DNA of 64,000 bases, taken from NCBI GenBank assembly GCA_028752905.1, contig JAQNBH010000007.1, forward strand, positions 46,113,526 to 46,177,525, written 5' to 3'. The notes beneath the pieces are model-generated. The model saw nothing but the letters and a program-made list of their open reading frames with translations. It ran no database searches and had not been told where the DNA came from. The stretch comes from Cladorhizidae sp. MBARI D1340-BT2 (lineage: Eukaryota > Porifera > Demospongiae > Poecilosclerida > Cladorhizidae). Positions within the stretch are counted from its first letter, which is position 1. Every line of letters begins with the position of its first letter. Positions 1 through 64,000 of this stretch are shown here, in pieces. The position numbers and the translations under genes were made by a program.

Positions 1-330
1 GCATGTACACACAACTAGGGACCACCATCACTGTCCTGCTATAACACTGCATGTACACACAGCTAGGGGCCACCATCACTGACCTACTATAACACTGCAT
101 GTAGGGGCCACCATCACTGACCTACTATAACACTACATGTACACACAGCTATGGACCACCATTACTGACCTGCTATAACACTGCATGTACACACAGCTAG
201 GGACCACCATCACTGACCTGCTATAACACTGCATGGTACACACAGCTAGGGACCACCATCACTGACCTACTATAACACTGCATGTACACACAGCTAAGGG
301 CCACCATCACTGACCTACTATAACACTGCA
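1..330. repeat. 48-bp minisatellite, copy 1, cut by window start
   Basis: About seven head-to-tail units of 48 bp; each begins gcatgtacacacagctaggg and ends gacctgctataacact. One unit near 97-130 is shortened by loss of the acacacagcta part. The longer sister array is 34505-35029. Confidence 0.95.
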
Positions 331-1715
331 TATACAGTGGACCTGATGCAAGATATCTTGCGATCTGCAGGCCACATTATACGCTGTATTTCTTCTTCAA
401 TCTTGACTATGCTGCAGTAAAACTTCCATACATGTGTTTCGCTGCTGCATATTGGGTGACAATCTTCTTTTGTTCTCTATTTTTAACCCTCTCCCCCGGT
501 GACTTTATTTTGGGAAAGAAAAAAAAATGACATGTATGAACGTATGCCCTTTTATCTCAACAAGGGTTGACTAAAGTCCATAGCAACCATATTGTATCCA
601 ATAGCCCTTGTTATAACCAACATTGTGGTTACCAACTGTTGCCATAGTTACAAACCACAATGTGGTGAATCCAATTATTATAAGTTACTTAAGAGAGGAG
701 AATTGTTGGAAATAGACACAGCTACAGTTAAAAATTAATATAAAATCTGGAATGCAATAGTACCTAGCAACCATATATTATGGGGTAGCATTATTGTTGA
801 TAAACATGTGGTAATTTTGGTGAAAAACACACACTGACCACAAAGTATGAATATGATTATGGATTTAATCAATATAAGAACATTGATTATATATAATTTT
901 TGCCTAAATATTTTTTGTTGTATTTCAAACAATGTGGTTAGGATGTTGTGACCACATCCAATGAATATGATTGTGTATTTATAAACATAATATTGCTTCT
1001 CGTTTTTTACATAAATATGTTTCTATTACTTGAACCAATGTGGTCAAATGCTTGTGACCACATTCTGACCATAGCATATGAATATAATTATGCTTGTTTA
1101 TCAACATAAAACATTGTTTATGATGATAAATGCATTTTTTTATAATTTTTTTATATAATACTCTGGTCAAGATTATGTGACCATAATGATAATAATGATA
1201 AAATAATAATAAAAAATAATAATAATTAAAAAAAAATTAAAAAAAATTAAAAAAACATGCTGAATACAACTATGAATATTATTATGCTTATTTATCAATA
1301 CAACAGATCCCAGTTGAACACGGACCTGAGATACAAAGCTGCCTCCTCCAGGATAGCAACCCAGTGAGCATCATACTCCAAGAGACATTTTAGGTGCACT
1401 GTCTCCATACCATAAGAACATTGCTTATAATCCTGAGTATATTGTTTACATACATATTATTTGACACAATGTGACTATTTTTATATATATATATATCACA
1501 ATGTTACTATTATTATTTATATATATATGACACACTGTATAATGGATTTGGCTTATTGAGAATGAACATAATTCAATAACTTATAGCCATTTTGCCAAGG
1601 AACTAGCGTCTCTTGTTACCATCGAGCACCACGAGGAGGTATGGCTATATTGCCCAACACACAACACACACATAAAACACATAAATCATATCACAACAAC
1701 AACAAAATTAAAAAA
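331..1715. other. AT-rich single-copy DNA of the duplication, no gene seen
   Basis: Contains runs of A and T (about 1180-1260), a (TA)n stretch near 1480-1530 and several loose repeats of caatgtggt and its complement. Short open frames here lack recognisable motifs. The same DNA recurs at 35030-36440 with small indels. I see no RNA gene or domain. Confidence 0.7.
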
Positions 1716-1767
1716 TCACATTACACATTGTGTGCAGAAAAGCATGTTGCTGCAACATGATGCACTT

Positions 1768-2235
1768 TCAATGTGCGACATACAATGTGTAGACAAAGAG
1801 TAAGACAACAAATATAACGCATATAACAGTTGGAGATGTAGGACCTGGTACCTTTGTATACGTGTAATGTGTTGCACATGACTCCTCTTTTGACCAACTA
1901 CCAACCACTGAGTCCAAGTGGTATCTACTAGATGGGTGCGCCAAAGAAGTAGGTGCAGGACATGTAATGGAGCTATGTGGATTGAATCGAGGAACAGCAG
2001 AAGAAACAGAAGAAACAAGAGCAGCAGTACTGGCAGCAGAAGTACCAGGAGTGGAAGCACCACCAGCAGAAGTACCAGAGGTTCCAGCATGAGACCTTAG
2101 TTTCTCAGTGGCCACTGGTCGCGACGCCACGACGATCATTGCCTCAGGAAGGCATTCCTCGTATAGTAACTGATGGATAACGGACTTGATTTCCTCTTGG
2201 GGATGGAATTAGTCTAATCCGTCAAGTATAAATCC
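1768..2235 (-). pseudogene. NACHT (NLR-type) ATPase fragment, copy 1
   Basis: Read on the minus strand, 2235 to about 2092 encodes a short NACHT-like stretch. It has a Walker B-like motif FILDGLD at 2234-2212, an in-frame TAA at 2211-2209 where an acidic residue is normally found, then FHPQEEIKSVIHQLLYEE and LPEAMIVVASRPVATEKLR. VVASRP matches the sensor-1 region of NACHT proteins. After that the frame becomes Ser/Thr/Gly/Ala-rich and ends in a hydrophobic stretch (VICVIFVVLLFVYTLY) that does not look like an NLR. Walker A is absent, and the 29/33-bp minisatellite starts directly upstream of the Walker B motif. It is a relic of an NLR-type innate immunity gene, not a working one. Family assignment rests on motif reading only. 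Confidence 0.68.
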
Positions 2236-4723
2236 CAGAGTATATGACTGGCTGAAGAAGATCCCAGTGAGAGCATATGACTGGCTGAAGAAGGTCACAG
2301 AGTATATTACTGGCTGAAGAAGGTCTCAGAGTATATGACTGGCTGAAGAAGGTCTCAGAGTATATGACTGGCTGAAGAAGGTCCCAGAGTATATGATTGG
2401 CTGAAGAAGGTCCCAGAGTATATGACTGGCTGAATAAAATCCCAGTGAGAGTATATCATTGGCTTAGGAAGATCCCAGTGAGAGTATATGACTGGCTGAA
2501 GAAGGTCTCAGAGTATATGACTGGCTGAAGAAGACCTCAGTGAGAGTATATGACTGGCTGAAGAAGGTCTCAGAGTATATGACTGGCTGAAGAAGGTCCC
2601 AGAGTATATGACTGGCTGAAGAAGGTCCCAGAGTATATGACTGGCTGAATAAAATCCCAGTGAGAGTATATGACTGGCTGAGGAAGATCCCAGTTAGAGT
2701 ATATGACTGGCTGAAGAAGGTCTCAGAGTATATGACTGACTGGCTGAAGAAGGTCCAGAGTTTATGACTGGCTGAAGAAGTCCCCTAGTATATGACTGGC
2801 TGAAGAAGATCCCAGTGAGGGTGTTTGACTGGCTGAAGAAGATCCCAGAGTATCTGACTGGCTGAAGAAGTTCCCAGAGTATATGACTGGCTGAAGAATG
2901 TGCCAGAGTATATGACTGGCTGAAGAAGACCTCAGTGAGAGTATATGACTGGCTGAAGAAGGTCTCAGAGTATATGACTGGCAGAAGAAGGTCCCAGAGT
3001 ATATGACTGGCTGAAGAAGGTCCCAGAGTATATGACTGGCTGAATAAGACCTCAGAGTATATGACTGGCTGAAGAAGGTCCCAGAGTATATGACTGGCTG
3101 AAGAAGGTCCCAGTGAGAGTATATGACTGGCTGAAGATGTTCTCAAAGTATATGACTGGCTGAAGAAGTTTCCAGAGTATATGACTGGCTGAAGAAGATC
3201 ACAGTGGGAGTATATGACAGGCTTAAGAAGGTCGCATGACTGGCTGAAGAAGATCTCAACGTATATGACTGGCTGAAGAAGATCCCAGTGAGAGTCTATG
3301 ACTGGCTGAAGAAGGTCCCAGTGAGAGTATATGACTGGCTGAAGAAGATCTCAGAGTATATGAGACTGGCTGAAGAAGGTCCCAGAGTATATGACTAGCT
3401 AAAGAATATCCCAGTGAGTGTATATGAATGGCTGAAGAAGGTCTCAGAGTATATGACTGTCTAAAGAAGGAACCAGAGTACATAACTGGCTGAAGAAGAT
3501 CCCAGTGAGAGTATATTACTGGCTGAAGAAGGTCTCAGAGTATATGACTGGCTGAAGAAGATCCAAGAGTATATGACTGGCTGAAGAATATCTCAGATTA
3601 TATGACTGGCTAAAGAAGGACCCACAGTACATGACTGGCTAAAGAAGATCCCAGTGGGAAGTATATGAATGGCTGAAGAAGGTTTCAGAGTATATGACTG
3701 GCTGAAGAAGATCCCAGTGAGAGTATATGACTGGCTGAAGAAGGTCCCAGTGAGAGTATATGACTGGCTGAAGAAGGTCTCAGAGTATATGACTGGCTGA
3801 AGAAGGTCCCAGAGTATATGACTGGCTGAAGAAGGTCCCAGAGTATATGACTGGCTGAATAAAATCCCAGTGAGAGTATATCACTGGCTTAGGAAGATCC
3901 CAGTGAGAGTATATCACTGGCTGAAGAAGGTCTCAGAGTATATGACTGGCTGAAGAAGACCTCAGTGAGAGTATATGACTGGCTGAAGAAGGTCTCAGAG
4001 TATATGACTGGCTGAAGAAGGTCCCAGAGTATATGACTGGCTGAAGAAGGTCCCAGAGTATATGACTGGCTGAATAAAATCCCAGTGAGAGTATATGACT
4101 GGCTGAGGAAGATCCCAGTTAGAGTATATGACTGGCTGAAGAAGGTCTCAGAGTATATGACTGACTGGCTGAAGAAGGTCCAGAGTTTATGACTGGCTGA
4201 AGAAGTCCCCTAGTATATGACTGGCTGAAAAAGATCCCAGTGAGGGTGTTTGACTGGCTGAAGAAGATCCCAGAGTATCTGACTGGCTGAAGAAGTTCCC
4301 AGAGTATATGACTGGCTGAAGAATGTGCCAGAGTATATGACTGGCTGAAGAAGATCTCAGTGAGGGTATATGACTGGCTGAAGAAGACCTCAGTGAGAGT
4401 ATATGACTGGCTGAAGAAGGTCTCAGAGTATATGACTGGCTGAAGAAGGTCCCAGAGTATATGACTGGCTGAAGAAGGTCCCAGAGTATATGACTGGCTG
4501 AATAAAATCCCAGTGAGAGTATATGACTGGCTTAGGAAGATCCCAGTTAGAGTATATGACTGGCTGAAGAAGGTCTCAGAGTATATGACTGACTGGCTGA
4601 AGAAGGTCCAGAGTTTATGACTGGCTGAAGAAGTCCCCTAGTATATGACTGGCTGAAGAAGATCCCAGTGAGGGTGTTTGACTGGCTGAGGAAGATCCCA
4701 GAGTATCTGAATGGCTGAAGAAG
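2236..4723. repeat. 29/33-bp minisatellite, copy 1
   Basis: Dozens of units built on tatgactggctgaagaag followed by either gtcccagag (29 bp) or atcccagtgagag (33 bp). A block near 2440-2870 recurs near 3860-4290 and partly again near 4500-4720, so the array grew by copying multi-unit blocks. On the minus strand the units read as Ser/Gln-rich repeats (SQSYTL, SSASHIL); open frames here come from repeat length and are not genes. Confidence 0.95.
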
Positions 4724-4724
4724 A

Positions 4725-6236
4725 AAACTAATAAATATCCATCCCCATGACATCCAAAACGAAATCTTGATAGTGATGGCTGAGCTTATGTTGAGGGGAA
4801 TTGCTAGCTCCCTTCAGTCATCTCCATAATGATGGAATGAAATGACTGATGTTTCTAATCATGTGCAAGCAACTTTAGGTTTTCGGTCAGTAATGGATGA
4901 TTTCGACATATTTGAAGAGTTCCTTGAACTTTATTAAGGCCGATCAATTGACTCTATGACATTAAAAAAAGTTATGGAAGATTCTCTCTGTAGACTCAAC
5001 ATTCCTTTCTCCTAAGTCCGTGGACAATGCTATGAGGGAGCCAGTATAATGAGTGGAGTTAGATCTGGGCTGGCCAAGTTGATAATGGATAAAGAGACCC
5101 GGGCACTCTATACTCATTGTTATGGCTCTCTATAAATCTTGCAGTGAATGATGCCATAAAAGTATCTAAACCCATTAAAAATGCCTTGGGATGTAACCCA
5201 TGAAGTCACTAAACTTATAAAATTCTCCCCACATAAGGAAGAGATGTTTAGAGAATTAAAAAGACACCATGACTTAATCCATGATTCTCACTCGGCAGGA
5301 ATGAGATTACTCTGTCCAACCAGATGAATTGTGCGAGCTGATGCTTTAGCCGTAACTTTGAAGTTCTTTTGCAAACATGGGAAGAGACTGTAGATGTTGT
5401 TAATTAAGGATACAGAGACCAAAGCACAACTAATGGGGTATGTGCTCAGATGCAAACTTTTGAATTTTTATTTGCTAATTCTCCTGGGGAAATGGTCTTG
5501 CATAACTCTGACAATTTATGTTCAACAATTCAGAAGAAAACAACATCTGCTGCTGAGCCAGCAACTTGCAAAGCTATACTGCAGCATATATACACGCAAC
5601 CCAGAAGCTTATGACCTGTTTTGGACAAAAGTTTTGAATTTTGCTGAATCTGCAGATATTGGACCACCAGTTACCATGCCGGTGAAAAAGGCCAGCAAGG
5701 TTAGATGAAGGTGGAAATATGAAGGTGGAAATAATCACCAATTTCATGAAACTGCTTTATTATGAAACTGTATAATACTAATAACTGTATTGCGAACCGC
5801 TTTGATCAACCAAGTTATAGCAAGTTGGAACAGTATCTTATCAAGGGCCAGTTATGCAGCAGATTTTGAGGAAGAATTTAAAGTTGTATGTGACTTCTGC
5901 AAGGATGATTTTAATCCAGATGATCAACTTATAACTTTTGGTATTGAATTTCAGCAAAAGAACAACATGGCAACCTCAGCAACTACAATTTTTTATATCA
6001 GGGATCATTTCAAGGCATATTCAATTGATTATGGTGATGCCTGCAACTAATGCCACATCAGAAAGGTCATTCCGTGCACTCCGTCGAGTGAAAACTTATC
6101 TTAGAACTACTATGAAGCAGGAGAGTCTTAACAAATCTATTGATCCTTCATGTGCATAAGGAATGCACAGATTCTTTAGATCTACAAGAGGTGGCCAATG
6201 ATTTCCTCTCAGATTCTGAGCATCATATCAAAGGTA
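4725..6236 (+). pseudogene. hAT transposase relic (ZMYM1/DUF4371-like), copy 1
   Basis: The plus strand holds pieces of a TTF/ZMYM-type hAT transposase in several frames. 5030-5400 contains YTHCYG- and NLAVNDAIK-like pieces of the catalytic core and HSAGMRLLCPTR. 5394-5708 covers the insertion region (NPEAYDLFWTKVLNFAESAD, IGPPVTMP). 5790-6050 holds FEEEFKVVCDFC. 6040-6159 holds the C-terminal dimerisation motif ATSERSFRALRRVKTYLRTT. Many stops and frameshifts separate these parts, so no transposase can be made. Compared with copy 2, about 40 bp between caatt direct repeats near 6026 is missing, while copy 2 lacks caactaatg. No terminal inverted repeats or target duplication were identified. 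Confidence 0.85.
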
Positions 6237-6399
6237 CTTTTCTGTAGTGGACCATAGTAGGACCTACACTAGTTAACTGAACATTTTATCAATCACTATA
6301 TATGACAATGCTGTATTGCAGTTACTGTGGGTGTGGTCATAATGTGGGCCTTTGCCATCAATTTATTGCTTCCTCTGGGCCCGAGTTCTGTATGTGATT

Positions 6400-7187
6400 A
6401 GCAGCCGATTACAGGGGGAAGGATAGGAGGCCCGAGGCATGGTGGGAGGCTAAAAGGATAATCTTTGTTATTACGGCGGCGAGATGATAGAGATGGCTTA
6501 GTGAGAAGAGAAGCGTAGTCCCAGGGCCAATGTTCACTGCATAATTTACGGGCAAAGTATTGTATTCTGAGATGAAAGATGGGATGATTGAGTCCCAGAG
6601 GAAAGAACAGTACTCCAGATGAGAATGGATAAGAGAAGTGTAGAGGCGAAGAAGAATAGAAGTGTCTGAATAGCAGTAGAAATTACGTAGAGAAGACCAA
6701 TTAATTCACAGGTCTTAGAAGATATGGGAGTGGCAGGATAGAGATGAAGCAATGAGGATCCCCAGGTCACTGTGGTCCAGGATAGAGATGAAGCAATGAG
6801 GATCCCCAGGTCACTGTGGTCCAGGATAGAGATGAAGCAATGAGGATCCCCAGGTCACTGTGGTCCAGGATAGAGATGAAGCAATGAGGATCCCCAGGTC
6901 ACTGTGGTCCAGGATAGAGATGAAGCAATGAGGATCCCCAGGTCACTGTGGTCCAGGATAGAGATGAAGCAATGAGGACCCCCAGGTCACTGTGGTCCAG
7001 GATAGAGATGAAGCAATGAGGATTCGCAGGTCACTGTGGTCCAGGATAGAGATGAAGCAATGAGGATTCCTTTGGTCATTGAACTGACTAGCTGAATTGG
7101 AGTCCATCAGTGATACAAAGGTTGCAGAGATCAGATTTGTTGATAAGAAATAAGATATGGCCGTGATTTGCGCAAATGGACGATATT
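6400..7187 (-). pseudogene. LINE reverse transcriptase C-terminal relic, copy 1
   Basis: Minus-strand reading gives LGILIASSLSWTTVT, then SKTCELIGLLY and, with frame changes, CSEHWPWDYASLL and PSLSSRRRNN. This pattern is typical of the thumb and C-terminal part of L2/CR1-like non-LTR reverse transcriptases. The frame is broken and the catalytic palm is missing. The 44-bp tandem repeat lies inside this coding relic, so the LGILIASSLSWTTVT segment is repeated. Copy 2 is at 44560-45204. Exact clade cannot be told from this fragment. Confidence 0.55.
6737..7066. repeat. 44-bp minisatellite, copy 1
   Basis: About 7.5 units of 44 bp starting gatagagatgaagcaatgag and ending aggtcactgtggtccag. The last units carry gattcgc or gattcct variants. 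It lies within the LINE relic, and the right breakpoint of the segmental duplication falls in it. Confidence 0.95.
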
Positions 7188-7192
7188 GTGCC
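7188..7192. repeat. Target-site duplication, left (gtgcc)
   Basis: The five bases gtgcc directly precede the 5' LTR and recur directly after the 3' LTR at 12200-12204. Five-base duplications fit a Ty3/gypsy integrase. Confidence 0.85.
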
Positions 7193-7445
7193 TGTCAGAC
7201 ATTGATAGCGTAAACTGAGCTAGTTTAGTGTTGAGACATACTTATTGGTTTGAGACTAGTGTATGATTATTTAGCACTATTTATTTATGTTTATATTGTT
7301 AAAGTATTTAAACCTACAGCTCTTAATTATACTCTTCGTGAGTGGGAGACAGCAGGAAAGCTGATTTTGGCTTAGACAGAGTTTTGTTGTTTAGGCGTCA
7401 CAGGATACTAGACTACTTAGAGATAGTAGAAGTATTTGCCTGACA
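7193..7445 (+). repeat. 5' LTR, 253 bp
   Basis: Starts tgtcagac and ends gcctgaca, giving TGTCAG...CTGACA inverted ends. From 7205 to the end it matches the 3' LTR except for gcgtcacagg here against gcgtcagcagg there. An AT-rich stretch (ttaaagtatttaaacc) about 120 bases in could hold the promoter; that is inference. Confidence 0.9.
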
Positions 7446-7446
7446 G

Positions 7447-7463
7447 TGGTGGCAGCGGTATTC
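7447..7463 (+). promoter_or_regulatory. Primer-binding site
   Basis: tggtggcagcggtattc begins one base after the 5' LTR. TGG at its start pairs with a tRNA CCA end, as in tRNA-primed LTR elements. I cannot name the tRNA without a tRNA set from the host. Confidence 0.65.
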
Positions 7464-7641
7464 TCTTAGTGACAGAGAACCCGACAACAGTTTAGCTAGT
7501 CTGTAATAGTGTACAGGGGAAACAACTCAGGCTAGGCCTAGAGAGTTTGTGAAACCAAATCCCTGGTCAGCTAGGCTAGTATTGTTTTCGTTTTTTTTTG
7601 TACATTTGAAAAAATATTATTTTTAGTGTGTTGAGGTTGTC

Positions 7642-8979
7642 ATGTCAGAAGAACGACAACATAGAGAATCTCGTCGTCTTCGGAACACCAATCCAGAGAC
7701 TCTGCCCCCTCTAGAGTCTATCTCTGACACTAACGAACCCTTAGATCGATTTATGGCTCAATGGCTCCAAATGGATCAACGGAGAACAGAGAGGGAGGAA
7801 CAGAGGCATGAGGAGGATAGACGACAAGCAGCCCAGCAACAAGAGAGGTTGTTTCAACATCTGGTCGAGTTTCACAGACCATCAGTGGTTGAGCCACCTC
7901 CACCCACTCCTAAACTAACTCTGCAGAAATTTCAGGAGGGCGTGGATGACATGGGTGCTTTTCTGCAAACGTTTGAAGTCACGGCTCAGGCAGGACGATG
8001 GCCAGAAGAACAATGGCCTGTATTCCTCCGAAGCTCACTATCCGGAGCAGGGATGACGGCTATATCAACCCTAAGCTCAACAGAACAAAATGACTATCAG
8101 ATCATTAAAAGCACTCTACTAGCAACATACCAAGTCACTACAGAAACATACAGAAAGAGGGGTTTTGAGAAGACTTTTGATGGAAGCAACTCTGATGCCT
8201 GGTTAAGGGGGCATCAACAAAATTTCCATCAGTGGATCAACTCATCCGAAAAAGGGGCTGAGACTTTGATGCTGATGGAAGTAACCCTGAAAAAACTACC
8301 ACGGTGGCTGGAGATACAAATGAGAAACTTAGATCCTAGCACCTACAAGGAGTTGAGTGAGGCGATTGTGAGGCATCTAGGAAATCAAAGGAGAGAACCA
8401 GATGTACCCAGACAATCTGATAGAACGAACAAATTTAGACCAAGAGAGAGCTCAGAGAGTAACACTCCTACTCACCTACGAGTACCAAATTCAAGACGAC
8501 TAGAAGTAAACCGATCCCCACCAACAAGTGGAGATTCTAGCAGACATTCTCCCCGAGATCTAAGCCAGATCGAGTGTTTTCGTTGCGGCAAGAAAGGCCA
8601 CCTAAGAAGGGATTGTAGAGTGAAACTTGAAAAGGTTCACCTCACAAGCAACCCTGATGGAAGTAAGACTTTGCCTAAATGGACTCGTAGGGTGAAGGTC
8701 AACGATAGATCCATTCTTGCCTTTCTAGACACAGGCTGCTCAAAATCAATTGTCCACCCTAGATGCATTCGAAAATCGGACTTCCTTGATTGGAAGATAC
8801 CTTATACTACTGCCAGCTCTAAGAAGACATGGTTTCCAGCAGCCAAGATCCAGCTGCAAGTGGAGGAAAAGTGCATTGAGTTAGCAGTAGGGGTATCTCC
8901 CCACATTGGAAATCGACATGTTAATGGGACGAGATATTGCTCATTTTCAGAGGTTTCTGAAAGAGGAGCTGGACACTGA
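7642..8979 (+). CDS. Gag with SCAN-like capsid, CCHC knuckle and start of protease
   Basis: 445 codons from ATG at 7642, the first in-frame ATG after the leader. Residues 44-80 are charged, coiled-coil-like and Gln/Glu/Arg-rich. Residues about 90-246 form the capsid region; 168-246 (around YRKRGFEKTF, ETLMLMEVTLKKLP, EIQMRNL, LSEAIVRHL) resembles a SCAN domain, known to derive from Gmr1-like capsids. A basic Ser/Arg/Pro-rich linker follows. One zinc knuckle is at C312, C315, H320, C325 (CX2CX4HX4C). The retropepsin active site DTG is at 363-365. The frame ends at 8979, but the conserved C-terminal protease motif (MLMGRD) lies in the next frame at 8918-8938, so the protease is split by a +1 change between about 8880 and 8920. 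This may be a single-base mutation or a programmed shift. Confidence 0.9.
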   Translation: MSEERQHRESRRLRNTNPETLPPLESISDTNEPLDRFMAQWLQMDQRRTEREEQRHEEDRRQAAQQQERLFQHLVEFHRPSVVEPPPPTPKLTLQKFQEGVDDMGAFLQTFEVTAQAGRWPEEQWPVFLRSSLSGAGMTAISTLSSTEQNDYQIIKSTLLATYQVTTETYRKRGFEKTFDGSNSDAWLRGHQQNFHQWINSSEKGAETLMLMEVTLKKLPRWLEIQMRNLDPSTYKELSEAIVRHLGNQRREPDVPRQSDRTNKFRPRESSESNTPTHLRVPNSRRLEVNRSPPTSGDSSRHSPRDLSQIECFRCGKKGHLRRDCRVKLEKVHLTSNPDGSKTLPKWTRRVKVNDRSILAFLDTGCSKSIVHPRCIRKSDFLDWKIPYTTASSKKTWFPAAKIQLQVEEKCIELAVGVSPHIGNRHVNGTRYCSFSEVSERGAGH

Positions 8980-11896
8980 AGTAGAGTTAACCCCAGTTCA
9001 TGAAGAAAGAAAGCAGACAACGCTGGCACGTGAGGAAGTGGTAATGATCACAACCAGAGCACAAGCAGAAAAACAAAGCCAACTCAGGCAGAAAGAGGAA
9101 CAGCAACAAGAGGATGACAACCCAGTTATCCAACCAGTGGAACTAGAAGATGAGCTAGAAGAAGATGTTGACATGGAAAGTAGTATTACAACCCTAGACC
9201 AGAACACAGAAGAAGATGAATCAATTTTTGAGACAGTATCTCCGGAGAAACTAAGAGTACTACAGAAACAAGATCCTACGCTAAATAAAACCAGAGAAAA
9301 AGCTAAAGAGGGAAGCAGTCTTTTCTTTTGGGAGAATGAATTACTGATGAGACAGCCCTATCACCAGAATGGAAAAAAGCTCATTATTGTTCCCAAGGAT
9401 GCCCGTACTCGAATTCTACAAATGGCCCACAACTCTCCCGTGGCAGGACATTTTGGCCAGACTAGAACTCTTGAAGCTATCAGGACCAGGATGGATTGGC
9501 CAGGTATTGCTAAAGACGTGGGAATAATGTGTAAATCATGCCCTGTGTGTCAGAGAGCTGGACCAGCAGTAGCAGGTAGAGCCCCATTGCATCCCCTACC
9601 TATAATGGAAGCACCCTTTCAACGCATTGCCATGGACATATTTGGGCCTCTTAAAAGAACAACTGCCGGGAATAAATATGTCCTTGTTATAATGGATTAT
9701 ATGACCAAGTGGCCAGAGGCTTTTCCTCTACGTAATATGACAGCAGAAACAGTGGTTAACTGTTTAATTCAATTGACCTCTAGACTTGGGGTACCTCAAG
9801 AAATATTAACTGACAATGGCACTAACTTTGTGTCAAAGACCGTTAAACAGTTTTGTGAGATGACAGGGATCCATCAGATCAGGACCTCCCCATACCACCC
9901 CCAAACGGATGGTATGGTGGAGAGGTTTAACTCGACAATGAAGAGGCTTCTGAAGAAACTGACCTCCACTCATGAAAAGGAATGGGACAAATGCATACCT
10001 TTTGTCTTATGGGCATACAGGGGGACTGTGCACAGCACAACAGGATTCTCTCCATTCCATCTGCTCTTTGGAAGAGAGATGAGCTTACCTTTGGACGAAC
10101 TTGCCAAATTCTGGAAGAATAAAGAGGAGACAAATGATGTGAACACGTTAGAGTACATCACAACCCTAAAGGAGAACATACAACTAGTACAGCAAATAGC
10201 AAAAGAAAATGAGACAAAGGAAAAAGAGAGTCACAAATATTACCACGACAGGAAAGCAACTCATCGAAAATTCGAAGTTGGAGATTTTGTTCTCGTATTC
10301 AGACCCAGGAAAGCAGACAAATTGACTAGCGAGTGGCATGGACCCTACATTGTCACAGAAAAGATTACTCCAGTGACCTATAAAGTAGATTTAGGAACTA
10401 CAAGGAAGAGGTTCCATGTTTTCCACATCAATGGTATGAAGTCATGGGTGTCACCTACTCCAGCTGTGTTTCTCGCATTGGATGACGAATTAGACGATCC
10501 CTTCATAGAAGATTCAAAAGTGGAGAACAAAGAAAAAAACCACCTTTCATTGGAACAGCAGCAACAACTCACAGAGTTAAAGAAGGAGTATCAGGATGTA
10601 ATCCAGGATGTTCCTGGGAGGACGAGCTTTGTGGAACATTGTATTGTTACGGGAGATGCTGTACCCATCCGACTGCCTCCATACAGACTCGCACATAAGT
10701 CACAGGATTTTTTGAGAGAAGAGATTAAGAACTTGTTGGATCAAGGAATCATCGAACCATCACGTAGTCCATGGGCTGCTCCCATAGTACTGGTACCAAA
10801 GAAGGAAGGATCGATGAGGATGTGCGTTGATTACCGGAAACTGAATGCTGTCACTCGTGGAGATCCTTACCCGCTACCACATATTGACGATCTGATTGAC
10901 GGGATAGGAAAGGCAAGGTATATAACCACATTAGATTTAACTAAGGGATACTACCAGGTACCTATGGAAGAGTCTAGTAAAGAAAAAACAGCTTTTGTCA
11001 CTCCATGGGGCAAGTATCAATTTATTGCCATGCCCTTTGGCCTTGTGTCAGCCCCAACAACTTTCCAGAGGTTAATGGACCAAGTACTTGAAGGTTTATA
11101 CACTTTTGCAAGTGCCTATTTAGACGACATCCTTATACATAGTTTGTCCTGGGACGATCATATGAAACATTTGCGATAAGTCTTTACCAAGATCAGAGAG
11201 GCAGGGTTATGCATTAAAGAAAAAAAAAGTAATTTTGCTGTCAATGAGTGTGTGTATCTGGGACACATTATTGGAGAAGGAAGGGTGAAACCAATGGAAT
11301 GCAAGATTCAAGCGGTGCAATCTTTCCGGAAGCCACAGACCAAGAAGGAGGTGCGATCCTTTTTGGGACTATGCGGGTATTACCGTCGTTTCATTCCTAA
11401 TTTTGCAACCATAGCCACTCCCCTCACTGAACTTACAAGAAAGAAAATGCCAAACAAAGTAAGATGGACAATACTATGTGATCAGTCATTCAAAAAATTG
11501 AAAGATGCTTTGACAAAATACCCAGTGTTGACCATTCCAAATTGGAATGAACAGTTTATTCTGCAGACAGATGCCTCTGCAACAGGCATTGGCTATGTCC
11601 TAAGCCAAAAAGATGAACAAAGAAATGAACATCCCATCGCTTTCGGTTCAAGGAAATTATTACCAAGGGAGCAAAGGTATTCTGCTATCGAGCGTGAAGC
11701 TCTAGCTATAGTTACAGGAATTCGTAACTTTCGAGTGTACTTAGATGGAACGAAGTTTCTAATCGAAACAGATCACGACCCTCTCACCAAACTCACTGGT
11801 AATGATTACTCCGTGAATGACCAGGAAGCCTTCAGAGTCGAATACGGGAGTACTGATTGGTCGAACAAGTCCGTGCCCGCGCATGGTCAAGAGTAA
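8906..11896 (+). pseudogene. Pol: protease end, integrase, reverse transcriptase, RNase H; interrupted
   Basis: One frame with a single TAA at 11177-11179. Numbering from 8906 (a TTG; the frame enters from the protease): MLMGRDI at 5-11 is the protease C-terminus. Integrase zinc-binding residues are H175, H182, C212, C215; catalytic D244, D303 (LTDNGTNF) and E339, 35 residues apart; a GPY/F-type module is near 477-510. RT begins near 560, with LDLTKGYYQV at 676-685 and the catalytic YLDD at 738-741. The stop falls after the palm, and the same frame continues to 11896 with YLGHIIGEG, FLGLCGYYRRFI and RNase H motifs QTDAS, AIEREAL and ETDHDPL. The RNase H tail with the last catalytic Asp is missing. 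After about 11815 the reading loses similarity, probably by deletion. Charged, Gln-rich spacer sequence lies between protease and integrase (30-110). Confidence 0.92.
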
Positions 11897-11897
11897 C

Positions 11898-11940
11898 TAT
11901 GAGAAACGAAAGAAAAGAGTGAGGAGCGAGCGAACAGAGA
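11898..11940 (+). promoter_or_regulatory. Purine-rich region, candidate polypurine tract
   Basis: gagaaacgaaagaaaagagt and following bases are mostly purine and lie just before the 3' LTR, where plus-strand DNA synthesis is primed in LTR elements. It does not abut the LTR exactly, and the first bases of the 3' LTR are altered, so the exact tract is uncertain. Confidence 0.4.
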
Positions 11941-11947
11941 TAGCGAG

Positions 11948-12199
11948 TTTTAGACGTATAGCGTAAACTGAGCTAGTTTAGTGTTGAGACATACTTATTG
12001 GTTTGAGACTAGTGTATGATTATTTAGCACTATTTATTTATGTTTATATTGTTAAAGTATTTAAACCTACAGCTCTTAATTATACTCTTCGTGAGTGGGA
12101 GACAGCAGGAAAGCTGATTTTGGCTTAGACAGAGTTTTGTTGTTTAGGCGTCAGCAGGATACTAGACTACTTAGAGATAGTAGAAGTATTTGCCTGACA
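11948..12199 (+). repeat. 3' LTR, 252 bp
   Basis: From atagcgtaaactgagc (11958) to gcctgaca it repeats the 5' LTR with one inserted g. The first ten or so bases (ttttagacgt) have diverged from tgtcagacattg, so its TG start is lost. Confidence 0.88.
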
Positions 12200-12204
12200 G
12201 TGCC
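12200..12204. repeat. Target-site duplication, right (gtgcc)
   Basis: Matches 7188-7192 exactly. The DNA before 7188 and after 12204 should therefore be one continuous pre-insertion locus (...attgtgcc / attgcaaaatg...). Confidence 0.85.
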
Positions 12205-12303
12205 ATTGCAAAATGTAAGCCCAGCCGACAATTGATGCTCGCACGATAAATGATGAACTACCTCAGGGCCGCTAGGAAAATATGACCGGAGGGGCGCGGT
12301 TAC

Positions 12304-12642
12304 CTAAGAAAATTTGCCTGGGGAGGCAGTTGCATAATTGGCCATTGGTGTGAAGTATGCAGCTAAAACTATACTTCTATTTTGTGAAGTGCATATATAC
12401 GAGGCTAAAAAGGAGTACATGACCTTGTCTCCAGTTAGCTTTTCTTTCATAAATTCATCTGATAATGGAATAAATTCAGTGTCACGATGAATCAAGAGCA
12501 TTGCTAATCCACTCAACCACTCATCCTTCATTGAAGAACGTGTCCAAAGCTTTAGACGACGAAGAGCAGAAAAAGATCTCTCACAAGATACACTTCCCAC
12601 AGTTAATAATTGCAGGTGAATGACACATAGAGAGCACAGCTA
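12304..12642 (-). pseudogene. hAT transposase C-terminal fragment
   Basis: Minus-strand frame open from a stop at 12642-12640 down to 12304. It carries SVSCERSFSALRRLKLWTRS, SMKDEWLSGLAMLLIHRDTE and then a short tail, the classic hAT dimerisation region of ZMYM1/TTF-type transposases. The catalytic core is absent. A possible second-exon boundary lies upstream, but I see no upstream coding match to 12860. It is a different family from the hAT relics at 4725 and 42845, because the shared ERSF-ALRR motif differs around it. Confidence 0.8.
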
Positions 12643-13311
12643 GCTGTACCTGGCCTCCTTTTAGGTGAAACAGATCCATAAAACCTTTTCCATTTAGTTA
12701 TTTCAACAGTGAAGTCAGTCTTCTCTTCCAAGCACATAAATTTCCTATAACAAGAAGTGATACAGTACTATCAATTTTACTACTACTCAGTTTGGATAAA
12801 TATAGTGGTATCAGAGATTCAGCTGCAATAATTTCCTTATGCTCATTGGAAAATCGTGTTTCTAAAGGCTGGTTCACAATATGACGCTAGCCCAGCGTTT
12901 GGTTTCGTCTCCGTTTCTTCTCCGTCTAGCGTTTGGTTTCTTCCTGTTCACAAATTAGCGTTTCACCGTTTAGTTCTGTCACTGCAAGCCCAATTGAGGA
13001 ACGATCCTTTACCTTGCCACACCCTCGAAGTCTACGCTATGACTTATGACTCGAAGTTCGGCAGTGAAGCAGGCTATTATTTTGATTCTTTTGCTCAGGA
13101 GGCGTAGGAGGAGGAATAGGAGAAGGCAGAACAGAGTGTGGGTACGTCCAATATAGTCAATTGGGGTAAAAAAAAGCCGTTTCCCTTAACTTTACCTTTT
13201 AAGAGCCAGAGTAAAGGATTTACTAAAAACACATGTGCCATCCTCTAGTACTTTACTATCAAATGATGACTACATAAATTAAAAAAATATATGAAATATT
13301 AATAAAAATAT
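12643..13311. other. Unassigned DNA between the hAT fragment and a hairpin
   Basis: 12643-12860 may be decayed upstream sequence of the hAT fragment on the minus strand. From 12866 the sequence ggctggttcacaatatgacg, followed by several copies of agcgtttggttt-like motifs, resembles the first bases of some DNA transposon ends, and an 83-codon plus frame (12856-13107) follows. I could not find a partner end or a domain, so no call is made. From 13160 it is AT-rich. Confidence 0.35.
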
Positions 13312-13380
13312 GGTGGGTTTTTTTTTACCCCATGAAAGGGGTAAAAAAAAAGCCGGTTCGGGGTTAAAAAAAAACCCACC
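13312..13380. other. Nested T/A inverted repeats (cruciform-prone)
   Basis: ggtgggtttttttttacccc at 13312-13331 pairs with ggggttaaaaaaaaaccc at 13360-13377, ending acc at 13380. Inside it, tttttttttacccc (13318-13331) also pairs with ggggtaaaaaaaaa at 13338-13351. Two alternative hairpins share the left arm. Confidence 0.75.
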
Positions 13381-13472
13381 CCTTTAAAAATATCCTAAAC
13401 GGTAAAATCAAATGTAAATACTTCAATATTTTAATATTTTAATCAATTGAATCTTTTTTCATTAAAATTTGT

Positions 13473-13684
13473 TCAAATACTACAATATAATAGTACAATA
13501 ATGGTTAAAAGTTGGGTTTTATTGCATTTTCTTAAAGAAAAATACTTGAAATTGTTTATCACTTTTGCTTCACACTCGAACTTCAGCAGTGCATTCCCTC
13601 GACTAACTGTTTCCACTACTGGCTGAACAGGGCCATACATGCAACGATCCACTGCTACTATCTCCACATCTTCCGGCTTTGTGT
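13473..13684 (-). other. Orphan coding-like tail joined to 36-bp array
   Basis: The minus frame leaving the A1 array continues for about 70 codons: TKPEDVEIVAVDRCMYGPVQ, then PVVETVSRGNALLKFECEAK and a less complex end, stopping at 13473. An AATAAA signal on the minus strand (13523-13518) lies within the last part. It has balanced amino acid use unlike the repeats, but I recognise no family. It could be the last exon of a lost gene, or chance. The other five copies of the A array do not have this flank. Confidence 0.35.
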
Positions 13685-14500
13685 GCAGGATGTGTGACTT
13701 CCTGAGCTCTATGAGCACATGCAGGATGTGTGACTTCCTGAGCTCTATGAGCATGTGCAGGATGTGTGACTTCCTGAGATCTATGAGCATGTGCAGGATG
13801 TGTGACTTCCTGAGCACATGCAGGATGTGTGACTTCCTGAGCTCTATGAGCATGTGCAGGATGTGTGACTTCCTGAGCTCTATGAGCACGTGCAGGATGT
13901 GTGACTTCCTGAGCTCTATGAGCACGTGCAGGATGTGTGACTTCCTGAGCTCCATGAGCACGTGCAGGATGTGTGACTTCCTGAGCTCTATGAGCATGTG
14001 CAGGATGTGTGACTTCCTGAGCTCTATGAGCATGTGCAGGATGTGTGACTTCCTGAGCTCTATGAGCACATGCAGGATGTGTGACTTCCTGAGCTCATGC
14101 AGGATGTGTGACTTCCTGAGCTCATGCAGGATGTGTGACTTCCTGAGCTCTATGAGCACGTGCAGGATGTGTGACTTCATGAGCTCTATGAGCACATGCA
14201 GGATGTGTGACTTCCTGTGCTCTATGAGCACGTGCAGGATGTGTGACTTCCTGAGCTCTATGAGCATGTGCAGGATGTGTGACTTCCTGAGCTCATGTAG
14301 GATGTGTGACTTCCTGAGCTCTATGAGCATGTGCAGTATGTGTGACTTCCTGAGCTCTATGAGCACATGCAGGATGTGTGACTTCCTGAGCTCATGCAGG
14401 ATGTGTGACTTCCTGAGCTCTATGAGAACGTGCAGGATGTGTGACTTCCTGAGCTCTATGAGCATGTGCAGGATGTGTGACTTCCTGAGCTCTATGAGCG
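13685..14500. repeat. A1: 36-bp minisatellite
   Basis: Unit gcaggatgtgtgacttcctg then agctctatgagcacgt (36 bp), with shorter units of 27 bp. Both lengths divide by three, so the array is open on both strands: CRMCDFLSSMST on plus, HVLIELRKSHIL on minus. Variants at the end of each unit (cacgt, cacat, catgt) give an order that can be compared among units. Confidence 0.95.
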
Positions 14501-14894
14501 TGTAAGCTTGACTAGCACGTGCAGATTGATATAGTGCATTTCCCCCGCCTCTATCCAATTGCCGTGGATCCAATTGCCGTGGATGTAGCTTAGCTATGGA
14601 CTTTTAGGATTAAGAACATTTTGGGGGGTGTGCCTAAATGTCTACGCAATCTTTTTATTGAAACAACCACACCTTACCTAGTCCATTCTACACCTTACCT
14701 AGTCCATACTGTACCTTACCTAATCCATGCTATATCTTACCTAATCCATCCATGAGTGTTAAAAACAATAATTTCTATTATATTATAATAAAAACTAACA
14801 GCCTAACTAGTTGTGGTAGCTAGTGTGGCTATAGTTATGACAGCTAGCAAGATTATAGCTATTCACTATGACTAGGGCTAGGGCTAGGGATATG
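14501..14894. other. Spacer B (first of six copies)
   Basis: Starts gtgtaagcttgactagcacg and holds four loose 20-bp repeats of accttacctagtccatgcta, an AT-rich stretch, and three ctaggg motifs near 14872-14889 just before the C array. No gene seen. Other copies: 19076-19488, 23457-23856, 27499-27856, 31231-31610, 34019-34410. Confidence 0.85.
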
Positions 14895-16088
14895 TATAAC
14901 CTGCACTACTATGGTCAGGCTATAGAAAGCACAGGCTATAACCTGCACAAGTATGGTCAGGCTATAGGAAGCACAGGCTATAACCTGCACTACTATGGTC
15001 AGGCTATAGGAAGCACAGGCTATAACCTGCAGTAGTATGGTCAGGCTATAGGAAGCACAGGCTATAACCTGCAGTAGTATGGTCAGGCTATAGGAAGCAC
15101 ACCTGCACTACTATGGTCAGGCTATAGGAAGCACAGGCTATAACCTGCACTACTATGGTCAGGCTATAGGAAGCACAGGCTATAACCTGCAGTAGTATGG
15201 TCAGGCTATAGGAAGCACAGGCTATAACCTGCAGTAGTATGGTCAGGCTATAGGAAGCACAGGCTATAACCTGCAGTAGTATGGTCAGGCTATAGGAAGC
15301 ACAGGCTATAACCTGCAGTAGTATGGTCAGGCTATAGGAAGCACAGGCTATAACCTGCAGTAGTATGGTCAGGCTATAGGAAGCACAGGCTATAACCTGC
15401 ACTACTATGGTCAGGCTATAGGAAGCACAGGCTATAACCTGCACTAGTATGGTCAGGCTATAGGAAGCACAGGCTATAACCTGCAGTAGTATGGTCAGGC
15501 TATAGGAAGCACAGGCTATAACCTGCAGTAGTATGGTCAGGCTATAGGAAGCACAGGCTATAACGTATGGTCAGGCTATAGGAAGCACAGGCTATAACCT
15601 GCAGTAGTATGGTCAGGCTATAGGAAGCACAGGCTATAACCTGCACAACTATGGTCAGGCTATAGGAAGCACAGACTATAACCTGCAGTAGTATGGTCAG
15701 GCTATCGGAAGCACAGGCTATAACCTGCACTACTATGGTCAGGCTATAGGAAGCACAGGCTATAACCTGCACTACTATGGTCAGGCTATAGGAAGCACAG
15801 GCTATAACCTGCAGTAGTATGGTCAGACTATTAGGAGGCACAGGCTATAACCTGCACTACTATGGTCGGGCTATAGGAAGCACAGGCTATAACCTGCAGT
15901 AGTATGGTCAGGCTATAGGAAGCACAGGCTATAACCTGCAGTAGTATGGTCAGGCTATAGGAAGCACAGGCTATAACCTGCAGTAGTATGGTCAGGCTAT
16001 AGGAAGCACAGGCTATAACCTGCAGTAGTATGGTCAGGCTATAGGAAGCACAGGCTATAACCTGCAGTAGTATGGTCAGGCTATAGGC
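14895..16088. repeat. C1: 42-bp minisatellite
   Basis: About 28 units of ggctataggaagcacaggct followed by ataacctgcagtagtatggtca-type sequence, alternating gcagtagt and gcactact forms. Minus-strand reading gives VIACASYSLTILLQ, a by-product of the 42-bp length. Confidence 0.95.
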
Positions 16089-16570
16089 TAACCTGCACTT
16101 GTAGAGGAGCAAGTTAAGGGGTCATCAAACATTAATGCTGCCCAGAGGAGCTAAGGTAAAGGGTCACCAACCATTGATGCCACATGTAGAAGAGCTAAGG
16201 TAAAGGATCACCAACCATTGATGCCACAACACCTGTGTAGATCACCAACCACTGATGCCACAACACCTGTGTAGATCACCAACCATTGATGCCACATGTA
16301 GAAGAGCTACGGTAAAGGATCACCAAACATTGATGTCATAACACCTGTGTAGAGGTGTAGAGCAGCTAAGGTAAGGAGTCGCCATCTGTTGATAATGCAA
16401 CAAGACCTTTGATTACCCTCCTGTCATCTGACCATGCTGCTTGGATCTTAGCATTGCCCTTCTGCTCAAGAGACCAGTTATAAACAGAAACCAGGAGTCT
16501 AGTTTCAAACATTGATGATCATGCTTGAGGGATGGAGTGCACCTGTGCTGCTGCTAGTATTCTAGCCTGA
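16089..16570. other. Spacer D (first of five copies)
   Basis: Begins aacctgcacttgtagaggag. It includes small repeats of atcaccaaccattgatgcca in varying number and ends gtattctagcctga. The number of these short repeats differs between copies (20321-20729, 24395-24803, 28227-28741, 31897-32297). No coding or RNA gene seen. Confidence 0.85.
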
Positions 16571-16961
16571 CATACCTGATGTATGCATACTCACTCTGTT
16601 GGCATACCTGATGTATGCATACTCACTCTGTTGGCATACCTGATGTATGCATACTCACTCTGTTAGCATACCTGATGTATGCATACTCACTCTGTGGCAT
16701 ACCTGATGTAAGCATACTCATACTCACTCTGTTAGCATACCTGTTGTAAGCATACTCACTCTGTGGCATACCTGATGTATGCATACTCACTCTGTTGGTA
16801 TACCTGATGTAAGCATACTCACTCTGTTGACATACCTGATGTATGCATACTCACTCTGTGGCATACCTGATGTAAGCATACTCACTCTGTGGCATACCTG
16901 ATGTATGCATACTCACTCTGTTGGCATACCTGATGTAAGCATACTCACTCTGTTGGCATAC
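16571..16961. repeat. E1: 32-bp minisatellite
   Basis: Unit catacctgatgtatgcatac then tcactctgttgg (32 bp), with atgcat/aagcat and ttgg/tgg variants. Units with a tandem catactcatact insertion mark fixed places in every E array. Confidence 0.95.
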
Positions 16962-17430
16962 GGGTCATTCCATGTCAAATTATCTAGGCCATTACACCAC
17001 CCATCTCAAATTTTTTCCAGCCTCCAACCATGTCAAGATACATATATACATATATAGGTCAAATCCGAAATTTTAGCTCTCCATGAGGTCAGGAACACTG
17101 TTTTTCATAAATTCCAAAAATTGGTCTTTTCACGTACTCAACGCCCACGCATTTACATCTCCGAGTGCCCATATCTCACTAAAATTGATGTAAATCAGGC
17201 AATTCTGGTCTCATTGGTCTAAAAGTTTTCACCTGGCATGTTTTTGAACTGGGGAATCCGAATATCACACTTAGAAAGCTGTACAACTGATAGAAAATCC
17301 ACTTTATTAGTCACAAAGATCCATCGCGATAATATTCAGAACGTCTCCGCTAGACATCTTTGAGGCAGAAATGAACATAACCTCGGTGCCATGCAACCCA
17401 ATTCAATGCTAGATTCCAAAAGTACATAGA
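16962..17430. other. Spacer F (first of five copies), strongly conserved
   Basis: About 469 bp starting gggtcattccatgtcaaat and ending agtacatag. Copies at 21344-21813, 25386-25855, 29228-29696 and 32979-33449 differ by only a few bases. It has mixed composition, not simple repeats, and short broken frames only. It may be a relic of a dispersed element; I cannot name it. Confidence 0.85.
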
Positions 17431-17697
17431 GAGGATGTTCCATGACTTAGAAGAGGATGTTCCATGACTTAGAAGAGGATGTTCCATGACTTAGAAGAGG
17501 ATGTTCCATGACTTAGAAGAGGATGTTCCAAGACTTGGAAGAGGATGTTCCATGACTTGGAAAAGGATGTTCCATGACTTGGAAGAGGATGTTCCATGAC
17601 TTGGAAGAGGATGTTCCATGACTTGGAAGAGGATGTTCCATGACTTGGAAGAGGATGTTCCATGACTTGGAAGAGGATGTTCCATGACTTGGAAGAG
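17431..17697. repeat. G1: 22-bp minisatellite
   Basis: About twelve units of gaggatgttccatgacttag plus aa, with ttag/ttgg forms. 22 is not a multiple of three, yet all three minus frames stay open for long stretches. Confidence 0.95.
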
Positions 17698-17776
17698 GGC
17701 AATCTAATCAGCATTATATTCTATATTAAAATTATAGCACACCTTATAGCCATTACTGGTTGTCATAGCAAGCCTG
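17698..17776. other. Spacer H (first of five copies)
   Basis: About 79 bp from gcaatctaatcagcattata to tcatagcaagcctg, joining a G array to the next A array. Near identical at 22629-22706, 26671-26748, 30402-30480 and 33629-33706. Confidence 0.85.
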
Positions 17777-19075
17777 GCAGGATGTGTGACTTCCTGAGCT
17801 CTACAGGATGTGTGACTTCCTGAGCTCTATGAGCACGTGCAGGATGTGTGACCTCCTGAGCTCTATGAGCACATGCTGGATGTGTGACTTCCTGAGCTCT
17901 ATGAGCACGTGCAGGATGTGTGACTTCCTGAGCTCTATGAGCACGTGCAGGATGTGTGACTTCCTGAGCTCTATTAGCACGTGCAGGATATGTGACTTCC
18001 TGAGCTCTATGAGCACGTGCAGGATGTTTGACTTCCTGAGCTCATGCAGGATGTGTGACTTCCTGAGCTCTATGAGCACGTGCAGGATGTGTGACTTCCT
18101 GAGCTCTGAGCACTTGCAGGATGTGTGACTTCCTGAGCTCTATGAGCACATGCAGGATGTGTGACTTCCTGAGCTCTATGAGCACGTGCAGGATGTGTGA
18201 CTTCCTGAGCTCTATGAGCACATGCAGGATATGTGACTTCCTGAGCTCTATGAGCATGTGCAGGATGTGTGACTTCCTGAGCTCTATGAGCACATGCAGG
18301 ATGTGTGACTTCCTGAGCTCATGCAGGATGTGTGACTTCCTGAGCTCTATGAGCACGTGCAGGATGTGTGACTTCCTGAGCTCTATGAGCACGTGCAGGG
18401 TGTGTGACTTCCTGAGCTCTATGAGCACTTGCAGGATGTGTGACTTCCTGAGCTCTATGAGCATGTGCAGGATGTGTGACTTCCTGAGCTCTATGAGCAC
18501 GTGCAGGATGTGTGACTTCCTGAGCTCTATGAGTACGTGCAGGATGTGTGACTTCCTGAGCTCTATGAGCACGTGCAGGATGTGTGACTTCCTGAGCTCT
18601 ATGAGCACATGCAGGATGTGTGACTTCCTGAGCTCTATGAGCACGTGCAGGGTGTGTGACTTCCTGAGCTCTATGAGCACGTGCAGGATGTGTGACTTCC
18701 TGAGCTCTATGAGCTCTTGCAGGATGTGTGACTTCCTGAGCTCTATGAGCACGTGCAGGATGTGTGACTTCCTGAGCTCTATGAGCACGTGCAGGATGTG
18801 TGACTTCCTGAGCTCTATGAGCTCATGCAGGATGTGTGACTTCCTGAGCTCTATGAGCACGTGCAGGATGTGTGACTTCCTGAGCTCTATGAGCATGTGC
18901 AGGATGTGTGACTTCCTGAGCTCTATGAGCTCATGCAGGATGTGTGACTTCCTGAGCTCTATGAGCTCGTGCAGGGTGTGTGACTTCCTGAGCTCTATGA
19001 GCACGTTGCAGGATGTGTGACTTCCTGAGCTCTATGAGCACGTGCAGGATGTGTGACTTCCTGAGCTCTATGAGC
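17777..19075. repeat. A2: 36-bp minisatellite
   Basis: The longest A array, about 36 units, nearly all full 36-bp length, with extra gagctc-ended units near 18710-18970 not seen in other arrays. Open on both strands for 300 codons or more because of unit length. Confidence 0.95.
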
Positions 19076-19488
19076 GTATAAGCTTGACTAGCAAGTGCAG
19101 ATTGATATAGTGCATTTCCCCCACCTCTATCCAATTGCCGTGGATGTAGCCGTGGATGTAGCTTAGCTATGGACTTTTAGGATTAATGGACTTTTAGGAT
19201 TAAGAACATTTTGGGGTGTGTGCCTAAATGTCTACGCAATCTTTTTATTGAAACAACCACACCTTACCTAGTCCATGCTACACCTTACCTAGTCCATACT
19301 GTACCTTACCTAATCCATGCTATATCTTACCTAATCCATCCATGAGTGTTAAAAACAATAATTTCTATTATATATATTATAATAAAAACTAACAGCCTAA
19401 CTAGTTGTGGTAGCTAGTGTGGCTATAGTTATGACAGCTAGCAAGATTATAGCTATTCACTATGACTAGGGCTAGGGCTAGGGATATG

Positions 19489-20320
19489 TATAACCTGCAG
19501 TAGTATGGTCAGGCTATAGGAAGCACAGGCTATAACCTGCACTACTATGGTCAGGCTATAGGAAGCACAGGCTATAACCTGCACTAGTATGGTCAGGCTA
19601 TAGGAAGCACAGGCTATAACCTGCAGTAGTATGGTCAGGCTATAGGAAGCACAGGCTATAACCTGCACTACTATGGTCAGGCTATAGGAAGCACAGGCTA
19701 TAACCTGCAGTAGTATGGTCAGGCTCTAGGAAGCACAGGCTATAATCTGCAGTAGTATGGTCAGGCTATAGGAAGCACAGGCTATAACCTGCAGTAGTAT
19801 GGTCAGGCTATAGGAAGCACAGGCTATAACCTGCACTACTATGGTCAGGCTATAGGAAGCACAGGCTATAACCTGCAGTAGTATGGTCAGGCTATAGGAA
19901 GCACAGGCTATAACCTGCACTAGTATGGTTGGGCTATAGGAAGCACAGGCTATAACCTGCAGTAGTATGGTCAGGCTATAGGAAGCACAGGCTATAACCT
20001 GCACTACTATGGTCAGGCTATAGGAAGCACAGGCTATAACCTGCAGTAGTATGGTCAGGCTATAGGAAGCACAGGCTATAACCTGCAGTAGTATGGTCAG
20101 GCTATAGGAAGCACAGGCTATAACCTGCACTACTATGGTCAGGCTATAGTAAGCACAGGCTATAACCTGCACTAGTATGGTCAGGCTATAGGAAGCACAG
20201 GCTATAACCTGCACTACTATGGTCAGGCTATAGGAAGCACAGGCTATAACCTGCAGTAGTATGGTCAGGCTATAGGAAGCACAGGCTATAACCTGCAGTA
20301 GTATGGTCAGGCTATAGGCT
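19489..20320. repeat. C2: 42-bp minisatellite
   Basis: About 20 units. One unit near 19740 has taatctgc and one near 20150 has ctatagtaag, useful as position markers. Confidence 0.95.
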
Positions 20321-20729
20321 AACCTGCACTTGTAGAGGAGCAAGTTAAGGGGTCATCAAACATTAATGCTGCCCAGAGGAGCTAAGGTAAAGGGTCACAA
20401 ACCATTGATGCCACATGTAGAAGCTAAGGTAAAGGATCACCAACCATTGATGCCACAACACCTGTGTAGAAGAGCTACGGTAAAGGATCACCAAACATTG
20501 ATGTCATAACACCTGTGTAGAGGTGTAGAGCAGCTAAGGTAAGGAGTCGCCATCTGTTGATACTGCAACAAGACCTTTGATTACCCTCCTGTCATCTGAC
20601 CATGCTGCTTGGATGCCCTGCTGCTCAAGAGTCCAGTTATAAACAGAAACCAGGAGTCTAGTTTCAAACATTGATGATCATGCTTGAGGGATGGAGTGCA
20701 CCTGTGCTGCTGCTAGTATTCTAGCCTGA

Positions 20730-21343
20730 CATACCTGATGTATGCATACTCACTCTGTTGGCATACCTGATGTATGCATACTCACTCTGTTGGCATACCT
20801 GATGTATGCATACTCACTCTGTTGACATACCTGATGTAAGCATACTCACTCTGTTGGCATACCTGATGTAAGCATACTCGCTCTGTGGCATACTTGATGT
20901 AAGCATACTCACTCTGTTGACATACCTGATGTATGCATACTCACTCTGTTGGCATACCTGATGTATGCATACTCACTCTGTTGGCATACCTGATGTATGC
21001 ATACTCACTCTGTGGCATACCTGGTGTAAGCATACTCATACTCATTCTGTTGGCATACCTGTTGTAAGCATACTCACTCTGTGGCATACCTGATGTAAGC
21101 ATACTCACTCTGTTGGCATACCTGATGTAAGCATACTCACTCTGTTGACATACCTGATGTATGCATACTCACTCTGTGGCATACCTGATGTATGCATACT
21201 CACTCTGTTGGCATACCTGATGTAAGCATACTCACTCTGTTGACATACCTGATGTAAGCATACTCACTCTGTTGACATACCTGATGTATGCATACTTACT
21301 CTGTGGCATACCTGATGTAAGCATACTCACTCTGTTGGCATAC
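20730..21343. repeat. E2: 32-bp minisatellite
   Basis: About 19 units, including the marker unit with doubled catactcatact near 21030 and a rare tactcgctctgtgg unit near 20876 shared with E3. Confidence 0.95.
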
Positions 21344-21813
21344 GGGTCATTCCATGTCAAATCATCTAGGCCATTACACCACCCATCTCAAATTTTTTCC
21401 AGCCTCCAACCATGTCAAGATACATACATACATATATAGGTCAAATCCGAAATTTTAGCTCTCCATGAGGTCAGAAACACCGTTTTTCATAAATTCCAAA
21501 AAATTGGTCTTTTCACGTACTCAACGCCCACGCATTTACATCTCCGAGTGCCCATATCTCACTAAAATTGATGTAAATCAGGCAATTCTGGTCTCATTGG
21601 TCTAAAAGTTTTCACCTGGCATGTTTATGAACTGGGGAATCCGAATATCACACTTAGAAAGCTGTACAACTGATATAAAATCCACTTTATTAGTCACAAA
21701 GATCCATCGCGATAATATTCAGAACGTCTCAGCTAGACATCTTTGAGGCAGAAATGAACATAACCTCGGTGCCATGCAACCCAATTCAATGCTAGATTCC
21801 AAAAGTACATAGA

Positions 21814-22628
21814 GAGGATGTTCCATGACTTGGAAGAGGATGTTCCATGACTTAGAAGAGGATGTTCCATGACTTAGAAGAGGATGTTCCATGACTTAGA
21901 AGAGGATGTTCCATGACTTAGAAGAGGATGTTCCATGACTTAGAAGAGGATGTTCCATGACTTGGAAGAGGATGTTCCATGACTTGGAAGAGGATGTTCC
22001 ATGACTTGGAAGAGGATGTTCCATGACTTGGAAGAGGATGTTCCATGACTTGGAAGAGGATGTTCCATGACTTGGAAGAGGATGTTCCATGACTTGGAAG
22101 GGGATGTTCCATGACTTGGAAGGGGATGTTCCATGACTTAGAAGAGGATGATCCATGACTTAGAAGAGGATGTTCCATGACTTAGAAGAGGATGTTCCAT
22201 GACTTAGAGAGGATGTTCCATGACTTAGAAGAGGATGTTCCATGACTTAGTAGAGGATGTTCCATGACTTGGAAGAGGATGTTCCATGACTTGGAAGAGG
22301 ATGTTCCATGACTTAGAAGAGGATGTTCCATGACTTAGAGAGGATGTTCCATGACTTAGAAGAGGATGTTCCATGACTTGGAAGAGGATGTTCCATGACT
22401 TGGAAGAGGATGTTCCATGACTTGGAAGAGGATGTTCCATGACTTGGAAGAGGATGTTCCATGACTTGGAAGAGGATGTTCCATGACTTGGAAGGGGATG
22501 TTCCATGACTTGGAAGGGGATGTTCGATGACTTGGAAGGGGATGTTCCATGACTTGGAAGAGGATGTTCCATGACTTGGAAGGGGATGTTCCATGACTTG
22601 GAAGGGGATGTTCCATGACTTGGAAGAG
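21814..22628. repeat. G2: 22-bp minisatellite
   Basis: About 37 units. Two units lacking aa (cttagagaggatg) near 22205 and 22335 recur in G3 and G4, as does the run of gaagggg units near the right end. Confidence 0.95.
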
Positions 22629-22706
22629 GGCAATCTAATCAGCATTATATTCTATATTAAAATTATAGCACACCTTATAGCATTACTGGTTGTCATAGCA
22701 AGCCTG

Positions 22707-23456
22707 GCAGGATGTGTGACTTCCTGAGCTCTACATGATGTGTGACTTCCTGAGCTCTATGAGCACGTGCAGGATGTGTGACTTCCTGAGCTCTATGAGC
22801 ACATGCTGGATGTGTGACTTCCTGAGATCTATGAGCACGTGCAGGATGTGTGACTTCCTGAGCTCATGCAGGATGTGTGACTTCCTTAGCTCTGCAGGAT
22901 GTGTGACTTCCTGAGCTCTATGAGCACGTGCAGGATGTGTGACTTCCTTAGCTCTATGAGCACATGCAGGATGTGTGACTTCCTGAGCTCTATGAGCACG
23001 TGCAGGATGTGTGACTTCCTGAGCTCTATGAGCACATGCAGGATGTGTGACTTCCTGAGCTCTATGAGCACGTGCAGGATGTGTGACTTCCTGAACTCAT
23101 GCAGGATGTGTGACTTCCTGAGCTCTATGAGCACGTGCAGGATGTGTGACTTCCTGAGCTCTATGAGCACATGCAGGATGTGTGACTTCCTGAGCTCTAT
23201 GAGCACGTGCAGGATGTGTGACTTCCTGAGCTCATTGAGCACGTGCAGGATGTGTGACTTCCTGAGCTCTATGAGCACGTGCAGGATGTGTGACTTCCTG
23301 AGCTCTATGAGCACGTGCAGGATGTGTGACTTCCTGAGCTCTATGAGCACGTGCAGGGTGTGTGACTTCCTGAGCTCTATGAGCATGTGCAGGATGTGTG
23401 ACTTCCTGAGCTCTATGAGCATGTGCAGGATGTGTGACTTCCTGAGCTCTATGAGC
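22707..23456. repeat. A3: 36-bp minisatellite
   Basis: About 21 units. Markers ccttagctctgcagg near 22884 and ctgaactcatgcagg near 23092; the latter recurs in A5 but reads ctgagctcatg in A4. Confidence 0.95.
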
Positions 23457-23856
23457 GTATAAGCTTGACTAGCACGTGCAGATTGATATAGTGCATTTCC
23501 CCCGCCTCTATCCAATTGCCGTGGATGTGCCGTGGATGTAGCTTAGCTATGGACTTTTTGGACTTTTAGGATTAAGAACATTTTGGGGTGTGTGCCTAAA
23601 TGTCTACGCAATCTTTTTATTGAAACAAGCACACCTTACCTAGTCCATGCTACACCTTACCTAGTCCATACTGTACCTTACCTAATCCATGCTATATCTT
23701 ACCTAATCCATCCATGAGTGTTAAAAACAATAATTTCTATTATATTATAATAAAAACTAACAGCCTAACTAGTTGTGGTAGCTAGTGTGGCTATAGTTAT
23801 GACAGCTAGCAAGATTATAGCTATTCACTATGACTAGGGCTAGGGCTAGGGATATG

Positions 23857-24394
23857 TATAACCTGCAGTAGTATGGTCAGGCTATAGGAAGCACAGGCTA
23901 TAACCTGCACTACTATGGTCAGGCTATAGGAAGCACAGGCTATAACCTGCACTAGTATGGTCAGGCTATAGGAAGCACAGGCTATAACCTGCAGTAGTAT
24001 GGTCAGGCTATAGGAAGCACAGGCTATAACCTGCACTACTATGGTCAGGCTATAGGAAGCACAGGCTATAACCTGCAGTAGTATGGTCAGGCTATAGGAA
24101 GCACAGGCTATAACCTGCAGTAGTATGGTCAGGCTATAGGAAGCACAGGCTATAACCTGCAGTAGTGTGGTCAGGCTATAGGAAGCACAGGCTATAACCT
24201 GCAGTAGTATGGTAAGGCTATAGGAAGCACAGGCTATAACCTGCACTAGTATGGTCAGGCTATAGGAAGCACAGGATACAACCTGCACTACTATGGTCAG
24301 GCTATAGGAAGCACAGGCTATAACCTGCAGTAGTATGGTCAGGCTATAGGAAGCACAGGCTATAACCTGCAGTAGTATGGTCAGGCTATAGGCT
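23857..24394. repeat. C3: 42-bp minisatellite
   Basis: About 13 units. Marker variants: gtagtgtggtcag near 24164, ggtaaggctata near 24211 and aggatacaacc near 24272. Confidence 0.95.
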
Positions 24395-24803
24395 AACCTG
24401 CACTTGTAGAGGAGCAAGTTAAGGGGTCATCAAACATTAATGCTGCCCAGAGGAGCTAAGGTAAAGGGTCACCAACCATTGATGCCACATGTAGAAGCTA
24501 AGGTAAAGGATCACCAACCATTGATGCCACAACACCTGTGTAGAAGAGCTACGGTAAAGGATCACCAAACATTGATGTCATAACACCTGTGTAGAGGTGT
24601 AGAGCAGCTAAGGTAAGGAGTCGCCATCTGTTGATACTGCAACAAGACCTTTGATTACCCTCCTGTCATCTGACCATGCTGCTTGGATGCCCTGCTGCTC
24701 AAGAGTTCAGTTATAAACAGAAACCAGGAGTCTAGTTTCAAACATTGATGATCATGCTTGAGGGATGGAGTGCACCTGTGCTGCTGCTAGTATTCTAGCC
24801 TGA

Positions 24804-25385
24804 CATACCTGATGTATGCATACTCACTCTGTTGGCATACCTGATGTATGCATACTCACTCTGTTGACATACCTGATGTAAGCATACTCACTCTGTTGGC
24901 ATACCTGATGTAAGCATACTCGCTCTGTGGCATACCTTATGTAAGCATACTCACTCTGTTGACATACCTGATGTATGCATACTCACTCTGTTGGCATACC
25001 TGATGTATGCATACTCACTCTGTTGGCATACCTGATGTATGCATACTCACTCTGTGGCATACCTGATGTAAGCATACTCATACTCACTCTGTTGACATAC
25101 CTGTTGTAAGCATACTCACTCTGTGGCATACCTGATGTAAGCATACTCACTCTGTTGGCATACCTGATGTAAGCATACTCACTCTGTTGACATACCTGAT
25201 GTATGCATACTCACTCTGTGGCATACCTGATGTATGCATACTCACTCTGTTGGCATACCTGATGTAAGCATACTCACTCTGTTGACATACCTGATGTAAG
25301 CATACTCACTCTGTTGACATACCTGATGTATGCATACTCACTCTGTGGCATACCTGATGTAAGCATACTCACTCTGTTGGCATAC
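24804..25385. repeat. E3: 32-bp minisatellite
   Basis: About 18 units, with one fewer early unit than E2 but the same later variant order, including the doubled catactcatact unit near 25075. Confidence 0.95.
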
Positions 25386-25855
25386 GGGTCATTCCATGTC
25401 AAATCATCTAGGCCATTACACCACCCATCTCAAATTTTTTCCAGCCTCCAACCATGTCAAGATACATACATACATATATAGGTCAAATCCGAAATTTTAG
25501 CTCTCCATGAGGTCAGGAACACCGTTTTTCATAAATTCCAAAAAATTGGTCTTTTCACGTACTCAACGCCCACGCATTTACATCTCCGAGTGCCCATATC
25601 TCACTAAAATTGATGTAAATCAGGCAATTCTGGTCTCATTGGTCTAAAAGTTTTCACCTGGCATGTTTATGAACTGGGGAATCCGAATATCATACTTAGA
25701 AAGCTGTACAACTGATATAAAATCCACTTTATTAGTCACAAAGATCCATCGCGATAATATTCAGAACGTCTCCGCTAGACATCTTTGAGGCAGAAATGAA
25801 CATAACCTTGGTGCCATGCAACCCAATTCAATGCTAGATTCCAAAAGTACATAGA

Positions 25856-26670
25856 GAGGATGTTCCATGACTTGGAAGAGGATGTTCCATGACTTAGAAG
25901 AGGATGTTCCATGACTTAGAAGAGGATGTTCCATGACTTAGAAGAGGATGTTCCATGACTTAGAAGAGGATGTTCCATGACTTGGAAGAGGATGTTCCAT
26001 GACTTGGAAGAGGATGTTCCATGACTTGGAAGAGGATGTTCCATGACTTGGAAGAGGATGTTCCATGACTTGGAAGAGGATGTTCCATGACTTGGAAGAG
26101 GATGTTCCATGACTTGGAAGAGGATGTTCCATGACTTGGAAGGGGATGTTCCATGACTTGGAAGGGGATGTTCCATGACTTGGAAGGGGATGTTCCATGA
26201 CTTAGAAGAGGATGTTCCATGACTTAGAAGAGGATGTTCCATGACTTAGAAGAGGATGTGCCATGACTTAGAGAGGATGTTCCATGACTTAGAAGAGGAT
26301 GTTCCATGACTTAGAAGAGGATGTTCCATGACTTGGAAGAGGATGTTCCATGACTTGGAAGAGGATGTTCATGACTTAGAAGAGGATGTTCCATGACTTA
26401 GAGAGGATGTTCCATGACTTAGAAGAGGATGTTCCATGACTTGGAAGAGGATGTTCCATGACTTGGAAGAGGATGTTCCATGACTTGGAAGAGGATGTTC
26501 CATGACTTGGAAGAGGATGTTCCATGACTTGGAAGGGGATGTTCCATGACTTGGAAGGGGATGTTCCATGACTTGGAAGGGGATGTTCCATGACTTGGAA
26601 GAGGATGTTCCATGACTTGGAAGGGGATGTTCCATGACTTGGAAGGGGATGTTCCATGACTTGGAAGAGG
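25856..26670. repeat. G3: 22-bp minisatellite
   Basis: About 37 units in nearly the same variant order as G2. One unit has gtgccatgac (26259) and one lacks a base (gttcatgac, 26370). Confidence 0.95.
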
Positions 26671-26748
26671 GCAATCTAATCAGCATTATATTCTATATTA
26701 AAATTATAGCACACCTTATAGCCATTACTGGTTGTCATAGCAAGCCTG

Positions 26749-27498
26749 GCAGGATGTGTGACTTCCTGAGCTCTACAGGATGTGTGACTACCTGAGCTCT
26801 ATGAGCACGTGCAGGATGTGTGACTTCCTGAGCTCTATGAGCACATGCTGGATGTGTGACTTCCTGAGATCTATGAGCACGTGCAGGATGTGTGACTTCC
26901 TGAGCTCATGCAGGATGTGTGACTTCCTTAGCTCTGCAGGATGTGTGACTTCCTGAGCTCTATGAGCACGTGCAGGATGTGTGACTTCCTTAGCTCTATG
27001 AGCACATGCAGGATGTGTGACTTCCTGAGCTCTATGAGCATGTGCAGGATGTGTGACTTCCTGAGCTCTATGAGCACATGCAGGATGTGTGACTTCCTGA
27101 GCTCTATGAGCACGTGCAGGATGTGTGACTTCCTGAGCTCATGCAGGATGTGTGACTTCCTTAGCTCTATGAGCACGTGCAGGATGTGTGACTTCCTGAG
27201 CTCTATGAGCACATGCAGGATGTGTGACTTCCTGAGCTCTATGAGCACGTGCAGGATGTGTGACTTCCTAAGCTCATTGAGCACGTGCAGGATGTGTGAC
27301 TTCCTGAGCTCTATGAGCACGTGCAGGATGTGTGACTTCCTGAGCTCTATGAGCACGTGCAGGATGTGTGACTTCCTGAGCTCTATGATCACGTGCAGGG
27401 TGTGTGACTTCCTGAGCTCTATGAGCACGTGCAGAATGTGTGACTTCCTGAGCTCTATGAGCATGTGCAGGATGTGTGACTTCCTGAGCTCTATGAGC
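26749..27498. repeat. A4: 36-bp minisatellite
   Basis: About 21 units in the same order as A3, with private changes such as gatcacgtgcaggg near 27388 and gcagaatgtg near 27431. Confidence 0.95.
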
Positions 27499-27856
27499 GT
27501 ATAAGCTTGACTAGCACGTGCAGATTGATATAGTGCATTTCCCCCGCCTCTATCCAATTGCCGTGGATGTAGCTTAGCTATGGACTTTTAGGATTAAGAA
27601 CATTTTGGGGTGTGTGCCTAAATGTCTACGCAATCTTTTTATTGAAACAAGCACACCTTACCTAGTCCATGCTACACCTTACCTAGTCCATACTGTACCT
27701 TACCTAATCCATCCATGAGAGTTAAAAACAATAATTTCTATTATATTATAATAAAAACTAACAGCCTAACTAGTTGTGGTAGCTAGTGTGGCTATAGTTA
27801 TGACAGCTAGCAAGATTATAGCTATTCACTATGACTAGGGCTAGGGCTAGGGATAT

Positions 27857-28226
27857 GTATAACCTGCAGTAGTATGGTCAGGCTATAGGAAGCACAGGCT
27901 ATAACCCGCACTACTATGGTCAGGCTATAGGAAGCACAGGCTATAACCTGCACTACTATGGTCAGGCTATAGGAAGCACAGGCTATAACCTGCAGTAGTA
28001 TGGTCAGGCTATAGGAAGCACAGGCTATAACCTGCACTACTATGGTCAGGCTATAGGAAGCACAGGCTATAACCTGCAGTAGTATGGTCAGGCTATAGGA
28101 AGCACAGGCTATAACCTGCAGTAGTATGGTCAGGCTATAGGAAGCACAGGCTATAACCTGCAGTAGTATGGTCAGGCTATAGGAAGCACAGGCTATAACC
28201 TGCAGTAGTATGGTCAGGCTATAGGC
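27857..28226. repeat. C4: 42-bp minisatellite
   Basis: About nine units. Marker ataacccgcac near 27901. Confidence 0.95.
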
Positions 28227-28741
28227 TAACCTGCACTTGTAGAGGAGCAAGTTAAGGGGTCATCAAACATTAATGCTGCCCAGAGGAGCTAAGGTAAAGG
28301 GTCACCAACCATTGATGCCACATGTAGAAGAGCTAAGGTAAAGGATCACCAACCATTGATGCCACAACACCTGTGTAGATCACCAACCATTGATGCCACA
28401 ACACCTGTGTAGATCACCAACCATTGATGCCACAACACCTGTGTAGATCACCAACCATTGATGCCACATGTAGAAGAGCTACGGTAAAGGATCACCAAAC
28501 ATTGATGTCATAACACCTGTGTAGAGGTGTAGAGCAGCTAAGGTAAGGAGTCGCCATCTGTTGATACTGCAACAAGACCTTTGATTTTCTCCTGTCATCT
28601 GACCATGCTGCTTGGATCTTAGCATTGCCCTTCTGCTCAAGAGACCAGTTATAAACAGAAACCAGGAGTCTAGTTTCAAACATTGATGATCATGCTTGAG
28701 GGATGGAGTGCACCTGTGCTGCTGCTAGTATTCTAGCCTGA

Positions 28742-29227
28742 CATACCTGATGTATGCATACTCACTCTGTTGGCATACCTGATGTATGCATACTCACTCT
28801 GTTAGCATACCTGATGTATGCATACTCACTCTGTGGCATACCTGATGTAAGCATACTCATACTCACTCTGTTGGCATACCTGTTGTAAGCATACTCACTC
28901 TGTGGCATACCTGATGTATGCATACTCACTCTGTTGGCATACCTGATGTATGCATACTCACTCTGTGGCATACCTGATGTAAGCATACTCACTCTGTTGG
29001 CATACCTGATGTAAGCATACTCACTCTGTTGACATACCTGATGTATGCATACTCACTCTGTGGCATACCTGATGTATGCATACTCACTCTGTTGGCATAC
29101 CTGATGTAAGCATACTCACTCTGTTGACATACCTGATGTAAGCATACTCAGTCTGTTGACATACCTGATGTATGCATACTTACTCTGTGGCATACCTGAT
29201 GTAAGCATACTCACTCTGTTGGCATAC
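28742..29227. repeat. E4: 32-bp minisatellite
   Basis: About 15 units. The first half resembles E1 (gttagcatacc marker near 28802), the second half E2/E3, suggesting exchange between units. Confidence 0.95.
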
Positions 29228-29696
29228 GGGTCATTCCATGTCAAATCATCTAGGCCATTACACCACCCACCTCAAATTTTTTCCAGCCTCCAACCATGTC
29301 AAGATACATACATACATATATAGGTCAAATCCGAAATTTTAGCTCTCCATGACGTCAGGAACACCGTTTTTCATAAATTCCAAAAAATTGGTCTTTTCAC
29401 GTACTCAACGCCCACGCATTTACATCTCCGAGTGCCCATATCTCACTAGAATTGATGTAAATCAGGCAATTCTGGTCTCATTGGTCTAAAAGTTTCACCT
29501 GGCATGTTTATGAACTGGGGAATCCGAATATCACACTTAGAAAGCTGTACAACTGATATAAAATCCACTTTATTAGTCACAAAGATCCATCGCGATAATA
29601 TTCAGAACGTCTCCGCTAGACATCTTTGAGGCAGAAATGAACATAACCTCGGTGCCATGCAACCCAATTCAATGCTAGATTCCAAAAGTACATAGA

Positions 29697-30401
29697 GAGG
29701 ATGTTCCATGACTTGGAAGAGGATGTTCCATGACTTAGAAGAGGATGTTCCATGACTTAGAAGAGGATGTTCCATGACTTAGAAGAGGATGTTCCATGAC
29801 TTAGAAGAGGATGTTCCATGACTTGGAAGAGGATGTTCCATGACTTGGAAGAGGATGTTCCATGACTTGGAAGAGGATGTTCCATGACTTGGAAGAGGAT
29901 GTTCCATGACTTGGAAGAGGATGTTCCATGACTTGGAAGGGGATGTTCCATGACTTGGAAGGGGATGTTCCATGACTTAGAAGAGGATGTTCCATGACTT
30001 AGAGAGGATGTTCCATGACTTAGAAGAGGATGTTCCATGACTTAGAAGAGGATGTTCCATGACTTGGAAGAGGATGTTCCATGACTTGGAAGAGGATGTT
30101 CCATGACTTAGAAGAGGATGTTCCATGACTTAGAGAGGATGTTCCATGACTTAGAAGAGGATGTTCCATGACTTGGAAGAGGATGTTCCATGACTTGGAA
30201 GAGGATGTTCCATGACTTGGAAGAGGATGTTCCATGACTTGGAAGATGATGTTCCATGACTTGGAAGGGGATGTTCCATGACTTGGAAGGGGATGTTCCA
30301 TGACTTGGAAGGGGATGTTCCATGACTTGGAAGAGGATGTTCCATGACTTGGAAGGGGATGTTCCATGACTTGGAAGGGGATGTTCCATGACTTGGAAGA
30401 A
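29697..30401. repeat. G4: 22-bp minisatellite
   Basis: About 32 units. Shares both cttagagaggatg markers and the gaagggg run with G2 and G3; the last unit reads gaagaaggc. Confidence 0.95.
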
Positions 30402-30480
30402 GGCAATCTAATCAGCATTATATTCTATATTAAAATTATAGCACACCTTATAGCCATTACTGGTTGTCATAGCAAGCCTG

Positions 30481-31230
30481 GCAGGATGTGTGACTTCCTG
30501 AGCTCTACAGGATGTGTGACTTCCTGAGCTCTATGAGCACGTGCAGGATGTGTGACTTCCTGAGCTCTATGAGCACATGCTGGATGTGTGACTTCCTGAG
30601 CTCTATGAGCACGTGCAGGATGTGTGACTTCCTGAGCTCATGCAGGATGTGTGACTTCCTTAGCTCTGCAGGATGTGTGACTTCCTGAGCTCTATGAGCA
30701 CGTGCAGGATGTGTGACTTCCTTAGCTCTATGAGCACATGCAGGATGTGTGACTTCCTGAGCTCTATGAGCACGTGCAGGATGTGTGACTTCCTGAGCTC
30801 TATGAGCACATGCAGGATGTGTGACTTCCTGAGCTCTATGAGCACGTGCAGGATGTGTGACTTCCTGAACTCATGCAGGATGTGTGACTTCCTGAGCTCT
30901 ATGAGCACGTGCAGGATGTGTGACTTCCTGAGCTCTATGAGCACATGCAGGATGTGTGACTTCCTGAGCTCTATGAGCACGTGCAGGATGTGTGACTTCC
31001 TGAGCTCATTGAGCACGTGCAGGATGTGTGACTTCCTGAGATCTATGAGCACGTGCAGGATGTGTGACTTCCTGAGCTCTATGAGCACGTGCAGGATGTG
31101 TGACTTCCTGAGCTCTATGAGCACGTGCAGGGTGTGTGACTTCCTGAGCTCTATGAGCACGTGCAGGATGTGTGACTTCCTGAGCTCTATGAGCATGTGC
31201 AGGATGTGTGACTTCCTGAGCTCTATGAGC
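30481..31230. repeat. A5: 36-bp minisatellite
   Basis: About 21 units in the A3/A4 order. ctgaactcatgcagg near 30866 links it to A3 more closely than to A4. Confidence 0.95.
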
Positions 31231-31610
31231 GTATAAGCTTGACTAGCACGTGCAGATTGATATAGTGCATTACCCCCGCCTCTATCCAATTGCCGTGGAT
31301 GTAGCTTAGCTATGGACTTTTAGGATTAAGAACATTTTGGGGGGTGTGCCTAAATGTCTACGCAATCTTTTTATTGAAACAAGCACACCTTACCTAGTCC
31401 ATGCTACACCTTACCTAGTCCATACTGTACCTTACCTAATCCATGCTATATCTTACCTAATCCAACCATGAGTGTTAAAAACAATAATTTCTATTATATT
31501 ATAATAAAAACTAACAGCCTAACCAGTTGTGGTAGCTAGTGTGGCTATAGTTATGACAGCTAGCAAGATTATAGCTATTCACTATGACTAGGGCTAGGGC
31601 TAGGGATATG

Positions 31611-31896
31611 TATAACCTGCAGTAGTATGGTCAGGCTATAGGAAGCACAGGCTATAACCTGCACTACTATGGTCAGGCTATAGGAAGCACAGGCTATAAC
31701 CTGCACTAGTATGGTCAGGCTATAGGAAGCACAGGCTATAACCTGCACTACTATGGTCAGGCTATAGGAAGCACAGGCTATAACCTGCAGTAGTATGGTC
31801 AGGCTATAGGAAGCACAGGCTATAACCTGCACTACTATGGTCAGGCTATAGGAAGCACAGGCTATAACCTGCAGTAGTATGCTCAGGCTATAGGCT
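31611..31896. repeat. C5: 42-bp minisatellite
   Basis: About seven units, the shortest complete C array; the last has tatgctcagg. Confidence 0.95.
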
Positions 31897-32297
31897 AACC
31901 TGCACTTGTAGAGGAGCAAGTTAAGGGGTCATCAAACATTAATGCTGCCCAGAGGAGCTAAGGTAAAGGGTCACCAACCATTGATGCCACAACACCTGTG
32001 TAGATCACCAACCATTGATGCCACAACACCTGTGTAGAAGAGCTACGGTAAAGGATCACCAAACATTGATGTCATAACACCTGTGTAGAGGTGTAGAGCA
32101 GCTAAGGTAAGGAGTCGCCATCTGTTGATACTGCAACAAGACCTTTGATTACCCTCCTGTCATCTGACCATGCTGCTTGGATGCCCTGCTGCTCAAGAGT
32201 CCAGTTATAAACAGAAACCAGGAGTCTAGTTTCAAACATTGATGATCATGCTTGAGGGATGGAGTGCACCTGTGCTGCTGCTAGTATTCTAGCCTGA

Positions 32298-32978
32298 CAT
32301 ACCTGATGTATGCATATCACTCTGTTGGAATACCTGATGTATGCATACTCACTCTGTTGGCATACCTGATGTATGCATACTCACTCTGTTGGCATACCTG
32401 ATGTATGCATACTCACTCTGTGGCATACCTGATGTAAGCATACTCATACTCACTCTGTTGGCATACCTGTTGTAAGCATACTCACTCTGTGGCATACCTG
32501 ATGTAAGCATACTCACTCTGTGGCATACCTGATGTATGCATACTCACTCTGTTGGCATACCTGATGTATGCATACTCACTCTGTTGGCATACCTGATGTA
32601 TGCATACTCACTCTGTTGGCATACCTGATGTATGCATACTCACTCTGTGGCATACCTGATGTAAGCATACTCATACTCACTCTGTTGGCATACCTGTTGT
32701 AAGCATACTCATTCTGTGGCATACCTGATGTAAGCATACTCACTCTGTTGGCATACCTGATGTAAGCATACTCACTCTGTTGACATACCTGATGTATGCA
32801 TACTCACTCTGTGGCATACCTCATGTATGCATACTCACTCTGTTGGCATACCTGATGTAAGCATACTCACTCTGTTGACATACCTGATGTATGCATACTC
32901 ACTCTGTTGACATACCTGATGTATGCATACTTACTCTGTGGCATACCTGATGTAAGCATACTCACTCTGTTGGCATAC
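32298..32978. repeat. E5: 32-bp minisatellite
   Basis: About 21 units. The doubled catactcatact marker occurs twice (near 32443 and 32670), so this array carries an internal duplication of about 230 bp. Confidence 0.95.
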
Positions 32979-33449
32979 GGGTCATTCCATGTCAAATCAT
33001 CTAGGCCATTACACCACCCATCTCAAATTTTTTCCAGCCTCCAACCATGTCAAGATACATACATACATATATAGGTCAAATCCGAAATTTTAGCTCTCCA
33101 TGACGTCAGGAACACCGTTTTTCATAAATTCCCAAAAAATTGGTCTTTTCACGTACTCAACGCCCACGCATTTACATCTCCGAGTGCCCATATCTCACTA
33201 AAATTGATGTAAATCAGGCAATTTTGGTCTCATTGGTCTAAAAGTTTTCACCTGGCATGTTTTTGAACTGGGGAATCCGAATATCACACTTAGAAAGCTG
33301 TACAACTGATAGAAAATCCACTTTATTAGTCACAAAGATCCATCGCGATAATATTCAGAACGTCTCCGCTAGACATCTTTGAGGCAGAAATGAACATAAC
33401 CTCGGTGCCATGCAACCCAATTCAATGCTAGATTCCAAAAGTACATAGA

Positions 33450-33628
33450 GAGGATGTTCCATGACTTAGAAGAGGATGTTCCATGACTTAGAAGAGGATG
33501 TTCCATGACTTAGAGAGGATGTTCCATGACTTGGAAGAGGATGTTCCATGACTTGGAAGAGGATGTTCCATGACTTGGAAGAGGATGTTCCATGACTTGG
33601 AAGAGGATGTTCCATGACTTTGAAGAGG
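33450..33628. repeat. G5: 22-bp minisatellite
   Basis: About eight units; similar in size to G1 and much shorter than G2-G4. Confidence 0.95.
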
Positions 33629-33706
33629 GCAATCTAATCAGCATTATATTCTATATTAAAATTATAGCACACCTTATAGCCATTACTGGTTGTCATAGCA
33701 AGCCTG

Positions 33707-34504
33707 GCAGGATGTGTGACTTCCTGAGCTCTATGAGCACGTGCAGGATGTGTGACTTCCTGAGCTCAATGAGCACGTGCAGGATGTGTGACTTCCTGAG
33801 CTCTATGAGCATGTGCAGGATGTGTGACTTCCTGAGCTCTACAGGATGTGTGACTTCCTGAGCTCTATGAGCACGTGCAGGATGTGTGACTTCCTGAGCT
33901 CTATGAGCACGTGCAGGATGTGTGACTTCCTGAGCTCTATGAGCACGTGCAGGATGTGTGACTTCCTGAGCTCTATGAGCATGTGCAGGATGTGTGACTT
34001 CCTGAGCTGTATGAGCGTATAAGCTTGACTAGCACGTGAAGATTGATATAGTGCATTTCCCCCGCCTCTATCCAATTGCCGTGGATGTAGCCGTGGGGAT
34101 GTAGCTTAGCTATGGACTTTTAGGATTAAGAACATTTTGGGGTGTGTGCCTAAATGTCTACGCAATCTTTTTATTGAAACAACCACACCTTACCTAGTCC
34201 ATGCAACACCTTACCTAGTCCATACTGTACCTTACCTAATCCATGCTATATCTTACCTAATCCATGCATGAGTGTTAAAAACAATAATTTCTATTATATT
34301 ATAATAAAAACTAACAGCCTAACTAGTTGTGGTAGCTAGTGTGGCTATAGTTATGACAGCTAGCAAGATTATAGCTATTCACTATGACTAGGGCTAGGGC
34401 TAGGGATATGTATAACCTGCAGTATTATGGTCAGGCTATAGGAAGTACAGGCTATAACCTGCACTACTATGGTCAGGCTATAGGAAGCACAGGCTATAAC
34501 CTGC
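33707..34504. repeat. Higher-order repeat unit 6, truncated
   Basis: A6 33707-34018 (nine units), B 34019-34410, and C6 34411-34504 with about two units. It then breaks off inside a C unit at ataacctgcag and joins the 48-bp array of duplication copy 2. The bases cagctaggg/cctgcag give a short overlap at the join. Confidence 0.9.
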
Positions 34505-35029
34505 AGCTAGGGGCCACCATCACTGACCTACTATAACACTGCATGTACACACAGCTAGGGACCACCATCACTGACCTGCTATAGCACTGCATATACACAC
34601 AGCTAGTGACCACCATCACTGACCTGCTATAACACTGCATGGTACACACAGCTAGGGACCACCATCACTGACCTGCTATAACACTGCATGTACACACAGT
34701 TAGGGGCCACCATCACTGACCTGCTATAACACTACATGTACACACAGTTAGGGGCCACCATCACTGACCTGCTATAACACTGCATGTACACACAGCTAGG
34801 GGCCACCATCACTGACCTACTATAACACTGCATGTACACACAGCTAGGGACCACCATCACTGACCTGCTATAGCACTGCATGTACACACAGCTAGGGACC
34901 ACCATCACTGACCTGCTATAACACTGCATGGTACACACAGCTAGGGACCACCATCACTGACCTACTATAACACTGCATGTACACACAGCTAAGGGCCACC
35001 ATCACTGACCTACTATAACACTGCATATA
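34505..35029. repeat. 48-bp minisatellite, copy 2
   Basis: About eleven units of the 48-bp sequence described at 1-330. The last four units match those of copy 1 in variant order (tgcatggtacacac, then ctaagggcc). Confidence 0.95.
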
Positions 35030-36460
35030 CAGTGGACCTGATGCAAGATATCTTGCGATCTGCAGGCCACATTATACGCTGATTTCTTCTTCAGTCTTGA
35101 CTATGCTGCAGTAAAACTTCCATACATGTGTTTCGCTGCTGCATATTGGGTGACAATCTTCTTTTGTTCTCTATTTTTAACCCTCTCCCGGGTGACTTTA
35201 TTTTGGGAAAGAAAAAAAAAGACATGGATTAACGAACGTATGCCTTTTATCTCAACAAGGGTTGACTAAAGTCCATAGCAACCATATTGTATCCAATAGC
35301 CCTTGTTATAACCAACATTGTGGTTACCAACTGTTGCCATAGTTACAAACCACAACGTGGTGAATCCAATTATAAGTTACTTAAGAGAGGAGAATTGTTG
35401 GAAATAGACACAGCTACAGTTAAAAATTAATATAAAATCTGGAATGCAATAGTACCTAGCAACCATATATTATGGGATAGCATTATTGTTGATAAACATG
35501 TGGTAATTTTTGTGAAAAACACACTGACCACAACGTATGAATATGATTATGGATTTAATCAATATAAGAACATTGATTATATATAATTTTTGCCTAAATA
35601 TTTTTTGTTGTATTTCAAACAATGTGGTTAGGATGTTGTGACCACATCCAATGAATATGATTGTGTATTTATAAACATAATATTGCTTCTAACGTTTTTT
35701 ACATAAATATGTTTCTATTACTTGAAACAATGTGGTCAAATGCTTGTGACCAAATTCTGACCATAGCATATGAATATAATTATGCTTGTTTATCAACATA
35801 AAACATTGTTTATGATGATAAATGCATTTTTTAATAATTTTTTTATATAATACTCTGGTCAAGATTATGTGACCATAATGATAATAATGATAAAATAAAA
35901 TATAAAAAAATTTTAAAAAAAATTAAAAAAAATAAATAAAAAAAATTTAAACATGCTGAATACAACTATGAATATTATTATGCTTATTTATCAATACAAC
36001 AGATCCCAGTTGAACACGGACCTGAGATACAAAGCTGCCTCCTCCAGGATAGCAACCCAGTGAGTATCATACTCCAAGAGACATTTTAGGTGCACTGTCT
36101 CCATACCATAAGAACATTGCTTATAATCCTGAGTATATTGTTTACATACATATTATTTAACACAATGTGACTATTTTTATATATATATATATCACAGTGT
36201 TACTATTATTATTTATATATATATGACACGCTGTATAATGGATTTGGCTTATTGAGAATGAACATAATTCAATAACTTATAGCCATTTTGCCAAGGAACT
36301 AGCGTCTCTTGTTACCATCGAGCACCACGAGGAGGTATGGCTATATTGCCCGACACACAACACACACATAAAACACATAAATCATATCACAACAACAACA
36401 AAATTAAAAAATCACATTACACATTGTGTGCAGAAAAGCATGTTGCTGCAACATGATGCA
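35030..36460. other. AT-rich DNA of the duplication, copy 2, no gene seen
   Basis: Matches 331-1750 with indels (for instance cgctgatttc against cgctgtatttc, and a different A/T run near 35890-35950). Confidence 0.7.
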
Positions 36461-36467
36461 CTTTCAA

Positions 36468-36935
36468 TGTGCGACATACAATGTGTAGACAAAGAGTAAG
36501 ACAACAAATATAACGCATATAACAGTTGGAGATGTAGGACCTGGTACCTTTGTGTACGTGTAATGTGTTGCACATGACTCCTCTTTTGACCAACTATATA
36601 CCAACCACTGAGTCCAAGTGGTATCTACTATATGGGTGCGCCAAAGAAGTAGGTGCAGGACATGTAATGGAGCTATGTGGACTGAATCGAGGAACAGCAG
36701 AAGAAACAGAAGAAACAAGAGCAGCAGTACTGGCAGCAGAAGTACCAGGAGTGGAAGCACCACCAGCAGAAGTACCAGAGGTTCCAGCATGAGACCTTAG
36801 TTTCTCAGTGGCCACTGGTCGCGACGCCACGACGATCATTGCCTCAGGAAGGCATTCCTCGTATAGTAACTGATGGATAACGGACTTGATTTCCTCTTGG
36901 GGATGGAATTAGTCTAATCCGTCAAGTATAAATCC
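36468..36935 (-). pseudogene. NACHT fragment, copy 2
   Basis: Same minus-strand Walker B-like FILDGLD, the same TAA (36911-36909) and the same VVASRPVATEKLR stretch as copy 1, so the stop predates the duplication. A four-base insertion (ctatataccaacc against ctaccaacc) shifts the downstream frame, which ends at 36594. The array-derived frame upstream runs into the Walker B motif without a break. Confidence 0.66.
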
Positions 36936-39900
36936 CAGAGTATATGACTGGCTGAAGAAGATCCCAGTGAGAGTATATGCCTGGCTGAAGAAGGTCTCAG
37001 AGTATATGACTGGCTGAAGAAGGTCCCAGAGTATATGACTGGCTGAAGAAGATCCCAGTGAGATTATATGACTGGCTGAAGAAGGTCTCGGAGTAAATGA
37101 CTGGCTGAACAAGGTCCCAGAGTATATGACTGTCTGAAGAAGGTCCCATAGTATAATTATGACTGGCTGAAGAGGGTCTCGGGGTATATGACTGGCTGAA
37201 GAAGATCCCAGTGAAAGTATATGACTGGCTGAAGAAGGTCCCAGAGTATATGACTGGCTGAAGAAGTATATGACTGGCTCCCAGTGAGAGTATATGACTG
37301 GCTGAAGAAGATCTCAGAGTATATGACTTGCTGAAGAAGATCCCAGTGAGAGTATATGACTGGCTGAAGGTCTCAGAGAATATGACTGACCGAAGAAGGT
37401 CTCAGAGTATATATATATATGATGGGCTGGGGAAGGTCCAGTGTATATGACTGGCTGAAGAAGATCCGTGTTAGAGTATATGTCTGGCTGAAGAAGGTCT
37501 CAGAGTATATGACTGGCTGAAGAAGGTCCAGAGTATATAACTGGCTGAAGAAGATCCCAGTGAGGGTATATATATGACTGGCTGAAGAAGGTCTCAGAGT
37601 ATATGACTGGCTGAAGAAGATCCCAGTGAGAGTATATGACTGGCTGAAGAATGTCCCAGAGTATATGACTGGCTGAGGAAGGTCTCAGAGTATATGACTG
37701 GCTCCCAGTGAGAGTATATGATTGGTTGAAGAAGGTCTCAGAGTATATGACTGGCTGAGGAAGGTCCCAGAGTAAATGAGACTGGCTGAAGACGGTCCCA
37801 GTGAGAGTATATGACTGGCTGAAGATGTTCTCACAGTATATGACTGTCTGAAGAAGTTTCCAGAGTATATGACTGGCTGAAGAAGATTCCAGTGAGAGTA
37901 TATGACTGGCTAAAGAAGGTTGCAGAATATATGACTGGCTGAAGAAGATTTCAACGTATATGACTGGCTGAAGAAGATCCCAGTGAGTCTATGACTGGCT
38001 GAAGAAGGTCCCAGTGATAGTATATGACTGGCTGAAGAAGATCTCAGAGTATATGACTGGCTGAAGAAGATCCCTGAGTATATGACTGGCTGAAGAAGGT
38101 CATAGAGTATATGACTGGCTCAATAAGGTCACAGAGTATATGACTGGCTGAAGAAGATCCCAGAGTATATGACTGGCTGAAGAAGATCCCAGTGAGAGTA
38201 TATGACTGGCTGAAGAAGGTCTCAAAGTATATGACTGGCTGAAGAAGGTCCCAGAGTTTATGACTGGCTGAAGAAGATCCCAGTGAAAGTATATGACTGG
38301 CTGAAGAAGGTCATAGAGTATATGACTGGCTCAATAAGGTCACAGAGTATATGACTGGCTGAAGAAGATCCCAGTCGAAGTATATGCCTGGCTGAAGAAG
38401 GTTATGACTGGCTGAAGAAGATCCCAGAGTATATGACTGGCTGAAGAAGATCCCAGTGAGAGTATATGACTGGTTGAAGAAGGTCTCAGAGTATATGAAT
38501 AGCTGAAGAAGATCCCAGTGAGAGTGTATGATTGGCTGAAGGAGGTCGCAGAGTATTTGACTGGCTGAAGAAGGTCTCAGTGTATATGACTGGCTGAAGC
38601 AGATCCCAGTGAGAGTATATGACTGGCTGAAGAAGATCTCAGAGTATATGACTGGCTGAAGAAGGTCCCAGAGTATATGACTGGCTGAAGAATATCCCAG
38701 TGAGAGTATATGACTGGCTGAAGATGTTCTCAAAGTATATGACTGGCTGAAGAAGTTTCCAGAGTATATGCCTGGCTGAAGAAGATCACAGTGGGAGTAT
38801 ATGACAGGCTTAAGAAGGTCGCATGACTGGCTGAAGAAGATCTCAACGTATATGACTGGCTGAAGAAGATCCCAGTGAGAGTCTATGACTGGCTGAAGAA
38901 GGTCCCAGTGAGAGTATATGACTGGCTGAAGAAGATCTCAGAGTATATGAGACTGGCTGAAGAAGGTCCCAGAGTATATGACTGGCTGAAGAATATCCCA
39001 GTGAGTGTATATGAATGGCTGAAGAAGGTCTCAGAGTATATGACTGTCTAAAGAAGGAACCAGAGTACATAACTGGCTGAAGAAGATCCCAGTGAGAGTA
39101 TATTATTGGTTGAAGAAGGTCTCAGAGTATATGACTGGCTGAAGAAGATCCAAGAGTATATGACTGGCTGAAGAATGTCTCAGATTATATGACTGGCTAA
39201 AGACCCACAGTACATGACTGGCTGAAGAAGATCCCAGTGGGAAGTATATGACTGGCTGAAGAAGGTTTCAGAGTATATGACTGGCTGAAGAAGATCCCAG
39301 TGAGAGTATATGTCTGGCTGAAGAAGGTCTGACTGGCTGAAGAAGATCTCAGTGAGAGTATATGACTGGCTGAAGAAGGTCTCAGAGTATTTGACTGGCT
39401 GAAGAATGTCTCAGAGTATATGACTGGCTGAAGAAGATCCCAGTGAAAGTATATGACTGGCTGAAGAAGGTCATAGAGTATATGACTGGCTCAATAAGGT
39501 CACAGAGTATATGACTGGCTGAAGAAGATCCCAGAGTATATGACTGGCTGAAGAAGATCCCAGTGAGAGTATATGACTGGCTGAAGAAGGTCTCAAAGTA
39601 TATGACTGGCTGAAGAAGGTCCCAGAGTTTATGACTGGCTGAAGAAGATCCCAGTGAAAGTATATGACTGGCTGAAGAAGGTCATAGAGTATATGACTGG
39701 CTCAATAAGGTCACAGAGTATATGACTGGCTGAAGAAGATCCCAGTCGAAGTATATGCCTGGCTGAAGAAGGTTATGACTGGCTGAAGAAGATCCCAGAG
39801 TATATGACTGGCTGAAGAAGATCCCAGTGAGAGTATATGACTGGTTGAAGAAGGTCTCAGAGTATATGAATAGCTGAAGAAGATCCCAGTGAGAGTGTAT

Positions 39901-42839
39901 GATTGGCTGAAGGAGGTCGCAGAGTATTTGACTGGCTGAAGAAGGTCTCAGTGTATATGACTGGCTGAAGCAGATCCCAGTGAGAGTATATGACTGGCTG
40001 AAGAAGATCTCAGAGTATATGACTGGCTGAAGAAGGTCCCAGAGTATATGACTGGCTGAAGAATATCCCAGTGAGAGTATATGACTGGCTGAAGATGTTC
40101 TCAAAGTATATGACTGGCTGAAGAAGTTTCCAGAGTATATGCCTGGCTGAAGAAGATCACAGTGGGAGTATATGACAGGCTTAAGAAGGTCGCATGACTG
40201 GCTGAAGAAGATCTCAACGTATATGACTGGCTGAAGAAGATCCCAGTGAGAGTCTATGACTGGATGAAGAAGGTCCCAGTGAGAGTATATGACTGGCTGA
40301 AGAAGATCTCAGAGTATATGAGACTGGCTGAAGAAGGTCCCAGAGTATATGACTGGCTGAAGAATATCCCAGTGAGTGTATATGAATGGCTGAAGAAGGT
40401 CTCAGAGTATATGACTGTCTAAAGAAGGAACCAGAGTACATAACTGGCTGAAGAAGATCCCAGTGAGAGTATATTATTGGCTGAAGAAGGTCTCAGAGTA
40501 TATGACTGGCTGAAGAAGATCCAAGAGTATATGACTGGCTGAAGAATGTCTCAGATTATATGACTGGATAAAGAAGGACCCACAGTACATGACTGGCTGA
40601 AGAAGATCCCAGTGGGAAGTATATGACTGGCTGAAGAAGGTTTCAGAGTATATGACTGGCTGCAGAAGATCCCAGTGAGGGTGTTTGACTGGCTGAAGAA
40701 GATCCCAGAGTATCTGACTGGCTGAAGAAGTTCCCAGAGTATATGACTGGCTGAAGAATGTGCCAGAGTATATGACTGGCTGAAGAAGATCTCAGTGAGG
40801 GTATATGACTGGCTGAAGAAGACCTCAGTGAGAGTATATGACTGGCTGAAGAAGGTCCCAGAGTATATGACTGGCTGAAGAAGGTCCCAGAGTATATGAC
40901 TGGCTGAAGAATGTCTCAGATTATATGACTGGCTAAAGAAGGACCCACAGTACATGACTGGCTGAAGAAGATCCCAGTGGGAAGTATATGACTGGCTGAA
41001 GAAGGTTTCAGAGTATATGACTGGCTGAAGAAGATCCCAGTGAGAGTATATGTCTGGCTGAAGAAGGTCTGACTGGCTGAAGAAGATCTCAGTGAGAGTA
41101 TATGACTGGCTGAAGAAGGTCTCAGAGTATTTGACAGGCTGAAGAATGTCTCAGAGTATATGACTGGCTGAAGAAGATCCCAGTGAAAGTATATGACTGG
41201 CTGAAGAAGGTCATAGAGTATATGACTGGCTCAATAAGGTCACAGAGTATATGACTGGCTGAAGAAGATCCCAGAGTATATGACTGGCTGAAGAAGATCC
41301 CAGTGAGAGTATATGACTGGCTGAAGAAGGTCTCAAAGTATATGACTGGCTGAAGAAGGTCCCAGAGTTTATGACTGGCTGAAGAAGATCCCAGTGAAAG
41401 TATATGACTGGCTGAAGAAGGTCATAGAGTATATGACTGGCTCAATAAGGTCACAGAGTATATGACTGGCTGAAGAAGATCCCAGTCGAAGTATATGCCT
41501 GGCTGAAGAAGGTTATGACTGGCTGAAGAAGATCCCAGAGTATATGACTGGCTGAAGAAGATCCCAGTGAGAGTATATGACTGGTTGAAGAAGGTCTCAG
41601 AGTATATGAATAGCTGAAGAAGATCCCAGTGAGAGTGTATGATTGGCTGAAGGAGGTCGCAGAGTATTTGACTGGCTGAAGAAGGTCTCAGTGTATATGA
41701 CTGGCTGAAGCAGATCCCAGTGAGAGTATATGACTGGCTGAAGAAGATCTCAGAGTATATGACTGGCTGAAGAAGGTCCCAGAGTATATGACTGGCTGAA
41801 GAATATCCCAGTGAGAGTATATGACTGGCTGAAGATGTTCTCAAAGTATATGACTGGCTGAAGAAGTTTCCAGAGTATATGCCTGGCTGAAGAAGATCAC
41901 AGTGGGAGTATATGACAGGCTTAAGAAGGTCGCATGACTGGCTGAAGAAGATCTCAACGTATATGACTGGCTGAAGAAGATCCCAGTGAGAGTCTATGAC
42001 TGGATGAAGAAGGTCCCAGTGAGAGTATATGACTGGCTGAAGAAGATCTCAGAGTATATGAGACTGGCTGAAGAAGGTCCCAGAGTATATGACTGGCTGA
42101 AGAATATCCCAGTGAGTGTATATGAATGGCTGAAGAAGGTCTCAGAGTATATGACTGTCTAAAGAAGGAACCAGAGTACATAACTGGCTGAAGAAGATCC
42201 CAGTGAGAGTATATTATTGGCTGAAGAAGGTCTCAGAGTATATGACTGGCTGAAGAAGATCCAAGAGTATATGACTGGCTGAAGAATGTCTCAGATTATA
42301 TGACTGGATAAAGAAGGACCCACAGTACATGACTGGCTGAAGAAGATCCCAGTGGGAAGTATATGACTGGCTGAAGAAGGTTTCAGAGTATATGACTGGC
42401 TGCAGAAGATCCCAGTGAGGGTGTTTGACTGGCTGAAGAAGATCCCAGAGTATCTGACTGGCTGAAGAAGTTCCCAGAGTATATGACTGGCTGAAGAATG
42501 TGCCAGAGTATATGACTGGCTGAAGAAGATCTCAGTGAGGGTATATGACTGGCTGAAGAAGACCTCAGTGAGAGTATATGACTGGCTGAAGAAGGTCTCA
42601 GAGTATATGACTGGCTGAAGAAGGTCCCAGAGTATATGACTGGCTGAAGAAGGTCCCAGAGTATATGACTGGCTGAATAAAATCCCAGTGAGAGTATATG
42701 ACTGGCTGAATAAAATCCCAGTGAGAGTATATGACTGGCTGAGGAAGATCCCAGTTAGAGAATATGACTGGCTGAAGAAGGTCTCAGAGTATATGACTGG
42801 CTGAGGAAGATCCCAGAGTATCTGAATGGCTGAAGAAGA
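36933..42839. repeat. 29/33-bp minisatellite, copy 2, expanded
   Basis: Same unit as 2236-4723 but 5.9 kb. A block beginning near 38311 recurs near 39682 and 41422 (offsets 1,371 and 1,740 bp), with matching odd units such as tcaataaggtcacag, gtatatgcctggc and gaaggaggtcgcag. The right end (gagtatctgaatggctgaag) matches the right end of copy 1. Confidence 0.95.
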
Positions 42840-42844
42840 AAACT

Positions 42845-44406
42845 AATAAATATCCATCCCCATGACATCCAAAACGAAATCTTGATAGTGATGGCTGAGC
42901 TTATGTTGAGGGGAATTGCTAGCTCCCTTCAGTCATCTCCATAATGATGGAATGAAATGACTGATGTTTCTAATCATGTGCAAGCAACTTTAGGTTTTCG
43001 GTCAGTAATGGATGATTTCGACATATTTGAAGAGTTCCTTGAACTTTATTAAGGCCCATCAATTGACTCTATGACATTAAAAAAAGTTATGGAAGATTCT
43101 CTCTGTAGACTCAACATTCCTTTCTCCTAAGTCCGTGGACAATGCTATGAGGGAGCCAGTATAATGAGTGGAGTTAGATCTGGGCTGGCCAAGTTGATAA
43201 TGGATAAAGAGACCCGGGCACTCTATACTCATTGTTATGGCTCTCTATAAATCTTGCAGTGAATGATGCCATAAAAGTATCTAAACCCATTAAAAATGCC
43301 TTGGGATGTAACCCATGAAGTCACTAAACTTATAAAATTCTCCCCACATAAGGAAGAGATGTTTAGAGAATTAAAAAGACACCATGACTTAATCCATGAT
43401 TCTCACTCGGCAGGAATGAGATTACTCTGTCCAACCAGATGGATTGTGCGAGCTGATGCTTTAGCCGTAACTTTGAAGTTCTTTTGCAAACATGGGAAGA
43501 GGCTGTAGATGTTGTTAATTAAGGATACAGAGACCAAAGCACAATTAATGGGGTATGTGTTAATGGGGTATGTGCTCAGATGCAAACTTTTGAATTTTTA
43601 TTTGCTAATTCTCCTGGGGAAATGGTCTTGCATAACTCTGACAATTTATGTTCAACAATTCAGAAGAAAACAACATCTGCTGCTGAGCCAGCAACTTGCA
43701 AAGCTATACTGCAGCATATATACATGCAACCCAGAAGCTTATGACCTGTTTTGGACAAAAGTTTTGAATTTTGCTGAATCTGCAGATATTGGACCACCAG
43801 TTACCATGCCGGTGAAAAAGGCCAGCAAGGTTAGATGAAGGTGGAAATATGAAGGTGGAAATAATCACCAATTTCATGAAACTGCTTTATTATGAAACTG
43901 TATAATACTAATAACTGTATTGCGAACCGCTTTGATCAACCAAGTTATAGCAAGTTGGAACAGTATCTTATCAAGGGCCAGTTATGCAGCAGATTTTGAG
44001 GAAGAATTTAAAGTTGTGTGTGACTTCTGCAAGGATGATTTTAATCCAGATGATCAACTTATAACTTTTGGTATTGAATTTCAGCAAAAGAACAACATGG
44101 CAACCTCAGCAACTACAATTTTTGATATCAGGGATCATTTCAAGGCATATTCAATTGCTAAAGGGACCTTTTAAGGCAAGTATATAGTCAGGGTACTACA
44201 ATTGATTATGGTGATGCCTGCCACATCAGAAAGGTCATTCCGTGCACTCCGTTGAGTGAAAACTTATCTTAGAACTACTATGAAGCAGGAGAGTCTTAAC
44301 AAATCTATTGATCCTTCATGTGCATAAGGAATGCACAGATTCTTTAGATCTACAAGAGGTGGCCAATGATTTCCTCTCAGATTCTGAGCATCATATCAAA
44401 GGTACT
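42845..44406 (+). pseudogene. hAT transposase relic, copy 2
   Basis: Same relic as 4725-6236. Here 43296-43508 keeps an open stretch, VTHEVTKLIKFSPHKEEMFR to LCPTRWIVRADALAVTLKFF, where copy 1 has a stop. 43509-43838 has a short tandem duplication (taatggggtatgtg). 43920-44174 keeps FEEEFKVVCDFC. ATSERSFRALR near 44220-44250 is damaged by loss of nine bases and a new stop (ctccgttgagtg). About 40 bp near 44158 absent from copy 1 is present. Non-functional. Confidence 0.85.
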
Positions 44407-44559
44407 TTTCTGTAGTGGACCATAGTAGGACCTACACTAGTTAATTGAACATTTTATCAATCACTATATATGACAACGCTGTATTGCAGTTACTGTGGGT
44501 GTGGTCATAATGTGGGCCTTTGCCATCAATTTATTGCTTCCTCTGGGCCCGAGTTCTGT

Positions 44560-45204
44560 ATGTGATTAGCAGCCGATTACAGGGGGAAGGATAGGAGGCC
44601 CAAGGCATGGTGGGAGGCTAAAAGGATAATCTTTGTTATTACGGCGGCGAGATGATAGAGATGGCTTAGTGAGAAGAGAAGCGTAGTCCCAGGGCCAATG
44701 TTCACTGCATAATTTACAGGCAAAGTAATGTATTCTGAGATGAAAGATGGGATGATTGAGTCCCAGAGGAAAGAACAGTACTCCAGATGAGAATGGATAA
44801 GAGAAGTGTAGAGGCGAAGAAGAATAGAAGTGTCTGAATAGCAGTAGAAATGACGTAGAGAAGACCAATTAATTCACAGGTCTTAGAAGATATGGGAGTG
44901 GCAGGATAGAGATGAAGCAATGAGGATCCCCAGGTCACTGTGGTCCAGGATAGAGATGAAGCAATGAGGATCCCCAGGTCACTGTGGTCCAGGATAGAGA
45001 TGAAGCAATGAGGATCCCCAGGTCACTGTGGTCCAGGATAGAGATGAAGCAATGAGGATCCCCAGGTCACTGTGGTCCAGGATAGAGATGAAGCAATGAG
45101 GATCCCCAGGTCACTGTGGTCCAGGATAGAGATGAAGCAATGAGGATCCCCAGGTCACTGTGGTCCAGGATAGAGATGAAGCAATGAGGATCCCCAGGTC
45201 ACTG
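44560..45204 (-). pseudogene. LINE reverse transcriptase C-terminal relic, copy 2
   Basis: Minus frames give FACKLCSEHWPWDYASLLTK and SLSSRRRNNKDYPFSLP (44868-44566) and SKTCELIGLLY (44938-44714), more readable than in copy 1. Cut at the 44-bp array; sequence upstream of it is replaced by unrelated DNA. Confidence 0.55.
44905..45204. repeat. 44-bp minisatellite, copy 2
   Basis: About 6.8 units, all of the gatcccc type, ending aggtcact before unrelated sequence. Confidence 0.95.
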
Positions 45205-45705
45205 CAGCTGGAGTTGGAGGAAGTGCAGAGTTCGCATCTTAAACAACAATTGCTTCACCTGTGTAAAGGAAAAAAATAGTGATTATATCCTGACGATGTC
45301 GTTGTTGTTGTTTACCCAAAGCAGGTCTCTCTGATCATCTGTTGGAGCTGGCTGGCAAGCTATAATGTCTTCCACAATGTCAGCCAGGACTAGATAACAA
45401 TTTCACATGGTAGCTACAGCTTATGATACTCCAGAAACATGTGCAGCCGGCTACATCAACAACAACAATGACATCATCACCAACACTATGATCAACAACA
45501 ACAATGGCACCTCCACCACCAACAACATTACCAACATTTTAGCAATGACCACCAGTCCTAGAGAAGTGTCTAGATGCCTTCTGGGAGAAATATTCTTGAC
45601 GAGCCAGAAGTACTATCGTTGGATATGTGGAAAAATGTTTTGGAACTTCATCAACCATGGAGGAGAGGCCTACGTGATTAGAAGGCTGGGAAAGGGCTAG
45701 AAGTC
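45205..45705 (+). other. Unassigned segment with a 97-codon frame
   Basis: A plus frame at 45407-45700 is rich in Asn, Ile and Thr at first (from aacaac-type sequence) and then shows YYRWICGKMFWNFINHGGEA. I recognise no family. Just after the array, gcagctggagttggaggaag could be read as a short heptad-like peptide ending in a stop near 45278. Neither is strong enough to call a gene. Confidence 0.25.
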
Positions 45706-45853
45706 GGTGGAATACTACTTACCCCATGCCATGGAAATTACCCTATGCCGTAGAATAATACTTAACTCCTACCTATTTTCCCACACCATGGAACATTACT
45801 TACTCCACACCATGGAACATTACTTACCCCACACTATGGAATAATACTTGCAA

Positions 45854-45930
45854 TAATGTTTACTTGACAACTTCGTGACTTGCACAAGTACTATGTATGC
45901 ATGAGTTACGAGGTTGTCAAGTAAACATTA
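45854..45930. other. Hairpin, 25 of 27 bp paired, 23-base loop
   Basis: taatgtttacttgacaac and the following ttcgtgact (45854-45880) pair with 45904-45930; two mismatches are transition-type. Confidence 0.8.
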
Positions 45931-46024
45931 TGGCGTCACTTTGTCAAGACCACTTTGCCACTAGTCTGGCATAATTGTATGTGCTCCATGTGTTTTTGTT
46001 TTACTTAATGGGATGATCAATTCA

Positions 46025-46147
46025 TTATTAGGCGAGGGTTAGGGTGGGACACCGATTATCTCTAGTGAAAGAGCTCGTATGTGGCGAGGAGTGCACGTGC
46101 CGACCATGTTTAATAGTCCATATCCCACCCAACCTCGTCTAATCACT
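46025..46147. other. Imperfect inverted repeat, MITE-like
   Basis: ttattaggcgagggttaggg near 46025 pairs imperfectly with ccatatcccacccaacctcg and tctaatcac near 46118-46147. The enclosed DNA is about 65 bp. No coding capacity. Confidence 0.4.
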
Positions 46148-46420
46148 ATCATTATACTGGTGGACAACTCAATTACTTTACTTGCTTTGAGCTACGGCAT
46201 GGGCAAATATTATTCCAAGGTGTGGGATAAGTAGTATTCGATGTTGTGGGGTAAGTAGTATTCCTTGGTGCGGGGTAAGTAGTATTCCTTGGTGCGGTAG
46301 TATTCATGTTGGGGGTTAAGTAGTATTCCAGGGCATGGGGTAGGTAGTATTCTACGGCTGTAGGGTAAGTAGTGTTCCATAGCATGGGATAAGTAGCATT
46401 CCACAGAGTGGGATATTATT

Positions 46421-46697
46421 GTTGTTGTTATTATTGTTATTATTATTGTTATATTAAAAAATACATCTGATATAGGTGGCACGTCGTGGATATATAAATA
46501 GCAGGCTCACGCAAGCCTTAGTGCATCCGGACTAGTTGAAACTTCGAAATCTGAAGTTGATTATTGAGATGGGATTACAATAACAACAATAGTAATATTT
46601 AAATTTAATTTTTAATTTTTTATTTTTAAATTTACTTTTTTTTAATACATTTTTTAATACAATAATATGCCCAATAAAGAACTAGCTAGCTAATTAA
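46421..46697. other. AT-rich interval, nothing recognised
   Basis: Contains (ttattattg)-type sequence at 46420-46450 and A/T runs at 46590-46660. Confidence 0.6.
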
Positions 46698-46761
46698 GTA
46701 AGAAATAGTCATCACTAGTGTGCTGACTAGCGCCTAACACCGCTGCAGTGTTCCCACACTG
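46698..46761 (-). mobile_element. Short 3' tail of a non-LTR element, inverted
   Basis: 64 bp that match 48670-48733 in inverted orientation at 60 of 64 positions. On the minus strand it reads CGNTAAVLG-S then TSDDYF, the same reading as the end of the retroelement frame at 48256-48733. It is either an extremely 5'-truncated insertion or one of a pair of inverted ends. Confidence 0.7.
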
Positions 46762-46929
46762 GATTGGAGCAGAGGCAGCGGAATGGGGGGGCACTGGGGG
46801 CACGTGCCCCCACAATATTCTGTATGGGGGGGGGGGGGCAATGCCCCCACAAAATTTGTCCATGTGATACGGAGGGAGGATTGATTTTCTTTGCTTGAGT
46901 TCTGATGAAGCGGCAACGCGACATAATGA

Positions 46930-47638
46930 GTTACTTCGTCCCAGAAAAAAGATTTAGATTTTGGCAGTGACCTTAGTGAGGCAGATGCTGATAAAGCAGC
47001 TGCTGATGAAGCTGACATCGAGACATCATCTCAGTCAACTGAGTAAGTTTTATTTGTCTGCAACTATTTAATACACTTGAAATCGATAGCTAAACTACAG
47101 CTAGCTGAGTATCACTGTAAACCTTTTTTGTCTTTAAATAGGGTCAGGAAAGGCTTACCCTGCACAAGTGTGTGTTGTAGTGTGGTGGAAGAGGCAACTC
47201 CATATCAACCTTGTAATAAGGCAACAATAGCTTCTACTAGACAGAAAGTTGGACAGAAGTTCCGGTTTTTAAATCCCAGATGGTACAAAGACTTCAAATG
47301 GATTCATTTTTGTGCAACGAAAAGAAAAGTGTTCTGCCAACAAAGGCCTACTGACTATGACTAAAAAGTATGAAGATGCATTTATAATTGATGGATTCAG
47401 CAACTGGAAGAAAGCACGGGAAAGATTCGAGCGTCATCAAGTTAGTGAGTGCCATAAAGAGGTTGTACTTAAACTCAAATGTTTCCAGGCTCATAGTGTG
47501 ATCGATCAACTGGAATCGCAATCTGTGAAGACACAATCAGAGAATAGAATTCTATTGTTAAAACAGCTATCTAGTCTACAATTCTTGCTGCGACAAGGCC
47601 TGGCTATTTGTGGACATAAGGAGGCAGATCCACCATGA
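46930..47638 (+). pseudogene. hAT transposase N-terminal region (TTF/ZMYM-type)
   Basis: Possible exon 46935-47042 (acidic, DFGSDLSEADADKAAADEAD) ending at a gtaagt donor, then an acceptor tctttaaatag ending 47141. The next segment carries ATPYQPCNKA, then KFRFLNPRWYKDFKWIHFC, the start of the TTF-type zinc finger domain. A frameshift near 47315-47350 leads to FIIDGFSNWKKARERFERHQ, VSECHKEVV and RQGLAICGH, the remaining typical N-terminal motifs. After the TGA at 47636-47638 the reading decays; catalytic core and dimerisation region are absent. The frameshift and missing parts make it dead. Confidence 0.75.
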
Positions 47639-47965
47639 CCGAAGAGCGTAACATTTTATTGTTGATGCACATAAAGAGGAACAGATGTCCTGGATCTAAC
47701 AGAAATTGCTCGTTTGTTTGCGTCTGCTAACACAAAGCGGACGATTTTTTTGGGTAATATATACAATAATAATACTGAATCTTGGAATAACAGTGTTGCT
47801 AACCTTTACCTAAACTTGATTATTGGTTATTACATAATTTGTAGCATGTCTGCTCTCCAACTGCACACACACACACTCCCCCTGTAGCTAGTAATAGCAA
47901 TTTTATCCCTTTTGACCTCCCTCAGAAAATCCTGGCTACGCTCATGAGGAGGAGGGGGGGGGATG
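47639..47965. other. Interval without recognised feature
   Basis: Possible decayed continuation of the hAT relic up to about 47740, then AT-rich DNA, a short (ac)n run near 47867 and a G run near 47952. Confidence 0.5.
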
Positions 47966-47975
47966 ATTTAATACT

Positions 47976-48736
47976 GTGCCCCTCCTGAACTCGAGTGTGG
48001 ATCTAGCTTCACGGGTACGTATTCAGGCTGCAGCTAGGAAGGAGTCAGGGGCTTGGATCCATGCCCTTCCCATGTTATCCTTAGGCCTCCGAATGGATGA
48101 TGATGTGATTAGGGTGGCTACTGGTTTGCGTTTGGGTGTTCCTCTCTGTCATCCCCACAATTGTCTGCAGTGTGGATCCCAAGTGAATCAGTTTGGCACT
48201 CATGGTCTCAACTGTCGGAGAAGTCAAGGTCGTTTCTCGAGGCATGCAGCTGTAAATGACATTATTCATAGATCACTATATAGCTACCATAAATATTCCT
48301 TCTCACCTGGAGCCTTCAGGCATTTCTCGCTTGGATGGCAAGCGTCCTGATGGAGCTTCCATTGTCCCCTGGAAGAATGGCCGTATCCTTGTGTGGGATG
48401 CTACATGTGTGGACAACTTTGCTCCATCCTATGCAAACTTATTACATGAAGGTCCTGGGGCAGTGGCAAACAGAGCCGAGTCCCTGAAAAAGGAAAAATA
48501 CGGAAACATTGTTGATACACACTTCTTTGTCCCAATTGGGATAGAGACCACTGGAGTGTTTGGAGGCGAGGCATCTTTGTTCCTTCGGGAATTAGGTGGC
48601 CGTCTCAAAGCAAAGTGCGATGAACCACGTTCCCATCATTTTCTCCTCCAGAGAATTTCCATTGCAATTCAGCGTGGGAACACTGCAGCGGTGTTAGGCA
48701 CTAGTCAGTATACTAGTGATGACTATTTCTTACATT
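47976..48736 (+). pseudogene. Non-LTR retroelement C-terminal end (Cys/His finger plus DGKRPDG module)
   Basis: Frame one (47976-48350) reads AAARKESGAWIHALPMLSLG, GLRLGVPLC and then a Cys/His cluster CHPHNCLQCG...GTHGLNC..RHAAVNDIIHR. After a frame change near 48290, frame two (to about 48736) reads SGISRLDGKRPDGASIVPW, WDATCVDNFAPSY, VETTGVFG, FLRELGGRL and LLQRISIAIQRGNTAAVLGT. This series is common at the C-terminus of reverse transcriptase proteins of invertebrate non-LTR elements. The RPDG...VWDATC part may be a restriction-like (PD-D/E-XK type) endonuclease core; that is inference. RT is missing, so this is a 5'-truncated copy, with a TAA-rich tail after it. Confidence 0.7.
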
Positions 48737-48840
48737 ATAGTAGTAGTATAGTAGTAGTAATAATAATATAATAATAATATAATAATAATAAAATAATTAA
48801 AAAAATAAAATAAAATAATAATAATAAAATAATAATTATG
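48737..48840. repeat. TAA/TAG-rich microsatellite tail
   Basis: tagtagtagtatagtagtag grading into taataat repeats. It directly follows the non-LTR fragment and is probably its 3' tail. Confidence 0.8.
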
Positions 48841-48867
48841 GTGGTCGTGGCTTCTAGTTCAGTCTCT

Positions 48868-50535
48868 TCAGAGTATATATATAGCTCCCAAGCAGTCAGG
48901 CAAGTCCATTCCACAGTCTCGATTGAACCGCTCACACTTTGGTGGTAGGCTGATGTGCAATGCCTCCTTCACTAGCAGTTCCTTCTGTCTTCTGGCCTGG
49001 TCCAAGATGGCGACTTCCTCCCACAGAATAGGATGTCCATTATCCCATGCATGCTCAGCAATTGCAGACTTCTCTTTAGTACACTTTCTACAGGCATCTT
49101 GATGTTCTTTCACTTGGTCTCCAGTCTTCTGATGTTCTCCTCTATGTAGTATTGTCCACAGCTACAAGGGATGCGGTACACAATGCATGAGTGCATATTA
49201 GCTGGTAAAACATCCTTCACTCTGCTCATTTGTGTCCTTAGAGTTCTTCCCGATCTGAAGACGACTTTGATGTTGAACTTTCCTGCAGATCCTCCTGATG
49301 TCTTCACTCATGCCTGCTGCATGAGGAATCACTACCATAGGATTCTTCTTTTTATACCACTCGTGGCCTGTACTGGTGTACTCATCTTCCTGTCTGTGTT
49401 TAAATGTATCTGCAGACAAAAGGTTGATGAAGGCTTGTGGATAACCGTTCCCTATAAAGACCTTATTCAAATGATGTTCTTCCTTCCAAAGGTCCTCCTT
49501 CTCAGTCACTGCTCTTCTGGCTCTATCATCTTCACCACTCCTCTTCTGACATGGATGGGATGATGTGCTCCATAATCAAGGTACCAATTCAAGCTCCATG
49601 GTAAACTTTATGGATGGCCTGATGTTGTTCAGATGGTCCAACAACTCGTGCTCACTTTCCTTCTTCACAATGCATAAGGTATCATCCACATATCTCTTCC
49701 AAACCCTTGGCTTCAGTGGGGCAGTTGTGAGTGCCAATTCCTCAAAGAAAGGTTGGCCACCACTGCAGATACTGGTGATCCCATTGCTGCACCCTCTTTC
49801 TGCTTGGAGTATTTTTCTTGATACCTGAAGTAGGTGGATTTCAGGCACAACTCCAACAGTTCAGAAATCCTGTTAGCACATAGTGAACTCCTCTCACGCA
49901 AGCTCTCATCTTTTGTCAACATTTAAAAAATTACTTCCACAGCCTCATCTAATGGGAACACATTGGTAAAAAGAGAGGAAACATCAAAACTGACAAAATA
50001 CTCATCCTGTGCCAAACATTCACATTGAATACACTTGTTTGCCCAGAATCATTGACATATGACTTGTATTTGCAGCTAGAGGTGATATCAAATATGCTAT
50101 AAACTTGGAAAGATTATACGACGGTGCACGTATACAAGACACAATAGGCCTAAGGGGAACCTCAGGTTTATGTAGCTTAGGGAGCCCATAAATCAGTGGT
50201 AGTCTACTTCCAGTGGCCCTAATTCTATTGTATAATGCAGTTGTTATTTCTCCCATCTTCTCCATACTCTTTAACACAGGTTCACCTTGCTTTCCTGTGC
50301 CTTGGTAGGATCCTTCTTCAGTATTCCATGTTTTGATTTCCGGCATTCCCGTCAGCTTTGAAATGTACCTGTCCTTTGTCATAAGAACTGTTGTCTTCCC
50401 TTTGTCTGCTGGTAAGATTACGAGCTCTTCCATCTCCTCAGTTCTCCAAGCTTGTCCATTGGAAAGAAAAAAGGAGTTATGGGAAAAGGCATGGGAGAAG
50501 CACAGCAGCCCATGATGGAGCTTGCTTGGGCTCAA
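48868..50535 (-). pseudogene. Penelope-like element: reverse transcriptase plus GIY-YIG endonuclease
   Basis: Minus strand, broken into several frames but in correct order. 50535-50020: ILPADKGKTTVLMTKDRY, LPLIYGLPKLHKPEVPLRPI and SYNLSKFIAYLISPL (RT fingers). 49922-49713: QKEGAAMGSPVSAVVANL. 49848-49576: KRYVDDTLCIV, the catalytic YVDD, then SIKFTMELE. 49509-49198: linker with NGYPQAFI. 49307-48868: YRIPCSCGQYYIEENIRRLE, AIAEHAWDNGHPILWEE, KEALHISL and NRDCGMDLPDCL, a GIY-YIG-type domain (here YRIP...YYI; the usual Gly after YI is Glu). At least four frame changes and a Gly loss make it inactive. Such elements typically have terminal repeats; I found none flanking. Confidence 0.88.
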
Positions 50536-50673
50536 GTAAAGCTTCTACACTCCATGTTTCTTTAGCTTGAAAAAAATGGATGTTGAAGTTTCATTCTGAC
50601 ACTCTAGCTATGAACAGGTTTGCTAAACTGGAAATAATCATCACGTGAATGGCTCTGCCTAAAATTAATCACC

Positions 50674-50869
50674 ATGACACAGGCAGCCCGCGCGCGGTTT
50701 AAACTTCGCGGTTTAGTAGCTGAAGCGTTCAAAATGGATGGAAAGTCGTCAATTAAAAACTACTTTCCAGTGAAGAGAAGGCGAGGGGAACACCACAGTG
50801 ATGTAAAACCGGATCCTAAAAAGAAGAACGTGGGAGAAAGTGGAATATCACCTCTCATCTCTGTTAGAG
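50674..50869 (+). CDS. Candidate host first exon with PIP-box-like motif
   Basis: Plus frame from ATG 50674 (context accATGa) or, more likely, the second ATG at 50734 (aaaATGg), giving MDGKSSIKNYFPVKRRRGE and a basic/acidic tail. A possible donor (gag/gtaggg) is at 50870. SSIKNYF followed by basic residues resembles PCNA-interacting motifs at the very N-terminus of replication and repair proteins, but the usual Gln is Lys. Upstream DNA is CpG-rich (gcccgcgcgcggtttaaac, cttcgcgg), unlike the rest of the window, which would suit a promoter. If real, the 10.8-kb satellite sits in its first intron. No second exon is visible, so gene identity is unknown. Confidence 0.35.
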
Positions 50870-50929
50870 GTAGGGTTGAGAGCCCATCCACTCACTGGCA
50901 ACTGTAACAACAGATATCTGACTACACTC

Positions 50930-53900
50930 CATAGAAGTATATATGTCCATATCTAGGAGAGACTTACCCAAACATATTGCAAGTATATATGTCCATATCT
51001 AGGAGAGGCTCACCCAAACATATTGCAAGTATATATGTCCATATCTAGGAGAGGCTCACCCAAACATATTGCAAGTATATATGTCCATATCTAGGAGAGG
51101 CTCACCCAAACATATTGCAAGTATATATGTCCATATCTAGGAGAGGCTCACCCAAACATATTGCAAGTATATATGTCCATATCTAGGAGAGGCTCACCCA
51201 AACATATTGCAAGTATATATGTCCATATCTAGGAGAGGCTCACCCAAACATATTGCAAGTATATATGTCCATATCTAGGAGAGGCTCACCCAAACATATT
51301 GCAAGTATATATGTCCATATCTAGGAGAGGCTCACCCAAACATATTGCAAGTATATGTCCATATCTAGGAGAGGCTCACCCAAACATATTGCAAGTATAT
51401 ATGTCCATATCTAGGAGAGGCTCACCCAAACATATTGCAAGTATATATGTCCATATCTAGGAGAGACTCACCCAAACATATTGCAAGTATATATGTCCAT
51501 ATCTAGGAGAGGCTCACCCAAACATATTGCAAGTATATATGTCCATATCTAGGAGAGACTCACCCAAACATATTGCAAGTATATATGTCCATATCTAGGA
51601 GAGGCTCACCCAAACATATTGCAAGTATATATGTCCATATCTAGGAGAGGCTCACCCAAACATATTGCAAGTATATATGTCCATATCTAGGAGAGACTCA
51701 CCCAAACATATTGCAAGTATATATGTCCATATCTAGGAGAGGCTCACCCAAACATATTGCAAGTATATATGTCCATATCTAGGAGAGACTCACCCAAACA
51801 TATTGCAAGTATATAATATGTCCATATCTAGGAGAGGCTCACCCAAACATATTGCCAGTATATATGTCCATATCTAGGAGAGGCTCACCCAAACATATTG
51901 CAAGTATATATGTCCATATCTAGGAGAGGCTCACCCAAACATATTGCAAGTATATATGTCCATATCTAGGAGAGGCTCACCCAAACATATTGCAAGTATA
52001 TGTCCATATCTAGGAGAGGCTCACCCAAACATATTGCAAGTATATATGTCCATATCTAGGAGAGGCTCACCCAAACATATTGCAAGTATATATGTCCATA
52101 TCTAGGAGAGACTCACCCAAACATATTGCAAGTATATATGTCCATATCTAGGAGAGGCTCACCCAAACATATTGCAAGTATATATGTCCATATCTAGGAG
52201 AGACTCACCCAAACATATTGCAAGTATATATGTCCATATCTAGGAGAGGCTCACCCAAACATATTGCAAGTATATATGTCCATATCTAGGAGAGGCTCAC
52301 CCAAACATATTGCAAGTATATATGTCCATATCTAGGAGAGACTCACCCAAACATATTGCAAGTATATATGTCCATATCTAGGAGAGGCTCACCCAAACAT
52401 ATTGCAAGTATATATGTCCATATCTAGGAGAGACTCACCCAAACATATTGCAAGTATATAATATGTCCATATCTAGGAGAGGCTCACCCAAACATATTGC
52501 AAGTATATATGTCCATATCTAGGAGAGGCTCACCCAAACATATTGCAAGTATATATGTCCATATCTAGGAGAGACTCACCCAAACATATTGCAAGTATAT
52601 ATGTCCATATCTAGGAGAGGCTCACCCAAACATATTGCAAGTATATATGTCCATATCTAGGAGAGACTCACCCAAACATATTGCAAGTATATAATATGTC
52701 CATATCTAGGAGAGGCTCACCCAAACATATTGCAAGTATATATGTCCATATCTAGGAGAGACTTACCCAAACATATTGCAAGTATATATGTCCATATCTA
52801 GGAGAGGCTCACCTAAACATATTGCAAGTAAATATGTCCATATCTAGGAGAGGCTCACCCAAACATATTGCAAGTATATATGTCCATATCTAGGAGAGGC
52901 TCACCCAAACATATTGCAAGTATATATGTCCATATCTAGGAGAGGCTCACCCAAACATATTGCAAGTATATATGTCCATATCTAGGAGAGGCTCACCCAA
53001 ACATATTGCAAGTATATATGTCCATATCTAGGAGAGGCTCACCCAAACATATTGCAAGTATATATGTCCATATCTAGGAGAGGCTCACCCAAACATATTG
53101 CAAGTATATATGTCCATATCTAGGAGAGGCTCACCCAAACATATTGCAAGTATATATGTCCATATCTAGGAGAGACTCACCCAAACATATTGCAAGTATA
53201 TATGTCCATATCTAGGAGAGGCTCACCCAAACATATTGCAAGTATATATGTCCATATCTAGGAGAGACTCACCCAAACATATTGCAAGTATATATGTCCA
53301 TATCTAGGAGAGGCTCACCCAAACATATTGCAAGTATATATGTCCATATCTAGGAGAGGCTCACCCAAACATATTGCAAGTATATATGTCCATATCTAGG
53401 AGAGGCTCACCCAAACATATTGTAAGTATATATGTCCATATCTAGGAGAGGCTCACCCAAACATATTGCAAGTATATATGTCCATATCTAGGAGAGACTC
53501 ACCCAAACATATTGCAAGTATATATGTCCATATCTAGGAGAGGCTCACCCAAACATATTGCAAGTATATATGTCCATATCTAGGAGAGGCTCACCCAAAC
53601 ATATTGCAAGTATATATGTCCATATCTAGGAGAGACTCACCCAAACATATTGCAAGTATATATGTCCATATCTAGGAGAGGCTCACCCAAACATATTGCA
53701 AGTATATATGTCCATATCTAGGAGAGACTCACCCAAACATATTGCAAGTATATATGTCCATATCTAGGAGAGGCTCACCCAAACATATTGCAAGTATATA
53801 TGTCCATATCTAGGAGAGGCTCACCCAAACATATTGCAAGTATATATGTCCATATCTAGGAGAGACTCACCCAAACATATTGCAAGTATATATGTCCATA

Positions 53901-56900
53901 TCTAGGAGAGGCTCACCCAAACATATTGCAAGTATATATGTCCATATCTAGGAGAGACTCACCCAAACATATTGCAAGTATATAATATGTCCATATCTAG
54001 GAGAGGCTCACCCAAACATATTGCAAGTATATATGTCCATATCTAGGAGAGGCTCACCCAAACATATTGCAAGTATATATGTCCATATCTAGGAGAGACT
54101 CACCCAAACATATTGCAAGTATATATGTCCATATCTAGGAGAGGCTCACCCAAACATATTGCAAGTATATATGTCCATATCTAGGAGAGACTCACCCAAA
54201 CATATTGCAAGTATATAATATGTCCATATCTAGGAGAGGCTCACCCAAACATATTGCAAGTATATATGTCCATATCTAGGAGAGACTTACCCAAACATAT
54301 TGCAAGTATATATGTCCATATCTAGGAGAGGCTCACCTAAACATATTGCAAGTAAATATGTCCATATCTAGGAGAGGCTCACCCAAACATATTGCAAGTA
54401 TATATGTCCATATCTAGGAGAGGCTCACCCAAACATATTGCAAGTATATATGTCCATATCTAGGAGAGGCTCACCCAAACATATTGCAAGTATATATGTC
54501 CATATCTAGGAGAGGCTCACCCAAACATATTGCAAGTATATATGTCCATATCTAGGAGAGGCTCACCCAAACATATTGCAAGTATATATGTCCATATCTA
54601 GGAGAGGCTCACCCAAACATATTGCAAGTATATATGTCCATATCTAGGAGAGGCTCACCCAAACATATTGCAAGTATATATGTCCATATCTAGGAGAGAC
54701 TCACCCAAACATATTGCAAGTATATATGTCCATATCTAGGAGAGGCTCACCCAAACATATTGCAAGTATATATGTCCATATCTAGGAGAGACTCACCCAA
54801 ACATATTGCAAGTATATATGTCCATATCTAGGAGAGGCTCACCCAAACATATTGCAAGTATATATGTCCATATCTAGGAGAGGCTCACCCAAACATATTG
54901 CAAGTATATATGTCCATATCTAGGAGAGACTCACCCAAACATATTGCAAGTATATATGTCCATATCTAGGAGAGACTCACCCAAACATATTGCAAGTATA
55001 TAATATGTCCATATCTAGGAGAGGCTCACCCAAACATATTGCAAGTATATATGTCCATATCTAGGAGAGGCTCACCCAAACATATTGCAAGTATATATGT
55101 CCATATCTAGGAGAGACTCACCCAAACATATTGCAAGTATATATGTCCATATCTAGGAGAGGCTCACCCAAACATATTGCAAGTATATATGTCCATATCT
55201 AGGAGAGACTCACCCAAACATATTGCAAGTATATAATATGTCCATATCTAGGAGAGGCTCACCCAAACATATTGCAAGTATATATGTCCATATCTAGGAG
55301 AGACTTACCCAAACATATTGCAAGTATATATGTCCATATCTAGGAGAGGCTCACCTAAACATATTGCAAGTAAATATGTCCATATCTAGGAGAGGCTCAC
55401 CAAAACATATTGCAAGTATATACATGTATGTCCATATCTAGGAGAGGCTCACCCAAACTTATTGCAAGTATATATGTCCATATCTAGGAGAGACTCACCC
55501 AAACATATTGCAAGTATATATGTCCATATCTAGGAGAGGCTCACCCAAACATATTGCAAGTATATATGTCCATATCTAGGAGAGGCTCACCCAAACATAT
55601 TGCAAGTATATGTCCATATCTAGGAGAGGCGCACCCAAACATATTGCAAGTATATATGTCCATATCTAGGAGAGGCTCACCCAAACATATTGCAAGTATA
55701 TATGTCCATATCTAGGAGAGGCTCACCCAAACATATTGCAAGTATATATGTCCATATCTAGGAGAGACTCACCCAAACATATTGCAAGTATATATGTCCA
55801 TATCTAGGAGAGGCTCACCCAAACATATTGCAAGTATATATGTCCATATCTAGGAGAGACTCACCCAAACATATTGCAAGTATATATGTCCATATCTAGG
55901 AGAGGCTCACCCAAACATATTGCAAGTATATATGTCCATATCTAGGAGAGGCTCACCCAAACATATTGCAAGTATATATGTCCATATCTAGGAGAGACTC
56001 ACCCAAACATATTGCAAGTATATATGTCCATATCTAGGAGAGGCTCACCCAAACATATTGCAAGTATATATGTCCATATCTAGGAGAGACTCACCCAAAC
56101 ATATTGCAAGTATATAATATGTCCATATCTAGGAGAGGCTCACCCAAACATATTGCAAGTATATATGTCCATATCTAGGAGAGGCTCACCCAAACATATT
56201 GCAAGTATATATGTCCATATCTAGGAGAGACTCACCCAAACATATTGCAAGTATATATGTCCATATCTAGGAGAGGCTCACCCAAACATATTGCAAGTAT
56301 ATATGTCCATATCTAGGAGAGACTCACCCAAACATATTGCAAGTATATAATATGTCCATATCTAGGAGAGGCTCACCCAAACATATTGCAAGTATATATG
56401 TCCATATCTAGGAGAGACTTACCCAAACATATTGCAAGTATATATGTCCATATCTAGGAGAGGCTCACCTAAACATATTGCAAGTAAATATGTCCATATC
56501 TAGGAGAGGCTCACCCAAACATATTGCAAGTATATACATGTATGTCCATATCTAGGAGAGGCTCACCCAAACTTATTGCAAGTATATATGTCCATATCTA
56601 GGAGAGACTCACCCAAACATATTGCAAGTATATATGTCCATATCTAGGAGAGGCTCACCCAAACATATTGCAAGTATATATGTCCATATCTAGGAGAGGC
56701 TCACCCAAACATATTGCAAGTATATGTCCATATCTAGGAGAGGCTCACCCAAACATATTGCAAGTATATGTCCATATCTAGGAGAGGCTCACCCAAACAT
56801 ATTGCAAGTATATATGTCCATATCTAGGAGAGGCTCACCCAAACATATTGCAAGTATATATGTCCATATCTAGGAGAGGCTCACCCAAACATATTGCAAG

Positions 56901-59900
56901 TATATATGTCCATATCTAGGAGAGTCTCACCCAAACATATTGCAAGTATATATGTCCATATCTAGGAGAGGCTCACCCAAACATATTGCAAGTATATATG
57001 TCCATATCTAGGAGAGACTCACCCAAACATATTGCAAGTATATATGTCCATATCTAGGAGAGGCTCACCCAAACATATTGCAAGTATATATGTCCATATC
57101 TAGGAGAGACTCACCCAAACATATTGCAAGTATATAATATGTCCATATCTAGGAGAGGCTCACCCAAACATATTGCAAGTATATATGTCCATATCTAGGA
57201 GAGACTTACCCAAACATATTGCAAGTATATATGTCCATATCTAGGAGAGGCTCACCTAAACATATTGCAAGTATATATGTCCATATCTAGGAGAGGCTCA
57301 CCCAAACATATTGCAAGTATATACATGTATGTCCATATCTAGGAGAGGCTCACCCAAACATATTGCAAGTATATATGTCCATATCTAGGAGAGACTCACC
57401 CAAACATATTGCAAGTATATATGTCCATATCTAGGAGAGGCTCACCCAAACATATTGCAAGTATATATGTCCATATCTAGGAGAGGCTCACCCAAACATA
57501 TTGCAAGTATATGTCCATATCTAGGAGAGGCTCACCCAAACATATTGCAAGTATATATAGGAGAGGCTCACCCAAACATATTGCAAGTATATGTCCATAT
57601 CTAGGAGAGGCTCACCCAAACATATTGCAAGTATATATGTCCATATCTAGGAGAGGCTCACCCAAACATATTGCAAGTATATATGTCCATATCTAGGAGA
57701 GGCTCACCCAAACATATTGCAAGTATATATGTCCATATCTAGGAGAGGCTCACCCAAACATATTGCAAGTATATATGTCCATATCTAGGAGAGGCTCACC
57801 CAAACATATTGCAAGTATATATGTCCATATCTAGGAGAGGCTCACCCAAACATATTGCAAGTATATATGTCCATATCTAGGAGAGGCTCACCCAAACATA
57901 TTGCAAGTATATATGTCCATATCTAGGAGAGGCTCACCCAAACATATTGCAAGTATATATGTCCATATCTAGGAGAGGCTCACCCAAACATATTGCAAGT
58001 ATATATGTCCATATCTAGGAGAGACTCACCCAAACATATTGCAAGTATATATGTCCATATCTAGGAGAGGCTCACCCAAACATATTGCAAGTATATATGT
58101 CCATATCTAGGAGAGACTCACCCAAACATATTGCAAGTATATATGTCCATATCTAGGAGAGGCTCACCCAAACATATTGCAAGTATATATGTCCATATCT
58201 AGGAGAGGCTCACCCAAACATATTGCAAGTATATATGTCCATATCTAGGAGAGACTCACCCAAACATATTGCAAGTATATATGTCCATATCTAGGAGAGG
58301 CTCACCCAAACATATTGCAAGTATATATGTCCATATCTAGGAGAGACTCACCCAAACATATTGCAAGTATATAATATGTCCATATCTAGGAGAGGCTCAC
58401 CCAAACATATTGCAAGTATATATGTCCATATCTAGGAGAGGCTCACCCAAACATATTGCAAGTATATATGTCCATATCTAGGAGAGACTCACCCAAACAT
58501 ATTGCAAGTATATATGTCCATATCTAGGAGAGGCTCACCCAAACATATTGCAAGTATATATGTCCATATCTAGGAGAGACTCACCCAAACATATTGCAAG
58601 TATATAATATGTCCATATCTAGGAGAGGCTCACCCAAACATATTGCAAGTATATATGTCCATATCTAGGAGAGACTTACCCAAACATATTGCAAGTATAT
58701 ATGTCCATATCTAGGAGAGGCTCACCTAAACATATTGCAAGTAAATATGTCCATATCTAGGAGAGGCTCACCAAAACATATTGCAAGTATATACATGTAT
58801 GTCCATATCTAGGAGAGGCTCACCCAAACTTATTGCAAGTATATATGTCCATATCTAGGAGAGACTCACCCAAACATATTGCAAGTATATATGTCCATAT
58901 CTAGGAGAGGCTCACCCAAACATATTGCAAGTATATATGTCCATATCTAGGAGAGGCTCACCCAAACATATTGCAAGTATATGTCCATATCTAGGAGAGG
59001 CGCACCCAAACATATTGCAAGTATATATGTCCATATCTAGGAGAGGCTCACCCAAACATATTGCAAGTATATATGTCCATATCTAGGAGAGGCTCACCCA
59101 AACATATTGCAAGTATATATGTCCATATCTAGGAGAGACTCACCCAAACATATTGCAAGTATATATGTCCATATCTAGGAGAGGCTCACCCAAACATATT
59201 GCAAGTATATATGTCCATATCTAGGAGAGACTCACCCAAACATATTGCAAGTATATATGTCCATATCTAGGAGAGGCTCACCCAAACATATTGCAAGTAT
59301 ATATGTCCATATCTAGGAGAGGCTCACCCAAACATATTGCAAGTATATATGTCCATATCTAGGAGAGACTCACCCAAACATATTGCAAGTATATATGTCC
59401 ATATCTAGGAGAGGCTCACCCAAACATATTGCAAGTATATATGTCCATATCTAGGAGAGACTCACCCAAACATATTGCAAGTATATAATATGTCCATATC
59501 TAGGAGAGGCTCACCCAAACATATTGCAAGTATATATGTCCATATCTAGGAGAGGCTCACCCAAACATATTGCAAGTATATATGTCCATATCTAGGAGAG
59601 ACTCACCCAAACATATTGCAAGTATATATGTCCATATCTAGGAGAGGCTCACCCAAACATATTGCAAGTATATATGTCCATATCTAGGAGAGACTCACCC
59701 AAACATATTGCAAGTATATAATATGTCCATATCTAGGAGAGGCTCACCCAAACATATTGCAAGTATATATGTCCATATCTAGGAGAGACTTACCCAAACA
59801 TATTGCAAGTATATATGTCCATATCTAGGAGAGGCTCACCTAAACATATTGCAAGTAAATATGTCCATATCTAGGAGAGGCTCACCCAAACATATTGCAA

Positions 59901-61730
59901 GTATATACATGTATGTCCATATCTAGGAGAGGCTCACCCAAACTTATTGCAAGTATATATGTCCATATCTAGGAGAGACTCACCCAAACATATTGCAAGT
60001 ATATATGTCCATATCTAGGAGAGGCTCACCCAAACATATTGCAAGTATATATGTCCATATCTAGGAGAGGCTCACCCAAACATATTGCAAGTATATGTCC
60101 ATATCTAGGAGAGGCTCACCCAAACATATTGCAAGTATATGTCCATATCTAGGAGAGGCTCACCCAAACATATTGCAAGTATATATGTCCATATCTAGGA
60201 GAGGCTCACCCAAACATATTGCAAGTATATATGTCCATATCTAGGAGAGGCTCACCCAAACATATTGCAAGTATATATGTCCATATCTAGGAGAGTCTCA
60301 CCCAAACATATTGCAAGTATATATGTCCATATCTAGGAGAGGCTCACCCAAACATATTGCAAGTATATATGTCCATATCTAGGAGAGACTCACCCAAACA
60401 TATTGCAAGTATATATGTCCATATCTAGGAGAGGCTCACCCAAACATATTGCAAGTATATATGTCCATATCTAGGAGAGACTCACCCAAACATATTGCAA
60501 GTATATAATATGTCCATATCTAGGAGAGGCTCACCCAAACATATTGCAAGTATATATGTCCATATCTAGGAGAGACTTACCCAAACATATTGCAAGTATA
60601 TATGTCCATATCTAGGAGAGGCTCACCTAAACATATTGCAAGTATATATGTCCATATCTAGGAGAGGCTCACCCAAACATATTGCAAGTATATACATGTA
60701 TGTCCATATCTAGGAGAGGCTCACCCAAACATATTGCAAGTATATATGTCCATATCTAGGAGAGACTCACCCAAACATATTGCAAGTATATATGTCCATA
60801 TCTAGGAGAGGCTCACCCAAACATATTGCAAGTATATATGTCCATATCTAGGAGAGGCTCACCCAAACATATTGCAAGTATATGTCCATATCTAGGAGAG
60901 GCTCACCCAAACATATTGCAAGTATATATAGGAGAGGCTCACCCAAACATATTGCAAGTATATGTCCATATCTAGGAGAGGCTCACCCAAACATATTGCA
61001 AGTTTATATGTCCATATCTAGGAGAGGCTCACCCAAACATATTGCAAGTATATATGTCCATATCTAGGAGAGGCTCACCCAAACATATTGCAAGTATATA
61101 TGTCCATATCTAGGAGAGGCTCACCCAAACATATTGCAAGTATATATGTCCATATCTAGGAGAGGCTCACCCAAACATATTGCAAGTATATATGTCCATA
61201 TCTAGGAGAGACTTACCCAAACATATTGCAAGTATATATGTCCATATCTAGGAGAGGCTCACCTAAACATATTGCAAGTATATATGTCCATATCTAGGAG
61301 AGGCCCACCCAAACATATTGCAAGTATATGTCCATATCTAGGAGAGGCTCACCCAAACATATTGCAAGTATATATGTCCATATCTAGGAGAGGCTCACCC
61401 AAACATATTGCAAGTATATATGTCCATATCTAGGAGAGGCTCACCCAAACATATTGCAAGTATATATATCTAGGAGAGGCTCACCCAAACATATTGCAAG
61501 TATATATGTCCATATCTAGGAGAGGCTCACCCAAACATATTGCAAGTATATATGTCCATATCTAGGAGAGGCTCACCCAAACATATTGCAAGTATATATG
61601 TCCATATCTAGGAGAGACTCACCCAAACATATTTCAAGTATATATGTCCATATCTAGGAGAGGCTTACCTAAACATATTGCAAGTATATATGTCCATATC
61701 TAGGAGACTCACCATAACATATTGCAAGAA
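50930..61730. repeat. 46-bp satellite, about 235 units
   Basis: Unit gtatatatgtccatatctag then gagaggctcacccaaacata and ttgcaa. Variants: gagactcac, acctaaac, gtatataatatg, gtatatgtcc (44 bp), gtatatacatgtatg and one clipped unit (atatataggagagg). The positions of gtatataatatg units (near 55000, 55233, 56112, 56346, 57130) repeat at 58372, 58606, 59485, 59719 and 60503: a 3,373-bp block (about 73 units) is duplicated in tandem. A less regular 1.5-kb period occurs at 52455-54217. Frames inside are by-products. Confidence 0.97.
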
Positions 61731-62212
61731 GATGAAGCACAAACATTCTGAACAGCTGCATAGATAGACAACTCTAAAATAATGGAACTCCAATTTGCTG
61801 CACAGTTGCACTGACCAGCCAGCACTCTCGCCTGAATTTATGTCCGGCTATTTCCTGGTTGAATTAGCTCAGCCACGCCCAGCTACTGATGAGTTGTGAG
61901 GTGAGGGGAGGGGCCTGACTTGTAGAAGAGTTGCATAATCAGTAATGCCTTTAGATTACTCAACCTCATCATAATTGGCCATTGCCATGACACTAGCCCA
62001 CCTCATTCTCGCATAATTATTGAGGTCAGAATTAGCTAACCTACACAAGTACTGACATGCAGATCATGTGTACACGATAACTACAATAGTCATCGTGGGG
62101 AGAGAGGGCATGGAGGGGGCGTGGCTAAGTATGAGCCTGCTAATGCTCTAATGTAGACCTGCTTCTAACTTCATCTCCACGAAGACTTGCTATGCCACCA
62201 TCAATCACTAGA
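61731..62212. other. Single-copy DNA between two satellites
   Basis: Mixed composition with ggggaggggcctgacttg and aggggg cgtggctaag-type GC boxes near 61905 and 62115. No coding frame or domain recognised. It could be regulatory, but nothing in it proves so. Confidence 0.5.
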
Positions 62213-63522
62213 AGCCTACCACACAGTCACCACTTATACACAGTATTACATATAGTATGCAGCCTACCACACAGTGCTAGTCCACCTGTTCCCCACCACT
62301 TATGCACAGTATTACATATAGTATGCAGCCTACCACACAGTACTAGTCCACCTGTTCCCCACCACTTATACACAGTATTACATATAGTATGCAGCCTACC
62401 ACACTGTGCTAGTCCACCTGTTCCCCACCACTTATACACAGTATTACATATAGTATGCAGCCTACCACACAGTGCTAGTCCACCTGTTCCCCACCACTTA
62501 TACACAGTATTACATATAGTATGCAGCCTACCACACAGTGCTAGTCCACCTGTTCCTCACCACTTATACACAGTATTACATATAGTATGCAGCCTACCAC
62601 ACAGTGCTAGTCCACCTGTTCCCCACCACTTATACACAGTATTACATATAGTATGCAGCCTACCACACAGTGCTAGTCCACCTGTTCCCCACCACTTATA
62701 CACAGTATTACATATAGTATGCAGCCTACCACACAGTACTAGTCCACCTGTTCCCCACCACTTATACACTATTACATATAGTATGCAGCCTACCACACAG
62801 TGCTAGTCCACCTGTTCCCCACCACTTATACACAGTATTACATATAGTATGCAGCCTACCACACTGTGCTAGTCCACCTGTTCCTCACCACTTATACACA
62901 GTATTACATATAGTATGCAGCCTGCCACACAGTGCTAGTCCACCTGTTCCCCACCACTTATACACAGTATTACATATAGTATGCAGCCTACCACACAGTA
63001 CTAGTCCACCTGTTCCCCACCACTTATACACAGTATTACATATAGTATGCAGCCCACCACACAGTGCTAGTCCACCTGTTCCCCACCACTTATACACAGT
63101 ATTACATATAGTATGCAGCCTACCACACAGTACTAGTCCACCTGTTCCCCACCACTTATACACAGTATTACATATAGTATGCAGCCTACCACACAGTACT
63201 AGTCCACCTGTTCCCCACCACTTATACACAGTATTACATATAGTATGCAGCCCACCACACAGTGCTAGTCCACCTGTTCCCCACCACTTATACACAGTAT
63301 TACATATAGTATGCAGCCTACCACACAATACTAGTCCACCTGTTCCCCACCACTTATACACAGTATTACATATAGTATGCAGCCTACCACACAGTGCTAG
63401 TCCACCTGTTCCCCACCACTTATACACAGTATTACATATAGTATGCAGCCTACCACACAGTGCTAGTCCACCTGTTCCTCACCACTTATACACAGTATTA
63501 CATATAGTATGCAGCCTACCAC
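62213..63522. repeat. 66-bp satellite, about 20 units
   Basis: Unit cagtgctagtccacctgttc, cccaccacttatacacagta, ttacatatagtatgcagcct, accaca. 66 divides by three, so it is open in two directions (plus VPHHLYTVLHIVCSLPHSAS; minus YKWWGTGGLALCGRLHTICN). One unit near 62766 lost three bases (tatacactatt) and the first unit is partial. Confidence 0.96.
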
Positions 63523-63712
63523 TGCTGCTGGGGAAGAGTGCTTCCCTTGTCAGACCAGAGAGACTTGCAGCTGCTGCAAACTAAATATAAATAATAGTGT
63601 GCACTGCACATGTAGCAGGCACTTCAAACACTTAACAGTTGTGTGCATGTACCAGACTTCAAGCCATTACAGTTGCCTGTAAGTGGTGTATTAATACATG
63701 CATACAACCCTC

Positions 63713-64000
63713 AGATATGTGGTGTGTACAATTATATAGACAAGCTAAAGGTTACTTAGATATGTGCTGTGTGTATATAGACCAGCTAAAGGTTACTTAG
63801 ATATGTGCTGTGTGTATATATAGACAAGCTAAAGGTTACTTAGATATGTGCTGTGTGTATAAAGACAAGCTAATGGTTACTTAGATATGTGGTGTGTATA
63901 TATAGACAAGCTAATGGTTACTTAGATATGTGGTGTGTGTATATAGACAAGCTAATGGTTACTTAGATATGTGGTGTGTATATATAGACAAGCTAAAGGT
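63713..64000. repeat. 41-bp minisatellite, cut by window end
   Basis: About seven units of agatatgtgctgtgtgtata tagacaagctaaaggttact t, with ctgtg/gtgtg and aaagg/aatgg variants. Continues past 64000. The interval 63523-63712 before it is single-copy with nothing recognised. Confidence 0.93.

What the first reader, a model, noticed from the sequence alone, without database searches (positions are those of the whole stretch)
7193..12199. Gypsy-type element with integrase before reverse transcriptase (Gmr1 order) in a probable early-branching animal
The pol frame 8906-11896 is continuous apart from one stop and places an integrase (D244, D303, E339 with 35 residues between the last two, plus GPY/F) ahead of a gypsy-like RT with YLDD. 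This order is known for Gmr1-like elements, first reported from deuterostomes. If the host is a sponge or other non-bilaterian, the copy bears on the age of that lineage.
Basis: partly seen in the sequence, partly recalled or inferred. Interest (0 to 1): 0.75.

Follow-up and report, generated by a model that had tools for sequence, protein, structure and literature searches.

The report
Integrase-first gypsy retrotransposon in a sponge
This is a damaged, recently inserted copy of a jumping gene whose enzyme domains sit in an unusual order (integrase before reverse transcriptase); it belongs to a lineage already known from fish, sea squirts, shrimps and worms, and here it is abundant in the genome of a sponge.

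Summary
Window 7193-12199 is one LTR retrotransposon with a 5-bp target-site duplication, encoding gag/protease, integrase (D244, D303, E339; GPY), then gypsy-type RT (YLDD) and RNase H. The host is a demosponge by COX1 and mitochondrial atp9. The order is not an accident of this copy: the host has at least 16 other close and 107 more distant integrase matches, and 120 of the 120 homologues listed (of 5284) are integrase-first, including two Ephydatia sponge gene models and three fish proteins. With a Mag-like outgroup, integrase and RT trees agree (100/100 each), so no sign of a chimera. Yeast Ty3 RT, a long branch, falls inside the group; the clade is not rejected (p 0.306). The copy is more damaged than reported: a frameshift and two 177-nt deletions besides the stop. 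Gmr1-like elements were already in print beyond deuterostomes. Presence in sponges fits an old lineage but does not exclude horizontal transfer. New member of a known kind.

The parts
7188..7192 (.). 5-bp target-site duplication, left copy (GTGCC)
   Evidence: sequence read directly; three other copies have GGCTT, GCTGC and GTCAG
7193..7445 (+). 5' LTR, TG...CA, 253 bp left of a 430-bp family LTR (177 bp missing inside)
7447..7458 (+). primer-binding site TGGTGGCAGCGG, likely for tRNA-Leu (tRNA sequence recalled, not found in the host here)
   Evidence: same motif after the LTR in the four other copies examined and in both array loci (L018, L019)
7642..8979 (+). gag and start of protease: CCHC zinc knuckle (PF00098) and FLDTG protease motif (read by eye); frame broken relative to pol
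9389..9565 (+). integrase H2C2 zinc-binding domain
   Evidence: PF17921, E 2.6e-18
9611..9922 (+). integrase core (rve), up to the last active-site residue: D244-D303-E339
   Evidence: PF00665, E 6.6e-18; residues; PFV integrase match 2.2e-32
10301..10441 (+). integrase C-terminal part with GPY motif
   Evidence: PF22938 and PF24626; HGPY at residue 478
10793..11176 (+). reverse transcriptase up to the stop, YLDD
   Evidence: PF00078, E 7.3e-27; Ty3 RT 1.7e-54
11177..11179 (+). in-frame TAA inside RT
11180..11896 (+). end of RT and RNase H; 177 nt missing after window 11801 relative to other copies; the frame runs into the 3' LTR
   Evidence: PF17919/PF17917
11802..12199 (+). 3' LTR, lacking its first 33 bp; the polypurine tract before it is also lost
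   Evidence: 33 = LTR start at 1697 in the other copies, deletion 1553-1729
12200..12204 (.). 5-bp target-site duplication, right copy (GTGCC)

Best explanation
A defective copy of a Gmr1-type (integrase-first) Ty3/gypsy LTR retrotransposon family in a demosponge genome. The family copies itself through RNA: tRNA-primed reverse transcription, then integrase inserts the cDNA with a 5-bp duplication. Gag, protease, integrase, RT and RNase H are read in one frame in several other copies, so the domain order changes only the layout of the polyprotein, not the cycle (inferred). Shown: anatomy, order, target-site duplications, many copies, near-identical LTR pairs, host. Inferred: the replication cycle from the known biology of LTR elements, the primer tRNA and recent activity. 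This copy itself cannot make a whole pol protein and has lost its polypurine tract.
For: TSD and LTR ends; domains and order; 124 integrase matches scored in the host out of 18,908 first-look candidates, 17 (window included) at 83-100% and 107 at 62-68%; with yeast Ty3 RT as query, 29 of the 30 loci fetched (of 150 matches) have integrase upstream of RT, the 30th had none within its 1.5-kb flank; 120 of the 120 homologues listed (of 5284) integrase-first, Pfam order confirmed for the two checked, P0077 (Ephydatia) and P0117 (Danio); RT and INT trees without Ty3 give the integrase-first set as one side of a branch at 100/100 and the window nearest to the same host copies; LTR pairs 0 substitutions of 241 (window), 1, 0 and 4 of 430 in three other copies; host COX1, atp6 and atp9.
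Against: With yeast Ty3 included, the RT tree puts Ty3 (very long branch) beside a host integrase-first element, so the clade is not one side of a branch; the test does not reject the clade, p 0.306, and INT support falls to 91/87. The bootstrap had not settled in three of the four trees (and both), so their values are rough. No sequence of cod Gmr1 was available. The homologue list was drawn with an integrase-plus-RT query and so favours the same order.
Confidence: 0.93

Rival explanations
1. The order is a local accident: nested insertion, rearrangement or misassembly at this locus put an integrase ahead of an RT.
For: The copy is clearly rearranged at its 3' end and in its 5' LTR, with two 177-nt deletions.
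Against: Integrase and RT share one ORF; TSD frames the whole unit; the same order is at other host loci and in the 120 homologues listed; trees agree.
Confidence: 0.02
2. A Ty1/copia element, or a copia-gypsy hybrid, which would give the integrase-first order directly.
For: Copia elements have this order by default (stated in PMC6238403, passage read).
Against: RT matches RVT_1 and Ty3, with no RVT_2 match at E 0.01; the integrase carries the GPY region and p58_C.
Confidence: 0.02
3. The integrase-first order arose more than once within gypsy, and the sponge group is an independent case that only looks like Gmr1.
For: Ty3 RT falls within the integrase-first RTs; the host families stand apart from the fish plus Ephydatia group in the integrase tree.
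Against: Clade not rejected with Ty3 and 100/100 without it; INT tree 91/87 with Ty3. The outgroup was thin: 10 Mag-like rows and Ty3.
Confidence: 0.1

Closest known systems
Gmr1-like Ty3/gypsy elements (cod, Ciona; crustacean GyRex4-related, gilt-head bream Saugg1; annelid LGF3)
   Same: gypsy-type RT and RNase H with integrase upstream of RT (order as described in PMC3587641 and PMC8220671, passages read)
   Different: host is a demosponge; no named Gmr1 sequence was available for a direct comparison
Ephydatia muelleri gene models Em0002g1039a and Em0003g900a (P0077, P0093)
   Same: sponge, integrase before RT, 46% and 42% identical (Pfam positions for P0077 only); gene-name style matches the genome paper PMC7385117 (passages read)
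   Different: fall in the large subgroup with the fish elements, not with the host's own families
Usual-order gypsy elements of the same host genome (C18, L064/L066 and L060/L065), called Mag-like here (label recalled)
   Same: Ty3/gypsy LTR-type elements in the same genome
   Different: RT and RNase H before integrase, the usual order
Yeast Ty3
   Same: RT 53% identical over the aligned stretch
   Different: integrase after RT: RT at 560-764, integrase at 1091-1444 of the same chain

Membership tests
Gmr1-like Ty3/gypsy | Ty3/gypsy-type RT and RNase H | tested here: met
   PF00078, PF17917, PF17919; Ty3 RT best PDB match
Gmr1-like Ty3/gypsy | integrase upstream of RT in the same pol | tested here: met
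Gmr1-like Ty3/gypsy | RT and integrase both fall with other integrase-first gypsies, apart from usual-order gypsies | tested here: inconclusive
   met at 100/100 in both trees against 10 Mag-like rows; with Ty3 added INT 91/87, but Ty3 RT falls inside the group, clade not rejected p 0.306
Gmr1-like Ty3/gypsy | groups with cod Gmr1 itself | not testable with these tools
   no Gmr1 reference sequence held; three fish integrase-first proteins used as stand-ins
LTR retrotransposon | TG..CA LTRs, TSD, primer-binding site, polypurine tract | tested here: met
   the tract is lost in this copy and seen before the 3' LTR of four other copies
Ty1/copia | RVT_2-type RT | tested here: not met
   no RVT_2 match at E 0.01, RVT_1 instead
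Chimera or nested insertion | RT and integrase of different ancestry or separated by insertion boundaries | tested here: not met
   one ORF, one TSD, agreeing trees

The most novel reading that the evidence does not exclude
Integrase-first gypsy elements were already present, in at least two sublineages, in the common ancestor of sponges and other animals, and in this sponge they form the bulk of Ty3-like elements, partly spread as tandem arrays of whole units that share LTRs.
Probability: 0.35. Interest if true: 0.5.

Novelty: new member of a known kind. Interest (0 to 1): 0.3.

Why it matters
It puts a clear, abundant, recently inserted integrase-first gypsy family in a sponge. My searches (open-licence papers only, lists of 22 and 37 capped) showed no paper that reports Gmr1-like elements in sponges. 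It makes the age of the domain rearrangement testable across non-bilaterian genomes.

Tried and rejected
Local rearrangement, nested insertion and copia membership were rejected (see rivals). Viral-contig scans for usual-order gypsies gave nothing. PF03732 gave five weak matches in the host; the two followed up are usual-order elements. A 10,080-aa open frame listed on C136 is probably open only because of N runs: 9001 of 10,000 and 5999 of 10,000 bases in the two stretches fetched there. One homologue of the usual-order search, P0310, was scored integrase-first by my HMM step (93 of 94 the other way; 26 of the 120 listed lacked one domain); Pfam shows that it is RT-first. The empty site was sought only inside the window and not found. 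Tree rows: of 127 integrase-first sequences (120 database, 6 host, window) 106 had both domains at 85% length or more; 42 of these plus 4 further host copies were chosen by hand; of 17 outgroup names that I listed, 9 passed the filter and were used, with one host element and Ty3 (Ty3 left out). Host 18S rRNA, a host tRNA-Leu and a search of the host with Ty3 integrase did not complete by the tool.

Full report
What is there. The window holds a single LTR retrotransposon at 7193-12199, flanked by a 5-bp duplication GTGCC. Between the LTRs are a primer-binding site, a gag/protease ORF with a CCHC knuckle (7642-8979), and a pol frame that starts in the overlap and contains H2C2, rve, a GPY-bearing integrase tail, then RVT_1 with YLDD, a TAA at 11177-11179, and RNase H to 11896. 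The RT is of gypsy type: the best PDB match is Ty3, and RVT_2 (copia) was not matched.

The family. The window lies in an 857-Mb genome of 325 contigs. A piece of the integrase (322 aa) gave 124 scored matches out of 18,908 first-look candidates: 17 at 83-100% identity including the window copy, and 107 at 62-68%. I read the ends of four close copies. They have a 430-bp LTR (TGTCAG...CTGACA), a purine-rich tract ending in AAAGGGAGA just before the 3' LTR, and the same primer-binding site. Three of them carry 5-bp target-site duplications (GGCTT, GCTGC, GTCAG); the fourth, on C6, has a 5' LTR that matches only 409 bases of its 3' LTR, and I did not count a duplication there. The complement of TGGTGGCAGCGG fits the 3' end of animal tRNA-Leu (recalled sequence; the host tRNA search did not complete). 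In three of five 3' pieces examined the pol frame continues to a stop inside the LTR; two are interrupted earlier. Gag and pol share one frame upstream of integrase in four of four 5' pieces.

State and age of this copy. Against those copies the window copy has a frameshift in the gag-protease part, the stop in RT, a 177-nt deletion in the 5' LTR (LTR positions 13-189) and a second 177-nt deletion that removes the end of RNase H, the polypurine tract and the first 33 bases of the 3' LTR. The equal lengths are unexplained. The stretch shared by the two LTRs differs by no substitution in 241 bases and one single-base gap; three other copies have 1, 0 and 4 substitutions in 430. Insertion was recent, and the family was recently active (inference from LTR identity).

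The host. A COX1 search hit contigs C124-C128 and others (98 matches). In the stretch of C124 that I read (L024), cox1 lies next to atp6 and atp9, with TGA read as tryptophan. Among animals, mitochondrial atp9 is a sponge feature (recalled). The closest named COX1 cluster is Demospongiae (entry mnemonic XESMU, which I read as Xestospongia; 88%), and the best unnamed is 94%. In a 30-row tree the host sits in a group of 16 that holds all three rows labelled demosponge, supported 95/98.

Is the order general? In the protein database 120 of the 120 homologues listed (of 5284 found) have integrase before RT; the query covered both domains, so this favours the same order. They include fish (Acanthochromis, Fundulus, Danio) and two Ephydatia muelleri gene models; Pfam positions confirm the order in one of each (P0117, P0077). 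Searching the host with yeast Ty3 RT, a usual-order element, gave 150 scored matches out of 13,897 candidates; of 30 loci fetched, 29 have integrase upstream of RT and one shows none in its flank. The host also has usual-order elements: two were found through a gag profile. Their share of the genome was not measured.

Trees. With 46 integrase-first rows and 10 Mag-like rows, both the RT and the integrase tree separate the two orders at 100/100, and in each tree the window's five nearest rows are the same host copies (the bootstraps there had not fully settled). Adding yeast Ty3 as an eleventh usual-order row lowers the integrase split to 91/87 and, in the RT tree, places Ty3 on a 1.9-long branch beside a host integrase-first element; holding the integrase-first rows together costs 13.7 log-likelihood units and is not rejected, p 0.306. 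So there is no sign of a chimera, but the wider position of the group within gypsy is not settled here. In the integrase tree the host families and two unnamed database proteins (P0003, P0006) stand apart from a 37-row group (98/98) that contains both the fish and the Ephydatia elements: sponges therefore hold at least two branches.

Known or new. Integrase-first gypsies are the Gmr1-like elements. Passages I read say that they were found in cod and Ciona, reported as the first in protostomes from crustaceans (PMC3587641), then in an annelid (PMC8220671); one paper lists Gmr1 among clades present in several phyla (PMC8556966). Four held papers name Gmr1, gypsy and sponge together, and five Gmr1, gypsy and Cnidaria. 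In the seven distinct papers of these two lists I read the Gmr1 passages of five, none of which reports Gmr1 from a sponge or cnidarian; the other two (PMC8143547, PMC8184853) I did not open, as their titles concern mammalian brain and fly hormones. Two broader searches returned capped lists. Public Ephydatia gene models already encode the arrangement. I file this as a new member of a known kind with a host record of some value for dating the lineage.

Tandem arrays. On C4 seven integrase matches follow each other 5277 bases apart (5328 once), and on C1 four at 5426-5429. Two fetched stretches show two neighbouring units each, 99.5% and 99.9% alike over 4.6 kb, with gag, integrase and RT in the same order and a primer-binding site. 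About 720 bases separate the RNase H end from the next primer-binding site in L019, so neighbouring units probably share one LTR (inference).

Noticed in passing
G000 C4:7910762-7943437; C1:36447651-36464894; C5:3791141-3799869 (L018, L019): Evenly spaced integrase matches (3.9 to 5.4 kb apart) that look like head-to-tail arrays of integrase-first elements; the two stretches fetched (C4, C1) are near-identical neighbouring units, probably sharing LTRs.
   Followed up: partly
G000 C124-C128 (L024-L027), also chromosome-sized contigs such as C2:12306419-12365332: Dozens of full and cut cox1 copies at irregular spacing (C124 is 140 kb), and mitochondrial-like copies in large contigs: scrambled mtDNA, a multipartite genome, or an assembly artefact.
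   Followed up: no
window 7193-7445 and 11801/11802: Two deletions of exactly 177 nt in different contexts of the same copy; no mechanism found.
   Followed up: partly
window 1-4722 and 34686-39406: Large duplicated block (89.6% identical), with the 44-bp repeats beside the element's left flank recurring at 44902-45204.
   Followed up: no
window 13683-34506: Repeated blocks, each a string of similar minisatellites (36, 21, 42, 32 and 22 bp units) in much the same order.
   Followed up: no
window 12304-12600, minus strand: Fragment resembling the hAT transposase dimerisation region, below the Pfam cut-off (E 8.3e-4).
   Followed up: no
window 50020-50544, minus strand: ORF that looks by eye like a piece of a Penelope-type reverse transcriptase; no Pfam match.
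   Followed up: no
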